Source: Microbacteriaceae bacterium
GTDB lineage: Bacteria > Actinomycetota > Actinomycetes > Actinomycetales > Microbacteriaceae
Direction of reading: 5' to 3'
Length of the DNA stretch: 64,000 bases
NCBI GenBank assembly: GCA_025352325.1
Contig: JANXTR010000045.1
Span: forward strand, 186,001 to 250,000
How positions within the stretch are numbered: position 1 is the first letter of the stretch; each line of letters starts with the position of its first letter. The translations under genes were made by a program, and so were the position numbers. Below are positions 1 to 64,000 of this stretch, one piece after another. A model generated the notes under the pieces. That model had not been told where the DNA came from and made no database searches. It saw only the letters and a program-made list of their open reading frames with translations.

Positions 1-1
1 G

Positions 2-349
2 GCCGCTACGACATTCGAGGCAACGAGGCTGTTGTGTGAGGAACAGGGGTTCCGCTACCGGGTGATGTCAGACCTAGACCGGACCCTCGATCAAAACCTC
101 CGCTTCCTTTCCCGCTACAGGACGCAGGCCTGGCAACCCGCCCTAGGCGACCTTGCGCGGGTGGAGGAAACTCTTGATCGATCGATGCCAATCCGACACC
201 TGCTCGCGCTAGCCACCGCGAAAGATCAAGAATCTACGACGCTCGGCTGGATCTACTGGCTGATCTGGGCAGGACACCTTCAACTGAATCTGCGGACCCC
301 TCTCGGACTCGACAGCATCCTTCAGCCCTCCACAGCGACGACACGATGA
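2..349 (+). CDS. TnsA-like transposon endonuclease, C-terminal part (5' end lies outside the window)
   Basis: The frame is open to the left edge (AATTFEATRLLCEEQGFRYRVMSDLDRTLDQNLRFLSRYR...). Its stop overlaps the TnsB start (ATGA), and its position upstream of tnsB/tnsC/tniQ matches Tn7-like operon order. Confidence 0.65.
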   Translation, partial: AATTFEATRLLCEEQGFRYRVMSDLDRTLDQNLRFLSRYRTQAWQPALGDLARVEETLDRSMPIRHLLALATAKDQESTTLGWIYWLIWAGHLQLNLRTPLGLDSILQPSTATTR

Positions 350-2361
350 AAGTGCACGTAGGGGACGAAATCGATGTTGATGGCGTAATCCATCTCGTCG
401 TCAAACTATCCGCGCAGATCGTAGCGCTGCGCCAAATCGACACCGGCATCACCACCGAAATCTTGCTGACCGATTTCGTCCGCCTTCCCCAGGTAAAGCC
501 GTCAACTCCGGGCGCGGTGCAAACATCCGGCGCGGAGCTAGCAGTCGTTCAATATCTGGATGACACAGGTCGCGAACAGGCAAATTTCTGGCTTCGGCAC
601 CTGCGGGATTTGAGGGACGCACTGGGCTCTGAAGAAGACTCATCGTCAACAGCTTCCTCAGCGATGCAGTCAAAACTCGACGAGCTGGCGGCACTCGGCC
701 GCCCCGTGACCCTTCGCACTCTTCAGCGGAAGCTGAAGGCATATAGACACAGCGGTGTCGCTGGCCTGATTGATCTCCGTCAGCAGCGGAGAACGGGCGA
801 GAAGCGCCGGGTTGACGACAGAGTCATAGCGGCTCTTTCCGAAGTCATGGAAGCACAAACCAACGCATCAACCGGTACGCGAACCAGACTCATCGAACTG
901 ACCGGGCAACTGCTCTCGCAACGATTCGGCGTGGGCGCAATCGATCTTCCGGCCCTCCGAACAATGTTCCGTCTCATCGACGATCTCGATCGAGGGCGCA
1001 TGACCACCGGCTCCGCGAAGACCCGTCGGTCCCTAGCGAACCGCCCCGACCGAGCGTTCTCCGCGATGGGTGTCTCCCGACCGGGAGAGCAAGTCCAGAT
1101 CGACTCCACACCACTCGACGTGCTCGTCCGGCTGGACGGTGGACTCATAGACCGGCCCGAGCTCACAATCATGCTCGACGTCGCCACCCGCAGCATAATC
1201 AGCGCCGTTCTCCGGCCAGGCGCCACGAAAAGCGTCGACCTGGTCGTCGTCCTTGCCCGGGCACTCGTCCCCTACGACTCCAGACCCGGCGGCCGCTCCG
1301 AAACACGGGCGCTCGTCAACGGTGCATTCGAACTCCAGCAACTCGTTGGAGACCAGGACTACGAAGACTACCGCCGCCAACAGCCCTACATCTTCCCCGA
1401 GACCATCACGACAGACCGCGGACTCATCTACATCTCGGAACATTTCCGTACTGCCTGCGAACAGCTCGGGATCTCACTCAACATTTCGGCGCCGTACGCA
1501 CCGACGGACAAAGGCAAAGTCGAACGCACCTTCCACTCGATCAACACCGGGTTCACCCAGTACCTGAAGAACTACACCGGCCGCGGTGTCGAATACCGGG
1601 GCCTCGACGCGGAGCCCGAAACGCTGCACTCGCTTGTTGAACTTCAAGAGCTCCTCGACGAATGGATCGCTGTCGTCTGGCAGAACCGCCCACACGACAG
1701 CCTCCGCGACCCACTGCACCCCTCAGTCTCGCTCTCACCAAACGAGATGTGCCGCGCATACCGGGAGCTCGTCCCGGAGCTTGAGATCCCATTCGACGTC
1801 AACACCTACATCAGCCTTCTACCGGTGAAATGGCGAACGCTCCAGGCCTACGGGATCACCATCGACCACCGCACCTACGACTCGGAAGGCCTCCGCGAAC
1901 TCCGCCGAACCAAATCCACCTACACCGGCCAAGGCGGCAAGTGGCCCATCCACGTCGACCCGTACAACCTGCAAACCGTGTGGATACCAATCAATGATGA
2001 ATGGCTTCCACTCCAGTGGGCGCACGCCACCGCAGCCGGCCCCATGTCCGCGGACGTCTGGTCCGTCACCCGCCGCTCCGGATTCTTCGACCAGCGACGG
2101 GCTCTCGAAGCCGACATAGCCGAACGATCCAGCGACATCCTCCGCCGCGCCGGAACCGGTCGCACGCTCGAAAGCCTCACCGCGGCACGAAGCAGAACTG
2201 TCAACCTCGACCTCATGCGCCTCTCCGAGCTGAAACACCAACCCGCTGAGATCGAAGAACCGGAAGAGACACCCGAACCCGTCGATGACGCGATATCGAC
2301 GGTGGGCCGCCTCAGGTTCGGACTGCTCAACATCAGGGAAGAAGCGGAACGGAGGCCATGA
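346..2361 (+). CDS. TnsB/Mu-type DDE transposase
   Basis: 671 aa rve-type integrase core with D (VQIDSTPLDV), D (TITTDRGLIY) and E (APTDKGKVERTFHS). It overlaps both neighbours by 4 nt. Confidence 0.9.
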   Translation: MKVHVGDEIDVDGVIHLVVKLSAQIVALRQIDTGITTEILLTDFVRLPQVKPSTPGAVQTSGAELAVVQYLDDTGREQANFWLRHLRDLRDALGSEEDSSSTASSAMQSKLDELAALGRPVTLRTLQRKLKAYRHSGVAGLIDLRQQRRTGEKRRVDDRVIAALSEVMEAQTNASTGTRTRLIELTGQLLSQRFGVGAIDLPALRTMFRLIDDLDRGRMTTGSAKTRRSLANRPDRAFSAMGVSRPGEQVQIDSTPLDVLVRLDGGLIDRPELTIMLDVATRSIISAVLRPGATKSVDLVVVLARALVPYDSRPGGRSETRALVNGAFELQQLVGDQDYEDYRRQQPYIFPETITTDRGLIYISEHFRTACEQLGISLNISAPYAPTDKGKVERTFHSINTGFTQYLKNYTGRGVEYRGLDAEPETLHSLVELQELLDEWIAVVWQNRPHDSLRDPLHPSVSLSPNEMCRAYRELVPELEIPFDVNTYISLLPVKWRTLQAYGITIDHRTYDSEGLRELRRTKSTYTGQGGKWPIHVDPYNLQTVWIPINDEWLPLQWAHATAAGPMSADVWSVTRRSGFFDQRRALEADIAERSSDILRRAGTGRTLESLTAARSRTVNLDLMRLSELKHQPAEIEEPEETPEPVDDAISTVGRLRFGLLNIREEAERRP

Positions 2362-3365
2362 CGGACACCATCGCACACTTCTTCCCCCTCTCAACCAAAG
2401 AAGGCTGGAGCCGGTTCGTCTCCGACGACCCACCGCGCCCACCCAAAATCACGCACGCACAGCGCCAAGCCCAGTCCAAGAGCAATCGCGAGCAATACGA
2501 CACCGCTCGCCGGCAGTTCATGAGCGGCGGCATTGTGCGAACCCCCGTATTTAACAAAATCCTCCAGTCAGCGAGCAGTCGGCTCCGGATGAATGAGTTC
2601 AAGTACACCGGCAAGCTGGGGCTCATAGTGTCCGGTGCGCCCGCTCTGGGCAAGACGACAACGGTCACTCAGATCGGCAAGCTTCACACACTCCGACGCC
2701 AACACCAAGAGCATCCCGCCGGTCAGCCCGGGAGCATCCCCGTGGTCTATATCACCGTGCCACCCGCCTGCGGTCCCAAAGCGATGATCGCCGAGTTCGC
2801 AGAATTCTTCGGTCTCCCTACCAACGGACGCATCTCCCAATCCACCCTGCTCAATACCGTGTCCCAGGTCATGGCGCGGGTCCGCACCGAGCTTGTCATC
2901 GTCGATGAAATCCATAACCTCAACGTCAACTACCGGATGAGCGCCGACGCCAGCGATGCGCTGAAACAACTCTCTGAGAAGTGCGCTGCGACTTTCATCT
3001 ACGCCGGCGTCAACGTTGAATCCAGCGGACTCCTCGACGGGGCCCGCGGCCAACAGATATCCAGCCGATTCGAACTACACCGCGTCGCCCCCTTCAGCGA
3101 TCGCAGCACGAAACACCGCGATGAGTGGCAAGCCGTCCTTCTCGACCTCGAGGAAACCCTGTGCCTAACAAGGCAACGTGACGGCGACATTCTCGCCCAC
3201 TCAGCAAGACTCTTCGCCGATACCGGCGGATCGATCGGCCGCCTCGTCGACACACTCCACCGCGCCGCGCTTGACGCGATCGACAACCGCACCGAACGGC
3301 TCACCTTCGCATCGGACACCACAATGCGAGCCAAGCGCGCACCGGCGTTGGCTGCGGCCTCATGA
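2358..3365 (+). CDS. TnsC/TniB-type AAA ATPase
   Basis: Walker A GAPALGKTT and Walker B ELVIVDEIHNL. The gene overlaps the tnsB stop. Confidence 0.88.
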   Translation: MTDTIAHFFPLSTKEGWSRFVSDDPPRPPKITHAQRQAQSKSNREQYDTARRQFMSGGIVRTPVFNKILQSASSRLRMNEFKYTGKLGLIVSGAPALGKTTTVTQIGKLHTLRRQHQEHPAGQPGSIPVVYITVPPACGPKAMIAEFAEFFGLPTNGRISQSTLLNTVSQVMARVRTELVIVDEIHNLNVNYRMSADASDALKQLSEKCAATFIYAGVNVESSGLLDGARGQQISSRFELHRVAPFSDRSTKHRDEWQAVLLDLEETLCLTRQRDGDILAHSARLFADTGGSIGRLVDTLHRAALDAIDNRTERLTFASDTTMRAKRAPALAAAS

Positions 3366-3393
3366 ACGAGCACATCAACCCCGTCTTCTGTTC

Positions 3394-4377
3394 ATGATTC
3401 GCGCACTGCCCGTCACCGTCCGCCCCGTCGACGGCGAAACTTCCGAAAGCTACTTCCAACGCCTCGCGTCTGTGAATTCCGTGCCCGCTGAATCCCTCTG
3501 GGGCTACCTACGGCAGCTCCATGCAGGGTTGCCCGTCAAACGAAACGCCGAACTGGCGACCACCGAACTCGAGCACCTGGGTGGCCTGCCTTCGGCATGG
3601 TTCAGTCTCAATAGACAGCACCACCTCCTCCCCATCCGGTGCCCCCACACTCGATGGCAATTTGCAATCTGCCCTACCTGCTCATGCCTACCCGCCGAAA
3701 CGTCCGGCTGTGTGCGATGCGCTCACGGGAAAGCGACCAGGGTGACCACCAGAACAGGCCCAATCTGTCTGCACCACAAGCGCTGGCACCATGAGAGCTC
3801 CGACATCGACATCGCAGAAATGCCGAGTCACCTCGCCGCCGAGAAAGCGTTCAGAGGAACCCTGACCAATCGCGGCATATCACTCGCAACCGGCGAGCTG
3901 ACACTCGCAAACCAACTCGCTCACGCCTGGAGTTCAACCGAACCTATATCGACTGAAGAAGACGGGACCCGCTTTTTCCTTTTGTTCCCGGCAACCGTCA
4001 AATTGGCCATCGCACTAACCGACCCCGAGTTCGTGGAACTACTTCTGAACCCTCACTGGTCACCAAGCGAACACGCGACGCTCCTATCCATGACCATCAC
4101 CGCGGTCCTCGGACATCCCGAGCGCTCCGACTCCGGCGTGCTCTGGAAAACGGTGAATCATCACGCAAGCGCAGTAACCGTCGCCTACGGAATGGTCGGC
4201 ACCCGCAGGCGAAGCCGCAACTGCACCATGGAACGCGCATTCTTCACCGCCGCCTACACGCACCGAGCCTGTCTGCTCCGACACTTGGACGCGAGACACA
4301 TGCCGAAAATCAGCAACCCTGGGCAGGGCCGCCGAGCGCCCTCCGCTCAAAGACTCGCGATGCTGCAACGCGCATAG
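3394..4377 (+). CDS. TniQ family transposon target-selection protein
   Basis: Start taken at MIRALPVTVRPVDGETSESYFQRLASVN. It has a typical TniQ N-terminus and zinc-finger cysteines (CPTC...CVRC...CLHHKRWH), and lies last in the tns operon. Confidence 0.85.
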   Translation: MIRALPVTVRPVDGETSESYFQRLASVNSVPAESLWGYLRQLHAGLPVKRNAELATTELEHLGGLPSAWFSLNRQHHLLPIRCPHTRWQFAICPTCSCLPAETSGCVRCAHGKATRVTTRTGPICLHHKRWHHESSDIDIAEMPSHLAAEKAFRGTLTNRGISLATGELTLANQLAHAWSSTEPISTEEDGTRFFLLFPATVKLAIALTDPEFVELLLNPHWSPSEHATLLSMTITAVLGHPERSDSGVLWKTVNHHASAVTVAYGMVGTRRRSRNCTMERAFFTAAYTHRACLLRHLDARHMPKISNPGQGRRAPSAQRLAMLQRA

Positions 4378-4388
4378 CTTGTCGCGGA

Positions 4389-4556
4389 TCAGCTAACACT
4401 ATTCGAACGCGCATCCTTCACAAGAGCCGTTACTTCTTCACGCGAGACCGCTCTACCAGCAAGCTGAGCTCGTGCTTCGCCCTGTAGACCGCGCATCTTC
4501 ATCGACCATCGGTCGCGTGCCGCCGCGGCGTTCCAGCTGTCGTTAACATCGTCCAT
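4389..4556 (-). CDS. small hypothetical protein (55 aa) convergent to tniQ
   Basis: ORF MDDVNDSWNAAAARDRWSMKMRGLQGEARAQLAGRAVSREEVTALVKDARSNSVS with an AGGA-like motif just upstream. Confidence 0.4.
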   Translation of the reverse strand: MDDVNDSWNAAAARDRWSMKMRGLQGEARAQLAGRAVSREEVTALVKDARSNSVS

Positions 4557-4665
4557 GTTCCTGCGCCCACCCTCGTCCCTAACCAATGTCGCGTCCCATC
4601 CGATGTTTCCCTCACGTCGCTACCGCGTTCCAGGTCCAGCCGCGACCCGAGAACAACGACCGGCA

Positions 4666-4809
4666 TTACACGGCGTTCAAGTCGATCCCGAATCGGGCTG
4701 CGATCTCGGACAAAGGGACATCCGGACCCCGCCCGCATCGTTCAGCCACGATCAGCGCTATCTCGATGTCCTCGAGCAAGTTCAGTATCGCGGGACCCAG
4801 TTTAGGCAT
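4666..4809 (-). CDS. small helix-turn-helix-like protein (47 aa)
   Basis: MPKLGPAILNLLEDIEIALIVAERCGRGPDVPLSEIAARFGIDLNAV, with a GGAG ribosome-binding site upstream on the minus strand and an HTH-like LSEIAARFGI. Confidence 0.5.
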   Translation of the reverse strand: MPKLGPAILNLLEDIEIALIVAERCGRGPDVPLSEIAARFGIDLNAV

Positions 4810-5332
4810 GTTTGCTCCTCGAGAACCGACCATACGGAACGGCATTCCGCGGCGGTTTTTGTGAAAGCGAATGACCGAATAATTGCGCGATCTCTTTGCA
4901 TTTTCGCACTCCGCGCGTCGAGATTCCACTCCCAGAGAATAGGTGTCGCCTCGGAGAATGGTGCACTTTTAGACCCTGTCCGATTCAGAGGTGTAACGGT
5001 GTAACAGGTCCGAGCTCGCACTGCTCCGTCAGCGACCAGACAGGACTTTCTCCAGACCGATATCGGGTCTTCCGCAGAGCAAAGAACCGTTTGGCCAGCG
5101 GCGGATTTCCGTGCCGCCCTCCTTTCCAAGACGATCGGATGGGTACAAGACAAATCCGAAACATGCTCATAACGACGCCGCACCGCTGAGCGTTCCGCTT
5201 ACGGGCGGTCGAATCGGTCGAATAGTGGTCTCGAGCACGCTCTCGAGAGGGCACCAAATCGTGTCCGGTGGTCGTCCGCCTTGCGGGGCGTTGCTGACGT
5301 CTTCTGAGTTGGCTTCGTGGAAGGATGACCGC

Positions 5333-5530
5333 ATGGAGAATTCACAGCTCAGCGGGTTGAGCGTTTTCGCTTCTGGCGTGTGGCCGGTCGAAATCTCGGC
5401 TGGTAAGCGCATCAACGCAGTTCACCGGGTGCCGGTGAGGGCGTCGGTTGACGTTGCTACCGGCGAGGTACGGTTTCACGTCGACTCGGAAGGTATCGAT
5501 ATCCTTCGACGCGACTCCGACCAACGCTGA
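5333..5530 (+). CDS. small hypothetical protein (65 aa)
   Basis: MENSQLSGLSVFASGVWPVEISAGKRINAVHRVPVRASVDVATGEVRFHVDSEGIDILRRDSDQR, with GGAAGG upstream of the ATG. Confidence 0.45.
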   Translation: MENSQLSGLSVFASGVWPVEISAGKRINAVHRVPVRASVDVATGEVRFHVDSEGIDILRRDSDQR

Positions 5531-5729
5531 GCGCAATCCTTGGTCGGTCTCCGGTTGTCACCGCGAAACTTTGCGCCGTTCGGCCTTCCACTTACGGGCA
5601 CCTGAGCTCGACGGTCACAGCGTCAAGTTCCTGGCTGGAGCACCTCGCCGGAGGACCTCGACAATAGGAGCTGAGTAGGCCGGCGTTCGGCCTATCAGCA
5701 TCAGGGTCGCGTTTGCCGAGATCTCCGAT

Positions 5730-5850
5730 TTGGACAAAATGAATGGCACAGATCCCCCATCAGTGCATTTTCCTGCAACACCACGTTGCCCCGAAAACGC
5801 GGTGATCTCGACGGACAACTCACCTGTCAATCGGACAGATTGAATGGCAC
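5730..5850 (+). repeat. 20-bp imperfect direct repeats, possible TnsB-site-like array
   Basis: TTGGACAAAATGAATGGCAC (5730-5749) and TCGGACAGATTGAATGGCAC (5831-5850) match at 17/20. A weaker copy, ACGGACAACTCACCTGTCAA (5811-5830), abuts the second. Confidence 0.5.
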
Positions 5851-5966
5851 GGGACACGGTGGTTGGGCCGATCTGGTTGAAAAGCGTCGATCCATCCTGA
5901 AAAACGAACTGTGCCGTCGCGATCTGTGCGATCCCGGTCGCGATCGGGATCGCGTGGACCGGAGCG

Positions 5967-7421
5967 CTAGACCCCGACGGGCTCGGACGCCGCAGCCGGC
6001 TCCTCGCTCGACTCCGCGATCGGCGCCGCGGGGTGCGTCGAGCGACCCGCGGGCAGCAGCAACGCGATCAGGGCGGTGGCCATCAGCACCGAGGCACCGA
6101 CGAACACGGCGGGGATCGCAGCATCCACGTAGCCGGTCGGCGTGAGATGCCCGCCCGCCCCGGTGAAGACAGCGGTCAGCACGGCGATGCCGAGGGCGAC
6201 CCCGATCTCGCGGAGGGTCGAGTTGGTCCCGCTGGCTTTCGCCGTGTCCTCCGGACGGATGCGCGCGAGCACCGCCGTCGAGGAGGGGGCGAACACGAGG
6301 CCCATGCCGATTCCCGCCGCGATGAACGCGGGCAGGAGGGTCGTGTACGGGACGTCCACCGACATGGTCAGCGAGATCCAGAACAGACCGAGCGCCTGCA
6401 GGGTCAGGCCCGCGACGATCAGGTTGCGGGTGCCGATGCGACCGGCGAAGGCTCCGGCCAACGGCGCGACGACCATCGGCGCCATCGTCCACGGCGTGGT
6501 GAGCACGGCTGCCTGGAGCGGGGAGTTGCCCTGCACGATCTGCAGGAACTGGATCAGGATGAAGACCGCCCCGAACATCCCGAAGCTGAAGCCGAATCCG
6601 ACGATGTTGGCCACCGAGAAGCTGCGATCGCGGAACAGGCGCAGCGGCAGCAGGGGAGCGGAGGTGCGCAGCTCCCACACGATGAAGGCCGCGAGCAGCA
6701 CGGCGCCGGCGACGAGCGAGCCCATCACCTCGGCGCTGTCCCAGCCTGCCGGGTTGCCCCGCACGATGCCGAACACGATGCCCAGCACCCCGAGGCCCGC
6801 GAGCAGCACCCCCACGATGTCGGCGGGTACCCTGTCGCCGAATGCGTTCGGCAGGATCGCGAGGATCAGCGGAACAGCGATGATCCCCACCGGCACGTTG
6901 ATCCAGAAGATGCCCTGCCAGTTCCAGCCCTCGACGACCGCGCCGCCGATCAGCGGGCCGGCCGCGACGCCAAGGCCGGCGATGCCGCCCCAGATGCCGA
7001 TGGCGAGCGGACGACGCTTCGGGTCGACCGAGCCTGCGAGCAGCGAGAGCGAGAGCGGCATGATGCCCGCCCCGCCGAGGCCCTGTATGGCGCGGGCAAC
7101 GATGAGCTGTGTTGGGTCGGTCGCGAAGGCGGCCAGTGCCGAGGCGAGTGTGAAGATCGTGATGCCGACGACGAAGACGGTGCGGCGACCGAAGCGGTCA
7201 CCCAGCGCGACAGCGAAGAGGATGAGGCTAGCGAAGACCAGCGTGTACGCGTTGATGAACCACTGCAGTTCTTCGACGGAGGCGCCGAGGTCCTGGTGGA
7301 GCACCGGCAGCGCGTTGGTCATGACGAGGTTGTCGAGGGTGGCCATGAACATCGGGATGCCGGTGGCGAGCAGGACCAGCGCGAACGGAATGCGCCGCGC
7401 AGAGGAAGTGAGAGGAGACAT
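5967..7421 (-). CDS. MFS transporter, 14-TMS DHA2/EmrB-QacA type
   Basis: 484 aa, hydrophobic, ATLDNLVMTNALPVLHQDL...GDRFGRRTVFVVGI...; divergent from a TetR gene. Confidence 0.88.
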   Translation of the reverse strand: MSPLTSSARRIPFALVLLATGIPMFMATLDNLVMTNALPVLHQDLGASVEELQWFINAYTLVFASLILFAVALGDRFGRRTVFVVGITIFTLASALAAFATDPTQLIVARAIQGLGGAGIMPLSLSLLAGSVDPKRRPLAIGIWGGIAGLGVAAGPLIGGAVVEGWNWQGIFWINVPVGIIAVPLILAILPNAFGDRVPADIVGVLLAGLGVLGIVFGIVRGNPAGWDSAEVMGSLVAGAVLLAAFIVWELRTSAPLLPLRLFRDRSFSVANIVGFGFSFGMFGAVFILIQFLQIVQGNSPLQAAVLTTPWTMAPMVVAPLAGAFAGRIGTRNLIVAGLTLQALGLFWISLTMSVDVPYTTLLPAFIAAGIGMGLVFAPSSTAVLARIRPEDTAKASGTNSTLREIGVALGIAVLTAVFTGAGGHLTPTGYVDAAIPAVFVGASVLMATALIALLLPAGRSTHPAAPIAESSEEPAAASEPVGV

Positions 7422-7440
7422 CTGGAGCTCCGTAAGAAGT

Positions 7441-7480
7441 TATCGAATGATTACAAGTGCACATTAGTAATCAGTTGATA
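7441..7480. promoter_or_regulatory. palindromic operator between MFS and TetR genes
   Basis: TATCgAATGATTAC - AAGTGCACATTA - GTAATCAgTTGATA; near-perfect 14-nt arms centred on GTGCAC. Confidence 0.7.
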
Positions 7481-7482
7481 CC

Positions 7483-8151
7483 ATGTCAAGCGTGATCATC
7501 ACTGCTGCTGACAAGACGCTCGAGAAGGCGCCAGACAAGGTGCCCGAGATTGCCACCCGGATGCGCTCCCAAGACCGCCGCGAGCTGATCCTGGGTGCCG
7601 CCACCGCCGTGTTCGGCGAGCGCGGCTACTTCGGCGCGACGACGGATGCCGTCGCTAAGGTCGCCGGCGTCAGCCAGCCCTACGTCGTGCGGATGTTCGG
7701 CACCAAGGAGGCGCTCTTCCTCGAGGTGCTCGAGCGTGCGCTCGACACGCTGATGAAGACGTTCGCGCGCGCGCTGACCGACACCAGCCCTCCTCCCGCC
7801 GGGCTGGAGGACACACCGTCTCTGCGCATCGGCCGCGCATACGCCGACCTGCTCGTCGACCGCGGGCTCCTCCTGAGCCTGATGCAGTCCTTCATGCTCG
7901 GTGCCGACCCGGTCATCGGCCCGGTTGCGCGCGCGGGATTCATCCGGGTCTACACCTTCCTCCGCGAGGAGGTCGGAATGACCCCGCTCGAGGCCGACGT
8001 CTTCCTTGCCCACGGCATGATGATGAACACGATGGTCGGATTGCGGATGGCGGATCTCTACGCCGACGGCGACCCCTGCGCGATCGACCTGCTCGAGACG
8101 GCCCTTCCCGGCAAGCTGGACGTGCTGCTCGACTCGAGCAAGCCGGCATGA
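7483..8151 (+). CDS. TetR/AcrR family transcriptional regulator
   Basis: N-terminal HTH: RRELILGAATAVFGERGYFGATTDAVAKVAGVSQPYVVRMFGTKEALF. Confidence 0.9.
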   Translation: MSSVIITAADKTLEKAPDKVPEIATRMRSQDRRELILGAATAVFGERGYFGATTDAVAKVAGVSQPYVVRMFGTKEALFLEVLERALDTLMKTFARALTDTSPPPAGLEDTPSLRIGRAYADLLVDRGLLLSLMQSFMLGADPVIGPVARAGFIRVYTFLREEVGMTPLEADVFLAHGMMMNTMVGLRMADLYADGDPCAIDLLETALPGKLDVLLDSSKPA

Positions 8152-9056
8152 CCGGAGCGGAGGCCGAGCATGGCGGCTCGGGCGGCATCCTGCTCGTCGA
8201 CAAACCGGGCGGCATCACCAGTCATGACGCGGTGGGCCGCGCGCGTCGCGCCCTGGGCACGCGCAAGGTCGGCCACGCCGGCACGCTGGACCCGATGGCG
8301 ACCGGGCTGCTGATCCTCGGCGTCGACAGCTCGACCCGACTGCTCACCTTCCTGGTCGGACTCGGCAAGACCTACGAGGCGACCATCCGGCTCGGGCAGA
8401 GCTCCGACACCGACGACGCCGAGGGGCGGCTCTCGGAGCCGGTCGACGCGAGCCACGTCGCGCGCGCCGACATCGACGCGGGCATCGCGGCCCTGAGCGG
8501 CGGGATCTCGCAGGTGCCCTCGACCTTCAGCGCCATCAAGGTAGACGGCAAGCGCGCATACGAGCTCGCGCGCACGGGGGAGCCGGTTGAGCTCAAGTCC
8601 CGCACCGTCACCATCTCGCGCTTCCAGGTGCTGGCCGAGCGCCGCAGCGGACCGTTCACCGATCTGGATGTGGTCATCGACTGTTCCTCGGGCACCTACA
8701 TCCGCGCCCTCGCCCGCGATCTCGGCGCCGGTCTCGGTGTCGGAGGACACCTCACCGCCCTGCGCCGCACCTCCATCGGACCGTTCGAGGTCGCGGATGC
8801 CGTGGCCGCCGACGCGATCGACCCCGCGGCCCTGCGGGCTCCGGCCAGTGTCGCGGAACAGCTGTTCCCCCGGCTCGAGCTCGGACGGCAGGAGCTCACC
8901 GAGCTCACCCAGGGGAAGCGGATCGCGGTCGGGGTGCCGGACGCCGACGTGGTGGCGGCGGTGGGGGCATCCGGCCGTCTCGCGGGTCTCGTCTCGGTGA
9001 AGAAGGGGGTCGCTCGCGTGCTCGTGAACTTCCCGACCGAGGAGGTGCTCGCGTGA
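8148..9056 (+). CDS. truB: tRNA pseudouridine(55) synthase TruB
   Basis: GGILLVDKPGGITSHDAVGRARRALGTRKVGHAGTLDPMATGLL is the canonical TruB motif. Confidence 0.96.
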   Translation: MTGAEAEHGGSGGILLVDKPGGITSHDAVGRARRALGTRKVGHAGTLDPMATGLLILGVDSSTRLLTFLVGLGKTYEATIRLGQSSDTDDAEGRLSEPVDASHVARADIDAGIAALSGGISQVPSTFSAIKVDGKRAYELARTGEPVELKSRTVTISRFQVLAERRSGPFTDLDVVIDCSSGTYIRALARDLGAGLGVGGHLTALRRTSIGPFEVADAVAADAIDPAALRAPASVAEQLFPRLELGRQELTELTQGKRIAVGVPDADVVAAVGASGRLAGLVSVKKGVARVLVNFPTEEVLA

Positions 9057-9421
9057 TCTACGCCTACACGATCGCTCAGGTGCTCGTCGCGTGCGCAGCG
9101 GGTCTCGCCTGCGTCGTGCTCGGCCTTGCGGGGAGGAGGCCGAACGACCTCACCCTCGGGGCACTCGTGCTCGTCGAGCTGCTGCTGATCGCCCAACTCG
9201 TGATCGCGCTGATCGCGCCGGGACTCGGCAACCACGCGAGTGGCAGCGTCCCCGAGTTCTACGTCTACCTGATCTCGGCGCTGCTCATCCCGCCGCTCGC
9301 CATCTTCTGGGGACTCATCGAGCGCACCCGCTGGAGCACCGTCGTGCTCGGCGTCGCGGCCTTCGCTATCGCCGTGATGGTGTTCCGCATGGAGCAGATC
9401 TGGTCGGTGCAGCTGGCCTGA
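9053..9421 (+). CDS. hypothetical membrane protein
   Basis: 122 aa with several hydrophobic segments; overlaps the truB stop. Confidence 0.7.
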   Translation: MIYAYTIAQVLVACAAGLACVVLGLAGRRPNDLTLGALVLVELLLIAQLVIALIAPGLGNHASGSVPEFYVYLISALLIPPLAIFWGLIERTRWSTVVLGVAAFAIAVMVFRMEQIWSVQLA

Positions 9422-9506
9422 ACCGGCGCCGCAACGGACGCCGGGTCGGTGGCGCGAGTCGGCAAGTGCGGGACCGGCGGACGGTCGGCGCGCTCGGATA
9501 GTCTGA

Positions 9507-10004
9507 GTGGTGATGTCCGATAACGAGGCCCAGGTCGCCGAACGCCCCACGCGCCGGGGAGCCGGTGTCGGACGCGTGCTGGTCGCCGTCTACGCGATCC
9601 TCGCCATCGCCGCGACCGGCCGCTCGGTGTTCCAGATAATCGACCGCTTCGGGGAGGCCCCCGTGGCCTTCACCCTCTCCGCCTTCTCGGGTGTCGTCTA
9701 CATCGTCGCGACGATCGCGCTCGGCGCTCGGCTGCGCCGGCTGGCCTGGATCACCATCAGCATCGAGCTGGCGGGTGTCCTGATCGTCGGATCTCTGAGC
9801 CTGCTCGCCCCCGCGGTGCTCGGCCTGCATTCGATCGACCCCTTCGGCCGGGATTCGACGGTGTGGAGCGCGTTCGGCGCGGGCTATCTGCTGATCCCGC
9901 TCGTGCTCCCGGTGCTCGGCCTGCTCTACCTGCGTCGCAGCGGGCCGGTCGCTGTCGCTGCCTCGGGCGACGACGCCGCCGCGGACCCGGTAGCGAAGCT
10001 CTGA
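9507..10004 (+). CDS. hypothetical membrane protein
   Basis: 165 aa with about four hydrophobic segments, immediately upstream of ribF. Confidence 0.7.
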   Translation: MVMSDNEAQVAERPTRRGAGVGRVLVAVYAILAIAATGRSVFQIIDRFGEAPVAFTLSAFSGVVYIVATIALGARLRRLAWITISIELAGVLIVGSLSLLAPAVLGLHSIDPFGRDSTVWSAFGAGYLLIPLVLPVLGLLYLRRSGPVAVAASGDDAAADPVAKL

Positions 10005-10006
10005 TC

Positions 10007-10975
10007 GTGCAGTTCTTCGACGGGCTGGGCGAGGTGCCCCCCGGGTTGGGACCGTCGGCGGTCGCCGTCGGCAAGTTCGATGGCCTGCACCTCGGGCACC
10101 GCGACGTGTTGCGGCAGCTGCGAGAGGTGGCGGATCGGCGCGGCCTGCTCGACGCCGTCGTCACCTTCGACCGCAACCCGCTGAGCCTGCTCGCCCCCGA
10201 GAAGTGCCCGGTTCCACTCGTTAGCAACGCCCAGAAGCGAGACCTGCTCGAGACCGCAGGCGTCGACGCTACCCTCATGCTGCACTTCGACGCGCAGCTC
10301 GCCGCCGAGGCTCCCGAGTGCTTCGTCAAGAGTGTCCTCGTTGGGGCGCTGCACGCCGAGATCGTGCTCTGCGGCGTGGACTTCCGGTTCGGCACGCGCG
10401 GTTCCGGCGATGTCAAGCTTCTGCGCCGCCTCGGCGTGGAGCACGGATTCGAGGTCGTCATCCTCGAGGACGTGCAATCCAACGACGCGGGAGCCTCCCG
10501 TCGCGCCTCCTCCACCTGGGTGCGAGAGCTCCTCGGACAGGGGCAGGTGCGCGAGGCCGCGCAACTGCTCGGGCGGCCGCCGAGCATCCGATCCACGGTG
10601 GTGCGCGGCGAGCAGCGCGGTCGCGAGCTCGGCTACCCGACCGCGAATCTCGACCCCGACATCGAGGGCTACCTGCCGCTCGACGGCGTGTACGCGACCT
10701 GGGTCGTCGTCGATGGGGCGCGCTACGGCGCCGCCACTTCGATCGGCAACAATCCGACTTTCGAGGGCGTGCCGATGCATCAGGTCGAGACCCACCTCTT
10801 CGACCAGAAGCTCGACCTCTACGACAAGCCGATCGGCGTGCAGTTCGTCGAGTACCTGCGGCCGATGAACAGGTTTGACTCGGTGGAATCGCTGGTCGCC
10901 CAGCTGCACCGCGACGACGAGCGCATCCGCGTGATCCTCGCTGCCGAGCCCGACGCGCTGCCGGCCACCGGGTGA
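10007..10975 (+). CDS. ribF: bifunctional riboflavin kinase/FAD synthetase
   Basis: GTG start; MQFFDGLGEVPPGLGPSAVAVGKFDGLHLGHRDVL... and riboflavin kinase part GYPTANLDPDIEGYLPLDGVYATWV. Confidence 0.95.
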   Translation: MQFFDGLGEVPPGLGPSAVAVGKFDGLHLGHRDVLRQLREVADRRGLLDAVVTFDRNPLSLLAPEKCPVPLVSNAQKRDLLETAGVDATLMLHFDAQLAAEAPECFVKSVLVGALHAEIVLCGVDFRFGTRGSGDVKLLRRLGVEHGFEVVILEDVQSNDAGASRRASSTWVRELLGQGQVREAAQLLGRPPSIRSTVVRGEQRGRELGYPTANLDPDIEGYLPLDGVYATWVVVDGARYGAATSIGNNPTFEGVPMHQVETHLFDQKLDLYDKPIGVQFVEYLRPMNRFDSVESLVAQLHRDDERIRVILAAEPDALPATG

Positions 10976-12234
10976 CGTCCGGTCCCAGCATGGCCCGCAC
11001 GGGCTGGGGCGGCCGCATCCTGCCCTTCGTGGGGATTGTGCTTGTCGCGCTCAGCCTGCGCACCGCGGTCGCGGCCATCTCGCCCATCCTCGATCACATT
11101 TCGCGAGAGCTCCAGCTCTCGGCCGTGATCATCAGCCTGCTCGGGGCTGTGCCGCCGGTCGCCTTCGCGGTCAGCGGGCTGCTCGCTCCCGCCATCTCAC
11201 GTCGCATCGGGCTTGACCGCTCCCTGCTGCTGGCGATCGCGGTGATGGTGCTCGGTCACCTCGGCCGCGCTCTCGCGCCCACCTCGGGTGTGCTGCTCGG
11301 GGCAACGGTCGTGACCCTGTTCGGTGTCGGCGTCGCCAACGTGCTGCTCCCTCCGATCGTCAAGCGCTACTTCCCCGATCGGATCGGCGCGGTCAGCGCC
11401 GTCTACATCACGGTGATCTCCTTCGGCGCGTCCATCCCGGCGCTCGTGGCCGTCCCGGTCGCCGACTCGGCGGGTTGGCGGATCTCCCTGGGGATCTGGT
11501 TCCTGGTGGCGATCACCGCCGCCGTCCCGTGGATCGGGATGCTGCTGCGCGAGCGTCGCACGCGGGCGCGGGCAGGTGATGTCCCGACCGCGTCGGAGCT
11601 GGACGACCCGGAGCCCGCCCTCGCCGGACGCATGGCGCACTCGGTGATCGCCTGGGCGATGGTCGGCGCGTTCGGCGCCGCCGCCTTCGTGAGCTACGCG
11701 ACCTTCGCCTGGCTGCCGTTGATCCTGGTCGACACGGCCGGGCTGACGCGCGGCCAGGCCGGGTCGCTGCTCGCGCTCTGGGCGTTCATGGGGTTCCCGT
11801 GCGGGATCCTGGCGCCGATCCTGGCCACCCGGCTGAAGAACACGGCGCCCGTGCTGGCGGGCGGGGTGCTGTTCATCGCCATCGGCTACGGCGGGCTCCT
11901 CGTCGCACCCGCCGCCGCGCCGGTGCTGTGGACGGTGCTCGCGGGGCTTGGTCCGCTCCTCTTCCCGCTGATCCTGACGCTCATCAACTTGCGCACCCGG
12001 ACGCACGCGGGTGCGGTCGCCCTCAGCGGATTCGTGCAGGGGCTGGCCTACGGGATCGGAGCCCTCGGCCCGATCGTGATCGGCCTGATCCACGGGGCGA
12101 CCGGATCCTGGACGCTTTCCCTGACCGTGCTGATCGTGGTGGGTGTCGGGTTGGCAACGCCCGCTGTGTTCCTGCTCGCGCGCCCGCGGTTCGTGGAGGA
12201 CGAACTGAACGCTCGCGCCGCCGCCCGCGCCTGA
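10972..12234 (+). CDS. MFS transporter, CynX/NimT-like
   Basis: 420 aa, 12 TM-like segments, GIVLVALSLRTAVAAISPILDHI N-terminus typical of cyanate-type MFS. Confidence 0.8.
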   Translation: MTSGPSMARTGWGGRILPFVGIVLVALSLRTAVAAISPILDHISRELQLSAVIISLLGAVPPVAFAVSGLLAPAISRRIGLDRSLLLAIAVMVLGHLGRALAPTSGVLLGATVVTLFGVGVANVLLPPIVKRYFPDRIGAVSAVYITVISFGASIPALVAVPVADSAGWRISLGIWFLVAITAAVPWIGMLLRERRTRARAGDVPTASELDDPEPALAGRMAHSVIAWAMVGAFGAAAFVSYATFAWLPLILVDTAGLTRGQAGSLLALWAFMGFPCGILAPILATRLKNTAPVLAGGVLFIAIGYGGLLVAPAAAPVLWTVLAGLGPLLFPLILTLINLRTRTHAGAVALSGFVQGLAYGIGALGPIVIGLIHGATGSWTLSLTVLIVVGVGLATPAVFLLARPRFVEDELNARAAARA

Positions 12235-12240
12235 GGGCCG

Positions 12241-13179
12241 CTACGCCCCGGGAACCAGCTCGGCGCGGTGGATGAGCGCCGCAGCTCCGACCAGGGGCCC
12301 GTCGCCAGACAGCCCGGATGGCACGACCTCGACCTTGCGGATGTAGTCGAACTCGACGCGCTCGGCGATCGGCTCGCGGATGATGTCGAAGAGGTCGGGC
12401 GTCACGTGCGAGAAGCCGCCGCCGATCGCGACGACGTCGAGATCCACGAGCGAGGTCGCCGAGGCGATCGCGCGGCCGATCGCGAGTCCTGCGCGGCGCA
12501 CGGCCCGGATCGCCACGGCGTCACCGTCCGCGTATGCAACCGCGAGATCCTCGCCGGACTCGCCGCGGAATCCGTGCGCCCGTGCCCAGCGCACGGTGCG
12601 GGGGCCGGACGCCACGGCCTCGAGACAGCCGCACCCGCCACACGGGCAGGGGTCGTCGAAGCCGGCGACCTCGATGTGTCCGATGTGTCCCGCGTTGCCG
12701 GTCGGGCCCGCGACGGTCTGGCCGCCGAGGATGAGCCCGCCGCCGACCCCGGTCGACACGATCATCCCCATGACGTTGTCGTAGCCCTTCGCCGCCCCGA
12801 TCCAGTGCTCGGCAAGGGTGATGCACAGGCCGTCCATCCGGAGTGTGACCGGGATGTCGGGCACCAGAGCCGCGATCTGCGCGCGCAACGGATAGCCGCG
12901 CCACACCGTCAGGTTCAGGGGCGACACGGCGCCCTCGCGCAGCATCACCGGACCGGCCGAGCCGACTCCCACGCCCACCAGCTCGGCGTCGACCGGGAGC
13001 GTCTCGAGCACCTGCCGCACGACCGTGTCAACAGATGCCGTGAGCTCCTGCGAACTCCGCGTGGCACCCGTCGGCTGCCGGAAGCGGGTGCCCGGCAGGA
13101 TGACGCCATCGGACGCCACGAACCCGGCCTCGACCTTCGTGCCGCCGAGGTCGAGCGCAAGGGCGATGCGAGCGCTCAT
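12241..13179 (-). CDS. ROK family sugar kinase (glucokinase-like)
   Basis: MSARIALALDLGGTKVEAGF and the zinc motif CPCGGCGCLEAVASG. Confidence 0.92.
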   Translation of the reverse strand: MSARIALALDLGGTKVEAGFVASDGVILPGTRFRQPTGATRSSQELTASVDTVVRQVLETLPVDAELVGVGVGSAGPVMLREGAVSPLNLTVWRGYPLRAQIAALVPDIPVTLRMDGLCITLAEHWIGAAKGYDNVMGMIVSTGVGGGLILGGQTVAGPTGNAGHIGHIEVAGFDDPCPCGGCGCLEAVASGPRTVRWARAHGFRGESGEDLAVAYADGDAVAIRAVRRAGLAIGRAIASATSLVDLDVVAIGGGFSHVTPDLFDIIREPIAERVEFDYIRKVEVVPSGLSGDGPLVGAAALIHRAELVPGA

Positions 13180-13571
13180 GACCCACTGGCCGGCAGGTAC
13201 TGGGTGCCGAGCACCGCGGTGAGGGTAAAGTATCCGGCGTAGATCACCGGCAGCGAGATGAGTGGCCAGAACCACGCGCGCCGTCTCTGGATGAGTCGGA
13301 TCACCATGAATCCGATCGGGATCCCCCAGCCGAACAGGCAGACGGCGTAGCCGACGAGCACGATCGTGCTGAGGAAGCTCTCGCTGCAGTGCGTACCGAC
13401 CACCTGAGCGGTGGAGCAGGTGGTGGGAAGTCCGGTGGTCGCGTCACGGAATGCGAAGAACTGCACGTAGATCGAGAATGCGAACCCGAGGGCGATCACG
13501 GCCAGGATCACGCTGACGGCGATCCCCGTGCGGCGATGCGTGCGGGAGCGCTCCGGTGGGGCGGTGGTCAT
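13176..13571 (-). CDS. hypothetical membrane protein
   Basis: MTTAPPERSRTHRRTGIAVSVILAVIALGFAFSIYVQFF..., 131 aa; overlaps the ROK gene start by 4 nt. Confidence 0.7.
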   Translation of the reverse strand: MTTAPPERSRTHRRTGIAVSVILAVIALGFAFSIYVQFFAFRDATTGLPTTCSTAQVVGTHCSESFLSTIVLVGYAVCLFGWGIPIGFMVIRLIQRRRAWFWPLISLPVIYAGYFTLTAVLGTQYLPASGS

Positions 13572-13610
13572 CGGGCCAGCGTAGCGAGCCCGCAGAACTA
13601 GACTCGGACG

Positions 13611-14666
13611 ATGGAATCGCCAGCGTCGTCGAGCACCGCGCAGTCCACGGTCCCGGTGACTCTCGCCCCGGCCGAGCGCGCGGTCCGGATGCTCGGCGGG
13701 GATCTCACCGAACGCAGCCTGCGCCTGCACCTCGAGGGTCTCAGCGGCGTCGACGCGGTCGGGCTCGAGCAGCGCGCGGCCTCGCTCGGAACCCGCTCGA
13801 TCAAGACCACCTCCAAGGCCTGGGCACTCGACAAGATCATCGAGCTGATCGACCTCACGACCCTCGAGGGCGCCGACACGGCGGGCAAGGTGCGGTCGCT
13901 GGTCGCCAAGGCGCTGACACCGGATCCGTCCGACCTCACGGCTCCGCGGGTCGCCGCCGTGTGCGTCTACGGCGACATGGTCCCGGATGCCGTGGCCGCC
14001 CTCGGAGCCGCCCACGGCGATCCCGTCGGCGTGAACGGACCCAGCGGGATGGTGTCGGTCGCCGCGGTCGCCACGGCGTTCCCAAGCGGACGCGCGAGCC
14101 TCCGGGTGAAGCTCGCCGACACGGCCGACGCCGTGTTCAACGGAGCCGACGAGATCGACATGGTCATTGATCGTGGCGCCTTCCTCGCCGGACACTACGG
14201 CCAGGTCTTCGAGCAGATTGTCGCGGTCAAGGAGGCGTGCCGCCGCGACGACGGCAGCTATGCCCATCTCAAGGTGATCCTCGAGACCGGCGAGCTCACC
14301 ACCTACGACAACGTGCGCCGAGCATCCTGGCTCGCGATCCTGGCCGGTGGGGACTTCATCAAAACGTCGACCGGCAAGGTTGCCCCGGCCGCGACGCTGC
14401 CCGTCACCCTGCTCATGCTCGAGGTCGTGCGCGACTGGTTCCGCCTGACCGGCGAGAGGATCGGCGTGAAGCCGGCGGGCGGCATCCGTACCAGCAAGGA
14501 CGCGATCAAGTACCTCGTGACCGTCGCCGAGACCGTGGGGGAGCAGTGGTTGCAGCCGCACCTGTTCCGTTTCGGGGCATCGAGCCTGCTCAATGACGTG
14601 CTGCTGCAGCGGCAGAAGCTCACCACCGGCCGGTACAGCGGCGCCGACTACGTCACGATCGACTGA
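13611..14666 (+). CDS. deoC: deoxyribose-phosphate aldolase
   Basis: ADEIDMVIDRGAFLAGHY, LKVILETGEL, DFIKTSTGK and GVKPAGGIRT are DeoC motifs. Confidence 0.95.
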   Translation: MESPASSSTAQSTVPVTLAPAERAVRMLGGDLTERSLRLHLEGLSGVDAVGLEQRAASLGTRSIKTTSKAWALDKIIELIDLTTLEGADTAGKVRSLVAKALTPDPSDLTAPRVAAVCVYGDMVPDAVAALGAAHGDPVGVNGPSGMVSVAAVATAFPSGRASLRVKLADTADAVFNGADEIDMVIDRGAFLAGHYGQVFEQIVAVKEACRRDDGSYAHLKVILETGELTTYDNVRRASWLAILAGGDFIKTSTGKVAPAATLPVTLLMLEVVRDWFRLTGERIGVKPAGGIRTSKDAIKYLVTVAETVGEQWLQPHLFRFGASSLLNDVLLQRQKLTTGRYSGADYVTID

Positions 14667-14673
14667 GGACCCG

Positions 14674-16209
14674 ATGAGTTTTCTTGACTACGCCCCTGCG
14701 CCCGAGTCGACGAGCATCCTGCACCTCAAGGACAGCTACGGGCTCTTCATCGACGGTACCTTTGTCGCCGGGCACGGCACGCCGTTCGCGAGCATTTCGC
14801 CCGCCACCGAGCAGCACATCGCCGAGATCGCCTCGGCCTCTGCGGCGGATGTCGACACGGCGGTCGCCGCCGCGCGAAAGGCGTACGAGAAGACCTGGTC
14901 GAAGCTGAGCGGATCCGACCGTGGCAAGTATCTGTTCCGGATCGCGCGACTCATCCAGGAGCGCGCCCGAGAGTTGGCCGTGGCCGAGACCCTCGACAAC
15001 GGCAAGCCGATCAAAGAGAGCCGCGACGTCGACGTGCCGCTCGTCGCGGCCTGGTTCTTCTACTACGCAGGCTGGGCCGACAAGCTCGACCACGCGGGCC
15101 TCGGCGCGAACCCGCGTGCACTCGGCGTGGCCGCGCAGATCATCCCGTGGAACTTCCCGCTGCTCATGCTCGCGTGGAAGATCGCGCCCGCGCTCGCCGC
15201 GGGCAACACGGTCGTGCTGAAGCCCGCCGAGACCACCTCGCTGACCGCGCTGCTGTTCGCCGAGATTGTGCAGCAGGCCGAGCTTCCGGATGGCGTGGTC
15301 AACATCGTCACCGGGGCGGGCGAGACGGGCGCGGCGCTGGTGCGGCATCCGGACGTCAACAAAGTCGCCTTCACCGGATCGACCGCCGTCGGGCGCGAGA
15401 TCGCCAAGGCCGTGGCCGGAACGGGCAAGAAGGTCACCCTCGAGCTCGGCGGGAAGGCGGCGAACATCGTGTTCGACGACGCGCCGATCGACCAGGCCAT
15501 CGAGGGCATCGTCAACGGGATTTTCTTCAACCAGGGTCACGTCTGCTGCGCCGGATCGCGGCTGCTCGTGCAGGAGAACATCCACGAGGAGGTCGTCGAC
15601 CGGCTGAAGACCCGGCTCGCCACGCTGCGACTCGGGGACCCGCTCGACAAGAACACCGACATCGGGGCGATCAACTCCCGCGAACAGCTGGACCGCATCC
15701 GGGAACTCAGCGACATCGGCGAGGCAGAGGGTGCCGAGCGCTGGACGGCCCCGTGCGTCATCCCCGAGAACGGGTTCTGGTTCGCGCCGACGATTTTCGA
15801 CAACGTGTCGACGTCGTCGCGGATCGCGCGCGAGGAGATCTTCGGGCCGGTGCTGAGCGTGCTGACCTTCCGCACCCCGGCCGAGGCGATCGCCAAGGCG
15901 AACAACACCCCGTACGGGCTGTCAGCGGGCATCTGGAGCGACAAGGGCTCGAAGATCCTGGCCGTGGCCGACAAGCTGCGTGCCGGCGTCATCTGGGCGA
16001 ACACCTTCAACCGCTTCGACCCGGCCTCGCCGTTCGGCGGCTACAAGGAGTCCGGCTACGGCCGCGAGGGCGGCCGCCAGGGGCTGGCTGCGTATTTGAC
16101 AACGGCGGCCGCCGCCGAATCCGCGAGCGTACGGACTTCTGGGTACTCTCGCGCTCGAAAGCAGGCCGAAACCCGTACTCTCGCGGCAGGAGAGGGGGAG
16201 GGCAAGTGA
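14674..16209 (+). CDS. aldehyde dehydrogenase, catalytically complete
   Basis: PWNFPLLMLAWKIAPALAAGNTVVLKPAE, catalytic region LELGGKAANIVFDDA and FFNQGHVCCAGSRLLV. Confidence 0.93.
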   Translation: MSFLDYAPAPESTSILHLKDSYGLFIDGTFVAGHGTPFASISPATEQHIAEIASASAADVDTAVAAARKAYEKTWSKLSGSDRGKYLFRIARLIQERARELAVAETLDNGKPIKESRDVDVPLVAAWFFYYAGWADKLDHAGLGANPRALGVAAQIIPWNFPLLMLAWKIAPALAAGNTVVLKPAETTSLTALLFAEIVQQAELPDGVVNIVTGAGETGAALVRHPDVNKVAFTGSTAVGREIAKAVAGTGKKVTLELGGKAANIVFDDAPIDQAIEGIVNGIFFNQGHVCCAGSRLLVQENIHEEVVDRLKTRLATLRLGDPLDKNTDIGAINSREQLDRIRELSDIGEAEGAERWTAPCVIPENGFWFAPTIFDNVSTSSRIAREEIFGPVLSVLTFRTPAEAIAKANNTPYGLSAGIWSDKGSKILAVADKLRAGVIWANTFNRFDPASPFGGYKESGYGREGGRQGLAAYLTTAAAAESASVRTSGYSRARKQAETRTLAAGEGEGK

Positions 16210-17078
16210 GCCGCCTGACGGTCCCCAAGACCTACAAGCTCTACATCGGCGGCAAGTTCCCGCGCAGCGAGAGCGGGCGCACCTACGAGATCACCACGGC
16301 GAAGGGCGTCTTCCTCGCCAACGCGTCCCAGGCGAGCCGCAAGGACGCCCGGGACGCCGTGGTCGCCGCCCGTGGCGCCCAGTCGGGCTGGGCGGATGCC
16401 ACGGCCTACAACCGCGGCCAGGTGCTCTACCGGATCGCCGAACTGCTCGAGGGGCGTCATGCCCAGTTCGTGGACGAGCTGGTCTCGTCCGAGGGCATCA
16501 CCGCCGCCGCGGCCCGCGACCAGGTCGACGACGCCATCGACACGTGGGTCTGGTACGCCGGATGGGCCGACAAGTTCGTGCAGGTCGCCGGATCGGGCAA
16601 CCCGGTCTCGGGTCCGTACTTCAACCTCTCGGTTCCCGAGCCGACCGGGGTGGTCGCGATCGTGGCTCCGCAGGGCGTCGCGGGCTCGAAGCCGTCATCG
16701 TTGCTCGGGCTCGTGAGCGTGCTGGCGCCGGCGCTGGTGGCGGGCAACACGGTGGTCGTGATCGCCGATCAGGCGCATCCGCTCAGCGCGATCAGCCTCG
16801 CCGAGGTGCTCTCGACGAGCGACGTGCCCGGGGGAGTTGTGAACATCCTGACCGGATCGCCCGCCGAGATCGCGCCCTGGCTCGCCGCCCACGCCGACGT
16901 GAACGCGATCGACCTCACCGGCGCTGACGCACTGGACTGGGTCGATCTGCAAATCGCCGCGGCCGACACGCTGAAGCGCGTCGTCGAGCCCGAGCCGGGC
17001 GTGCCTGCCCGCTCGCTCGACCGCATCCTTGCCTTCACCGAGACGAAGACCGTCTGGCACACCAAAGCCCTGATCTGA
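16206..17078 (+). CDS. truncated, catalytic-domain-less aldehyde dehydrogenase-like protein
   Basis: 290 aa, GTG start overlapping the previous stop by 4 nt. It aligns with the N-terminal ALDH half (KLYIGGKFPRSESGRTYEI...ALVAGNTVVVIADQAHPLSAISLAEV) but lacks the catalytic Cys half. Confidence 0.85.
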   Translation: MSRLTVPKTYKLYIGGKFPRSESGRTYEITTAKGVFLANASQASRKDARDAVVAARGAQSGWADATAYNRGQVLYRIAELLEGRHAQFVDELVSSEGITAAAARDQVDDAIDTWVWYAGWADKFVQVAGSGNPVSGPYFNLSVPEPTGVVAIVAPQGVAGSKPSSLLGLVSVLAPALVAGNTVVVIADQAHPLSAISLAEVLSTSDVPGGVVNILTGSPAEIAPWLAAHADVNAIDLTGADALDWVDLQIAAADTLKRVVEPEPGVPARSLDRILAFTETKTVWHTKALI

Positions 17079-17332
17079 TGACGGATCCCCGTCCGAACAA
17101 CGAGCCTCGATCGCGGGTGGAGCCGCAGGAGTCGCAGCAGCCCATTCCCGGAACACTGGTGCGGGTCATCGCTTTCGCGCTCGGAGCGGCTTGGCTGGCG
17201 ATCTTCGTGGTCCGACTCGCGAACGGCGGCGCACCAAACTGGCTCAACACCTGGTGGCTGCTGGTCGCGGGCGTCGCGTTCGTCGCCCTGGGTGCCGACC
17301 GCCTCCGTCGGGCTCTGGGTCGGCGCGGGTGA
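17078..17332 (+). CDS. small membrane protein
   Basis: 84 aa, two hydrophobic segments, directly after the ALDH-like gene. Confidence 0.6.
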   Translation: MTDPRPNNEPRSRVEPQESQQPIPGTLVRVIAFALGAAWLAIFVVRLANGGAPNWLNTWWLLVAGVAFVALGADRLRRALGRRG

Positions 17333-17339
17333 CCGCAGT

Positions 17340-18695
17340 TCACAGCACCTGCAGCAACCGCCGGTAGAACGCGATGCCGCGCAGGTAGGTGCTGACGCGG
17401 ATGCTCTCGTCGATCGCGTGCAGGGTCGCGCGCTCCGAGGCGCGCAGGTCGAACGGCAGAAAGCGGTAGACGCCGTCGCTGATCGCGGCGAAGTGCCGGG
17501 AGTCGCTGGCCTGCAGCATCACGTAGGGCGTCACGATCGCGCCGGGGAAGGTGTCGCTGATCGCGTCAGACAGTAGCTGCCAGGTTGGCCCGTCGCTACG
17601 CGCCACCGGCGAGGGCTCACTGCCGTAGACGACGCGTACGGCGACCGCCGGGTCATCCACCGCCGTCCGGATGTCGCGGGCCGCCTCCTCGACGCTCGAC
17701 CCGACCGCGATGCGCACGTTCACCATCGCGGTGGCGCGTTCGGCAATGACGTTGTCGCCGGCGCTGCCGCTCAGGCGCGTGACCGCGCGAGTGGTGCGTA
17801 CCATGGCCTCGGTCTCGGGCCCGAGCCGCGCGAAGGCGGCGGTGAGCAGCGGCCGGAATACCCCCGCGCGCGTGAACACGAACCCGAGGGGCTGCCGCGC
17901 GTGCGCGCCGAGCGTGCGGATCATCGCGAGCGTGGGCGCCGAGATCGTGGCGCGCGCGGGATGTGCCTCCAGCCGCAGGATCGCCCGTGCCAGCCGCGCG
18001 GTCGCCCCGTTGCGCACAGGGGTGGAGGCGTGGCCCCCGGGCTTCTCGACCACGAGTTCGATCCCGGCGATACCCTTCTCCGTCACCCCGACGACCGCGA
18101 TCGGCGCGTCGACCCCCGGGAAGACGCCCTCGACGACCGCGCCTCCCTCGTCGACCACCAGGACGGGCCGGATCCCGCGCTCGACGAACAGGGCGACGAC
18201 CGCCTCGGCGCCGTCCCCGGCGGTCTCCTCGTTGTGCCCGAAGCTCAGATACAGGTCGGATGCGGGCTGGAAGCCGGCATTCACCGCCTCCTCGACCGCC
18301 TCGAGGATGACGGCGAGCGCGCCCTTGTCATCGATCGCGCCGCGCCCCCAGACGCGCTGCTCCGGGTCGTCGTCCGCGCCCACGAGCTCGGCGCCGAAGG
18401 CCGGATGCGTCCAGCCGTTCGTGTCGGACGGCGCCCTGTCGGCGGGCACGACGTCGTAGTGCGCCATCAGCACGCTCGCCGTGCCGTCGCTGCGCCCGGC
18501 CCAACGGAACAGCAGCGTCCCCCCGCCGATCACTTCGAGCTCTAGCCGCGCGTGCACCAACGGATACAGCTCGGCCAGCAGCGACCGGAACCGCGTGAAC
18601 GCGCCCTCGTCGGCGACGGCTGGTGCCAGCCGCGACACGGTCGGCACCCGGATCAGCGCACGGAGTCTCTCGACGGCGGGCTCCCGGTGCGGCAT
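17340..18695 (-). CDS. M20 family metallopeptidase (carboxypeptidase PM20D1-like)
   Basis: VLMAHYDVVPAD, GRGAIDDKGALAVILEAVEE, LSFGHNEETAGDGA. Confidence 0.92.
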   Translation of the reverse strand: MPHREPAVERLRALIRVPTVSRLAPAVADEGAFTRFRSLLAELYPLVHARLELEVIGGGTLLFRWAGRSDGTASVLMAHYDVVPADRAPSDTNGWTHPAFGAELVGADDDPEQRVWGRGAIDDKGALAVILEAVEEAVNAGFQPASDLYLSFGHNEETAGDGAEAVVALFVERGIRPVLVVDEGGAVVEGVFPGVDAPIAVVGVTEKGIAGIELVVEKPGGHASTPVRNGATARLARAILRLEAHPARATISAPTLAMIRTLGAHARQPLGFVFTRAGVFRPLLTAAFARLGPETEAMVRTTRAVTRLSGSAGDNVIAERATAMVNVRIAVGSSVEEAARDIRTAVDDPAVAVRVVYGSEPSPVARSDGPTWQLLSDAISDTFPGAIVTPYVMLQASDSRHFAAISDGVYRFLPFDLRASERATLHAIDESIRVSTYLRGIAFYRRLLQVL

Positions 18696-18732
18696 GGGTC
18701 GATGCTACGCGCGACGATTAGAATGGAGGGCG

Positions 18733-19152
18733 ATGAACAACCGCCCCCCCGCCCGGTCCGGCAACCTGACCGCCGGCACAAAGTCGCGCACCCAGGCCGA
18801 CCGCTACGGCGCCCCGACCGTCCGCCGCACCGCGCTCGCACCGGGACTGCTGGCCGCGATCGTGATGATCGCCGGCTTCGCTCTGATCGGCCAGAGCTCG
18901 TATATCGCGATCGAGTACGTCGTGGCGATCCTGGCCCTCATCGTTGCGTGGTTTGCGTTCCAGGCGAAACAGTGGTGGTGGATCCCGCTGCTCATAGCGA
19001 TCGCGGTGATCTGGAATCCGGTTGTCCCCTTCCACTTCAGCGGGCCCTACTGGTTCGGGGCGCAGTATGTGGCGATCCTCGTGTTCGTGTTGGTCGCGAT
19101 CTTCGTGAAGGTTCCCATCACCGAGGCGCAGAAGCCGGGACGGGTGCGTTAG
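18733..19152 (+). CDS. membrane protein (DUF6804-like)
   Basis: 139 aa, hydrophobic, with AFQAKQWWWIPLLIAIAVIWNPVVPF. Confidence 0.65.
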   Translation: MNNRPPARSGNLTAGTKSRTQADRYGAPTVRRTALAPGLLAAIVMIAGFALIGQSSYIAIEYVVAILALIVAWFAFQAKQWWWIPLLIAIAVIWNPVVPFHFSGPYWFGAQYVAILVFVLVAIFVKVPITEAQKPGRVR

Positions 19153-19171
19153 TCGTGGACGGGACAATCTG

Positions 19172-20203
19172 ATGGAATATCGACGCCTCGGGGGTTCCGG
19201 CCTCCTCGTCCCGGTGCTCTCGCTCGGCACCGCCACCTTCGGTGGGAGTTCCGAGCCCGGCTCCTGGGGCGACACCGACGAGGCCGGGGCGACGCGCATC
19301 GTCGACATCGCCTTGGACGCCGGCCTGAACTTCTTCGACACCGCCGACATGTATGCAGAGGGCCGCTCGGAGGAAGTGCTCGGCGTCGCCCTCCGCGGAC
19401 GCCGCGACCAGGTGCTCATTGGCACGAAGGCGACCCAGCGCAGTGGAACCGGTCCGAACGATGTCGGCTCGTCGCGCTCCCACCTGACGGCGGCTCTTGA
19501 GGGCAGCCTCAGGCGCCTCGATACCGATCACGTCGACGTGTACTACCTGCACAACATGGACGCCCTCACCCCGGTGGACGAGACGCTGAGCACGCTCGAC
19601 GAGTTTGTGCGCAGCGGCAAGGTGCGCTACCTCGGCGTCTCGAACTTCTCGGCCTGGCACCTGATGAAGTCGCTGTCGGTGTCGGAGCGGTACGGGTGGT
19701 CGCGCTACGTCGTGCAGCAGTTGTTCTATTCGCTCGCCGCGCGCGAGGCCGAGTGGGAACTGCTGCCGCTGGGGCTCGACCAGAACGTCGGAACGGTGGT
19801 GTGGAGTCCGCTCGCTCAGAGCCGGCTGTCTGGCAAGATCCGTCGCGGGCAGGCGCTCGATGCTTCGAGCCGCACGGTAGCCCCCTCCGAGACCGAGCAG
19901 TCGGCCGACCAGGAGTTCGTCTACGACCTCGTGGATGTCCTGGCCGACGTCGCCGACGAGCTGGGAAAGAGCATCCCCCAGGTCGCGATCAACTGGCTGC
20001 TGGAGCGCCCGACGATCTCGTCGGTCATCCTGGGCGCCCGCACCGAGCAGCAGCTGCGGCAGAACCTCGGGTCGATCGGCTGGAGCATGACGCTCGAGCA
20101 GCGGGCCAAGCTGGATGCCGCCAGCGCCCGCCCGCTGCCGTACCCGTACTGGCATCAGCAGCAGAATCTCGCCGAACGCGTGCCGCTTCACGGATTCCGG
20201 TAG
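19172..20203 (+). CDS. aldo/keto reductase
   Basis: MEYRRLGGSGLLVPVLSLGTATFGG, NFFDTADMYAEGRSEEVLG, DHVDVYYLHNMD. Confidence 0.93.
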   Translation: MEYRRLGGSGLLVPVLSLGTATFGGSSEPGSWGDTDEAGATRIVDIALDAGLNFFDTADMYAEGRSEEVLGVALRGRRDQVLIGTKATQRSGTGPNDVGSSRSHLTAALEGSLRRLDTDHVDVYYLHNMDALTPVDETLSTLDEFVRSGKVRYLGVSNFSAWHLMKSLSVSERYGWSRYVVQQLFYSLAAREAEWELLPLGLDQNVGTVVWSPLAQSRLSGKIRRGQALDASSRTVAPSETEQSADQEFVYDLVDVLADVADELGKSIPQVAINWLLERPTISSVILGARTEQQLRQNLGSIGWSMTLEQRAKLDAASARPLPYPYWHQQQNLAERVPLHGFR

Positions 20204-20224
20204 TCGGCGCTAGACTTCGTATTA

Positions 20225-20345
20225 CACCTCTCCCACCGGCAAAGCCGGGTTCTGGGACGCCAGAGGTGCTTCTAGTTCCCCGTGGTTCTTCGACCGTGGG
20301 GGCGTCCACACAGCCGGTGGAGGATCCGTTCTCCGCCCGAGGAGC
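20225..20345 (+). ncRNA. candidate structured 5' leader of the SNF2 helicase mRNA
   Basis: Hairpin 1: CACCTCT/CCCA/CCGGC-AAA-GCCGG/TGGG/AGAGGTG (20225-20268). Hairpin 2: CCCCGTGGT-TCTTCG-ACCGTGGGG (20278-20301). Hairpin 3: TCCAC-N7-GTGGA (20305-20321). An RBS and the ATG at 20349 follow. Confidence 0.5.
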
Positions 20346-20348
20346 ATC

Positions 20349-22529
20349 ATGGCCACACCCGGCCGCAGTCCTGGAAGTAACAGTTCCCGCAACATCAAGT
20401 CCGGCAGTAAGACTGGCAGCCGTCAAGGCTCGCGCCGTGGCGCCCCGCAGCAGCAGCAGCGGCGTCGCCAGCACCAGGACGAAGCCGGTGTCATCCCGGT
20501 GCTCGCCCGCACGGTGCGCGCCATCGAGAACTCCGCCGAGCGCGGCAAGGTCAACCCGGCGAACCGCACCCGCTTCCGCGTCGTCGCGGTGCTGGTGCGC
20601 GAGGAGCGCGCCCGTATCAAGGGCGACAAGGAGCTCAGCGACGCCGAACGCGTCAAGGAGCTCACCCGCCTCGACGGCATCGCCACGATCATGGCGAAGA
20701 CCGCCGCCCGTGACACCACCCTCATCCAGCTGCTGACCGACAATGCGCCGCTCACTCCGGCCGCGCTCGAGATGCGCCGTGCCATGCTCATGGAGGCCGG
20801 TGGCGAGCTCAGCCCCGACGACCTGATCGTCGTCACCGAGGCCCCGGTCAAGCCGGCCGTGGAGGAGCGCCAAGTCGTTCCGCAGTCGGTGAAGCAGTTC
20901 CAGATGTCGAACCCGTTCCTGGCCCCCGACTTCTCATCGTCGAACGCTCCGGTCTCGACCACGAACCGTCTCGCGAACTGGGAGCTCATCGAGCCCCTCT
21001 TCCGCTCCTTCGAGGTCGGCGTCGGCGGGGTTGCCAGCATGGATCTGCCAGAGGCGCGCTCGCTCGCGACGCCCGGTGGCATCGAGCTGATGCGTCACCA
21101 GGCCCGCTTCATTGAGAGCGCCCGCGCGGGTCACCGCAGCTACCTGCTCGCCGACGAGCCCGGGCTCGGCAAGACCGCTCAGGCGCTGCTCGCCGCGAAT
21201 GTGACGAGCTCCTATCCGCTGCTGGTCGTCGTCCCGAACGTCGTGAAGGTCAACTGGGCCCGCGAGGTCGAGAAGTGGACGCCGCAGCGCGTCTCGACCG
21301 TCGTCCACGGTGACGGGGCCGACATCGACGCCTTCGCCGACGTCGTCATCGTCAACTACGAGGTGCTCGATCGGCACGTGGCCTGGCTGTCGCGTCGCGG
21401 CTTCAAGGGCATGGTCGTCGATGAGGCCCACTTCATCAAGAACAAGGACTCGCAGCGCTCCAAGAACGTTCAGGCTCTCTCGAAGAGCATTCGTGCGGTC
21501 ACGCCTAAGGCGCTGATGATCGCTCTCACCGGAACGCCCCTGATCAACCAGATCGAGGACTTCCGCATGATCTGGCAGTTCCTGGGCTGGATCGACGACA
21601 AGAAGCCGCTGACCGAGCTCATGCGCCGCCTCGAGGAGACCGAGCTGGATCCCGGTGACAACGGGTTCTTCCGTGCCGCGCGCGATTCCGTCGTCGACAT
21701 GGGCATCGTGCGTCGCAAGAAGGTGGACGTCGCTGCCGACATCCCTGCGCGTCGCGTCGCCGACATCCCGGTCGAGCTCGACGGCGAAGCCGGCCGCTCG
21801 ATCCACGAGGCCGAGGCCGCGCTGGTCACCCGACTCGTGGAGCGGTACCGCCGCGTCATCGCGACGCGTCCGGACTCCGACCCGGCAGACATCATCCGGC
21901 TGGTGGCCGCGGCGGAGCTCGAGGAGACCCGACAGGCGGGCGGTGACGGCAGCGGAGACAACGTCTTCACGATGGTCCGCAAGATCGGCCAGGCCAAGGC
22001 CACGCCCGCAGCGGACTACACGGTCAACCTGGCCAGGAACGTCGGCAAGGTGGTGTTCTTCGCGAAGCACATCGATGTCATGGACACCGCCGAGAAGCAC
22101 TTCGCTGCGGCTGGCCTCACGACCGTCTCGCTTCGCGGCGACCAGACCTCGAAGGCCCGTCAGCTGGCGATCGACTCGTTCACCAATGATCCGGATGTCG
22201 CGGTCGCGGTGTGTTCGCTGACCGCCGCCGGCGTCGGGGTCAACCTGCAGGCCGCGTCCAACGTGGTGCTCGCGGAACTGAGCTGGACCAACGCCGAGCA
22301 GACGCAGGCGATCGACCGCGTGCACCGCATCGGCCAGGAGCTGCCCGTCACCGCGTGGCGCATCATCGCAGCGGGCACGCTCGACGGCCGTATCTCGCAG
22401 CTCATCGACGCGAAGGCGGGCCTCGCGGCTCGCGCGCTCGACGGCGAGGCGGCGCTCGATGTGGCCGAGGGGTCCGTGCAGCTTGAGGCGCTCATCGCGG
22501 TGCTGACGGATGCCGTGGGGCAGCTGTAG
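20349..22529 (+). CDS. SNF2-related DEAD/DEAH-box helicase
   Basis: LLADEPGLGKTAQALLAA (Walker A), GMVVDEAHFIKN (DEAH), IALTGTPLINQ, QAIDRVHRIGQ. Confidence 0.93.
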   Translation: MATPGRSPGSNSSRNIKSGSKTGSRQGSRRGAPQQQQRRRQHQDEAGVIPVLARTVRAIENSAERGKVNPANRTRFRVVAVLVREERARIKGDKELSDAERVKELTRLDGIATIMAKTAARDTTLIQLLTDNAPLTPAALEMRRAMLMEAGGELSPDDLIVVTEAPVKPAVEERQVVPQSVKQFQMSNPFLAPDFSSSNAPVSTTNRLANWELIEPLFRSFEVGVGGVASMDLPEARSLATPGGIELMRHQARFIESARAGHRSYLLADEPGLGKTAQALLAANVTSSYPLLVVVPNVVKVNWAREVEKWTPQRVSTVVHGDGADIDAFADVVIVNYEVLDRHVAWLSRRGFKGMVVDEAHFIKNKDSQRSKNVQALSKSIRAVTPKALMIALTGTPLINQIEDFRMIWQFLGWIDDKKPLTELMRRLEETELDPGDNGFFRAARDSVVDMGIVRRKKVDVAADIPARRVADIPVELDGEAGRSIHEAEAALVTRLVERYRRVIATRPDSDPADIIRLVAAAELEETRQAGGDGSGDNVFTMVRKIGQAKATPAADYTVNLARNVGKVVFFAKHIDVMDTAEKHFAAAGLTTVSLRGDQTSKARQLAIDSFTNDPDVAVAVCSLTAAGVGVNLQAASNVVLAELSWTNAEQTQAIDRVHRIGQELPVTAWRIIAAGTLDGRISQLIDAKAGLAARALDGEAALDVAEGSVQLEALIAVLTDAVGQL

Positions 22530-22564
22530 CCGCCCGATCCTGACCGTGTGGTGAACAGCTCGCG

Positions 22565-22623
22565 AACTCTCAACCATCTAGCGAAACTTCACGGGTTGTC
22601 CGCGTTTCCAGGCTGAGTATTGT
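22565..22623 (+). promoter_or_regulatory. promoter module 1 (upstream element plus -35 TTGTCC, 16 bp, -10 TATTGT)
   Basis: CTCTCAACCATCTAGCGAAACTTCAC upstream; TTGTCC 22596-22601; TATTGT 22618-22623. Homologous, with identical spacing, to the module at 23063-23119. Confidence 0.55.
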
Positions 22624-22629
22624 CATGTC

Positions 22630-22995
22630 TACCGGAAGGCCGAACCGCAAGGTGAGGCACGAAAGTAACAGAAAGACCCTCGGGTCTCGACGAACCGCTC
22701 GCGCGGTGTTGGGCGGTGCTTGCACCGCTTGGCGCTGGTGCGGGGGGAACGCGGAACCGGGGGTCTTTCGTTTGAGCCCCTGTTCACCCCGCGTGCCACC
22801 CCTCCCGTTTGTACCCCGTTCTATCCGCAAAGCTGCGGACACCCGCTCTGGGGGCAGCGAATGCTTGATGGTCTCACTACATTCAGAAGTGCACTAGTTG
22901 GGGGACTAGCGGCGGCGGTGGTCAGTCACATCGCGTTCCGTCATACGGGGGTATTCACGGAACCGCGGACAGACCACCGCCGCCAGTATTTTCTT
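22630..22995 (+). ncRNA. candidate structured small RNA 1 with intrinsic-terminator-like 3' end
   Basis: Long-range stem GAAAGACCC (22671-22679)/GGGTCTTTC (22761-22769). Hairpins GCGGTGC-TT-GCACCGC (22713-22728), TCCGCA-AAGC-TGCGGA (22824-22839) and CTAGT-TGGGGG-ACTAG (22894-22909). A 13-bp perfect inverted repeat GGCGGCGGTGGTC (22911-22923)/GACCACCGCCGCC (22972-22984) is followed by AGTATTTTCTT. Confidence 0.5.
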
Positions 22996-23062
22996 CACCC
23001 AGGGCCCCCATCAGGTCGGCTCTCGCCCGCCGAGGTGCGCGACGGTTCAGCCGTCCGTGAAT

Positions 23063-23119
23063 CTCTCAACTCTCTAGTGAGAGTTGACCTATTGCGCGCT
23101 GTTCACGATTCGGTAGTGT
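23063..23119 (+). promoter_or_regulatory. promoter module 2 with palindromic operator
   Basis: TCAACTCTC-TAGT-GAGAGTTGA (23066-23087, 9-bp perfect arms); TTGCGC 23092-23097; 16 bp; TAGTGT 23114-23119; then CATGTCAACCGAAA, versus CATGTCTACCGGAA in copy 1. Confidence 0.55.
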
Positions 23120-23125
23120 CATGTC

Positions 23126-23565
23126 AACCGAAACAGCGCAACCCGAACATCCGTGGAGTAATCCGCGAATGCGACGGCCGCAGCCGGTGCTGAGAAGGCG
23201 ACGTTGGAGCGATGTCGCGGAGTGATCCGCGAGAGAGTTCCGGCGGCCGAGACCCCGCAGATCCGACGCTCCCATGTGTCGGGGACGCGGACGACCGGCG
23301 GCCCGATCGGCGCGCCGGAGTCAGCCGGATGGTGGCGGGGCTCTCATGCCCGCTGCCTCCCTGCCGACCGAGACGACGGAGGTCCCGCCACGTGTGGTGA
23401 TGACCGACGAACCGGATGCGGGCTCTCGCACTGCTGAACGAACGGTCCTGTGAAGGATGGTTCAGACGGCCGCTGCGGAGCTGCCCACCTCCCGAGAGCT
23501 CGCGGGGCGTGGCGCGTTGGATCGACCCACAGAAGTGCCCGGATTTCGCGACCCGGGCACTTCGT
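23126..23565 (+). ncRNA. candidate structured transcript 2 (sRNA or short-peptide mRNA)
   Basis: Follows promoter module 2. Hairpin CTGAAC..TCCT-GTGA-AGGA..GTTCAG (23434-23465). No convincing protein-coding gene before the 23532-23563 hairpin. Confidence 0.35.
23532..23563. terminator. hairpin terminator between convergent transcripts
   Basis: GAAGTGCCCGG-ATTTCGCGAC-CCGGGCACTTC, an 11-bp perfect stem just before the end of the minus-strand gene at 23598. Confidence 0.6.
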
Positions 23566-23597
23566 GTGTACAGGGGGTAGGCGAGCCGTCCGACCCC

Positions 23598-24146
23598 TCA
23601 GCGTGAGCTGTTCTCGGTGCGCCCCCGCACGATCCCGATGAAGGTCTCGACGGCCGGAGTGGTCGCGTCGATCGGCCAGACCAGGCTGATCCACGTCGAG
23701 GGCGAGTCGCGCAGGGGTCGGGCGATCACGTCGCGGCGGCCGAGCACCCGGGCGAGCGACTGCGGCATCCTGGCGATCCCGACGCCCGCGGCGACCAGCT
23801 CGAGAGTGTCGGCATCCTGACCAGGCAGGAGGTTCTCGCCGTCGAGGTCGTTCGGCGCGAGCCGTTCGCCAGCCTCGAGCGCGGCGAACAGGTGATCGCG
23901 CGAGGCGACGACGACGGGCAGCTCTTCATAGAGCCGGATGGCGCTGAACTCGTCGTCGGCGGCGGTGTCGCGCAGGAACGCCGCATCCGCGTCACCCCCG
24001 CGCAGAGCCTCGATCGCCTCCGCCGCCGAGGAGGGCCGCAGCTCGAGACGCTGCCGCCGCATCCGCTCGCGCCAGATGCGCTCCCATTTCGTCGGCGTGA
24101 CGCCTGGCACGAACGCCACGCGGAACGTCGGCAAAGGGTCGGGCAT
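23598..24146 (-). CDS. LysR-type substrate-binding domain protein without HTH
   Basis: MPDPLPTFRVAFVPGVTPTKWERIWRERM...GIARMPQSLARVLGRRDVIARPL; no N-terminal HTH. Divergent from DUF5997. Confidence 0.8.
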   Translation of the reverse strand: MPDPLPTFRVAFVPGVTPTKWERIWRERMRRQRLELRPSSAAEAIEALRGGDADAAFLRDTAADDEFSAIRLYEELPVVVASRDHLFAALEAGERLAPNDLDGENLLPGQDADTLELVAAGVGIARMPQSLARVLGRRDVIARPLRDSPSTWISLVWPIDATTPAVETFIGIVRGRTENSSR

Positions 24147-24225
24147 GGGCCAAGGCTACCGATGCTCGCCGCATCGGGGCCGCTGTGGGGCGGCCTCCAC
24201 CGCCCGCGGCGACTAGCCTGAGGGG

Positions 24226-24606
24226 ATGCCCAGACCCCAGTTCATGAAGCCCGAGACCGCGGCGAAGAAGCTCGAGGTGCTGCTGGCCGCGACGCCGGCC
24301 GAGTTCCAGGCGCGCGAACTCCGCCGCGAGGAGGTCGCCGCGCTGCAGGCGAGCCCGCCCGAGTGGCTGGCGACGCTGCGACGCGAGGGGCCGCATCCGC
24401 GCCCGGTCGTCGCCCAGCGCCTGGGCATCTCGAACTCCGGGCTCGCCCGCGGCGGGATCACCGAACCGCTCACCACCGCCGAGATCACTGCGCTGCTCGA
24501 GGAGTCGCCGCGCTGGCTCGAGTTGGAGCGCGACAAGCTCAAGGCCGTACGTGCCGAGGCCACGCGTCTCAAGCGCGAGAAGGCCGCCGCCGCAACGAAT
24601 GCTTAG
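24226..24606 (+). CDS. DUF5997 family protein
   Basis: MPRPQFMKPETAAKKLEVLLAATPAEFQ...HPRPVVAQRLGISNSGLARGGI. Confidence 0.8.
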   Translation: MPRPQFMKPETAAKKLEVLLAATPAEFQARELRREEVAALQASPPEWLATLRREGPHPRPVVAQRLGISNSGLARGGITEPLTTAEITALLEESPRWLELERDKLKAVRAEATRLKREKAAAATNA

Positions 24607-24629
24607 CGCTCCCGCGGGTCGGGCCGGCA

Positions 24630-25268
24630 TCACCGTCCGTGTCGCCGACGCCCGATGCGCGTGCGCAGGATCGCGAGCGTCGCCAGCACCACGATGAACA
24701 CCGACAGCCCTGCGATGTAGCCAATCAGGCTCGGGATGCCGTTCTTCGGGTCGATGAACGGGTAGGGGTACCAGCCGTACAGGGGTCCGCGGATCAGCGT
24801 GAAGGCCGCCCAGGCGAGCGGATACGACACCACGACCCACAGCGCGGTGAACGGCAGCCGCGCGCGGCCGGGGCCGAAAATCCAGTCCAGGACCAGGAAG
24901 ATCGGGATCCAGACGTGCAGCACCTCGTTCGGCCACTCGATGCCGACATAGTCGGTTGTGGGCACGCCGCGAAGCAGCAAGTTGTAGACGGCCGCCGTCA
25001 CGACGGCGTAGCAGAGAGCCGAGAGCTGGATGCTCGACAGCAGCACGGTGTCCCGTTGATGTGCGAGCGCCCAGGCGCCGCCCGCCAGGAGCAGGATCAC
25101 GTTGATCATGCTCGACTGGATGGTGAAGAACGCGAAGTAGTGGCCCGGGATGAGAGCGCCGTGAACGACCAGATCCTGGATCTGAAACGCCAGGGTAACG
25201 ACGATCGTGATCGCGGCGGCCAGCCGGAGCAGGCCGCACAGCCTGCGGGGCGTGGATGCACCTCCCAT
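24630..25268 (-). CDS. Pr6Pr family membrane protein
   Basis: Six hydrophobic segments; HYFAFFTIQSSMINVILLL...YPYPFIDPKNGIPSLIGYI. Confidence 0.8.
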   Translation of the reverse strand: MGGASTPRRLCGLLRLAAAITIVVTLAFQIQDLVVHGALIPGHYFAFFTIQSSMINVILLLAGGAWALAHQRDTVLLSSIQLSALCYAVVTAAVYNLLLRGVPTTDYVGIEWPNEVLHVWIPIFLVLDWIFGPGRARLPFTALWVVVSYPLAWAAFTLIRGPLYGWYPYPFIDPKNGIPSLIGYIAGLSVFIVVLATLAILRTRIGRRRHGR

Positions 25269-25272
25269 GGAA

Positions 25273-26193
25273 CTACCCCGTTCGCGCGTGCAGGTACTCG
25301 TTGATCTCCGTGGTGAGGAGGCGGTCCACCGGGTACTCGTCGCCGTCGACCGCCCGGATGGGCGCGGCATGCCGCCCGCTCGAGACCAGCCACGCGGCAT
25401 CCGCGCCCCGGAGGTCGTCGACGGTGAGCAACGCGTACTCGCCGGCGTACCCGTGAGACCCGGCCCAGTCAAAGATGTCGGCCTGCGTCGTGCCGGCCAA
25501 GATGCCTTGATCGGTGCGCGGGGTGAGCAGCGTCGTGCCGCGCTTGAGGATCAGATTCGACACCGCTCCCTCGAGCAGGAAGCCGTCCGAGCTCACCCAG
25601 AGCGTGTCATCGGCCCCGCGCCGAGCAGCCTCGCGGAACGCGCCGCGGTTCACCGCGTAGCTGAGCGTCTTGGCGCCAGCCAGCAGCCACGGCGAGGTGC
25701 GGGCGACGTCGTGGCGGTAACCGCGATCGAGGAGCACGATTCGGATGCCGTCGCGTCGCGCCGGTGTGTGGTCGGGCGCGACCGCCGCCAGCGCCCAGCC
25801 GGTCGGAATGAGCGCGCCCGGCCCCTGAGCAGGGACACTGTGAGCGCCCGCGCCGCCCTCGACTCCGCGCGTCAGCACGATCTTGACGAAGGCCTCGTCG
25901 GCGTCGCTCAGGTGCGCGGCGACCTCGCGGATCGCCGCCCGCCAGTGCGCGAGATCGGGTGCCGGGAGGTCGAGCATCTCGGCCGAGTGAGCGAAGCGTG
26001 CGAGATGCGCCTCGAGCGCCTGCAGGTGCCCGGTGCCGAGGCTGATGGTCTCGAAGACGCCGTCGCCGCGAGTCGCGGCCAGATCGAGCACGCTGAGTTG
26101 CGGCACGGACGGGTCAGCCGGGTAGTGGCCGGCGGGGGAGCCCTCGTCGTCGAAGGCGAGCCGCACCAGGAACGGCCCGGTCACGAACTCCAC
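25273..26193 (-). CDS. class IV aminotransferase / aminodeoxychorismate lyase-like
   Basis: ATRGDGVFETISL, GAKTLSYAVNRGAFREAARRGADDTLWVSSDGFLLEGAVSNL. Confidence 0.88.
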   Translation of the reverse strand: MEFVTGPFLVRLAFDDEGSPAGHYPADPSVPQLSVLDLAATRGDGVFETISLGTGHLQALEAHLARFAHSAEMLDLPAPDLAHWRAAIREVAAHLSDADEAFVKIVLTRGVEGGAGAHSVPAQGPGALIPTGWALAAVAPDHTPARRDGIRIVLLDRGYRHDVARTSPWLLAGAKTLSYAVNRGAFREAARRGADDTLWVSSDGFLLEGAVSNLILKRGTTLLTPRTDQGILAGTTQADIFDWAGSHGYAGEYALLTVDDLRGADAAWLVSSGRHAAPIRAVDGDEYPVDRLLTTEINEYLHARTG

Positions 26194-26507
26194 CTGAGCC
26201 GGTCGAGCCGCTGCAGCATCCCGTCGATCGTCGCGCCCAGCGCCGGGTAGGCCTCGCCGATGTCGCCGAGCATGCGTCGATCGCGGGCGTAGTCCGATCC
26301 CGGCTTGCGTCCGCCCTCGGCGTCAAACAGGTCGGCCCGCAGTAGCAGGACGACGAGCTCGTCGATCGTCGGCAGCGCATCCATGAACGCCCACGGGTCT
26401 TCGCCGCCCATGAGCCGCTCACTCACGACCGAGCCGAGCTCATCCTGGGCCTCGGCGCGGAGACCCTCGAGGCTCGCGCGGCGCAGGATCTCGGTATTCG
26501 ATGTCAC
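26181..26507 (-). CDS. hypothetical protein (108 aa)
   Basis: GTG start, MTSNTEILRRASLEGLRAEAQDELGSVVSERLMGGEDPWAFMDALPTIDELV...; overlaps the downstream aminotransferase start. Confidence 0.65.
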   Translation of the reverse strand: MTSNTEILRRASLEGLRAEAQDELGSVVSERLMGGEDPWAFMDALPTIDELVVLLLRADLFDAEGGRKPGSDYARDRRMLGDIGEAYPALGATIDGMLQRLDRLRWSS

Positions 26508-26577
26508 AATTCCGAGCCTACGCCCGGGTTCTGCACGAGCCTGGCAAGCAGCCGTCCGGCTGTGGAGGCGTCGCACC

Positions 26578-26765
26578 ATGACGACCACCGGCATCACGGG
26601 TCCACGGGTCAGCTCGGCCGGCTCATCATCGATCCGCTGCGGCAGCGGCCGCACACGGCGATCCGCGACGTCGAGGTCGCGGAGGTGACGGGCGACGTCG
26701 AGGCGCTGACCGGGCAACCGGCCCGCACGACCGACGAGGCGATCTCCGACAATCCGCCCCGATAG
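26578..26765 (+). pseudogene. remnant of an NmrA/QOR-type SDR-a5 reductase (N- and C-terminal scraps)
   Basis: MTTTGITG, then a frame change to STGQLGRLIIDPL; the C-terminal scrap VEALTGQPARTTDEAI matches the typical family ending. The middle is missing. Confidence 0.5.
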
Positions 26766-26774
26766 GGTCGGAGA

Positions 26775-28685
26775 GTGATGCGAGGCGTGCGGTTCCTGTC
26801 GGTAGCACTTCTCGTCCTCGGGATCGCCGCCGCCCCGACCGCCGCTTTCGCCGGGGCCCCGCATGATGCCCGCGCCGCGCACCCTGCCGCCGCCCCGCAG
26901 CGCCCCGCCGTGGCGGCCCTGCCCGGCGATGTCAGCGACTTCACCTTTCGCAGTTTCAACGCGGTCTACCACCTCGCACGCGACGCGAATCGGCACGCCA
27001 CCTTGGCCGTGACGGAGACCATCGTGGCGCTCTTTCCGCAGTCGGATCAGAACCGCGGCATCCTGCGAGACATCCCGAACATCTACGGCAGTGCCCAGCT
27101 GCAGACCAAGGTGGTCTCGGTGGTCGACGAGACCGGCGCGGCCGTTCCGTACACCGAGAGCGACCAGGGCGACACCGTCGAACTCGCGCTGGGCACAGAG
27201 GCCTACGTGCACGGGCCCACGACGTACGTCATCAGCTACACGCAGGTCGACACCATCCGGCACTTCGCCGACAGCGACGACGACGAGTTCTACTGGGATG
27301 TCAACGGGAACGGATGGGCGCAGCCGTTCCAGCAGGTTGGTGCACAGGTGGTCGTCGACCCCTTGCTCACCTCGGCACTGACCGGTCACAACGCCTGCTA
27401 TCAGGGCGCGCAGGGGGCGACCACCGCGTGCTCGAGCGGGGTCGTCGCGGACGGCAGCACCCTCTCGGCCCTCACCACCGATCTCGCGGCTGGCGACGGC
27501 CTGACGATCGCGGTCGGCTTCACCTCGGGCACCTTCGTGGATGTCTCGAGCGACCCAAACAACCAGCCGGACTCGGGCAACTCCACGCCCGCCACTCCGG
27601 CACAGATCGCGGGCGTCCTGCTGTCGCTGCTCGGATTCCCGGCCGCGCTGATCGGTGTCATCAGTGGCGTCGCGTCGCGGCTGCCCCGCACCGAACCGGC
27701 GCGCGGCACGATCATCCCGCAGTACTCGGCCCCCGACGGCATGGATGTGATGGTCGCCGCCCAGCTCATTGCCCGCCAGGCGACGGCGGTGCCCGCGCAG
27801 TTCGTGAGTCTCTCGGTGAAGGGCAGGACTCGACTGCTCGGCTACGCGGTGAAGAACGCGCGCACCTCGGACTACTCGATCCAGTTGCTGGATCCGACCG
27901 GCCTCGACCCGATCGAGCAGCAGGTGGTCGACGCGCTGTTCGGCGAAGGCGCGAAGCCCGGTGCCACCCACGATCTGCATAAGTACGGGGACGACGCGCT
28001 CGCCGCCGGTCTCGCGCCCGCCCTCGCGACGGCGGCGATCGCCGTCGACGCCTACTACGACGGACACCGCAGGACGGTCGGAGGCACGATCGCCCTCGTC
28101 GTCACGATCGCGCTCACACTCACGGCGTTGCTCTCCGCGGTGATCCTGGGCGGCTTCGTGGGGCTCGTCACCGGTGCCGTCGGCATCGTGGCGGGTCTGA
28201 TCGGCGTGGGCGCTGCCTTCCTCGGCTTCCGCGGACGCAAGAAGCTGAGCGACGTCGGCGCGCAATGGAACGACTACCTGCTGGGAATGCGGATGTATCT
28301 GCAGCTCGCCGAACAGGACCGGCTGCGCGTGCTTCAGAGCCCGAGCGGTGCCGAGCGGATCGACGTGACCGACGGCACGCAGCTCATCAAGCTCTACGAG
28401 AAGCTGCTGCCGTGGGCGATCATCTGGGGCGTCGAGGATCAGTGGTCGAAGGTGCTCGAGGTCGAGTTGCAGCGCCAGAACGCCACGCCCGATTTCTGGG
28501 TCGGCCAGAACGCATTCTCGGCCCTCGCTTTCCTCCCGCTGATCACGAACCTGGGCCCGGCCACCTCGGCCGTTCCCATGACCACCAGCGGCACCGGTGG
28601 CAGCTTCTCCAGCTTCTCGGGCGGCTCCTTCGGTGGCGGCTTCTCGGGTGGCGGTGGTGGCGGAGGTGGCGGCGGGGGCCGCTGA
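26775..28685 (+). CDS. DUF2207 domain predicted membrane protein
   Basis: Signal peptide, DFTFRSFNAVYHLARDANRHATLAVTETIVALFPQSDQNRGILRDIP, TM segments, and Gly-rich tail SFSGGSFGGGFSGGGGGGGGGGGR. Confidence 0.9.
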   Translation: MMRGVRFLSVALLVLGIAAAPTAAFAGAPHDARAAHPAAAPQRPAVAALPGDVSDFTFRSFNAVYHLARDANRHATLAVTETIVALFPQSDQNRGILRDIPNIYGSAQLQTKVVSVVDETGAAVPYTESDQGDTVELALGTEAYVHGPTTYVISYTQVDTIRHFADSDDDEFYWDVNGNGWAQPFQQVGAQVVVDPLLTSALTGHNACYQGAQGATTACSSGVVADGSTLSALTTDLAAGDGLTIAVGFTSGTFVDVSSDPNNQPDSGNSTPATPAQIAGVLLSLLGFPAALIGVISGVASRLPRTEPARGTIIPQYSAPDGMDVMVAAQLIARQATAVPAQFVSLSVKGRTRLLGYAVKNARTSDYSIQLLDPTGLDPIEQQVVDALFGEGAKPGATHDLHKYGDDALAAGLAPALATAAIAVDAYYDGHRRTVGGTIALVVTIALTLTALLSAVILGGFVGLVTGAVGIVAGLIGVGAAFLGFRGRKKLSDVGAQWNDYLLGMRMYLQLAEQDRLRVLQSPSGAERIDVTDGTQLIKLYEKLLPWAIIWGVEDQWSKVLEVELQRQNATPDFWVGQNAFSALAFLPLITNLGPATSAVPMTTSGTGGSFSSFSGGSFGGGFSGGGGGGGGGGGR

Positions 28686-28768
28686 GTTGTGCGCCGGGGC
28701 GATCTCGCCACGCGTTTTGGGGGAGGACGGTTGGACGCCCGCGTCGTGGGAGACGGCAGAATGGTCGC

Positions 28769-29749
28769 GTGCCCGATAGTCCGCTCGCGTTGAGCCCGTA
28801 CTCCGTGCTCGGCGTTCAGGGGAGCGCGAGCCACACGGAGCTGCGCCGTGCCTACCGCGTGAAGCTGCGGCAGACGCATCCCGACACCGGTGGCGACGCC
28901 CTCCAGTTCGATCGCGTGCAGCGCGCCTGGGAACAGGTCGGCACGCCCGAAGCGCGGGCCGCCTACGACAACGGCACCCAGAAGGTCTGGGATCTGGATG
29001 ATGCGCCCGTGCGCACCTGGGCCCCGCCAGCTCCCTTCACTCGGGCCAGCACCTCGCGGCCGCAGGCGCGCACCCACGGACATCCGGGTGGCTGGTATCG
29101 CGAGCAGTACCTGCAACTGCTCCACGAGTGGGTCGGACGCGGGGTGGCCGTCCCCGATCCGTATGAACTCAAGCTGGTGCAGTCGGCGCCGCGCGAGATC
29201 CAGCATCTGCTGGCCTCCGCCGTCGCCGAAGAGGACACCGCGATCGTGCTCGCCAGCCTCGGCATCGGATTCACGGTCTGGAATGATGTGCGCACCGATG
29301 CGGTGCGTCGTGGCGCGCGGGTACAGAACGGGCTGACCGCGGGCCCGCAGGGGGCGGCAGGCAAGATCGACCACCTCGTTCTCGGGCCGAGCGGACTCTG
29401 GGGCATGCTCAGCGAGGACTGGGGAGGCACCGTCGGCGCGCGTCGTGGCGAACTGGTGGGGCCGGGCATCCACGCGGACGAGCGTCCGATGCACGAGCTG
29501 GCTGACCGCGCACGCAATTTTGCACGCCAGGCGAAGGTGAAGTTCTCGGCGCTCGTGATCGTGGTGCCCGACGACTCGAGCCCCGAGGGCGTCATGGCGC
29601 TCGGCTCGATCCGAGGAGCGCAGACCCTGCTCGTGCAGCGCTCCCGACTCGCCAACCTGGTGCGGATTGGGGTACCCGGCGTCGCCGTCGGAGGAACCGA
29701 CCTGTTCGAGGTGCGCACCCGCGTGCAAAGCGCTGCGCGCTTCGTCTGA
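28769..29749 (+). CDS. J-domain protein with NERD-like C-terminal region
   Basis: GTG start; SPYSVLGVQGSASHTELRRAYRVKLRQTHPDTGGD contains the HPD motif; C-terminus GAAGKIDHLVLGPSGLWGML. Confidence 0.82.
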   Translation: MPDSPLALSPYSVLGVQGSASHTELRRAYRVKLRQTHPDTGGDALQFDRVQRAWEQVGTPEARAAYDNGTQKVWDLDDAPVRTWAPPAPFTRASTSRPQARTHGHPGGWYREQYLQLLHEWVGRGVAVPDPYELKLVQSAPREIQHLLASAVAEEDTAIVLASLGIGFTVWNDVRTDAVRRGARVQNGLTAGPQGAAGKIDHLVLGPSGLWGMLSEDWGGTVGARRGELVGPGIHADERPMHELADRARNFARQAKVKFSALVIVVPDDSSPEGVMALGSIRGAQTLLVQRSRLANLVRIGVPGVAVGGTDLFEVRTRVQSAARFV

Positions 29750-29832
29750 CCCCGTACCCCCGATCGCGTAGGGGGGATGGCTCGATCTGCACTAACCATC
29801 CCGGTCGGCAGGGCGAAGGTCAGGTCGCCCCG

Positions 29833-30340
29833 ATGGGTCGATTCGCCCAAGCGATGGTGCGTCCCCTCCTTGAGGCGATCACGGATCGCTCGCTCGACGC
29901 TGACGGAGCGCTTCCGATCCCGCCCGGCAACGGCCATGTGCACGCGTCCGGCCCCAACCCCGATCACGTTCTGCTCATCGGAGCCGGCGCGATCACCGGG
30001 ATCGGCGTCAGTTCGCACGACATCGGATTGCCGGGGCAACTCGCGCGACGCATCGCGGCGTCGACTCAGCGGGTGGGCGGACCAGATGGCACCGGCCATG
30101 GTCGGTCACCTTGGGAACGGCGTTCGCTCTCGCCGTGCACCTGCCGCCGACAAGCACCTGCGTCAGGGCGCTCTTGACTCGCTGGACACCCTCGACTCCG
30201 TCGCCGACGCCCGGATCGCCCGCACCGCCCGGGATCTGCTCGGGGCGACCGGAGGCGGCGGTGCTGCGCGAACTCGCGTTGAGAATGCAAGCGCTGCTCT
30301 GGTTGAGCGGCGAGCCCGCAGTCCGACGCGGGGGCTGACG
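29833..30340 (+). pseudogene. decayed SGNH/GAF-like gene
   Basis: Frame 1 gives HVLLIGAGAITGIGVSSHDIGLPGQLARRIAA. A second frame gives LDSLDTLDSVADARIARTARDLLGATGGGG, a third LRELALRMQALLWLSGEPAVRRG, so coding-like segments are spread over three frames. Confidence 0.45.
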
Positions 30341-30366
30341 TCGCGCGACCGCCATACGCTGGAGGA

Positions 30367-31755
30367 ATGATCGATCCCGCCGCCGCAGCCGAAGCTCTCG
30401 CCCCCGGTTTCACCACCGCGGTCCCTGACGCCACCTCGGTCGCCCGCCTCGCCGACGCCGGCCTCCGCTACGCGCTGGTCGACACGAGCGACCCGGCCGC
30501 GTGGGCCGACTGGCTGCGCGCCGACGATCGGGGCTTCCTGCAGCCGACCCGCGACGAGAAAGATTTCGAGATCAGCCGCGCCGGCATCGGTTACCGCCGC
30601 ACCATCGGCGTCTACGACGACAGCCTGACGGTGGATGCCGCCGTCCCGGTCGCCACCGTCGACTCCTGGCCCGCCGAGCTCACCATCCCGGGCAGCACGA
30701 TCGAGACGCCCCGCACTCTCACGAGCTGGGCGATCAGCTCGGTGACCGTGGCACCCACGCATCGCCGCCGAGGCGTCGCCCGAAACCTCCTCGAGGGCGA
30801 GCTGCGCACCGCGCATGCTCTCGGCTTCCCGATGGCGATGCTGACGGTGAGTGAGTCCACGATCTACGGCAGGTTCGGGTTCTCGCCGGCCGCGCTCGCC
30901 ACCGACTGGACAATCGACACGCGTCGCGCGCGCTGGATCGGGCCCGAGGCATCCGGTCGGGTGGAGTTCATCGGCATCGACCTGTATCGCCAGGAGCTGG
31001 CCGAGCTGCACGATCGCGTGCGCCTCGCCAGTCCCGGCGAAATCGACGTCTGGCCGCATCGCTGGGACCAGCTGGTCGGAGCCACGGAGCCCGACGCCTC
31101 GCGCACAAAGCAGCTGCGCGTCGTGCGGCACACCGACACGTTCGGCGCCACGCGTGGCCTCGCGCTCTACCGCGTCACCGGCGGCGAGCCCGACTTCAGC
31201 CAGCACGTCGTCGAGGTGGAACGCTTCGATGCCGAGACGCCGGACGCCGCATCCGCTCTGTGGCGCTACCTCCTCGAACTCGACCTCGTCACCGAGGTGA
31301 AAGCCCACCTGCGCCCCATCGACGAGACCCTGCGCTGGCAGATCGCCGACTTCCGCAGCGCCGAGGTGAAGACCTGGGAGCACCAGTACCTGCGCGTGCT
31401 CGACGTGGCCGCGGCCTTCTCGGCGCGCAGCTACGCGGCCCCGGGTTCGATCGTGTTCTCGGTCAGCGACGGGCTCGGTTACGCGGCCGGGACGTGGCTG
31501 CTCTCGGTGGTCGAGCCTGTCGAGACCGAGACCGAGAGCCTCCGAGCAACTGTCACCAAGCTGGATGCCGCCCCCACAGGCATCCCGACGCTCACCCTCA
31601 CCGCCAACGAGCTCGCGTCGCTCTACCTCGGCGGAGTCGCCGCGACCACCCTCGTGGATGCCGGCTGCATCGCCGAGCGCACCCCGGGCGACGCGGCGAT
31701 CGCCGACGGCATCCTGCGGGCTGCGCGGGCGCCGTGGTTGAGCGTTTGGTATTAG
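30367..31755 (+). CDS. Eis-type GNAT N-acetyltransferase
   Basis: LTSWAISSVTVAPTHRRRGVARNLLEGELRTAHALGFPMAMLTVSESTIYGRFGFSPA. Confidence 0.9.
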   Translation: MIDPAAAAEALAPGFTTAVPDATSVARLADAGLRYALVDTSDPAAWADWLRADDRGFLQPTRDEKDFEISRAGIGYRRTIGVYDDSLTVDAAVPVATVDSWPAELTIPGSTIETPRTLTSWAISSVTVAPTHRRRGVARNLLEGELRTAHALGFPMAMLTVSESTIYGRFGFSPAALATDWTIDTRRARWIGPEASGRVEFIGIDLYRQELAELHDRVRLASPGEIDVWPHRWDQLVGATEPDASRTKQLRVVRHTDTFGATRGLALYRVTGGEPDFSQHVVEVERFDAETPDAASALWRYLLELDLVTEVKAHLRPIDETLRWQIADFRSAEVKTWEHQYLRVLDVAAAFSARSYAAPGSIVFSVSDGLGYAAGTWLLSVVEPVETETESLRATVTKLDAAPTGIPTLTLTANELASLYLGGVAATTLVDAGCIAERTPGDAAIADGILRAARAPWLSVWY

Positions 31756-32684
31756 TGGCCGAGGTTCGACAGGTAAGCCGCGACGATGATGAACCCGGCG
31801 ATCGGAAACAGCACGCTCAGGAGCTTCTCCGCACTCGATTGCTCCTTCTTGCCGCGTGATCTTGTCCGCGTCGCAGCCGGCGAGGACGCGCGTTTCGGCG
31901 TCGCACCAGAACGACTTCCCGGTGCTTGTCGAGTCGTCGAGCGAGTCGCCCGACGGGGCGCGTGGAGGGACTCCCGGGGCACGATTTCTTCTGTTCCTAG
32001 CTCCGCTTCCAGTGCCTCGAATTCCAGCAACAGGTGAGCCCCGATGCCGGATGGGGCTGGCGAGCTGTGCCACGTCGACGGCTTCAGCGCGGCCTCGCTG
32101 ATCCGTTCGATCTGGCCAGACGAGAGAATGTTCCGGAACTGAAGTTCGTGCAGGAGCTCGTCGTCAGAGGCGACGAGAACTGAGGTAGTGGAGTTTCCGC
32201 ACGGTGCCGTACGAGACATGCGCGCGGGAGTGACGAACACCAATACCCCAGCGACCGGGACGTTGAATCCAACGGCCTTTGAGAGGGCTGCAGACGCATT
32301 GTCTGCTTCAGAGATTGATCGGTTCACGTATGGGTAGGCCTGATTGTCGACTCGAAGACCGAAGCCTGCCGCCCAGATAGTCCGACCCGGACTGTACTTG
32401 GTGTTGATAGTGAAGACGCCGCCCGGCCCAATCGCCACGTGATCGATGTCCGTCTTTCCGGCGCCCACCGGCACCGAATGGAGCACCATCCAGTCCGGCC
32501 CCAGCTGGTCGAGAAGAGTCGCGATATGGCGCTCGCCGAAAACTCCGCGATACCAACTCCGCACTTCCGGATCGATAACGATCTGCCGCGACGTCTGGTC
32601 CCGGCGGATCGAGCCTTCCGCCCACAGGTCGAGGAGCTTCTCGATCAGGGACTGGGCAGGTACGCGTTCACGAAGATCACTCAC
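31752..32684 (-). CDS. NERD domain-containing protein with C-terminal TM segment
   Basis: GERHIATLLDQLGPDWMVLHSVPVGAGKTDIDHVAIGPGGVFTINTKYSPGRTIW. Confidence 0.88.
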   Translation of the reverse strand: MSDLRERVPAQSLIEKLLDLWAEGSIRRDQTSRQIVIDPEVRSWYRGVFGERHIATLLDQLGPDWMVLHSVPVGAGKTDIDHVAIGPGGVFTINTKYSPGRTIWAAGFGLRVDNQAYPYVNRSISEADNASAALSKAVGFNVPVAGVLVFVTPARMSRTAPCGNSTTSVLVASDDELLHELQFRNILSSGQIERISEAALKPSTWHSSPAPSGIGAHLLLEFEALEAELGTEEIVPRESLHAPRRATRSTTRQAPGSRSGATPKRASSPAATRTRSRGKKEQSSAEKLLSVLFPIAGFIIVAAYLSNLGH

Positions 32685-32757
32685 CTGGTCAAGCGTGGCC
32701 CGACGGCAGGAGCGTAGACAGCCCGTATTCGGGGGCCGACCGTTCTAGCCTGGGCGC

Positions 32758-33255
32758 ATGTCTTTGCCCGAAGTGTGTGTTGTGTATCTGCTCCGGCCGG
32801 GGAAGCACGGGCAGGAGGTTCTTCTCGGACGGAAGTTGACCGGTCTCGGGTTGGGGAAATCCGTCGCGCCCGGCGGCAAACTGGAACCGGGAGAATTTGC
32901 GCGCGAGGCCGCAGTGCGGGAGGTCGAGGAAGAAGTCGGAATTCGGCTATCGGACCAAGATCTAGAACTGGTCGGAGAGCTCACATACTCGTTCCCCAGC
33001 AGGCCGGCGTGGAGTCAGAAGTCATGGGCGTTTCGAGTGCTCGGTGAGTTCGGCGAACCCGTTGCCAGCGACGAGCTGGCTGCCGCGTGGATACCGGTGC
33101 ACGAGTTGCCTGTTCGGGACATGTGGGATGACGCCCGTTACTGGCTGCCAGCGGCTTTATCGGGCACTTTCGTCAGCGCGACTTTCGAGTTCGGGGAAGA
33201 CCTGTCGACAGTGTCGCGAAGTGACCATGCACTTTTCGTGCAGCGAGCTAGCTGA
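32758..33255 (+). CDS. NUDIX hydrolase
   Basis: GGKLEPGEFAREAAVREVEEEVG is a Nudix box. Confidence 0.92.
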   Translation: MSLPEVCVVYLLRPGKHGQEVLLGRKLTGLGLGKSVAPGGKLEPGEFAREAAVREVEEEVGIRLSDQDLELVGELTYSFPSRPAWSQKSWAFRVLGEFGEPVASDELAAAWIPVHELPVRDMWDDARYWLPAALSGTFVSATFEFGEDLSTVSRSDHALFVQRAS

Positions 33256-34141
33256 CGAACTGATCGAAGCGATCTGCCAGGGCCTCGCGCGACGGCCAAT
33301 CGGCCTGTTTGCGAGGAAGCGTCAGGCGGACGCCGTCCATTTCCTGGATCCCGTGCTTGAGCATCGGGCCGTCGATCTCCTTCAGGACGTCGCCATCGAT
33401 GTGCACGACGAAGTCGGGTGAGATTCCGAGGATCCTGTTGTCGAAGGCAGCGTGATGGATCTTGCACAGAGCGAGACCGTTGGTGACGTGGGCTATCCCT
33501 TCGGCGTCTCGATCCGGAATGATGTGCGCAGCATCGAGCAACTCAGGGTGGTTGAGGCGGCAGACGGCGCACGTTCGCGAGTACGCGAGGATGACCCGTG
33601 CTCGAAACACCGGTTGATGCACTCGCCGCTGAACTATTTGCGCGACGTACTGCTTGCTGATCTCCTGGTCCGTCGCACCTGAGGCGAATGAGCGCCAAGA
33701 TTCTTCTCCCGATGCGATCAGGAAGAAACGGTTGGCGAGGTCCTCGTCGATGACAAACGACGAGATGACCGGGACGTAGACGTTCGGAAGCGGCTTCTGG
33801 AACAGGATGATCGGTTTTTTCGCCGTCATCGCCGCTCGGAGCTTTCTGTTGTCGCCACCCAGAGGGTCGCCGTCGCGAAAGGAGTACCGAAGGATTCCGT
33901 CGTCGCCGATGTGATCGGAGTAGGGGCCGTTGTCGGCGCTTACTACTGACAATGTCTCATCGAACTCCGCCGGATTGCGGATCCCTCGGCTGTAGTCGAT
34001 CAACGGGAACCGTTTGCCTTCGAGCTCGAAGTTGAGAAGTTCGTCCCTCGTTGCAAAGCCGCCTCGAGAATCAATCAAACGCTCTAGGCCCGCGAAGGCA
34101 GCCAGTCGGAGCCGGTCCTGCTCGAACGAACTGAGTGCCAT
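33248..34141 (-). CDS. HNH endonuclease
   Basis: CAVCRLNHPELLDAAHIIPDRDAEGIAHVTNGLALCKIHHAAFDNRILGISPD. Confidence 0.9.
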   Translation of the reverse strand: MALSSFEQDRLRLAAFAGLERLIDSRGGFATRDELLNFELEGKRFPLIDYSRGIRNPAEFDETLSVVSADNGPYSDHIGDDGILRYSFRDGDPLGGDNRKLRAAMTAKKPIILFQKPLPNVYVPVISSFVIDEDLANRFFLIASGEESWRSFASGATDQEISKQYVAQIVQRRVHQPVFRARVILAYSRTCAVCRLNHPELLDAAHIIPDRDAEGIAHVTNGLALCKIHHAAFDNRILGISPDFVVHIDGDVLKEIDGPMLKHGIQEMDGVRLTLPRKQADWPSREALADRFDQFVS

Positions 34142-34200
34142 TCGCTCTTTGTAGCAGAGGAGTGGCGTCACGGGCCGTTGTCTGGCCAGACTTGACCAAC

Positions 34201-34347
34201 ATGAACGGCGAGGGGAATGAGCGGGATGCGAGTCTCATCGAGCCAACAGCCGAGCGTGAGCTCGACTTCGTCGCCGGGGGACCGATCCCTGACAGCTTCT
34301 TCGACGCTCTTCCCGACGACGAGTTGGGGCGCTGGGACTTCGCCTGA
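34201..34347 (+). CDS. very small acidic protein (48 aa), possible antitoxin-like remnant
   Basis: MNGEGNERDASLIEPTAERELDFVAGGPIPDSFFDALPDDELGRWDFA; no strong RBS seen. Confidence 0.25.
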   Translation: MNGEGNERDASLIEPTAERELDFVAGGPIPDSFFDALPDDELGRWDFA

Positions 34348-34436
34348 GCCCTCCCCCGTCTCTGGTGAGCGACATCCGGCCGACGCCTCTTGCTGTACTG
34401 GCGTAGCCTGGAACCTTCCGGCAACGAGGAGAATAC

Positions 34437-35192
34437 GTGCCCGAGTGCATTCATGGCTTTGAAGACGGCCTGTGCGACATCTGTTTTCCGCGCCCGCAGG
34501 CTGAGCCCATCAAGCGTGCGACGGTCACGACAACGCGACGCAGCGCATCCGGAACCCTCACGCGGTCGGTTGCCCCGCGCACGACCAGCCGCCCGACGAT
34601 GCTGCTGAACACGCAGCGCGTCTACCACGTCACCCACCTCCGCAACCTGGAGGCGATCGTCATCGACGAGGCCATCCGGGCGGATGCCACCCCCGCCGTC
34701 GACGTCAGCTCGGCCACCACGCGCGAACTGCGCGGCACCGTCGAGCTCGCGGCGGGCGGTTTCGTGTCGGAGCGCGTGCCGTTCCAGCTCAGCCCGCACG
34801 CCAACCGCTGGAACGAGCTGCGCAACGGCGCGCTCGGCGTGCACTGGTCGGATGCAGCCCGCGACACCTCTCCGCTCGACTACGTCATCCTCGTCAGCTC
34901 GGCGGGCGCGGTCGGCTCCGAGGTGATCTTCGCCAACGGGGATGCCGCGGCTCCCGCCACCCGCTTCGCGCAAGGCGACGGCGGCACCGCCCTGCTGCGC
35001 ACCACGTTCTCGCTCGACCCCGAGCTGTTGGATGCCGAACTCCTCGCCGCCGGGCCCGTCCCGTTCTCGGCGATCACCCTCGTGGGCGTCCCCAACGAGC
35101 CGGTGCGCGACCTCGTGAAGCAGCTCCTCGCCGATGTTGGGGGAGCGTCGCCCAAGGTGGCGGTGTACCCGCCGTGGTTCCAGGCGAGCTGA
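34437..35192 (+). CDS. DarT-like (DUF4433) ADP-ribosyltransferase family protein
   Basis: GTG start with GGAG upstream; N-terminal CIHGFEDGLCDICF; VYHVTHLRNLEAIVIDEAIRADA...VPFQLSPHANRWNELRNG resembles the DarT fold. Confidence 0.7.
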   Translation: MPECIHGFEDGLCDICFPRPQAEPIKRATVTTTRRSASGTLTRSVAPRTTSRPTMLLNTQRVYHVTHLRNLEAIVIDEAIRADATPAVDVSSATTRELRGTVELAAGGFVSERVPFQLSPHANRWNELRNGALGVHWSDAARDTSPLDYVILVSSAGAVGSEVIFANGDAAAPATRFAQGDGGTALLRTTFSLDPELLDAELLAAGPVPFSAITLVGVPNEPVRDLVKQLLADVGGASPKVAVYPPWFQAS

Positions 35193-35250
35193 GCGCACGC
35201 ACTTCCCCTCCTCCCCAGCCTCTTGCGGTGTGACCTTTCTCGCTTTCATG

Positions 35251-35268
35251 TTGGTCAACTATGACCAA
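35251..35268. promoter_or_regulatory. palindromic operator of the toxin-antitoxin operon
   Basis: TTGGTCA-ACTA-TGACCAA perfect inverted repeat 21 bp before the antitoxin start. Confidence 0.7.
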
Positions 35269-35288
35269 GGTCTGGCTACCATGAGGGT

Positions 35289-35522
35289 ATGAGGATGGTG
35301 AACGTCTACGAAGCGAAGACGTCTCTGTCCAAGCTGCTGACCGAGGTGGAAGCCGGCGAAGAGATCGTCATCTCCCGCAACGGTCGGCCGATCGCGCGGC
35401 TCACTCCGATCCAGCAGCGCACAGAGCCGCGCGTGCTCGGCGACCTCGCGGGCCAGATCCTCGTCGCGCCCGACTTCGACGAGTTCACCGAGCAGGATGA
35501 ACGGGATTGGTGCGGCGCGTGA
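35289..35522 (+). CDS. Phd/YefM-family antitoxin
   Basis: MRMVNVYEAKTSLSKLLTEVEAGEEIVISRNGRPIARLTPI. Confidence 0.93.
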   Translation: MRMVNVYEAKTSLSKLLTEVEAGEEIVISRNGRPIARLTPIQQRTEPRVLGDLAGQILVAPDFDEFTEQDERDWCGA

Positions 35523-35890
35523 GGGTTCTGCTCGACACGCACGTGCTGCTCTGGGCGCGCTCCTCCCCGGACCGACTCACGAGCCGGCAACGAGCGGCGG
35601 TCCAAGATCCTCGAAACACGGTTTTCGTCTCGGCCGTGTCAATCGCGGAGATCGGGATCAAGACCTCCCACGGCAAGCTCACCGTCCCCGACGGATTCAC
35701 CGAAGGCCTCGCCGACTTCGGGCTCGACGAGCTCCCCTTCACCACCGCGCACGCGCTCGCGCTGCGCGATCTGCCGCCGCACCACCGCGATCCCTTCGAT
35801 CGCATGCTGCTCTGCCAGGCGATCGTCGACGACCTCGTCTTCGTCACGTCCGACCAACGGTGCGCGCTTTACGAGGTCCGGACGCTCTGA
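35519..35890 (+). CDS. PIN-domain VapC-type toxin
   Basis: GTG start overlapping the antitoxin stop; MRVLLDTHVLLWA...SAVSIAEIGIK...RDPFDRMLLCQAIVDDLVFVTSD. Confidence 0.93.
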   Translation: MRVLLDTHVLLWARSSPDRLTSRQRAAVQDPRNTVFVSAVSIAEIGIKTSHGKLTVPDGFTEGLADFGLDELPFTTAHALALRDLPPHHRDPFDRMLLCQAIVDDLVFVTSDQRCALYEVRTL

Positions 35891-36029
35891 GCCCGGAGCG
35901 GGGGGTCTCGCCGTTTCACGGCTGCTCAACCCGGCAAGATCGCGGGACCTAAGCCCCGGATCCCTGCGCGTCCGCGCGCGTAGCGTCGGCATCGAGCCGG
36001 CCAGATGTGCCGGGGAGAACGAGGGCATC

Positions 36030-36785
36030 ATGGCCGGCTACGACGTTGCAGGACGATCCGCGATCGTGACGGGCGCGGCATCCGGAATCGGACGCGCGAC
36101 CGCGCTGCTGCTGGCGGCGAACGGCTCGTCGATCGTGGCGGTCGACCTGAAGAAGGAGCCCGTGGATGCCGTGGTCGCCGAGATCACAGCGGCCGGTGGG
36201 ACCGCGATCGGCCTGGTCGGTGACGTCACCGACCCGCAGCTCGCGGTCGCCGCGGTCGCCGAGGCCAACGCGCTCGCACCGCTGCGGATCGCCGTGAACA
36301 ACGCCGGAATCGGCGGCGAACAGGCGCTCATCGGCGACTACACGCTGGAGGGCTGGCGTCACGTGATCGAGGTCAACCTCAACGCGGTCATGTACGGGCT
36401 GAAGGTCCAGCTACCCGCGATGGCGGAGAACGGCGGCGGGTCGATCGTCAACATGGCGTCGATCCTCGGATCGGTCGGGTTCCCGACCTCGAGCGCCTAC
36501 GTGACGGCGAAGCACGGGCTACTCGGACTCACCCAGAACGCCGCCCTCGAGTACGCCGCGCGCAAGGTGCGGGTTACCGCGGTCGGCCCGGGATTCATCC
36601 ACACGCCGCTCGTCGACGCGGCTCTCGACGCCGACGCGCTGACCTTCCTCGCGGGCAAGCATGCGCTCGGCCGGCTCGGAACGGCCGAGGAGGTCGCGGC
36701 CCTCGTCGCCTTCCTGGCGAGCGACGCGGCGGGCTTCATCACCGGCAGCTACCACCTCGTCGACGGTGGGTACACGGCGCAGTAG
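36030..36785 (+). CDS. SDR family oxidoreductase
   Basis: GRSAIVTGAASGIGRAT, NNAGIGG, SSAYVTAKHGLLGL, GSYHLVDGGYTAQ. Confidence 0.94.
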   Translation: MAGYDVAGRSAIVTGAASGIGRATALLLAANGSSIVAVDLKKEPVDAVVAEITAAGGTAIGLVGDVTDPQLAVAAVAEANALAPLRIAVNNAGIGGEQALIGDYTLEGWRHVIEVNLNAVMYGLKVQLPAMAENGGGSIVNMASILGSVGFPTSSAYVTAKHGLLGLTQNAALEYAARKVRVTAVGPGFIHTPLVDAALDADALTFLAGKHALGRLGTAEEVAALVAFLASDAAGFITGSYHLVDGGYTAQ

Positions 36786-36834
36786 CTCGGGCACAGGGAC
36801 GAGGCGCAGGCACTAGGCGCAGTAGTTTCGTCGA

Positions 36835-37299
36835 GTGAGCTTCCTCTCGGCCGAGTCGCGCGCTGCCCTCGCGCGCGTGCTCGAACTGGATGCGGATGCC
36901 TCCTGCGCCCCTCTCGAGCGGCTTGCGGCCCTGCGCAGTCTCGTGGCGTCGCTCGACGCCGACCCCGCCGCGCTCCGCGCCGTGCGTGACTCCCTTGACG
37001 ACGGCGCAGGCTGGAGCGACGTGGGATCGGCCGCCGGGCTCGCCCCCTCGGCCGCGCGCTGGCGGTGGTCCGGGGATGACGCCGAGATCGCGGCTCGCCA
37101 CGAGGCCGGCCGCCGGCGCAGCGAGCGGCCCAGCTCGAAGCCCGCCGAGCTGCCGGGGCTCTCGGTGTCGGAGGCGGCCACCCAGCTCGGCGTCACCGCG
37201 CAAGCCGTGTACCTGCGGGTGTCGCGCGGGCAGTTGCGCGCCGAGACCGTGACACTCGCGGACGGGCGGAGCTACAAGCGGGTGTTCCTGGAGGACTAG
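36835..37299 (+). CDS. helix-turn-helix domain protein
   Basis: GTG start; C-terminal HTH LSVSEAATQLGVTAQAVYLRVSRGQLRAETV. Confidence 0.65.
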   Translation: MSFLSAESRAALARVLELDADASCAPLERLAALRSLVASLDADPAALRAVRDSLDDGAGWSDVGSAAGLAPSAARWRWSGDDAEIAARHEAGRRRSERPSSKPAELPGLSVSEAATQLGVTAQAVYLRVSRGQLRAETVTLADGRSYKRVFLED

Positions 37300-37658
37300 C
37301 GGTGCCCGTCGCGCGGCCCGAAGCCCTCCAGCGCTTCGGCGTCGCTCGGAGTGCCGCGCAGGTACTCGTCGAGCCACCGGGTGCGACCCGGGTAGCGCGA
37401 GTCACGCTCGATCGCGGCGGCCGCGGCATCTACGTCGAACGGAATCCGGCCGCGACCGAGCGGAATGTCCGGGTTCGAAAAGCGCTCCGCGTCTCGTGAC
37501 TGTTCCGCGGTCGATTCGCGGGAACAGCCCGATCCGCAGCCGCCCGATGGTCGATTGGTACGAGAAGCCGGCGCGCGCCCCCTGGCCACATTCAGCCGCT
37601 GATGCGAGTATTTCTTCAGGCACTTGTACCGCCGCCCGAACCGATCGAAGGAGATCGA

Positions 37659-39233
37659 ATGTTCACGAGCCCGTATCCCGACGAGGTCATCCCGAAGCTG
37701 AGCGTCTACGACTTCCTGTTCAAAGACCTGAACGCCGAGGATGCTGCCCGAATCGCGCTGATTGACGGGCCCTCGGGTGCCGAGACGACCTACGGGCAGC
37801 TCAAGGCGCAGATCGACCTCTTCGCGGGGGCCCTCGCCGCCCGCGGGATCGGGATCGGCGACGTGATCGCCCTGCACTCACCGAACGTGCCGGCGTTCGC
37901 GACCGTCTTCCATGGCATCCTGCGCTCGGGTGCCACGGCGACCACGGTCAACGCGCTCTACACCGCGGAGGAAATGGCGCGGCAGTTGCAGGACTCGAAA
38001 GCCAAGATGCTCGTCACCGTCAGCCCCCTGCTGCCAGTCGCCAGTGCCGCCGCCGCCGCCGCGGGCATCGCTGACGAGCAGATCGTCGTGCTCGATGGTG
38101 TGGACGGTTACACAGGCCTCCGCGACCTGCTGGGGGAGGGTCGCGTCGCCCCCGACGTCAGTTTCGACCCCGCAACGCACGTCGCGGTCATCCCGTACAG
38201 CTCGGGCACCACCGGATTCGCCAAGGGCGTCATGCTCAGCCATACCAACTTGGTCGCCAACGTGGTGCAGGGGACGCCCGTCCTCGACACCGACCCGGAG
38301 GATCGGGTGCTGGCGTTCCTGCCCTTCTTCCACATCTACGGGATGACGGTCCTGCTCAACCTGGCGCTCTACCGCCGCGCCACCCTGATCACGCTGCCCC
38401 GTTTCGATCTTCCCCAGTTCTTGCAGGTCATCCAGGATCAGAAGGTCACCTTCGTCTTCATCGCGCCGCCCGTCGCGGTGGCGCTCGCGAAGCACCCCCT
38501 CGTCGACCAGTTCGACCTCTCGAGCCTGCGTGGCATGATGAGCGGTGCGGCTCCCCTCGGGGCGGACCTCGCGACCGCCGTCGCCGAGCGCCTCCACATC
38601 AGAATGCAGCAGGGCTACGGGATGAGCGAGCTCAGCCCGGTCTCGCACGTGATCCCGCCGGACCGCGACGACCTGTCGCGCGGCACCATCGGCTTCCCGA
38701 TCGCCAACATCGAATGCAAGCTCGTCAACGTCGACACCGGCGAGGAGATCAGCATGCCCGCGGAGGGCTCGAGCGACCCCGGCGAGCTGTGGGTGCGTGG
38801 GCCCAACGTCATGCTCGGATACCTGGGTCGGGATGACGCCACGCACGAGACCGTCGACGACGACGGCTTCCTGCACACCGGTGACATCGCGCAGGTCAAC
38901 CACGACGGCTCGTTCCAGATCGTGGACCGCCTCAAAGAGCTCATCAAGTACAAGGGCTACCAGGTCGCCCCGGCCGAGCTCGAGGCGCTGCTGCTCACGC
39001 ATCCGGAGATCGTGGATGCTGCGGTGGTCGCCGCTCTCGACGAGGAGGCGGGCGAGATCCCCAAGGCCTTCGTCGTGCTCAAGGACGGCTCAGTGCTCGA
39101 CGCGGAATCGGTCATGGCGTTCGTCGCCTCCCACGTCGCGCCGCACAAGAAGGTGCGCGCGGTCGCCTTCATCGACGCCGTGCCGAAGTCGTCGGCCGGC
39201 AAAATCCTGCGCAAGGACCTGAAGGGCAAGTAG
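37659..39233 (+). CDS. AMP-dependent acyl-CoA synthetase (4-coumarate--CoA ligase-like)
   Basis: IPYSSGTTGFAKGVMLSHTNL, QGYGMSELSPV, FLHTGDIAQV, PKSSAGKILRKDL. Confidence 0.94.
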   Translation: MFTSPYPDEVIPKLSVYDFLFKDLNAEDAARIALIDGPSGAETTYGQLKAQIDLFAGALAARGIGIGDVIALHSPNVPAFATVFHGILRSGATATTVNALYTAEEMARQLQDSKAKMLVTVSPLLPVASAAAAAAGIADEQIVVLDGVDGYTGLRDLLGEGRVAPDVSFDPATHVAVIPYSSGTTGFAKGVMLSHTNLVANVVQGTPVLDTDPEDRVLAFLPFFHIYGMTVLLNLALYRRATLITLPRFDLPQFLQVIQDQKVTFVFIAPPVAVALAKHPLVDQFDLSSLRGMMSGAAPLGADLATAVAERLHIRMQQGYGMSELSPVSHVIPPDRDDLSRGTIGFPIANIECKLVNVDTGEEISMPAEGSSDPGELWVRGPNVMLGYLGRDDATHETVDDDGFLHTGDIAQVNHDGSFQIVDRLKELIKYKGYQVAPAELEALLLTHPEIVDAAVVAALDEEAGEIPKAFVVLKDGSVLDAESVMAFVASHVAPHKKVRAVAFIDAVPKSSAGKILRKDLKGK

Positions 39234-39238
39234 CCCGG

Positions 39239-39898
39239 CTAGTCGCCCAGAGGGTCCGCGGCCGAGGGATCCTCGAGCGCGGGACCACCGATTGGCTCGC
39301 CGGCGAAGCTCTCCATGAGCCACCCGTCGGCGGGCGATCCGGTGAGCACGACGATCCCCGTGTTGTCGAGGTGTGTGCGGCCGGGGAACTCCGGGGAGAT
39401 GTTGCGTGCGCGGGCGGCGCTCCAGACGCGGATGGCCGCACCGTGGCTGAAGACGGCGACCGTGGCATCCGAAGCCTGCTCGCCGGCGATCGTCGCGATG
39501 TCGGCGTCGAAGCGCCCGAAGAACTCGTGACCGTCCGCGCCCCCTGGCATTCGCACCTCGGGGGAGCCCGAACCCCACGCCCACACCGTCTCGAGGTACT
39601 TCGTGATCGAGCGCTTATCTCGACGCCCCTCGAGCCTGCCCGCGCCGATCTCGTGGATACCGGGCAGTACCACACGGTGCATTGCGTCGCGGACGCGCGC
39701 GAGCGGTGCCGCGGTCTGGTGTGTGCGGATCAACTGGGAGGCGTAGATGCCGTCGATGCGCTCGGATGCCAGGGCATCCGGAACAGCCGACGCCTGGGCC
39801 CGTCCCAGCTCGGTCAGCCCGGGGCCGGGCGCGGCCGTGTCGAGCTCGCCGAGGACGTTCGCGGGAATCTGGCCGTGCCGGATCAGGAGGAGTCGCAT
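39239..39898 (-). CDS. histidine phosphatase family protein
   Basis: MRLLLIRHGQIPANV and VAVFSHGAAIRVW. Confidence 0.92.
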   Translation of the reverse strand: MRLLLIRHGQIPANVLGELDTAAPGPGLTELGRAQASAVPDALASERIDGIYASQLIRTHQTAAPLARVRDAMHRVVLPGIHEIGAGRLEGRRDKRSITKYLETVWAWGSGSPEVRMPGGADGHEFFGRFDADIATIAGEQASDATVAVFSHGAAIRVWSAARARNISPEFPGRTHLDNTGIVVLTGSPADGWLMESFAGEPIGGPALEDPSAADPLGD

Positions 39899-39975
39899 CG
39901 CATCCAGCCTAGGCAGCGCGGATGACGTCCCGCTGAACGCTCGGGCCGGGCCGGCACGGGTGGGCCGGACCGAAA

Positions 39976-42063
39976 CTAGGGTGCGGTCGGCGCGGTGGCG
40001 GCCGGCGTGGTCGTGGTGCTGACGATCCGGTAGCTCTCGCTGCCCAACCAGTCCATGACCGTCACCTGGACCAGCTGCACCGTGCTTCCCGCGGTCACCG
40101 TGCAGTTGAACACGGTTCCCGAGGCGAAGCTCGCGATGTCGGGGCACTGGACGCTGGCGACGACCTTCGGCGAGCCGAAGTGGCCAACCATTTGCTCGGT
40201 CTGGGCGATGCGATCGGGCGTGACCGCGGTGAGCGCAGCGAATGCCGAGAACGCGAGGATCGCCGCGGCTCCCGCCCAGGCGGCGAACGACAGGAACACC
40301 GCGCGGATGCCGCCCGAGCCCTGCGCGTGCAGCCGTGACGCGCGGACGCCGAGGTAGACGAGGGGCGTCAGCAGGATCCAGAACGGGGAGGCCAGGTCGA
40401 AGTATCCCCGCTTGGCGAGCGAGTTGCGGTCGAACTGGGCGGCGCCGATCCCGACGAAAAACAGGGCACCGATCAGGGCGGCCAGCGCGATATGGGGCGC
40501 GCTTCCGACGTTGATGGATGCCAGCTGGAGCAGGAGCGTGTAGCCGCTGGCGATGAGGAGGGGGGTGAGCAGGATGATGGCGAGCGCGGGGGTATACGTC
40601 GAGCCGCTGGGCCCGACGGGAGCCGCGCCGTAGGAGCGCATCGCCGGTCGCGAGGTGCTTGCCGGGTTGAACGGATCGCGCGAGCTGAACGGGATCATCG
40701 GCATCGCCTCCTGGACGTGCACGGCGTTCGGGTCGAAGGGGACGTAGCTGCCGGGATGCGGCTGGTACGTCCCCTCTGCGGGCCAGGCGGTCTCTGCGGG
40801 GGCCGCTGCGGGGACGGGAGCCGAAACCGGAGCAGCGGACGCCGGGGCGACCGGTTCGACGACCGGTTCGACGACCGATTCAACGACAGGCGGAGCCGGG
40901 GCATCGAACGGGGTCGGAACCGGCGCAACGAACGGGGTCGGAACCGGCGCAACGGTGAGCGCGGGTCCGGTGTAAAGGTCGGGCTGTGGGGCGACCGGCT
41001 GCGGCGCCACGGGAGCCACAGGCGTCGCGACGGCCACCACGACCGGCTCGGGCGCGGGGATCGGTTCGGCGACCGTGAGCGGCGCCACCGGCTCCGCGAC
41101 GGCGACCGATTCAGCGATCACGACGGGCTCCGCGACGGCGACCGGTTCAGCGATCACGACGGGTTCAGCGATCACGACGGGCTCAGCGACGGTGACCGGT
41201 TCTGGTTCCGCGACGAGATCCGGCACCGGGGCCGTGGCGGGCACCGCGGCGAGTACAGCGAGGTCGACCGGCTCGGACGTGTTCGGCACGAGTCCCGGGA
41301 AGAGGGCTCCGGTGGGCGCCGAGGCGGCCGTGAGAGCGCCGGCGGGTGCCGCGCTCGGGAAGATGTCGGGCGACAGGGCATGCCCGGCGTCCTGCCAGGT
41401 GTCGAGGGGCGCATGCGCGACGGCGATCGAGAAGGCGGGCGCCGCGGCGGGCAGCGGGAGCGATACGGGCGCCGGCGGGACGGCCACCGACGCGGTCGGG
41501 ATCGGTGGCGTCGCGGTCACGACGGCGGGCGGTCCGGCGAGCGGGAAGAGTTGGCCGATCGGCTTGGCGAGCGGCTGCTCGACCTGCCACACCGGGGCGG
41601 CGGGCGGGGCGGCGACCGGTGCGGGAGCCATGCCGAGGATCGGGAAGGCATCCGCCGAGACGGGGATGGGCGGACCCTCGGAGGGCGTGGCGGTCAGAGC
41701 GAGCTGCACGGGCACGCCGCTGAGGGCGACCTCATCCGAGATGTCGGCGATGCCCGACCACTCGGGCGCGTAGACCTGGCCGTCGACGGCATCCGCCATC
41801 TTGAAGACGGAGTTGCGCGGGATGTAGATGCCAGGGCCATCGGCGACGGGCGCAGCAGCTGCAGGAGCGGGTTCGAACGGCTCAGCCGGCTCGGGCGAGA
41901 TCGGAATAACCAGCGCGAGAGGTTCTGCCGTGGTCGCCGTGGTCGCCGCGGTCGCTTCGGTGGTCTGCGGAGTCCAGTTGGCCCCGTCCCACCAACGCAA
42001 CTGCGCGGCATCCATCGGATCCGCGTACCAGCCCCCAGCCGGCGTCAGCGAAGCATTGGACAC
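39976..42063 (-). CDS. DUF2510 domain membrane protein with long Pro/Ala/Val low-complexity linker
   Basis: GGWYADPMDAAQLRWWDGANWTPQ, repetitive AEPV linker, TM segments, extracytoplasmic C-terminus with a Cys pair. Confidence 0.85.
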   Translation of the reverse strand: MSNASLTPAGGWYADPMDAAQLRWWDGANWTPQTTEATAATTATTAEPLALVIPISPEPAEPFEPAPAAAAPVADGPGIYIPRNSVFKMADAVDGQVYAPEWSGIADISDEVALSGVPVQLALTATPSEGPPIPVSADAFPILGMAPAPVAAPPAAPVWQVEQPLAKPIGQLFPLAGPPAVVTATPPIPTASVAVPPAPVSLPLPAAAPAFSIAVAHAPLDTWQDAGHALSPDIFPSAAPAGALTAASAPTGALFPGLVPNTSEPVDLAVLAAVPATAPVPDLVAEPEPVTVAEPVVIAEPVVIAEPVAVAEPVVIAESVAVAEPVAPLTVAEPIPAPEPVVVAVATPVAPVAPQPVAPQPDLYTGPALTVAPVPTPFVAPVPTPFDAPAPPVVESVVEPVVEPVAPASAAPVSAPVPAAAPAETAWPAEGTYQPHPGSYVPFDPNAVHVQEAMPMIPFSSRDPFNPASTSRPAMRSYGAAPVGPSGSTYTPALAIILLTPLLIASGYTLLLQLASINVGSAPHIALAALIGALFFVGIGAAQFDRNSLAKRGYFDLASPFWILLTPLVYLGVRASRLHAQGSGGIRAVFLSFAAWAGAAAILAFSAFAALTAVTPDRIAQTEQMVGHFGSPKVVASVQCPDIASFASGTVFNCTVTAGSTVQLVQVTVMDWLGSESYRIVSTTTTPAATAPTAP
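41069..41218 (-). repeat. in-frame minisatellite coding (V/I)(V/A)(I/V)AEPV units
   Basis: 18/36-bp units such as GGCTCCGCGACGGCGACCGATTCAGCGATCACGAC repeated several times, inside the DUF2510 gene. Confidence 0.8.
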
Positions 42064-42222
42064 GTTTCCCCCCGTTCACGTTCCTGGCCCCACAGTAGGG
42101 GGGCGTTGGCGCGCCGCCGAGTCCCCCGTTCGGGGAGCGTGCGGCGGCGGATGCCCGAAGCGCGCGCCTTCTGCAGAGAAAGCGCGCGCTCGGGGTCGTT
42201 CTGGTCGGCGATTGGCCGCGGA

Positions 42223-42639
42223 TCAGGCGTAGGCGAGAGCAGCGAGCTGGGCCTGAACGGGCACCTCGACCTGCACTTCGACAGCCACCGTGGCGCGAGC
42301 GCGCGGACGGATCCGGGGCGCGGTCGAGGGCTGACGCGGCGCGGGCGTCGCGCCAGCGGCGTGGCGTCCGATGTAAGTGACCGTCGCGTGCGTGTCGGCG
42401 GCGGCGAACGAGGCATCCGCCTCGGCCACCTGCGGCACGATCGGTGCGGCCAGCTGCTCGGCGACGGTCTGCGCCGCAGCGTGCGTCACGACAGCGTGCG
42501 TGTCGGCGACGGCGGGCTCGGCCGCAGCGAGGTTCGAGACGTGCTCAGTCCAGGTTTTTCCATCCCACCAGCGCACCTGTCCGGACGTTTGCGGGTCCGG
42601 GTACCAGGCGGCGGCGGGGGCTTCGTTCGGGTGTGACAT
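42223..42639 (-). CDS. short DUF2510 domain protein
   Basis: AAAWYPDPQTSGQVRWWDGKTWTEHV; no obvious TM segment. Confidence 0.75.
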   Translation of the reverse strand: MSHPNEAPAAAWYPDPQTSGQVRWWDGKTWTEHVSNLAAAEPAVADTHAVVTHAAAQTVAEQLAAPIVPQVAEADASFAAADTHATVTYIGRHAAGATPAPRQPSTAPRIRPRARATVAVEVQVEVPVQAQLAALAYA

Positions 42640-42761
42640 GTGAGGTCCCCCCTCCATCGGGCGTCTGAGTCGGGTTCCCAGCAGCTCCGATTTGCAGCCT
42701 ACGCAGCCCCGGATTCCGGGGTGAGTCCCCACTTCGGGGCCGGTCCGGCGCACGAGCGGGT

Positions 42762-42974
42762 CTACTCGAGCTCGTGCCCGTCGCCGACCTGGCCGCCCTG
42801 GATCAGCGCGTCCCGGTGTGCGGGGGATGCGGCGGCATCCGGTGTCCCGGGGGCGACCTCCAGGTCGAAGCCAATGTGGGTGTCCGGCGAGATATATGCC
42901 GCGACCCGCAATCGCTCGCGCGTCACATTGGGATGCTCATCGAGCTCGGCATCCGCGTTGATGTGTCGTCCCAT
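42762..42974 (-). CDS. hypothetical protein (70 aa)
   Basis: MGRHINADAELDEHPNVTRERLRVAAYISPDTHIGFDLEVAPGTPDAAASPAHRDALIQGGQVGDGHELE, a plausible stand-alone ORF within the DUF2510 cluster. Confidence 0.45.
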   Translation of the reverse strand: MGRHINADAELDEHPNVTRERLRVAAYISPDTHIGFDLEVAPGTPDAAASPAHRDALIQGGQVGDGHELE

Positions 42975-42986
42975 CAGGGCATCCCG

Positions 42987-44012
42987 TCAGATGGCCATCG
43001 CGTAGCTGAACTGCCCGTCGGGTCCGTCGATGCTGACCCAGACGGCTTTTGTCACGCCGGTGGCCAGGGTGGCCGTGCAGGTGTACAGGGTTCCGTTGGT
43101 CGTCGTGTCGACGAAGGGTGGGCAGTTGATGGTCGCGGCGCGCCCGGAGATCACGTAGTCCTGCGAGATGGTGTTCTGGATCGTCAGCGCATGCGAGAGC
43201 GGACGTAGCTCGCCCGTGGCGTATGCCGCACCCGGAATGGCGATCACGAGAGCCCCGACGATGAGGAACATTGCGAGAGGGCCGGATCCCGGCACCCGGA
43301 GGCGTCGGATGATCAGGTAGCCGATCGCGCCGAGAAGAGCGAAGAGCGGGCCGGGTGGGGTGAATCCGCGCGACTTCAGGGCCCGGCCGTCGCTGAGCGC
43401 CCAGAGGATGCCGAGCAAATAAGGGATCAGAAAGCCGATGACGAACACGACAGGGGTCGGCGCGACGTAGAAGTAGATGTAGGCGGCCGCGAGCGCGGTG
43501 AGCAGGGTGAGCACGGGCGTCAGCGCGATGAGCCAGGCGGATCCGGTCGCGGTGCGGGCGGTGCCGTGCACGCCGGCGCGGCGGCGACCCGCGGCCTTCT
43601 GGCCCGCTGCGGCTTGGCGCCCGGCGGGGTTGATGGGGGTGGCGGTGTCGGTCCGCTGCGAGCTCTGCTGCACCGCGACTTCCTGGCGGGAGCGATCGGC
43701 TCCCGGGCCGAAGCCGAGGGCGGTCGCGCCCGCGATGATCTCGTTCTCGGAGGTGCCGACGCCGAACTGGCGCTCCAGCTCGCGGGCAGCCGCGATCCGG
43801 TCGGCGGTGGACTCGGTGACCGTGTCGGTGGCTGTCGACGTCGAGCTCGCCGTGACGACGATGGGCGCGACGGGATCGGCCACGACGGTCGGCTTGTCGC
43901 GCACATGCTCGGTCCACGCCAGGCCGTTCCACCAGCGCACCTGCTCGGACAGAGCGGGGTCCTGGTACCAGCCCGCCGGAACAACACGCGTTGCTTGATC
44001 AGTCACCCGCAT
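42987..44012 (-). CDS. DUF2510 domain membrane protein
   Basis: AGWYQDPALSEQVRWWNGLAWTEHV, TM segments, C-terminal domain with INCPPFVDTTTNGTLYTCTATL. Confidence 0.85.
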   Translation of the reverse strand: MRVTDQATRVVPAGWYQDPALSEQVRWWNGLAWTEHVRDKPTVVADPVAPIVVTASSTSTATDTVTESTADRIAAARELERQFGVGTSENEIIAGATALGFGPGADRSRQEVAVQQSSQRTDTATPINPAGRQAAAGQKAAGRRRAGVHGTARTATGSAWLIALTPVLTLLTALAAAYIYFYVAPTPVVFVIGFLIPYLLGILWALSDGRALKSRGFTPPGPLFALLGAIGYLIIRRLRVPGSGPLAMFLIVGALVIAIPGAAYATGELRPLSHALTIQNTISQDYVISGRAATINCPPFVDTTTNGTLYTCTATLATGVTKAVWVSIDGPDGQFSYAMAI

Positions 44013-44101
44013 CCCTCCTGAGCGTTTGACGTTGCTTGTTGGCAGTCTAGGAGCGGCCCCCCGGCCGTTCACGACCCCGTTCGGGGTATGTCGTGGGCTG
44101 C

Positions 44102-45346
44102 TCAGCTGGTGGCCGAGAAGACACCCCAGTCATCGACGCGCCAATCGATCCAGCCGTTGGAGCGCTGGAGGCTGACGGTCACGTCGTACGTGCCGCCGCC
44201 GGGCTTGTGAGCCTGGCAGGTGAACGACTGTTGCGGAATGAGCGGCGGCGTCGCCGGGCAGGCGGCAGTGAGCTCGGTGCCGAGAATCGACGCGCTCTGA
44301 GCGATCGACACCTCGGCCTGGTGCGAGAAGGTCTGCGGTGAGAGCTGGATGATGAGCCCAGGAACCGCCACGTTCGCGGCGACGAGCAGCAGGCCGAGTA
44401 CGAGGAAGGTGAGCATCGGGCCGAAGCCGCTCCCGGATTCGCGCGCGGTGCGCGTCAGCCGGGCGATCAGGTAGATGAGCACGGTCAGGAACGCCCAGGC
44501 CCAGCTTGCCGGCTGTTCGATCCCGGCGACCTTGAGCGCACGGTAGTCGAGGATCGCGAGCACGATGCCCGCCACGTACGGGATGCCGAAGATCGCGGTC
44601 AGGAGCACCGACGAGGTGGGCGCCGCAGCGCCCGAGAGCAGCAGCAGGAGGCCGGCGACGAGCACGTACAGCGGCAGGAGGGTCATGATCCAGGCCGGCC
44701 CAGTGTTCGTGGGCACCTCGGTGATCAGGCGCTGGCGGGCGAGTTCGGAGCCCGACCACCGTTGCTCAGGCTGCGGCTGTGGCTCGACCGGGAACTCGGG
44801 AACGAACGACGTCGCCGGCTCGCTGACGTGTGCGAAGGCGGATCGCGGGACCGCGGTTTCGCCGAGCAGGTCGTCGAAGCGGGTGTCCAGCTCAAACACC
44901 ATGCTTGTTGGGGCATCCTCGAGCTGGCCGCTTGCGGCGAGCCGGACGGCGGGAGACGGCTCGTCCACCGAGAGCTGGTCGCGCTCCGGCGCCTCGAGCG
45001 AACGCACCGGCCCGGCGAAGGCGGCGGCGGCCGAGATGGGCTCGCGGTCGGCGTCATCCGCTTCGGCGAGGCGTTCGCGTTCGCGGCGCTCGCGACGGCT
45101 GAGGTCGTGCTCCGCGTCGCCGGAGTATGCGGCGCCGTTAAAGGCGCGCTCCTCGAACGAACGATCGTCGAGCGGCTCGTCGTCGGCGTACGCGAGTTTC
45201 GTGGTGACAGTCTCGCTCGCCGTCATGGGCTGGCGCGCGTCGGAGATGTGCTCCGTCCAGGCGTGGTTGTCCCACCACCGGAGCTGCGGGAGTCCGAGAG
45301 GATCCGGGTACCAGCCGGCCGGAACGCGGACGTCGTCTTCAGCCAC
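44102..45346 (-). CDS. DUF2510 domain membrane protein
   Basis: GTG start; AGWYPDPLGLPQLRWWDNHAWTEHI, TM segments, C-terminal ACPATPPLIPQQSFTCQA. Confidence 0.85.
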   Translation of the reverse strand: MAEDDVRVPAGWYPDPLGLPQLRWWDNHAWTEHISDARQPMTASETVTTKLAYADDEPLDDRSFEERAFNGAAYSGDAEHDLSRRERRERERLAEADDADREPISAAAAFAGPVRSLEAPERDQLSVDEPSPAVRLAASGQLEDAPTSMVFELDTRFDDLLGETAVPRSAFAHVSEPATSFVPEFPVEPQPQPEQRWSGSELARQRLITEVPTNTGPAWIMTLLPLYVLVAGLLLLLSGAAAPTSSVLLTAIFGIPYVAGIVLAILDYRALKVAGIEQPASWAWAFLTVLIYLIARLTRTARESGSGFGPMLTFLVLGLLLVAANVAVPGLIIQLSPQTFSHQAEVSIAQSASILGTELTAACPATPPLIPQQSFTCQAHKPGGGTYDVTVSLQRSNGWIDWRVDDWGVFSATS

Positions 45347-45601
45347 GACCGCTCCTTCCTGTTCCTGGGGCCCGAGCGGCCCACCGACTCCCCTATGAAT
45401 CGTATTCCGAAGGGGGTAACTCCTGGTACTGCCTGGCGTGACCCCAACAGGGGCGCAAATCTTCGGCACCGGGGGACAGGCCCGGGGGACGTGGTCCACC
45501 ATGGGGAGGACAGACAGACCGGAGCGGTGCCCCGATCCGGTTGCCTCGGGCATGGACGGGCAGGACTCAGTGCCGACGGCCCGGTAGGGCAGACTCGGAC
45601 T

Positions 45602-48139
45602 GTGCTCTCCGACCGGCTCCCCGATCCCCGCGCCGGGCAACCGTTCGATCCGGACGACTTCGTCGGGATCTTCGACGACTGGGTGCGCGAGCGCGGCATC
45701 CGGCTGTATCCGGCTCAAGAGGAGGCGGTGCTCGAGCTGGTGCTCGGGAGGCACCTGGTGCTCTCGACCCCGACTGGCACCGGGAAGTCGCTTGTGGCGC
45801 TCGCCGCGCACGGCATCGCTCTCGCCCAGGGGCGGCGCAGCTGGTACACAGCGCCGATCAAAGCCCTGGTCAGCGAGAAGTTCTTCCAGCTCGTCGAGGC
45901 GTTCGGGCCCGAGAAAGTCGGCATGGTCACCGGCGATTCGAGCGTGAATCCGGATGCCCCGATCATCTGCTGCACGGCCGAGATCCTGGCGAACCTCGCG
46001 CTTCGGCAGGGCGCGGACGCCGACGCGGACGTCGTGGTCATGGACGAGTTCCACTACTACGCCGACCCTCAGCGCGGATGGGCGTGGCAGGTTCCGCTGC
46101 TTCTGCTTCCGCGCGCCCAGTTCCTGCTGATGTCGGCCACCCTCGGCGACGTGAGCGCGCTTGCCGAGGACGTGGAGCGGCGCACGGGTCGCGAGGTCGC
46201 CCAGGTCACCGGGGTCTCGCGCCCGGTGCCGCTCGACTACCGCTACGTGATGACGCCGGTGCACGAGACTGTCGAGCAACTGCTCGCCGACGGGCTCGCC
46301 CCGGTCTACATCGTGCACTTCGCGCAGGCAGCCGCGGTCGAGCGCGCGCAGGCCTTGTCGAGCGCGAAGGTCGCCTCGCGGGAGCAGCGGGACGCGATCG
46401 CCGAGGAGATCGGCGGATTCCGCTTCTCGCCGGGGTTCGGTGCGACGCTCTCGCGGCTGATCCGCGCCGGGATCGGCGTGCACCACGCGGGCATGCTGCC
46501 GAAGTACCGCCGCCTCGTCGAGCAGCTGGCGCAGCGGGGGCTGCTCCGCGTGATCTGCGGCACCGACACCCTGGGCGTCGGCATCAACGTGCCGATCCGC
46601 ACGGTGCTCTTCACCGGGCTCACCAAGTACGACGGTGTGAAGATGCGGCAGCTGAGCGCGCGCGAGTTCCACCAGATCGCGGGTCGGGCAGGTCGGGCGG
46701 GATACGACACCGCCGGCGAGGTCGTTGGCGAGGCCCCCGAGCACGAGATCGAGAACGCGCGCGGCGAGGCGAAAGCGGGAGTCGACGCGAAGGCTCGCAA
46801 GAAGCTGGTCAAGAAGCGCGCGCCCGAGGGCTTCGTCAACTGGAGCGAGGCCAGCTTCCAGCGGATGATCGCCGCCGATCCCGAGACCCTCACCAGCTCG
46901 ATGCAGCTCACCGCCGCGATGCTGATCAACGTGATCGGGCGGCCCGGCTCGGACGTCAGCGCGCGCGAACCGGGCAGCGCGTTCTCGAACGTCCGCTCCC
47001 TGATGTTCGACAACCACGAGACCCTGCCGAAGCAGCGGATGCTCGCGCGACGCGCGCTCGGCATCTACCGCACGTTGCGCGCCGGCGGAGTGGTCGAGCA
47101 GACCGGGGGAGGGTTCGACGGGAGCGCCGCCATCCGGCTCACCCTGGATCTGCAACCCAACTTCGCTCTCAACCAGCCGCTCTCGCCGTTCGCGCTCGCG
47201 GCCTTCGAGCTCTTGGACCGCGAGTCGCCCAGCTACGCCCTCGACATGATCAGCGTGCTCGAGGCGACACTCGACGACCCGCGGCAGATCTTGTCGCAGC
47301 AGCAGTACAAGGCCCGCGGCGAAGCCGTGGCGGAGATGAAGCGCGAGGGGATCGAGTACGAGCAGCGCATGGAACTGCTCGAGGACGTGACCTGGCCGAA
47401 GCCGCTCGATGAACTGCTCACGGTGACTTTCGAGACCTTCGCCGCCAGTCAGCCCTGGGTGCGCGACTTCGAGCTCTCACCCAAGTCGGTGGTGCGCGAT
47501 CTGTACGAGCGGGCGATGACATTCGGCGAGTTCGTCGCGTTCTACCAGCTCGGCCGCAGCGAGGGTCTCGTGCTGCGGTATCTGTCCGACGCGTTCCGTG
47601 CGACCCGGCAGACGATCCCGGACGAGGCGAAGACCGAGGAGTTGCGCGACCTCATCGAGTGGCTCGGCGAGCTCGTGCGCCAGGTGGACTCCAGCCTGCT
47701 CGACGAGTGGGAGGCACTGACGCATCCTGAGCTGTCGCTCACGGGCGAGCCCGACGCGCCGGTTGTGCCGCCGACGCCCCCGAGCGTGCTCACGAATCGA
47801 CGCGCGTTCCTGGTGCTCGTGCGCAACGAGCTCTGGCGCCGGGTGCAGCTCGCCGCGCTCCAGCACGACGAGGAGCTCGAGGCGCTCGACCCGGATGCCG
47901 CGTGGTCGGAGGGGCTCGACGCCTACTTCGAGGAGCACGACACGATTGGCACCGGCCCGGATGCGCGGGGCGCTGACCGGATCCTCATCGAGGAGGGCTC
48001 CGAGCGCTGGATCGTGCGCCAGATCATCGACGATCCGGCCGGCGATCACGACTGGGGCATCCGCGCCGAGGTCGACCTGGCGGCTTCCGCCGAGCAGGGC
48101 ATCGCCGTGGTGCGCGTACTCGGACTCGACCGGCTCTAG
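45602..48139 (+). CDS. DEAD/DEAH-box helicase with DUF3516 (Ski2-like)
   Basis: STPTGTGKSLVALAAHGIAL, VVMDEFHYYADPQRGWAWQVPLLLLP, LLMSATLGDVS, HQIAGRAGRAGYD. Confidence 0.95.
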   Translation: MLSDRLPDPRAGQPFDPDDFVGIFDDWVRERGIRLYPAQEEAVLELVLGRHLVLSTPTGTGKSLVALAAHGIALAQGRRSWYTAPIKALVSEKFFQLVEAFGPEKVGMVTGDSSVNPDAPIICCTAEILANLALRQGADADADVVVMDEFHYYADPQRGWAWQVPLLLLPRAQFLLMSATLGDVSALAEDVERRTGREVAQVTGVSRPVPLDYRYVMTPVHETVEQLLADGLAPVYIVHFAQAAAVERAQALSSAKVASREQRDAIAEEIGGFRFSPGFGATLSRLIRAGIGVHHAGMLPKYRRLVEQLAQRGLLRVICGTDTLGVGINVPIRTVLFTGLTKYDGVKMRQLSAREFHQIAGRAGRAGYDTAGEVVGEAPEHEIENARGEAKAGVDAKARKKLVKKRAPEGFVNWSEASFQRMIAADPETLTSSMQLTAAMLINVIGRPGSDVSAREPGSAFSNVRSLMFDNHETLPKQRMLARRALGIYRTLRAGGVVEQTGGGFDGSAAIRLTLDLQPNFALNQPLSPFALAAFELLDRESPSYALDMISVLEATLDDPRQILSQQQYKARGEAVAEMKREGIEYEQRMELLEDVTWPKPLDELLTVTFETFAASQPWVRDFELSPKSVVRDLYERAMTFGEFVAFYQLGRSEGLVLRYLSDAFRATRQTIPDEAKTEELRDLIEWLGELVRQVDSSLLDEWEALTHPELSLTGEPDAPVVPPTPPSVLTNRRAFLVLVRNELWRRVQLAALQHDEELEALDPDAAWSEGLDAYFEEHDTIGTGPDARGADRILIEEGSERWIVRQIIDDPAGDHDWGIRAEVDLAASAEQGIAVVRVLGLDRL

Positions 48140-48166
48140 CCGGACCAGACGCTCCGCCCGCGTGGG

Positions 48167-48505
48167 CTAGAAGCGGTCGTCGCCCACAAGAGCGCGCGTG
48201 CGGCGACGCGCCAGCACCGCTTCCTCCTGCGCGACGTCGTGGTCCGACATGCGGCCGACGTGCACGGCCTCAATGATCCACTTCACCATCGGCAGGATGC
48301 TCACCAGCAGTGCGAGCGCCCCCAGCGCGGCGAAGGTGATGGCGACCGGCGGGACCGTGTGGTCCAGACAGACGGAGCTGACTCCCACGCAGCCATTCGC
48401 GTCCGCGATCGACACGTCGACGACGCCAAAACTGATGGCTGCGACGACGACCGCACCGAGCGCGATCGCGCCCAGCACTCGACGTGAATGCACGATGGTT
48501 TCCAA
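48167..48505 (-). CDS. hypothetical membrane protein
   Basis: 112 aa, two TM-like segments. Confidence 0.6.
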   Translation of the reverse strand: METIVHSRRVLGAIALGAVVVAAISFGVVDVSIADANGCVGVSSVCLDHTVPPVAITFAALGALALLVSILPMVKWIIEAVHVGRMSDHDVAQEEAVLARRRTRALVGDDRF

Positions 48506-48665
48506 TCATTTCCAGATGGATCTGGCCCTCAGATGTGTTGCAAGCCGCCTCTGTTCGGCCTGGCTCGAGAGTATGCGCGGCGTTCCGTGGTCTGCGAGGC
48601 CCAGAGCAGGGGGCAGACCAGCTCAGTGACCCGACGACGAGGGGTGCGTTCTAGACCTTTCGCCA

Positions 48666-49236
48666 GTGAACGTCCCGCTCCTGGTCGCGCTCGTCATCTT
48701 GCTGGCTCTGTTCTTCGATTTCACCAACGGCTTTCATGACCCGGCCAACGCGATGGCGACCCTCATTGCGACAGTCGCATTGCGGCCGAAGGTGGCCGTC
48801 GCTATCGCGGCGGTGCTCAACCTCGTCGGTGCGTTCCTCTCGACGAGAGGTGGCTCAGACCATCTCGGGCGGGCTCATCAACGAGGGGGATGCGATCGAC
48901 GGATCGGTGCTCGTCTCGAAGATCCTGATCCCCGCGGTGCTCGCCCCGGTCACGGCGGGGCTGGTGTCATTCCTCGCGACCAAGATCGCCTACGGAGTCA
49001 CCCGCAAGCGCGAGCGCGACCGCTTCAAGATCGGACAGGTCTTCACCTCCTCCCTGGTCTCTCTCACGCACCGGATCAACGACGCGCAGAAGACGATGGG
49101 CGGGATCATGCTGACGCTGATCGCCGCCGGATTCCAGCGCGTGCCACTTCGCGAACCCGCAGCCGGGCGCGACGCGCGCGGCCGTAGCGTTCCAAGAAGG
49201 AGGATCTATCTGGTCGTCCCGTTCTTCCACCACTGA
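48666..49236 (+). pseudogene. frameshifted, internally deleted PiT-family inorganic phosphate transporter
   Basis: Frame A MNVPLLVALVILLALFFDFTNGFHDPANAMATLIATVALRPKVAVAIAAVLNLVGAFLST continues in frame B as EVAQTISGGLINEGDAIDGS...KILIPAVLAPVTAGLVSFLATK; a large part of the family length is missing. Confidence 0.8.
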
Positions 49237-49323
49237 CACCCTCACGGACCGTACGATCAGTCGGGCGCCCACAAGGCGACCCCGCTCCGAATGCTCAACG
49301 ACGAATCCAGGAGGAGGACCGCG

Positions 49324-50880
49324 ATGAACAACATCCCGTCCCACACCCAGCTCAGCGACGAACAGCTCATCATCGGCGATGAGAACGTCGTGCCGAACGG
49401 TCCCGACGACGAACACGAGCTGCTCCGCGGCGACGGACCCACCCGCACCGAAACCGACTCCCTCGGATCGATGGAGATCCCCGCCGACGTCTACTGGGGC
49501 ATCCACACCGCCCGCGCCCTCGTGAACTTCCCCATCTCGCGGCGTGCGATCTACAACTACCCCGACCTGATCCGTGCACTCGCGCTCGTGAAGCAGGCCT
49601 CCGCGCGCGCCAACCTCGAGATCGGTGTGCTCGACCCGGCAAAGGCCGAGATCATCGACACCGTCTGCCAGCGCATCGTCGACGGGCAGCACCACGAGCA
49701 GTTCGTCGTCGGGGTCATCCAGGGCGGGGCGGGCACGTCCACCAACATGAACACGAACGAGGTCATCGCCAATGCCGGCCTCGAGCTGATGGGCCTGCAC
49801 TTCGGCGACTACGCGGCGCTGCATCCGATCGACGACGTCAACCGCAGTCAGTCGACCAACGACGTCTACCCGACCGCGATCAAGCTGGCCATGGTCTTCG
49901 GGGTGCAGCGTCTACTGACCGAGCACGCCAAGCTCACGAAGAGCTTCGCGGCGAAGGGGCGCGAGTTCAACCACGTGCTCAAGGTCGGCCGCACCCAGCT
50001 CCAGGACGCGGTGCCCATGACGCTCGGTCAGGAGTTCACCGGCTTCGCGCACACGCTGCAGGAAGACTACGACCGGCTCGGCGAGACGATCCCGTGGCTC
50101 AACGAGATCAACATGGGGGCGACGGCGATCGGCACCGGCATCACCGCGGATCCGCGGTACGCGGAGGCCGTGCGACACCACCTCGAGGAGCTCACCGGCA
50201 TCCCGCAGGAGACCGCGCCCGACCTGATCGAGGCGACCGCTGACGCCGGCATCTTCATGACCGTGAGCGGCACGCTGAAACGGATGGCGGTGAAGCTCTC
50301 GAAGATCTGCAACGACCTGCGCCTCATCTCTTCCGGCCCACAGGCCGGTCTCGGCGAGATCAACCTTCCCCCGCGCCAGGCGGGCTCGAGCATCATGCCC
50401 GGCAAGGTCAACCCGGTGATCCCCGAGGTCGTCAACCAGGTCGCCTTCAGTGTGATCGGGGCGGATGCCACGGTCACCGCCGCAGCGGAGGGCGGCCAGT
50501 TGCAGCTGAACGCCTTCGAGCCCGTCATCGCGCACAGCATCCTGCAGTCGCTCGCCTGGATGACGAACGCCTGCCGCACGCTCCGCGTCAACTGCATCGA
50601 CGGGATCACCGCGAACACCGCCCGGCTCACGCGGCAGGTCGAGACCAGCGTCGGCGTGGTCACGGCCCTCACGCCCTACTTCGGCTACGCGGCCTCCGCG
50701 GCTCTCGCCCACACGGCGCTCACGACGAACGCCTCGATCGCCGAACTCGTGGTCAGCGCCGGGCTCATGTCGGCCGAGGAGGTCGCGCGGGTGCTCTCGC
50801 CGGAGCGCCTCAGCGGGATGTCGCCCATCACGGGTGTGATCGCGCTGCCCGTGACCCCATCACCGACTCCCGAGAGCTGA
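49324..50880 (+). CDS. aspA: aspartate ammonia-lyase
   Basis: GSMEIPADVYWGIHTARALVNFPIS and signature GSSIMPGKVNPVIPEV; AGGAGG RBS. Confidence 0.92.
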   Translation: MNNIPSHTQLSDEQLIIGDENVVPNGPDDEHELLRGDGPTRTETDSLGSMEIPADVYWGIHTARALVNFPISRRAIYNYPDLIRALALVKQASARANLEIGVLDPAKAEIIDTVCQRIVDGQHHEQFVVGVIQGGAGTSTNMNTNEVIANAGLELMGLHFGDYAALHPIDDVNRSQSTNDVYPTAIKLAMVFGVQRLLTEHAKLTKSFAAKGREFNHVLKVGRTQLQDAVPMTLGQEFTGFAHTLQEDYDRLGETIPWLNEINMGATAIGTGITADPRYAEAVRHHLEELTGIPQETAPDLIEATADAGIFMTVSGTLKRMAVKLSKICNDLRLISSGPQAGLGEINLPPRQAGSSIMPGKVNPVIPEVVNQVAFSVIGADATVTAAAEGGQLQLNAFEPVIAHSILQSLAWMTNACRTLRVNCIDGITANTARLTRQVETSVGVVTALTPYFGYAASAALAHTALTTNASIAELVVSAGLMSAEEVARVLSPERLSGMSPITGVIALPVTPSPTPES

Positions 50881-50887
50881 GCCCGCG

Positions 50888-52030
50888 ATGGCCGCCGGCG
50901 TCCTGATCCTCGCGCTCGGCGTGCTGATCACGGGCGTCGCACCGGTGCCCGACGTGCCCGCCGCCGACACGCCCTCGATCACCCTGACGACGGTGAACTG
51001 GGGGCATCCGGCGTCGCTCCTCGACGCCGCGCACCCCGCGTGGAGCCACCTCGCCCCACTCGCGGGACCGACCGGGGTGACCGCGTCCTTCGCCCTGAAC
51101 GGCCTGCAGGTGCACAGCTGGGTCGCCCACCTCGACGCGCCGGACGCGTACGGGGGGCAGCAGTCCAACGACTGCCGTGGCGAGGAGGAGGCCGCACCGG
51201 CCGAGCTGAGCTGTGTTTTCGAGGTGCCGGTCAGCTCAGGCTTGAACCTGCTCAGGGTGACGTTCAGTGCCGACGGTCAGGTGCTCGGCGACGCGCGGGG
51301 GTCGATCCGCGGGGGCGAGCTCAACTGGGACGCCGGCTATCAGGTGCTCGACGCCACAGGGCACTGGAGCGCGATCGCGCGCGACCACGCTGTCGCGCTG
51401 CTCGCCACCAGCCCGACGGCGCTCCGCGAGGTGGTGATGAACACCGGGACGATCCCGATGCGCCTGGACAGCGTCGCCTGCGCGACACGGGTGCTCGACC
51501 CGACGCAGCGGCAGGTGTGTCCGCTGCGCGGTGTGCGCCCCGCGCAGTCCCTGGCGGGCGAGCTTCGAGCCGAACTACGCGTCGTGGATGCAGTGGGCGC
51601 GATCGCGGAGTTCGAGATCCGCGCCGGGCTGAACACCTTCGGCGGCTCGTTCTCGCTCTCGCGCGCGACCGCGATCGTCGGCGAGCCGATCGTGCTCCGG
51701 GCGCGTGGCCTCCCCGCAGGCGAGCCCTTCGCGGTGCAGTACCGCCTCGACGATCAGGCCACCCCGCTGGGCACGAGCATCACCCGCACCGGCACGCTGG
51801 AGTACGGCTTCGTCGTGCCCGCGGGGTCGCCCGGCATCTTCCACCTGAACGTGGTGCACGACGGGGTCACCGTCGCGAGCCTGCCGTTCGAGGTGACGCG
51901 GGTGGCCGTTTCGCCGGATGCCGCGGTCGCACCGTGGGGCCTCGCGCTGATTCCGCTCGGGGCGCTGGTCGCGCTCCTCGTGGTGTGGCGGGTGCGCCGC
52001 CGGCGTCGGCTCAGGCCGGAAGCTCCCTGA
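50888..52030 (+). CDS. secreted/anchored hypothetical protein
   Basis: N-terminal hydrophobic segment, two Cys pairs, C-terminal TM plus RRRRRLRPEAP. Confidence 0.65.
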   Translation: MAAGVLILALGVLITGVAPVPDVPAADTPSITLTTVNWGHPASLLDAAHPAWSHLAPLAGPTGVTASFALNGLQVHSWVAHLDAPDAYGGQQSNDCRGEEEAAPAELSCVFEVPVSSGLNLLRVTFSADGQVLGDARGSIRGGELNWDAGYQVLDATGHWSAIARDHAVALLATSPTALREVVMNTGTIPMRLDSVACATRVLDPTQRQVCPLRGVRPAQSLAGELRAELRVVDAVGAIAEFEIRAGLNTFGGSFSLSRATAIVGEPIVLRARGLPAGEPFAVQYRLDDQATPLGTSITRTGTLEYGFVVPAGSPGIFHLNVVHDGVTVASLPFEVTRVAVSPDAAVAPWGLALIPLGALVALLVVWRVRRRRRLRPEAP

Positions 52031-54548
52031 CCACGTCACTCGGATCCTTGTCCGGACGCCAACCGCGCCAGGACGGCGCGCGCAGCCGACCATCGGGGGT
52101 GCGTTCGGCGAACTCGACCTCGCCGACCAGACTCGGCGTCACCCAGTGCGCGTCGCGCGCGTCGGCGCTCGGAACGTCGAGCAGGGGAGCGGTCTTTCGG
52201 GCGAGCCCGTCGAGGCGCGTCCGGAGCTCGGCCAGCTGACGGTCGGTGAAGCCGGTGCCGACCCGTCCGACGTAACGGAGGCCATCGGCATCCGGGATCC
52301 CAACGAGCAGCGAACCCACGCTGTCTGCGCGATTCCCGTTGCCAGGGCGCCAGCCGCCCACGACGACCTCCTGCGTCAGCGTGTGCTTGAGCTTGATCCA
52401 GTCGCGACTGCGCTTGCCCTCGCGATAGGGGCTGTCGCGGCGCTTGGCCATCACCCCCTCGAGGCCGAGCTGTTTGCTCGTGGTGAGCGCGGTGGCGAGG
52501 TCGTCGCCGGCATCGAGTGGCACGGTGATCGGTCCGCGATCCTTCACGCTCTTCTCGAGCAGCGCCCGGCGCGCGGCGTACGGCTCCTTCTCGCGGGAGG
52601 TGCCGCCGAGCGTGAGCACGTCGAACACAAAGAAGTGCACGGGCGTCGCGAGTCGTGCCCGCTCGACGTCGCGCGGTGTGGTGAGGCCCATTCGTTTCTG
52701 TAGGGTGCCGAAGTTCGGCCGGCCCTTCTCGTCGAGCGCGACGATCTCGCCGTCGAGCACCGCGTCGCCACGCCCCGAGCTCGCCACCGCCTGCGCGAGT
52801 TCGGCGAGCTCCGGGTAGCTCCCGGTGAGGTCGAGCCCGTTGCGCGAGCGGAACGTCACCTCGTCACCGTCGATCGTCGCGATCGCCCGGATGCCGTCCC
52901 ACTTCATCTCGTACGCCCAGTCCGCGCCGCCCTCGAAGCGGTCGACCCCGCTCATTGCACCGAGGGTGGCGAGCATCGGATGCCGGGAGTTGCTCGGCAG
53001 CCTGGAGCCGACCACCGTCTTCTTCAGGGTGCCGAGGCCCTTGCGCCCCGTCGAGACGCTGGCGAGGCCGTGCCACTTGTCTCCCGTGACCTTGTTGACC
53101 GGGCCGCCTTCGGCATCCCAGTCGACCGGATCCTGACTCTTCATGAAGTGCAGCATCCAGTTCTTGGCGTTGTCGCCCTGCTTGGTTTGGATGAGCGCGA
53201 GCCGCTGCGAGCCGTGCTTCTCGCCGTGGATGGTGAAAATGACCTCGCCGTGCCCGTCGGAACCATCGCGCCACTTCTCGAGCTCGTAGCGACCGCGGTC
53301 CCAGATCGCGACCTCGCCCGCCCCGTATTCCCCCTTCGGAATACGACCCTCGAAGGTGCCGTAGTCGAAGGGGTGATCCTCGACGTGCACGGCCAGATGG
53401 TTCTGTGTCGGGTCGGTGGGCACACCCTTCGGCACGGCCCAGCTCACCAGCACGCCGTCGCGCTCGAGCCGGAAGTCGTAGTGCAGCGAGCTGGCGTGAT
53501 GCTCCTGGATGACGAAGTGCGGGCTCGCGGCGTCAGGCCTCCAGCTCGGGTCGCTGCCAGCTACCTCGCCGAACGGCTCGGGCGTCTTCGACCTGTTGCG
53601 CATCCGACGGTACTCGGCGAGATCCTCGCCACTCGAGTCGCCGAGTAAGTAGCCCGCCGAGAGGTCGGCGAGCAGGTCTCCCTTCGCGCTCAGGCGTTTC
53701 AGCACCTCGCCGAACTCGAGCTGTTTCAGCCCGGGGGAGGCGATCTCGCGCCAGGTGCGCGGCGCCGCGACCGTCGGACGAGAGCGACCGCGCAGGGAGT
53801 ACGGCACGACCGTCGTCTTGGAGCCGTTGTTCTGGCTCCAGTCGAGCAGCACCTTGCCGGTGCGGTTCGTCTTCTTCATGTCGCTGACCACGAGATCCGG
53901 ATGATCCGCCTCGAGCGCCCGCGCCAGCTCATGCGCCACGGCCGAGATCTCGTCGCTCGACTGCTTCCCGTCGAGGGCCGCATACAGATGAATGCCCTTG
54001 CTCCCGCTCGTCACCGCCTGCGGGTCGAGACCCATTCCCTGCAGCAACTCGCGGACGAGCTTGGCCACCTCCGCGCACTCGGCCAACCCCGCGCCCTCGC
54101 CCGGGTCCAGGTCGAGCACCATGCGATCCGGATTCTTGCGGGCACCGTTGCGCCCGAACCGCCACTGCGGCACGTGGATCTCGAGGGCGGCCTGCTGCGC
54201 GATCCACACCAGGGTCGCGAGGTTGTTGACCAGCGGGTACTCGTTGACGTGGCCGGAGTGCTGGATCGGGCGGTGCAGGATCCAGTCGGGCGCCGAATCC
54301 GGCAGGTTCTTCTCGAAGAACACCTGGCCCGGTTTCGCGTCGGTGCCGACACCGGAGACCCAGCGCTTGCGGGTCGCGGGGCGGTCTCGTGCGGCGGCGA
54401 TCATGGCCTCGGAGACCCGGGAGTAGTAGTCGATGACCTCGGCCTTCGTGGTGCCGGTCTCGGGGTAGAGCACCTTGTCGAGGTTCGTCAGGCGCAGGCG
54501 ATGACCGCCGACATCGACGTAGGAAACGCTGCCCTCCGCCTTCGCCAC
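52011..54548 (-). CDS. ligD: multifunctional ATP-dependent DNA ligase LigD (POL-PE-LIG order)
   Basis: Polymerase part LTNLDKVLYPETGTTKAEVIDYY; phosphoesterase HFVIQEHHASSLHYDFRLE; ligase core YEMKWDGIRAI. Confidence 0.95.
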   Translation of the reverse strand: MAKAEGSVSYVDVGGHRLRLTNLDKVLYPETGTTKAEVIDYYSRVSEAMIAAARDRPATRKRWVSGVGTDAKPGQVFFEKNLPDSAPDWILHRPIQHSGHVNEYPLVNNLATLVWIAQQAALEIHVPQWRFGRNGARKNPDRMVLDLDPGEGAGLAECAEVAKLVRELLQGMGLDPQAVTSGSKGIHLYAALDGKQSSDEISAVAHELARALEADHPDLVVSDMKKTNRTGKVLLDWSQNNGSKTTVVPYSLRGRSRPTVAAPRTWREIASPGLKQLEFGEVLKRLSAKGDLLADLSAGYLLGDSSGEDLAEYRRMRNRSKTPEPFGEVAGSDPSWRPDAASPHFVIQEHHASSLHYDFRLERDGVLVSWAVPKGVPTDPTQNHLAVHVEDHPFDYGTFEGRIPKGEYGAGEVAIWDRGRYELEKWRDGSDGHGEVIFTIHGEKHGSQRLALIQTKQGDNAKNWMLHFMKSQDPVDWDAEGGPVNKVTGDKWHGLASVSTGRKGLGTLKKTVVGSRLPSNSRHPMLATLGAMSGVDRFEGGADWAYEMKWDGIRAIATIDGDEVTFRSRNGLDLTGSYPELAELAQAVASSGRGDAVLDGEIVALDEKGRPNFGTLQKRMGLTTPRDVERARLATPVHFFVFDVLTLGGTSREKEPYAARRALLEKSVKDRGPITVPLDAGDDLATALTTSKQLGLEGVMAKRRDSPYREGKRSRDWIKLKHTLTQEVVVGGWRPGNGNRADSVGSLLVGIPDADGLRYVGRVGTGFTDRQLAELRTRLDGLARKTAPLLDVPSADARDAHWVTPSLVGEVEFAERTPDGRLRAPSWRGWRPDKDPSDVVRELPA

Positions 54549-54606
54549 ACTTCCACGGTAATCACGGGGGTGTACATCGTCCACATTCGCAGAGGAAAAT
54601 GACAGG

Positions 54607-55467
54607 ATGCGCTCCATCTGGAAGGGCTCCCTCAGCTTCGGGCTCGTCAACGTGCCTGTGAAGCTCTACGCCGCGACCGAAGACCATGACGTGCCCCTGC
54701 ACCAGGTGCACGACAAGGACGGCGGCCGCATCCGGTACTCCCGTCGCTGCGAGATCGACGGCGAGATCGTCGACTACGAGCACATCGCGAAGGCCTACAT
54801 CGATGGCGACGAGACCGTGATCCTTACCCCGGAGGACCTGGCATCGCTGCCGGCCGAGCGCAGCAAGGATATCGACGTCGTCGAGTTCGTGCCCAGTGAC
54901 CAGATCGACTCGATCATGTTCGAGAAGAGCTACTTTCTGGCCCCGGACTCCAAGTCGACGAAGGCCTACGTGCTGCTGCGTGAGACGCTGCAGGCGACGG
55001 ATCGCACCGCCATCGTGCAGTTCGCCCTGCGGCAGAAGACCCGGCTGGCCGCCCTGCGCGTGCACGACGACGTGCTCATGCTGCAGACGCTGCTCTGGGA
55101 TGACGAGGTGCGCGAAGCGCGCTTCCCCGAGCTCGACGAGGTGCCGAAGATCACGGATGCCGAGCTGAAGATGAGCAAGGCGCTGGTCGAGAGCTTCGCC
55201 AGCGACTTCACGCCCGAGAAGTTCTCCGACGACTATCAGGCGCAGCTGCGCACCCTCGTGGAGGCCAAGCTCGAGCAGGGAGACGCCCTCGACGCCGAGG
55301 CCACCTTCGGACGTGCCGAGGCGGGCGGTGGCGAGGTGCTCGACCTCATGGAGGCCCTGCGCCGCAGCGTCGAGAAACAGCGCGTCGAGAACAAGCGCGC
55401 CGCCGCGCCGGGTACCCCGTCGAAGAAGGCCGCGGCGAAGAAGTCGGCCGCGAAGAAGTCCGCCTAG
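54607..55467 (+). CDS. ku: Ku protein (NHEJ)
   Basis: MRSIWKGSLSFGLVNVPVKLYAATEDHDVPLHQVH; Lys/Ala-rich C-terminal tail; divergent from ligD. Confidence 0.95.
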   Translation: MRSIWKGSLSFGLVNVPVKLYAATEDHDVPLHQVHDKDGGRIRYSRRCEIDGEIVDYEHIAKAYIDGDETVILTPEDLASLPAERSKDIDVVEFVPSDQIDSIMFEKSYFLAPDSKSTKAYVLLRETLQATDRTAIVQFALRQKTRLAALRVHDDVLMLQTLLWDDEVREARFPELDEVPKITDAELKMSKALVESFASDFTPEKFSDDYQAQLRTLVEAKLEQGDALDAEATFGRAEAGGGEVLDLMEALRRSVEKQRVENKRAAAPGTPSKKAAAKKSAAKKSA

Positions 55468-55572
55468 TCCACGAATCAGGACGACGCGCCAGTGATCGGC
55501 CGGAAACAGGCTCGATCGCGGCGTGTCCGCGGGGTTTCGTCCCGCTTCTGCGACGCGAGATGTCGCCTCGGA

Positions 55573-56055
55573 CTAGAAATCCGGATCGCGCAGCCGGGCG
55601 ACGAGCGGGAGCGCCAGCCAGGCGGCGAGACACACCACCGCGGTGACGGATCCGGCCACCAGGCCCGCGGTGTCGCTCACCACCACGTCGAAGATGAGCA
55701 GCACGATCCCGCTCAGGGTCACGCCGACCACCACGAGTGCGAGCCGCAGGATCGTGTTCGCGGCGCGCACCAGGAACAGCTTCGCGTGCCGACGGAACAG
55801 GGCCCGGTGCAGGGCAACGGGCGTCAGGGCAAGCACCGCGGCGAGCACCGACAGCGCGACGAGGCTGAGGTAGACGAGCAGCTGCCAGCGAGTGAGAGTC
55901 GTGAAGCGCTGCTGGAACGCCATCGCCAGCAGGAAGCCGGTGAGGATCTGCGTGCCTGTCTGGAGCACGCGCAGCTCCTGCAGGATCTCGCCCCAGTTGC
56001 GCTCGAGCCGCTGGAGTTCTGTCTCGGGTTCGTCTCCCGAGTCGGGGCTGGTCAT
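55573..56055 (-). CDS. DUF6328-like membrane protein
   Basis: ELQRLERNWGEILQELRVLQTGTQILTGFLLAMAFQQRF, 4 TM-like segments. Confidence 0.75.
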   Translation of the reverse strand: MTSPDSGDEPETELQRLERNWGEILQELRVLQTGTQILTGFLLAMAFQQRFTTLTRWQLLVYLSLVALSVLAAVLALTPVALHRALFRRHAKLFLVRAANTILRLALVVVGVTLSGIVLLIFDVVVSDTAGLVAGSVTAVVCLAAWLALPLVARLRDPDF

Positions 56056-56094
56056 GTCTTGATGTTAGGCACTGCCCGATCGCCGGCACTGGGG

Positions 56095-57615
56095 TCAGCG
56101 GACGGGCACGCGGACGGGCCGGTGCCCCCAGAGCTGCAACCCGGCGTAACTGCGCCAGGGCGCCCACGCCGCCGCGCGTTCGGCCAGGGCCTTGGGCGCC
56201 CGGGGGAGCCCCAGAGTTTCGGCGCTCTGCCGGATCACCAGATCCGTCTCGAGGAAGGTGTCCGGATTGCCGAGGGCGCGGAGTGCGACGTAGTCGGCGG
56301 TCCACGGTCCGACCCCCGGCAGCGCCAGCAGCCGGGCGCGCAACTCGGCGGCGGGGGTCTCGAGGGCGAGGCCCAGTTCACCGCTCGCCACGGCATCCGC
56401 CACTCGGATGATGGTGGCCACCCGGTTCGCTGGTCCGCGGAGCACCTCCCCACCTCGTTCGGCGATGGTCGCCGCGGAGGGGAACATCCCGCCATCACCC
56501 AGATCGGCCACGAGCCGCCCGACCACGGTGCGCGCTGCCGCGACCGAGATCTGCTGCCCGATGAGGGTGCGGAACAGGGTCTCGGCCCCGTCTGCGGCGC
56601 CGGGGATCCGGATCCCGGGCACGGCTGCTATGAGCGGCGCGAGCACCGGATCGGCCGAGAGCGCCTCGTCGATGGCGACGGAGTCCGCATCCAGGTCGAA
56701 CAGGCGGCGCACCCGCGAGGACAGCGCCGACACGTCGGCAAGGGTCGCCAGTCGCGCGGTGACGATCACGCCGGCGCGCTCCGGGTCGAGGCGGATGGTG
56801 ACGTCGGCGCGGCCGCCAGGCAGGTCGAGCGGCCTCGAGAAGCGGGTGTCGTCGCCAGACTCGAGCCCGGGGATCGCGTGGTCGGCGAAGAAGCGCATGA
56901 GCCCGCGACCGTCGAAGGGCGGACGCGCCGGGAGCCGGAGGGTCAAGGGCGTCGACGACTCGTCGATCCGCTCGTCGGCCCGTTCCTCGGGACGCATGTC
57001 CAGCGCCCGGGTGCCACTGCGAGCGAGACGGCGCAGCTCGGTCGGCGTGCTCCGGTACACCTCGGCGATCGTGTCGTTGAACTGGCGCAGGCTGCCGAAT
57101 CCGGCCGCGAAGGCGATGTCGCTGACCGGCAGCTCGGTGGCGGCGAGCAGGGAGCGGGCCGTCTGCGCGCGGTTCGCCCGGGCCAACGCGAGCGGGCCGG
57201 CGCCGAGCTCGGCCCGCAGCACGCGCGTCACGTGCCGAGAGGTGTAGCCGAGGCGACGGGCGAGACCCTCGACGCCCTCGCGCTCCACGACGCCGTCGTG
57301 CACCAAGCGCATCGCCCGGGAGGCCAGGTCATCGTGGAGGTTCCAGTCGGGGGAGCCCGGCACGGCATCCGGTTGGCAGCGCTTGCAGGCGCGCAGGCCG
57401 GCCTCGTGCGCGGCCGCGGCGGTGCGGTAGAAGCTGACGTTGCCTGGCTTGGGAGTCATGGCGGGGCAACTGGGACGGCAGTAGATGCCCGTGGTGTGCA
57501 CCCCCGCGATGAACTGGCCGTCAAAGCGCGCGTCCCGCGACGCCAGCGCGCCGTACTGACGGTCGAACGCGGCCTGCCGATCGAAGGCGGCGCGGCGGTC
57601 GACGTCCGGGTCCAT
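56095..57615 (-). CDS. Ada-type regulator fused to AlkA-like DNA-3-methyladenine glycosylase
   Basis: Ada zinc domain TGIYCRPSCPAMTPKPGNVSFY...ACKRCQP, AraC HTH, and AlkA part LPGVGPWTADYVALRALGNPDTF. Confidence 0.92.
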   Translation of the reverse strand: MDPDVDRRAAFDRQAAFDRQYGALASRDARFDGQFIAGVHTTGIYCRPSCPAMTPKPGNVSFYRTAAAAHEAGLRACKRCQPDAVPGSPDWNLHDDLASRAMRLVHDGVVEREGVEGLARRLGYTSRHVTRVLRAELGAGPLALARANRAQTARSLLAATELPVSDIAFAAGFGSLRQFNDTIAEVYRSTPTELRRLARSGTRALDMRPEERADERIDESSTPLTLRLPARPPFDGRGLMRFFADHAIPGLESGDDTRFSRPLDLPGGRADVTIRLDPERAGVIVTARLATLADVSALSSRVRRLFDLDADSVAIDEALSADPVLAPLIAAVPGIRIPGAADGAETLFRTLIGQQISVAAARTVVGRLVADLGDGGMFPSAATIAERGGEVLRGPANRVATIIRVADAVASGELGLALETPAAELRARLLALPGVGPWTADYVALRALGNPDTFLETDLVIRQSAETLGLPRAPKALAERAAAWAPWRSYAGLQLWGHRPVRVPVR

Positions 57616-57729
57616 GCGACCCACCCTGCCATGCCCGACCGACAGTCAGCAGCGGAAATCGGACATCACCTCACGGTGGGTGTCGCGCGGATCCGGGCCC
57701 CGCGACATCCGATCGGCTAACCTCGCAGC

Positions 57730-59148
57730 ATGACCATGGAGGCTCCTCTCGGGACGGTCGCGCCCGATGCGCTCCGGGCGGAGCTCGTCGCGGAGCTGGG
57801 TGACGTTGTCCGCACCGATCCGGAGTCGCTGAGCGCGGCGCGGGCCGACAAGTCGGGTCACGTCTCGCCGACGACACCGCTCGCGGTCGTCGAGGCCACG
57901 ACGGTCGAGCAGGTGCAGGCGACCATGCGCTTCGCGACTGCCCACCGGATCCCCGTGGTCCCGCGCGGCGCGGGCACCGGTCTCGCAGGTGGTGCCATCG
58001 CCGGCGAGGGGGAGCTGGTGCTCTCGACCCGCTCGATGAGCCGCATCCTCGAGATCTCGGTTGACGACGAGCTCGCGGTCGTCGAGCCCGGCGTGCTCAA
58101 CGGCGACCTTAACGCGGTGCTGTTCGACCGCGGCCTCTGGTGGGCACCGGATCCGGCCAGCAAGGCGATCTCGACCATCGGCGGCAACATCGCCACGAAC
58201 GCCGGCGGCCTGCTCTGCATCAAGTACGGTGTCACCCGCGAGGCGGTGCTCGGCTTGAAGGTCGTGCTCGCCGACGGCCGCCTGCTTCAACTCGGGCACC
58301 GCACCGTCAAGGGCGTCACCGGCTACGACCTTACCGCCTTGATGATCGGATCCGAGGGCACGCTCGGCGTCGTCGTCGAGGCCACCCTCAAGCTGCGGCC
58401 ACTTCCGCGCGGCAACGTGGCCACGATCAGTGCCTCCTTCCCGAGCGTCGAGCTCGCCGCTCGCGCCGCGGCGGTGATCGTCGCCAGCGGGATCAAGCCG
58501 GCGATCATGGAACTGCTCGATGGGCGCGCGCTGGTGGGTATTGGCGAGTACCTCGGGATCGATCTCGGCGGGCGCGGTGCGCAGTTGCTGGTGCAGACGG
58601 ATGGCACGGGCGCCGACACCGAGGCCGGGGACGCGCTCGCTGTCATCCGTTCGCTCGGCGGCGAGGCCGAGCTGACGAACGACCGCGCGGAGGGCGAGAA
58701 GCTGTTCGCGATCCGGCGTTCGTTCCATCCCGCCATGGAGGCGCGCGGCACCGTCCTCATCGAGGACGTCGCGGTGCCCCGCAGCGCCCTGCCCGCCATG
58801 TTTGCCGCCATCGAGCGCATCGAGGCGAAGTACGGGATCGAGATCCCGACGGTCGCCCACGCGGGCGATGGCAACCTGCACCCGAACTTCGTGATCCCCG
58901 TCGGCACGGCCGGTGCCGAAACCGTCGACGGTCGCTTCGAGGTGCCCGAGAAGGTGTGGGCGGCGGCCGACGAGCTGTTCCTCGACTGCCTGCGTCTGGG
59001 CGGCACCCTGACGGGCGAGCACGGGGTCGGGATCCTCAAGAAGCGGTGGCTGCGCGACGAACTGGGCGACGACTCGCTCGCGCTGCAGAAGGAGCTCAAA
59101 CGGGTCTTCGATCCGCTCGGGATACTCAACCCCGGCAAGGTGTTCTGA
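57730..59148 (+). CDS. FAD-linked oxidase (glycolate oxidase GlcD/D-lactate dehydrogenase-like)
   Basis: VVPRGAGTGLAGGAIAGEGELVLSTRSM, HAGDGNLHPNFVIP, GEHGVGILKKRW. Confidence 0.93.
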   Translation: MTMEAPLGTVAPDALRAELVAELGDVVRTDPESLSAARADKSGHVSPTTPLAVVEATTVEQVQATMRFATAHRIPVVPRGAGTGLAGGAIAGEGELVLSTRSMSRILEISVDDELAVVEPGVLNGDLNAVLFDRGLWWAPDPASKAISTIGGNIATNAGGLLCIKYGVTREAVLGLKVVLADGRLLQLGHRTVKGVTGYDLTALMIGSEGTLGVVVEATLKLRPLPRGNVATISASFPSVELAARAAAVIVASGIKPAIMELLDGRALVGIGEYLGIDLGGRGAQLLVQTDGTGADTEAGDALAVIRSLGGEAELTNDRAEGEKLFAIRRSFHPAMEARGTVLIEDVAVPRSALPAMFAAIERIEAKYGIEIPTVAHAGDGNLHPNFVIPVGTAGAETVDGRFEVPEKVWAAADELFLDCLRLGGTLTGEHGVGILKKRWLRDELGDDSLALQKELKRVFDPLGILNPGKVF

Positions 59149-59246
59149 GCCAGATCGGAGCCGGTTGGCGGGCAAAGCTGTGAGCCACCTGTGCGCGGAA
59201 TAGTGATGCATCCGCATCGGTTGCAGCCATCAAGGTGACTACCCGG

Positions 59247-59879
59247 ATGACAACAGCGATGACCACTCAGACCAACTACGACTCTCCCGTGCGCGCTGTG
59301 CCCGCGCTCGGCCGTGAGACCCGCATGCCGGTTCCGCGCCCGACCGTCGGCCGCCTGCGTCTGCGGCCAGCCCGCCGCGGTCGCGGTTTCATCGTCGGCT
59401 CGGTGGATGCCGCCGGGCCAGACACCAACGGCTTCGCCCCGCGCGACCGGGTGGCGTGGCGCGACTCCGGCGAGGAGCTTGGAGAGCTCCTGCTGATCGA
59501 TCAGGACGACGTGCTCGGCGTGCCGTCCTGGGTGAGCGACGAGCAGGTCGTCAGCTACCTCGGCGCCGGGCTCATCGCCCGCGCCCTGGTGCGCACGCGC
59601 CCGTTCGCGCGCGGGGACCAGGTGCGCGTCGTGTCCACCGACTCCGTGGTCGCCGAGATGACCGCGGCCTGGGCGCGGTCGCTCGGCGCGCGGATCGTCG
59701 ACCCGGCGGTCGAGACGGCCCGAATCTCGATCCACGACGAGCCGCGCATCCGTCGGACCGTGCTCGGAAGTCACGGCAAGCTCGCACAGGCCGCAGTCGA
59801 GGTGTTCCAGGCGATCCGTGCCGGCGTCTTCGACGGGGTGTCGACCGTGTCGGACTCCTCGTCCAGCATCGCCGCGTAG
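59247..59879 (+). CDS. compact quinone-oxidoreductase-like (MDR) protein
   Basis: VGSVDAAGPDTNGFAPRDRVAWR...VSDEQVVSYLGAGLIARALVRTRPFARGDQVRVVSTDSVVAEMTAAWARSLGARIVDP follows the order of QOR blocks in only about 210 aa. Confidence 0.55.
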   Translation: MTTAMTTQTNYDSPVRAVPALGRETRMPVPRPTVGRLRLRPARRGRGFIVGSVDAAGPDTNGFAPRDRVAWRDSGEELGELLLIDQDDVLGVPSWVSDEQVVSYLGAGLIARALVRTRPFARGDQVRVVSTDSVVAEMTAAWARSLGARIVDPAVETARISIHDEPRIRRTVLGSHGKLAQAAVEVFQAIRAGVFDGVSTVSDSSSSIAA

Positions 59880-59962
59880 GCGCCCATACACGCCGAAGAT
59901 TTCTCGTCCGCGCACCGGGCGCCCTGATCGCTGCAGAACCGCTGCGCCCCTAGGCTGTCGGC

Positions 59963-60463
59963 ATGGCGTTCCTGGTCCCGCTCGGCGATGACGAACTGAG
60001 TCCGGATGCGGCCGCGGCCGCCCAGCTCTTCCTCGCCTCGCATTCCGGACCGCTGTCGAACCTCGACCGCACCCTGCTCGGCTCAGCGCCGGTGTTCGAC
60101 TCCTACATCGCCTGGTTCGCCCTCCGGGACGAACTGGTCCCGTACCTCGGGGAACGCGTGGTGACCCTGTTCTCATTCGCGATCAGCGATGCGTATCCGG
60201 CGGCTTACCCGGCCGAGTTCTTCCGACGTGAGCTGTCGCTCGAGGGCGACGACCCGCTCGGCCCACACGTCACCGAGGCAGAACGTCTGCTGATCGACTG
60301 GGGTCGCGGGCTCGGGGCGGGCGCGGCATCCGTGTCTCTGGAGCTCACCGCGCGCGTCGAGCAGACCTTCCAGCCGAAGCTGCGCCTGCTGCTGAGCGCG
60401 TTCGCCGGACTGATGGTGGCGGTCTGCCTCTTCACCACCGTCGCAGGCACGCCGAACGACTGA
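59963..60463 (+). CDS. hypothetical protein (166 aa)
   Basis: MAFLVPLGDDELSPDAAAAAQLFLASHSGPLSNLDRTLLGSAPVFDSYIAWF..., C-terminal hydrophobic segment. Confidence 0.65.
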   Translation: MAFLVPLGDDELSPDAAAAAQLFLASHSGPLSNLDRTLLGSAPVFDSYIAWFALRDELVPYLGERVVTLFSFAISDAYPAAYPAEFFRRELSLEGDDPLGPHVTEAERLLIDWGRGLGAGAASVSLELTARVEQTFQPKLRLLLSAFAGLMVAVCLFTTVAGTPND

Positions 60464-60464
60464 G

Positions 60465-61814
60465 GTGACCACCGCCGCATCCGGCCCGTGCCGCCGCCTG
60501 CACCCCGCGTGGATCGTGGCCGCGGTCGCCTTCCTGGCTCTTGTGGGCGCCGCAGGCTTCCGCTCGGCGCCGAGCGCGTTGATCGTGCCGTTGCAGGAGG
60601 AGTTCGGTTGGAGCCTCACAGAGCTGTCTGCGGCGGTCTCGGTCAACATCCTGCTGTTCGGTTTGACGGCGCCCTTCGCGGCCGCCCTGATGGAGCGCTT
60701 CGGCCTGCGCCGGGTAACGAGCACGGCCCTGTTCCTGATCGCAGCGGGCGCCGCGCTCAGCACTCTGGTGACGCACTCCTGGCAGCTGCTGCTCACCTGG
60801 GGTCTGCTGATCGGGCTCGGCACAGGCTCGATGGCGCTGGTCTTCGCGGCCCTGGTCGCCGACCGCTGGTTCCTGAAGCGCAAAGGTCTGATCACCGGGG
60901 TGCTTACCGCGGGCAGCGCCACCGGGCAGCTGATCTTTCTGCCGATCGTCGCCTCGGTCGCCCAGAACGACGGCTGGCGCTACGCCTCGCTGATCATCGC
61001 GGCGATCGCCCTCGCGGCGGTGCCGATCGTGGCGATCTTTCTGCGGGACTCGCCGGCGAGCATCGGAATCACGCCGTACGGATCTGCCGCGGATGCCCTG
61101 CCCGTCTTCCCGGCACGCAGCCCGATCAATCCGGCGAAGCGCGCGATCCAGGTGCTCGGACGGGCTTCCAAGATCCGCACCTTCTGGGCTCTCGTGGCCG
61201 GCTTCGCCATCTGCGGGGCGACCACCAACGGGCTCGTGGGGACCCATTTCATCCCGAGCCTGCACGACCACGGGATCGGCGAGACCACGGCGGCAAGCCT
61301 GCTGGCCGTCGTCGGGATCTTCGACGTCGTGGGCACGATCGCCTCGGGCTGGTTGACCGACCGGATCAACCCGCGCGTCCTGCTCGCCGCATACTACGCC
61401 GGGCGCGGGGTGTCACTGCTGCTGCTGCCGTTCCTGCTGAACGCGATCTCGGCCGGCCAGCTGCAGCCTCCGATCATCCTGTTCGTGGTCGTGTACGGAC
61501 TGGACTGGGTGGCCACCGTGCCCCCGACCGCCGCGCTCTGCCGCGAGGTCTTCGGCGCCGACGGACCTGTCGTGTACGGCTGGGTGTTCGCCTCGCACCA
61601 GATCGGCGCCGCCTCGGCTGCGCTCGCCGCCGGGGTGCTGCGCGACGCCTTCGGCTCGTACACCTGGGCCTGGTTCGGCGCGGCGGGTCTGTGTGTCGTC
61701 GCGGCCGTCGTGAGCGCGACGATCACCCACAGGCCGAAGGAGCCCGCCGCGTCGCCGGCACCCGAGCCCGCCCCGACGCCGACGCCCGAGCCGGTTCCCG
61801 CCGCGACGCCCTGA
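60465..61814 (+). CDS. MFS transporter (oxalate/formate antiporter-like)
   Basis: GTG start; RSAPSALIVPLQEEFGWSLTELSAAVSVNILLFGLTAPFAAALMERFG; 12 TM-like segments. Confidence 0.87.
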   Translation: MTTAASGPCRRLHPAWIVAAVAFLALVGAAGFRSAPSALIVPLQEEFGWSLTELSAAVSVNILLFGLTAPFAAALMERFGLRRVTSTALFLIAAGAALSTLVTHSWQLLLTWGLLIGLGTGSMALVFAALVADRWFLKRKGLITGVLTAGSATGQLIFLPIVASVAQNDGWRYASLIIAAIALAAVPIVAIFLRDSPASIGITPYGSAADALPVFPARSPINPAKRAIQVLGRASKIRTFWALVAGFAICGATTNGLVGTHFIPSLHDHGIGETTAASLLAVVGIFDVVGTIASGWLTDRINPRVLLAAYYAGRGVSLLLLPFLLNAISAGQLQPPIILFVVVYGLDWVATVPPTAALCREVFGADGPVVYGWVFASHQIGAASAALAAGVLRDAFGSYTWAWFGAAGLCVVAAVVSATITHRPKEPAASPAPEPAPTPTPEPVPAATP

Positions 61815-61965
61815 CCGGGTTCACCGTTCAGGGCACCGGGTAGCGGCGCGCCGCCCGCCATCCTGATCCCTCGACATCGGCGGCGTGTCGTCCTGATTCG
61901 CGGACACCGCACCGCCAGCAAAGGCCGGAGGGGCCGGCAGAAGGGCCGCCGGATACAGTCGCAGG

Positions 61966-62742
61966 GTGAACATCGTCGCCCTGCTGACCAGCGCCCTCTT
62001 CATCGGCGCTGTGGTGCTGGGCCTGCTGATCGCGGATGCCATTGTCTCGATCGTCGACGCCCGTCGCGTGCTCGACGACGACGACCAGCCCGACACCCTG
62101 ACCCGGCACCGCGTCCGTGAACTCAGCTGGACGGTCGTGGTCACCGCCGCGCTGGCCGTGCTCGTCGCGTTCGGCGTGGATTCCGCGGCCCGCTTCGTGT
62201 GGGACGAGGACCGGCCGGTCGTGGGCGCCTACATCCTGCTCGGCGTGACCCTGCTGTGCTTCGTGATCGGGATCGCGGCGGTCGTCGCGGTGGTGCGACG
62301 CGAGCGTCCGACCTACGCCCGGATCCGCCGCGATCTGCGGGATCGCTCGTCGTTCACCCTCGACAGCGAGGAGCTCGCCGAGTTCGAGGAGCGCTTCGAC
62401 CGCGCCGACCGGCTGCGTGCGCGGCGCTCGCAGGGCGCGCTGGTGCTGCGTGCCGTCGGCGTCGCCGTACTGATCGCGTTGGCGGTGCTCGCCGCTCTCA
62501 CCTTCCCGTTCGGGGTCGCGTTCGGGTTCGGAGCGGCTGCCGTGGTCGGCGCGGCGGCCTTCGTCGTGACGATCCGTGCGCGGGCCATCGCCCACGCCGC
62601 CTACCAGGCCGTGCTCGAATCTCAGCGCGCCGAGGTGGCCGCCCTGCTGGAACGCGCCAGGATCCCCGCCCGCGGTCGCGTGCCCGGACTCGGCAACCGG
62701 GTCGCCCGCGCCCTCGCGATCCTGCGCGAGCAGCAGAAGTGA
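61966..62742 (+). CDS. hypothetical membrane protein
   Basis: 258 aa with about five hydrophobic segments. Confidence 0.7.
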   Translation: MNIVALLTSALFIGAVVLGLLIADAIVSIVDARRVLDDDDQPDTLTRHRVRELSWTVVVTAALAVLVAFGVDSAARFVWDEDRPVVGAYILLGVTLLCFVIGIAAVVAVVRRERPTYARIRRDLRDRSSFTLDSEELAEFEERFDRADRLRARRSQGALVLRAVGVAVLIALAVLAALTFPFGVAFGFGAAAVVGAAAFVVTIRARAIAHAAYQAVLESQRAEVAALLERARIPARGRVPGLGNRVARALAILREQQK

Positions 62743-62774
62743 GCGGCACCGAGCGTCCGAAGTAGAGTCGGAGC

Positions 62775-64000
62775 ATGACGGCAACGCCCCCCGCCAGCGA
62801 TCCGACCGGGTTCCCCGCCCCGACGACCCGCGCCCTCGCTCCGGAGGCACCCGCCGAGGTGCAGGCGGCCACCCTGCAGCCCGCGCATCCGCAGTTGGCC
62901 CGCCCGGCTCCGCATCGCTCCACGCTGCTCGTTGTGGGCATCATCGGGTTCATCGTGGTGGGCATCGCGGTGCTGCTCGTCGTCGTGTACTTCCTGTCGT
63001 TCCTCGGGCCGGGCCTCACCTTCATTGGCGGCATCCTGGCGCTGATCCCGCTGACGATCGTGCTCTTCGGGGTGCGCTGGATCGACCGTTGGGAGCCGGA
63101 GCCGTTCGGCATCCTGCTGTTCGCCTTCTTCTGGGGCGCTGGCGCCTCGATCGTGCTCGCCCTCACTGTCGACACCGCGGCACAGATCGCCCTAGCGTCG
63201 CGCGGGGGCCCGAACAACGCCACCGAGGTACTGCAGGCGGTCGTGCAGGCGCCGATCGTCGAAGAGACGGCCAAGGGACTCGGCGTGCTGCTGATCTTCC
63301 TGGTGGCGCGTCGCTACTTCGACGGTCCGGTCGACGGAATCGTCTACGCGGCGACCGTGGCGGGGGGGTTCGCGTTCAGCGAGAACGTCCAGTACTTCGG
63401 CATCCAGATCGCGCAGGAGGGCGGATTCGACGGCTCGGTCGCCGAGATCTTCTTCATCCGTGGACTGTTGTCGCCCTTCGCGCACGTCATGTTCACCTCG
63501 ATGACGGGGATCTTCATCGGTATCGCGGCACGGCAGAGCAATCGGATCCTGGGCGTCGGCCTGTTCTTCGTGGGGCTGATCCCGGCGATCCTGCTGCACG
63601 CCCTGTGGAACGGCGCGCTCTCGATCGTCTACGACTTCTACGGGTACTACGCACTCGTGCAGGTGCCGCTGTTCGCCATCGCGGTGGTCGGGGTCGTGCT
63701 GCTGCGGCGCCGGGAGGTCACCCTCACCCAGATGCGGCTGGGGGAGTACGCGGCGGCAGGCTGGTTCAATGCGGCCGAGATCCAGTCGCTGGCGACTCCT
63801 GTCGGACGCCGCCGCTCACTGGCCTGGGCGAAGGCGAATGGGCAGGGCAGGCTGATGCGCAACTACATCCGGGATGTCACCCGGCTGGCCTTCACCCGCA
63901 ACCGCATCGTGACCCAGCGCGACAACCGTGCGACGTCGCAGGCCGACGAGGCCGCCCTGCTCGGGACGATCACGGCGGAGCGCTCGCAGCTCGCCGCGGC
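62775..64000 (+). CDS. PrsW family intramembrane metalloprotease (3' end outside the window)
   Basis: Open to the window edge. DRWEPEPFGILLFAFFWGAG, APIVEETAKGLGVLLIF, GGFAFSENVQYFG, HVMFTSMTGI, HALWNGAL are PrsW motifs. It is absent from the ORF track because it has no stop in the window. Confidence 0.88.
   Translation, partial: MTATPPASDPTGFPAPTTRALAPEAPAEVQAATLQPAHPQLARPAPHRSTLLVVGIIGFIVVGIAVLLVVVYFLSFLGPGLTFIGGILALIPLTIVLFGVRWIDRWEPEPFGILLFAFFWGAGASIVLALTVDTAAQIALASRGGPNNATEVLQAVVQAPIVEETAKGLGVLLIFLVARRYFDGPVDGIVYAATVAGGFAFSENVQYFGIQIAQEGGFDGSVAEIFFIRGLLSPFAHVMFTSMTGIFIGIAARQSNRILGVGLFFVGLIPAILLHALWNGALSIVYDFYGYYALVQVPLFAIAVVGVVLLRRREVTLTQMRLGEYAAAGWFNAAEIQSLATPVGRRRSLAWAKANGQGRLMRNYIRDVTRLAFTRNRIVTQRDNRATSQADEAALLGTITAERSQLAA

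Follow-up and report, generated by a model that had tools for sequence, protein, structure and literature searches.

A cassette of three predicted non-coding RNAs in part of the Microbacteriaceae, one of which may pair with 6C RNA by loop-loop contacts

Introduction

Bacterial sponge RNAs other than RsaI, which is introduced below, include chb for ChiX, SroC and AgvB. 6C, an established RNA of the phylum with paired C-rich hairpin loops, is widespread in Actinobacteria, including the tuberculosis group. From what is reported of the work of Mai et al. 2019, 6C binds mRNAs via these C-rich loops. When overexpressed, it inhibits the growth of M. smegmatis (PMC8628891). In S. aureus, RsaI uses a G-rich domain to bind other sRNAs at their C-rich tracts (PMC8383071). 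A limited search of the open-licence literature yielded no RNA partner that controls 6C.

OLE, GOLLD and HEARO represent a class of large bacterial non-coding RNAs of unknown function. Ms1, one of the Ms1/6S-like RNAs of Actinobacteria, is recognised across genera by its neighbouring genes, a HAD hydrolase gene and others (PMC9130861).

Here, we analysed a window (the whole stretch of DNA under study, 64,000 nucleotides) from the genome of a Microbacteriaceae bacterium. Within it, a gap of ~1 kb without protein genes appears from its sequence to be a cassette made up of three genes for non-coding RNAs, which we named A, B and C. The three are previously undescribed structured RNAs, and it is highly probable, given the comparative evidence, that all of them are real as structured, non-coding RNA elements.

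RNA B resembles 6C (RF01066) in that it also has two hairpins, each with a conserved homopolymer loop, the second hairpin being long, rich in GC and similar to a terminator. Unlike 6C, it carries G5 instead of C-rich loops, matches no Rfam family, lies at another locus and looks like a complement rather than a copy; given the G5 loops and a cmscan search of the window that returned no 6C, we do not count B as a member of that family. With RsaI it would share the pairing of a G-rich domain of one sRNA with C-rich tracts of others (PMC8383071), but B is unrelated to RsaI and the sponge RNAs in sequence and host group, both of its contacts would be hairpin loops, and the pairing is a predicted one. 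RNA C is structured, a few hundred nt long and has a closing stem in relatives, as in Ms1/6S-like RNAs. It differs from Ms1 by its many branches, its very variable length and the lack of an Rfam match, and an assignment as Ms1 was rejected because the genes flanking it (SNF2 helicase and a LysR substrate-binding domain or aminotransferase IV) are unlike the Ms1 neighbours. The covarying, multibranched RNA C of genus g81 (~265-530 nt) also recalls the OLE/GOLLD/HEARO class, from which it is set apart by having no Rfam match, by its modular length and by its tie to a dedicated twin promoter.

Results and Discussion

Three predicted RNA genes in a gap of ~1 kb

The gap lies downstream of a SNF2-family helicase gene (20349..22529, + strand; Pfam PF00176/PF00271), which serves as the syntenic anchor. 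On its other side follows, in the window's genus, a gene for a stand-alone LysR substrate-binding domain (LysR-SBD; 23598..24146, - strand), in place of which most other carriers have an aminotransferase IV gene. A DNA search matched the whole gap in a genome of the same genus (70% identity); in other genera it matched parts of the gap. Twelve genomes from several genera have SNF2, box 1, A, B, box 2 and C in this order on a single contig. With Rfam 15, the window gave no match at the gathering cut-off and only one chance-level match, located outside the gap, at a relaxed threshold; the cmscan search suggested in the preliminary description thus left the gap without a match at either threshold.

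That description had interpreted the gap as harboring an undescribed pair of co-regulated RNAs. This interpretation is only partly supported, since a third, better conserved RNA with a different promoter (B) was overlooked and the RNAs number three instead of two. What stands is that A and C are structured, non-coding, undescribed and apparently co-regulated, and that both covary in relatives.

Structure, promoter and distribution of RNA B

RNA B is the best conserved of the three RNAs. Based on a covariance model and a comparative fold, it spans 22891..22993 (+ strand) and comprises two hairpins and a tail, AGTATTTTC. Hairpin 1 (CTAGT-TGGGGG-ACTAG, 22894-22909) presents loop 1, UGGGGG (22899..22904, + strand), which reads UUGGGGG with the preceding U. 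The long hairpin, GGCGGCGGTGGTC..GACCACCGCCGCC (22911-22984), has the tip ATAC-GGGG-GTAT; its loop 2 carries a G5 run (22947..22951, + strand) that is invariant in all homologues checked. The fold of B reaches a z of -6.7.

The covariance model detected B in 26 of 400 family genomes. Re-alignment of 25 of these 26 sequences left 93.8% of cells paired, with double-sided change in 25 of 34 pairs and 106 double-changed cells, compared with 26 for shuffled and 11-24 for slid partners. Six further homologues, missed by the model, lie beside box RNAs (described below) in genera g96/g97; hairpin 1 is not kept in them, but both G5 runs are retained, and G5 is present in both loops of 32/32 homologues (26/26 model matches plus these six). 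Outside the family, a 248-genome sample of the order yielded no convincing B, with one weak partial match. When 85,462 species (GTDB-wide) were scanned for exact copies of an 18-mer from B, 13 matches resulted, all of which appear to correspond to known B loci, the named ones being Pseudolysinimonas, Homoserinibacter, Protaetiibacter and Schumannella MAGs. Cultured carriers are Pseudolysinimonas kribbensis, P. yzui, Homoserinibacter gongjuensis and Protaetiibacter mangrovi. The range of B is limited to a part of this one family.

The predicted promoter of B (22837..22883, + strand) was delineated by comparison and consists of a conserved block, GGACACCCGCTCTGGGGGCAGCG, in the -35 region and the -10 element TACATT (22878-22883). 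A TAnnnT-like -10 is found in the homologues seven nt before GCACTAG, and the spacer is unconserved in sequence and near-constant in length. The block resembles GnnACCC..TGGGGGnAGCG, with TGGGG starting ~43 nt upstream of the predicted B start in the listed homologues, and is similar in g96/g97. Here a G/C-rich block (GACACCC..TGGGGGCAGCG) replaces the -35 hexamer at a near-constant distance, which suggests that an activator or an unusual σ factor may be involved.

Predicted loop-loop pairing of RNA B with 6C

The genome to which the window belongs contains one 6C RNA, on a contig other than that of the window (G000:C31:107362-107435, - strand, locus L066), and both of its open loops read UUCCCCCCAA. 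This RNA scores 40.6 bits, below the Rfam gathering cut-off of 47, though both hairpins and the C6 loops are intact. The 6C RNAs of several other Microbacteriaceae also fall under the cut-off, so that annotation at this threshold may miss 6C. Because of these low scores, we built a family-specific 6C model, which found exactly one 6C in each B carrier tested. All 26 carriers, the six further ones and G002 have one 6C, with 5 or more C in the loops.

The UUGGGGG of B loop 1 is perfectly complementary to the CCCCCAA that both loops of 6C contain in the window's genome, and loop 2 offers its G5 to the C5 of 6C. Computed B-6C loop duplexes amount to -13.2 and -11.6 kcal/mol with loop constraints ignored, and in the fold of B the G runs are mostly unpaired, except for the final G in each of them. 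The complementarity to the active region of 6C is conserved: all 32 homologues have G5 in both loops and all those genomes have 6C, the match extending to 7 bases in most carriers.

In the mode of action that we favor, B would engage the 6C of the same cell by loop-loop base pairing, UUGGGGG of loop 1 with CCCCCAA and the G5 of loop 2 with C5. It would thereby occupy the C-rich loops through which 6C binds mRNAs, and with these loops occupied B would act as an antagonist or partner of 6C. We propose tentatively, giving it somewhat less than an even chance, that B pairs with 6C by such contacts, beside two co-regulated RNAs; an anti-6C role of B we regard as possible rather than probable. If true, B with its mirror-image loops would be a tool to switch 6C off and would allow a direct test of the role of 6C.

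Alternatively, A, B and C could be real RNAs while the G5 loops of B bind a protein or C-rich mRNA stretches, with only an incidental match to 6C, a reading that may well be correct though we would not call it likely. As a partner, GGGGG has low complexity and could form pairs with C-rich RNAs other than 6C or be bound by a protein, and the G5 is invariant even where the flank matching 6C differs (UC- or CC-type loops in B, AA-type loops in 6C): five genomes (G011, G034, G288, G136 and G244) combine a UCGGGGG loop in B with unchanged AA-type 6C loops. Moreover, 6C is widespread in the family with or without B, so co-occurrence alone carries little weight. GA-type 6C loops, GATTCCCCCCGATC, occur in genomes without detected B, ten of which were tested and have no B beside the helicase gene. 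Against an incidental match, 6C is the established C-rich-loop RNA of this phylum, is present in each carrier tested and shows the 7-base match in most of them. Three genomes of genus g71 with the B loop UCGGGGG have the 6C loops CCCCCCGA, a matching change that counts as one lineage. As a test of co-variation between the loops of B and 6C, the flanking base is a weak one, and it fits in this lineage but not in others.

Twin boxes and promoters of RNAs A and C

As had been described, two modules 496 bp apart (22569-22640 and 23065-23136) align without gaps; they are identical at 47 of 72 positions. The best gapless 72-mer identity within the gap (49/72) was reached by none of 300 dinucleotide shuffles (mean 36.6, maximum 43). 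The common core of the modules is a 22-bp dyad, TCAACYATCTAGYGARACTTSA, located flush upstream of a TTGnnn-16-TAnnnT promoter. Box 1, TCAACCATCTAGCGAAACTTCA (22570..22591, + strand), is the presumed activator site of RNA A, based on conservation across genera and the constant offset to the TTG. Box 2, TCAACTCTC-TAGT-GAGAGTTGA (23066..23087, + strand), the presumed activator site of RNA C, is indeed the perfect palindrome with 9-bp arms noted earlier.

Both modules contain the -35 and -10 elements and the 16-nt spacer previously assigned to them. The putative promoter of A, TTGTCC-16-TATTGT (22596..22623, + strand), has its -35 at 22596-22601 and its -10 at 22618-22623, with a predicted start at ~22630; that of C, TTGCGC-16-TAGTGT (23092..23119, + strand), has TTGCGC at 23092-23097 and TAGTGT at 23114-23119, with a predicted start at ~23126. 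Since a scan with the plain σ70 consensus detected neither of them, the support for these promoters is comparative: the TTG is found at the same offset in all 47 distinct box promoters, and TAnnnT follows after exactly 16 nt in 32 of them. A and C would be transcribed from these twin σA-type promoters. The constant TTG offset places the dyad directly before the -35, a common position for activator binding.

A 29-letter box pattern, TCAACYMTCTAGYGARANTTNACNNNTTG, matched 31 of 400 family genomes and 12 of 85 genera, with at most two matches in any genome, and its reversed control gave 0 matches in the 400 genomes. In the window's genome, the box occurs only at the two reported sites even if up to three mismatches are allowed. 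Carriers of the full cassette have two boxes per genome, and several genera have retained the pair. Genus g65 has twin boxes at another locus, 202 or 330 bp apart, each of which drives a predicted short RNA; at L185 and L186 of this genus, the short box RNAs are tandem and near-identical, as if duplicated in place.

Taken together, A and C are apparently two co-regulated RNAs, and a dedicated DNA-binding activator would most likely use the two boxes and little else. The identity of this box-binding regulator was sought but not found. With a promoter box serving no more than two RNA genes per genome, whose bodies range from ~80 to 530 nt, this regulon is unusual, and it provides a route to finding its regulator. 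The more comprehensive view of the locus as a clade-specific cassette, in which B would disarm 6C by double loop-loop kissing while A and the large multibranched C are under a regulator that targets only their genes, seems to us unlikely to hold as a whole.

Structure of RNAs A and C

Both A and C are predicted to fold into stable, terminator-ended RNAs. RNA A (approximately 22630..22776, + strand; comparative fold) has a 5′ stem followed by a long hairpin that resembles a terminator, GAAAGACCC..GGGGGTCTTTC. The tip of this hairpin varies freely, but its middle (CTCGACGAACC / GGAACGCGG) is nearly invariant. Among 14 sequences, 95.9% of cells are paired and 8 pairs show double-sided change, compared with 3.8 for shuffled and 0-5 for slid partners; the fold z ranges from -4.7 to -6.9. 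In the window's species, the tip (22693-22755) is extended to a long GC-rich stem that is absent in most relatives.

RNA C (approximately 23126..23566, + strand) is long and multibranched, with several GNRA-capped hairpins and a terminator hairpin, GAAGTGCCCGG..CCCGGGCACTTC, at 23532-23563; the RNA C of relatives has a stem closing the 5′ and 3′ ends. For nine sequences of genus g81, we obtained a 140-pair multibranched structure with this closing stem and 92.6% of cells paired. In these, 36 pairs change on both sides, compared with 15 for shuffled and 4-9 for slid partners, figures that favor the structure because it was derived from the alignment on which it was scored, with the two controls guarding partly against this. 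The window's RNA C stands outside this alignment and is conserved in the sister species G001. Compensatory changes, named beforehand as a check, are thus present in both A and C in relatives.

The RNA at the C position varies in length from ~115 to 530 nt between genomes. Within a genus, whole blocks of ~100 nt are gained or lost (L046 and L041 versus L042 and L051), as if RNA C were modular. A hammerhead-like reading of its start (CCGAUGAGG) was rejected, as it is not general, is absent from the window's copy and has no Rfam match.

Between genera, the bodies of the box RNAs differ greatly in both length and sequence, in contrast to a nearly invariant promoter. This would be expected if the box promoters served transcription itself or insulation between convergent genes and A and C were by-products with strong terminators instead of functional products. 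We consider this improbable in view of the covariation in both RNAs and the near-invariant internal motif of A.

Genomic setting of the cassette

In almost all carriers, the cassette lies directly downstream of the helicase gene. The gene itself was found in all 28 other family genomes tested, and none of these has B or a box within 1.5 kb beyond it; no divergent B was found beside the helicase gene in the 28 genomes, which lack a covariance model match. In a tree of the helicase, 21 carriers form one branch (support 100/100) and two further ones, G136 and G244, fall into a neighbouring group; genera g96/g97, found later, are left out of this tree. Given this location, the gap could also be a long 3′ UTR of the helicase gene that contains terminators and gives rise to processing products, with no separate RNA genes. 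This explanation is very improbable, because each of the elements comes with a conserved promoter of its own, other genomes have the helicase gene without the cassette, box RNAs lie elsewhere in G020, G034 and g65, and G024 has its B at a distance from the helicase gene. B is also found without boxes in G131, G074, G143 and others.

That the gap encodes small proteins is the least probable of all, for although it contains possible ORFs of 54-157 aa, the five tested belong to no Pfam family, 11 of 13 indels relative to the sister species are not multiples of three and break the frame, and conservation follows base pairs. A protein-coding gap was thus rejected, in agreement with the earlier view that neither module is followed by a convincing gene; third-position coding conservation had been named as an argument against RNA genes, and the gap appears non-coding.

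The neighbouring LysR-SBD (23598-24146) lacks a DNA-binding domain and adjoins a divergent DUF5997 gene (24226-24606). The same pair of genes is found again in other genomes, for example at L048, L049, L143 and L188.

Follow-up and report, generated by a model that had tools for sequence, protein, structure and literature searches.

In Firmicutes, the C-rich sRNAs RoxS and FsrA are countered by a G-rich sponge RNA, RosA, whose transcription has a regulator dedicated to it (PMC8216469). Both RosA of B. subtilis and RsaI of S. aureus are stand-alone RNAs with at least two accessible G-rich regions that match C-rich regions of sRNAs. The 6C RNA of actinobacteria (RF01066; B11 in mycobacteria) is ~100 nt long and consists of two hairpins with homopolymer loops of C5-C6, the second hairpin being a GC-rich terminator stem. 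In mycobacteria, repression by 6C/B11 relies on its C-rich loops (PMC10470900; PMC12395582), and the RNA controls virulence-related traits (PMC10470900). Here we describe an intergenic locus of a Microbacteriaceae bacterium that probably encodes a small RNA with two G-rich loops, in a genome that also encodes 6C.

Within the 64-kb stretch of DNA analyzed (the window), the RNA span is preceded on its 5′ side by an SNF2-type helicase gene (20349-22529, plus strand) and followed on its 3′ side by a LysR-substrate-type gene (23598-24146, minus strand), both named from reading their translations. The locus is held by relatives that include Pseudolysinimonas, Protaetiibacter, Homoserinibacter and Schumannella (all Microbacteriaceae). 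The order of SNF2 gene, RNAs and an aminodeoxychorismate-lyase-like or LysR-type gene was seen again in most fetched loci, and the neighbors are different or not identified in some relatives. The nearest relative's record (L111) is named ‘Acidobacteria bacterium isolate G2_35’; its contig carries this Microbacteriaceae locus, and the public label looks wrong. Rfam gave no match at curated thresholds anywhere in the window; in 22400-23650, allowing E values up to 5 brought up no convincing one either. A generic consensus scan found neither a promoter nor a plus-strand terminator, so the RNA boundaries given below are based on comparison of homologs rather than on consensus matching; the predicted transcript ends follow -10 boxes and hairpins that are conserved.

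The initial annotation had described one candidate sRNA with several stems, a C-rich stretch and a terminator-type hairpin at its end. The pairing segments are where it placed them: GAAAGACCC (22671) and GGGTCTTTC (22761), GCGGTGC (22713) and GCACCGC (22722), TCCGCA (22824) and TGCGGA (22834), CTAGT (22894) and ACTAG (22905), and a 13-bp stem of 22911-22923 with 22972-22984, after which TATTTTCTT begins at 22987. CCCC occurs at 22777, 22787, 22799 and 22814 and nowhere else in 22601-23000, and the five G5-G6 runs start at 22742 (six), 22759, 22850, 22900 and 22947. Folding of 22630-22995, which the annotation had proposed as a check, gave -172.7 kcal/mol, more stable than chance (z = -4.0 versus shuffles), and a small-RNA sequence with a terminator-type hairpin at its end is supported. 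Folded alone, the parts score more strongly (22888-22999, z = -6.3; 22630-22775, z = -5.5).

What did not hold is the treatment of the span as a single sRNA. Homologs align as two blocks, and it is near certain that the span comprises two separate small-RNA genes, A and B, side by side, which would be transcribed independently. B occurs without a preceding copy of A in ~10 genomes (G151, G131, G328, G034, G142, G245, G197, G135, G242 and G335, the absence in G335 being judged only as far as the fetched DNA reaches). These genomes, and the fixed distances at which B carries an upstream element and a putative -10 box of its own, lead us to regard the two as separate units.

The gap that separates A from B (22774-22836, plus strand) contains all four CCCC; this gap is deleted or different in relatives and is not a conserved part of either RNA. 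Three of the four are absent from the nearest relative (G001, 75% identity over the locus). The fourth (TTGTACCCCG) recurs as a motif in the DNA upstream of B, and does so too in G131, where A is absent. In G034, where B lies ~70 nt after the SNF2 stop codon, there is no CCCC at all. Nor are the motifs likely to be unpaired: with A and B taken as a single transcript, multiplying the unpaired probabilities of the bases gives 0.003-0.10 per motif, so that no CCCC would be dependably single-stranded. The suggestion of a C-rich, multi-target anti-Shine-Dalgarno regulator fails because CCCC is not conserved in homologous loci, a lack that the annotation had itself named as telling against the idea. 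The likeness to C-rich sRNAs of the RsaE/RoxS type thus comes down to the CCCC letters in the gap, which differ from the motifs of that type in being unconserved and probably outside any mature RNA; conserved, unpaired C-rich motifs are not found at this locus. A single RNA of at least 325 nt that binds Shine-Dalgarno sequences through CCCC could arise by read-through from A to B, and the letters do exist, but with the motifs unconserved and sited in the gap, and with A and B separable, we consider it extremely improbable.

RNA A (22630-22773, plus strand), whose start is expected near 22630, is predicted to form a short 5′ hairpin and then a long terminator-type hairpin (22671-22769) with conserved internal loops (CUCGACGAAC / GGAACGCGG). 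It would end at this hairpin, closed by GAAAGACCC/GGGTCTTTC and of the form AGAAAGGCCC...GGGCCUUUCGU. Among 13 aligned homologs the stem carries double changes at five pairs. Upstream lies an imperfect palindrome, CTCAACCATCTAGCGAAACTT (22569-22589, plus strand), that is conserved before A and C (a third RNA, below) in relatives and, for A, has the form CTCAACYATCTAGYGARACTT. It is followed by a promoter-like pair read from the sequence (TTGTCC, 16 nt, TATTGT; 22596-22623, plus strand), which the generic scan did not call and which has the same arrangement in homologs. Allowing up to three mismatches, the genome has only two copies of CTCAACCATCTAGCGAAACTT, at 22569 and 23065, and a reversed control pattern also gives two matches. 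In one relative (G323, L050, 2613-2815, minus strand), at a locus that gave no SNF2 match, two near-identical A-like RNAs stand in tandem, each preceded by the upstream element in full.

The third RNA, C (likely ‘sRNA 2’), lies together with its upstream element in 23065-23566 and is kept in many relatives. Its upstream element, CTCAACTCTCTAGTGAGAGTT, is the same as that of A, and this copy (23065-23085) forms a near-perfect 20-bp palindrome, CAACTCTC-TAGT-GAGAGTTG. The 5′ end of C resembles that of A (ACCGA..GGCG..AACCCGA), and its end near 23566 reads GAAGTGCCCGG...CCGGGCACTTC.

RNA B (22891-22997, plus strand; ~105 nt) is an undescribed RNA family with no Rfam entry, and the literature on sRNAs in Microbacteriaceae or Clavibacter yielded nothing relevant. 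A covariance model (R1) was built from 20 homologs, and 32 homologous sequences are now aligned. Hairpin 1 (22894-22909, plus strand) consists of CTAGT, the loop TGGGGG and ACTAG, with a G5 that is invariant in 32/32 sequences and a stem that covaries (CUGGU/ACCAG and CUAGC/GCUAG are variants). Hairpin 2 (22911-22984, plus strand) has the 13-bp GC-rich base and an apical UAC-GGGG-GUA (22944-22953), within which CGGGGG is likewise invariant in 32/32. Helices 2-6 covary, 89.7% of pair cells are standard, and 27/34 pairs show double (compensatory) changes. The covariation score reaches 0.42, where shuffles give 0.143 (sd 0.010). Fitting of the alignment to the tested structure favors that structure, and slid controls are nevertheless far lower (≤0.091). 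These data make B well-supported as a structured RNA. A coding reading was rejected: homolog lengths fall into all three classes modulo 3, so B is not a reading frame, and in the L045 homolog the frame that opens at GUG, read by eye, meets an early stop.

The only invariant columns among the 32 sequences are the G5 of loop 1, the apical CGGGGG and a few basal-stem positions. As far as alignment and predicted fold tell, the conserved motif of the locus is the opposite of CCCC, namely GGGGG in two loops. In G023 the stems beside both loops have changed with compensation and both G5 are unchanged; genera g96 and g97 have lost hairpin 1 and retained its G5; and in genus g70 (G142, G245, G197 and G287) three extra G5-G6 runs follow B, of which one or two fall in predicted loops. 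Persistence through stem changes and hairpin loss, together with the extra runs in g70, argues that selection acts on the G5 letters themselves.

B was found in 31/400 family genomes and 10/85 genera by a coarse covariance-model scan. Closer inspection of 24 other genomes added a further copy, from G023 (genus g22); the coarse figure is therefore a minimum, and at least 11 Microbacteriaceae genera carry B. An order-wide search, with strict filters that undercount, returned B in the window's own genome only. B usually lies downstream of the SNF2 helicase gene.

Upstream of B, a putative -10 box, TACATT (22878-22883, plus strand), sits at a fixed offset: TANNNT stands at -23 to -21 relative to the first G5 in 29/31 genomes, and across the rest of the interval from -45 to -9, leaving aside -23 to -20, it occurs just once. 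Further upstream, GGACACCCGCTCTGGGGGCAG (22837-22857, plus strand) is a probable regulator site of this promoter, with its TGGGG 51-53 nt before the first G5 in 30/31 genomes (-51 to -53). In each of six genomes, the best match to this motif is the site before B. The B promoter is probably regulated. At 22810-22857, and upstream of B in relatives, TTGTACCCCG is followed by GTCC and GGACACCC-N4-TGGGGGCAG, which looks like an array of candidate regulator sites. GGGGTAC(A) also occurs upstream of 6C in G142, G245 and G197. A motif common to the upstream DNA of B and 6C was considered and set aside as insufficient, since GGGGTACA/TGTACCCC stand before both in just a few genomes (judged by eye).

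Could B be a mere conserved terminator or attenuator between neighboring genes, with no action in trans? The U-rich tail TATTTTCTT (22987-22995, plus strand) after the GC-rich stem is terminator-like and recurs in most homologs, and B always occupies a short intergenic region. Against this stand the -10 box and upstream element at fixed distances, the invariant loops, which termination does not need, and the homologs that have no U-tract; we judge this reading to be quite improbable.

A small RNA with conserved G5 loops raises the question of its partner. With a family-specific model, 6C (RF01066) was found in 31/31 genomes with B, with loops of the UUCCCCCCAA type; on first search the Rfam model had given only sub-threshold matches in the family. 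In the window's genome, 6C lies at C31:107354-107446 on the minus strand (L113) and has the loops GAUUCCCCCCAAUC and GUUCCCCCCAAUG. It scores 40.6 bits with the Rfam model, under the cut-off of 47, and was therefore missed at gathering thresholds; the family-specific model gives 105 bits. The UUGGGGG of B is exactly complementary to CCCCCAA of 6C, and the predicted loop duplexes range from -11 to -18 kcal/mol. The G5 of B are predicted to be accessible, with a mean unpaired probability of 0.69 (loop 1) and 0.89 (loop 2). The apical G5 is predicted to be mostly paired in three genus-g70 genomes and G242, and the first G5 is just 0.23-0.57 unpaired where hairpin 1 is lost.

With the G-rich sponges RosA and RsaI as our analogy, we tentatively propose that B titrates 6C, a possibility that we take seriously while rating it somewhat below even. 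Transcription of B would begin near 22891, driven by a promoter that is its own and probably regulated, and stop at the GC-rich hairpin of B, A having ended at its own hairpin (22671-22769), and B would present GGGGG in two hairpin loops. The most likely pairing partners of these loops are the CCCCC(C)AA loops of 6C, encoded elsewhere in the genome. B would thereby block the loops with which 6C acts on mRNAs, and 6C regulation would be relieved when B is made. The fuller version, in which B is a dedicated 6C antagonist with two to five GGGGG runs pairing with C6 loops and a promoter under its own regulator, is a shade more tentative. Conserved, accessible G-rich segments that match a C-rich sRNA of the same cell, as a sponge should have, are present (G5 in 32/32 sequences, 6C in 31/31 genomes). 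No sequence relation to RosA or RsaI is claimed: the phylum is another one, the proposed partner is 6C and not RoxS/RsaE and FsrA, the G5 of B sit in closed hairpin loops, and binding of B to its partner is predicted. The analysis shows separate units, the structure, the invariant G5 runs, 6C in each genome with B and the complementarity; we infer transcription, actual pairing of B with 6C and the regulatory outcome.

Complementarity of G5 to C6 is trivial in GC-rich genomes, which counts against a sponge. Co-occurrence of B and 6C was rejected as evidence for pairing and carries no weight, because 6C also occurs, with mostly the same loop flanks, in 26/34 genomes drawn from those without B in the coarse scan (a sample that includes G023, later found to have B). 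The base beside G5 in B and its partner base in 6C covary in one genus only (G142, G197 and partly G245); in G011, G034, G287, G135 and G242, B has changed with no matching change in 6C. That the flanks of the 6C loops do not track B would suit direct pairing of the G5 loops with C-rich stretches of mRNAs instead, as would the invariance of the loops, which fits any C-rich partner. On the other side, 6C is the known RNA with accessible C5-C6 loops in all genomes with B. To our knowledge, C-runs are not usual in ribosome-binding sites, which also counts against direct action on mRNAs, and we hold that alternative to be unlikely, if worth keeping in view. Titration of 30S subunits by G5 runs that mimic Shine-Dalgarno sequences is very improbable: pairing of GGGGG to CCUCC of 16S RNA would need a single wobble, but the predicted pairing of loop 1 (UUGGGGGA) is weaker than with the 6C loop (-8.4 versus -13.7 kcal/mol, for a typical 16S 3′ end taken from general knowledge), and the G5 sit in closed hairpin loops.

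Short invariant loops in a fixed helix frame with an asymmetric bulge would also be expected of a protein-binding site, through which B might titrate or recruit a protein as 6S and Ms1 do with RNA polymerase. Like these, B is an intergenic structured sRNA of an actinobacterium. It has no Rfam resemblance, is far shorter than Ms1 and lacks the large central bubble, and loss of hairpin 1 with retention of G5 is easier to reconcile with RNA pairing than with a protein that reads a shaped loop; a protein partner is thus decidedly unlikely in our estimation. Homology to Ms1 or 6S, which have a long hairpin with a central bubble (~300 nt in Ms1, 150-210 nt in 6S), was rejected on length, shape and neighbors. 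B is ~105 nt and A ~145 nt long, no long hairpin with a large central bubble is present here, where B has just a one-sided bulge of 4-5 nt, and the locus lies beside an SNF2 helicase gene rather than the HAD hydrolase/oxidoreductase found at Ms1. The families listed as having a predicted Ms1 do not include Microbacteriaceae (PMC9130861).

Membership of B in the 6C family was likewise rejected: 22400-23650 contains no 6C model match at E values up to 5, and the B loops are G5. The two RNAs are alike in length, in having two hairpins of which the second is a GC-rich terminator stem, and in their homopolymer loops; they differ in the letters of those loops and in their loci. Sponging of 6C is the best single mechanism for B, at a likelihood somewhat below even.

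Within the scope of a limited literature search, no RNA acting as a regulator of 6C is known to us. 6C is a widespread actinobacterial sRNA, and with a conserved G-loop RNA present in many Microbacteriaceae, its control becomes directly testable in soil strains that are harmless. If the proposed role of B is true, the partnership between C-rich sRNA and G-rich sponge would have arisen outside Firmicutes too.
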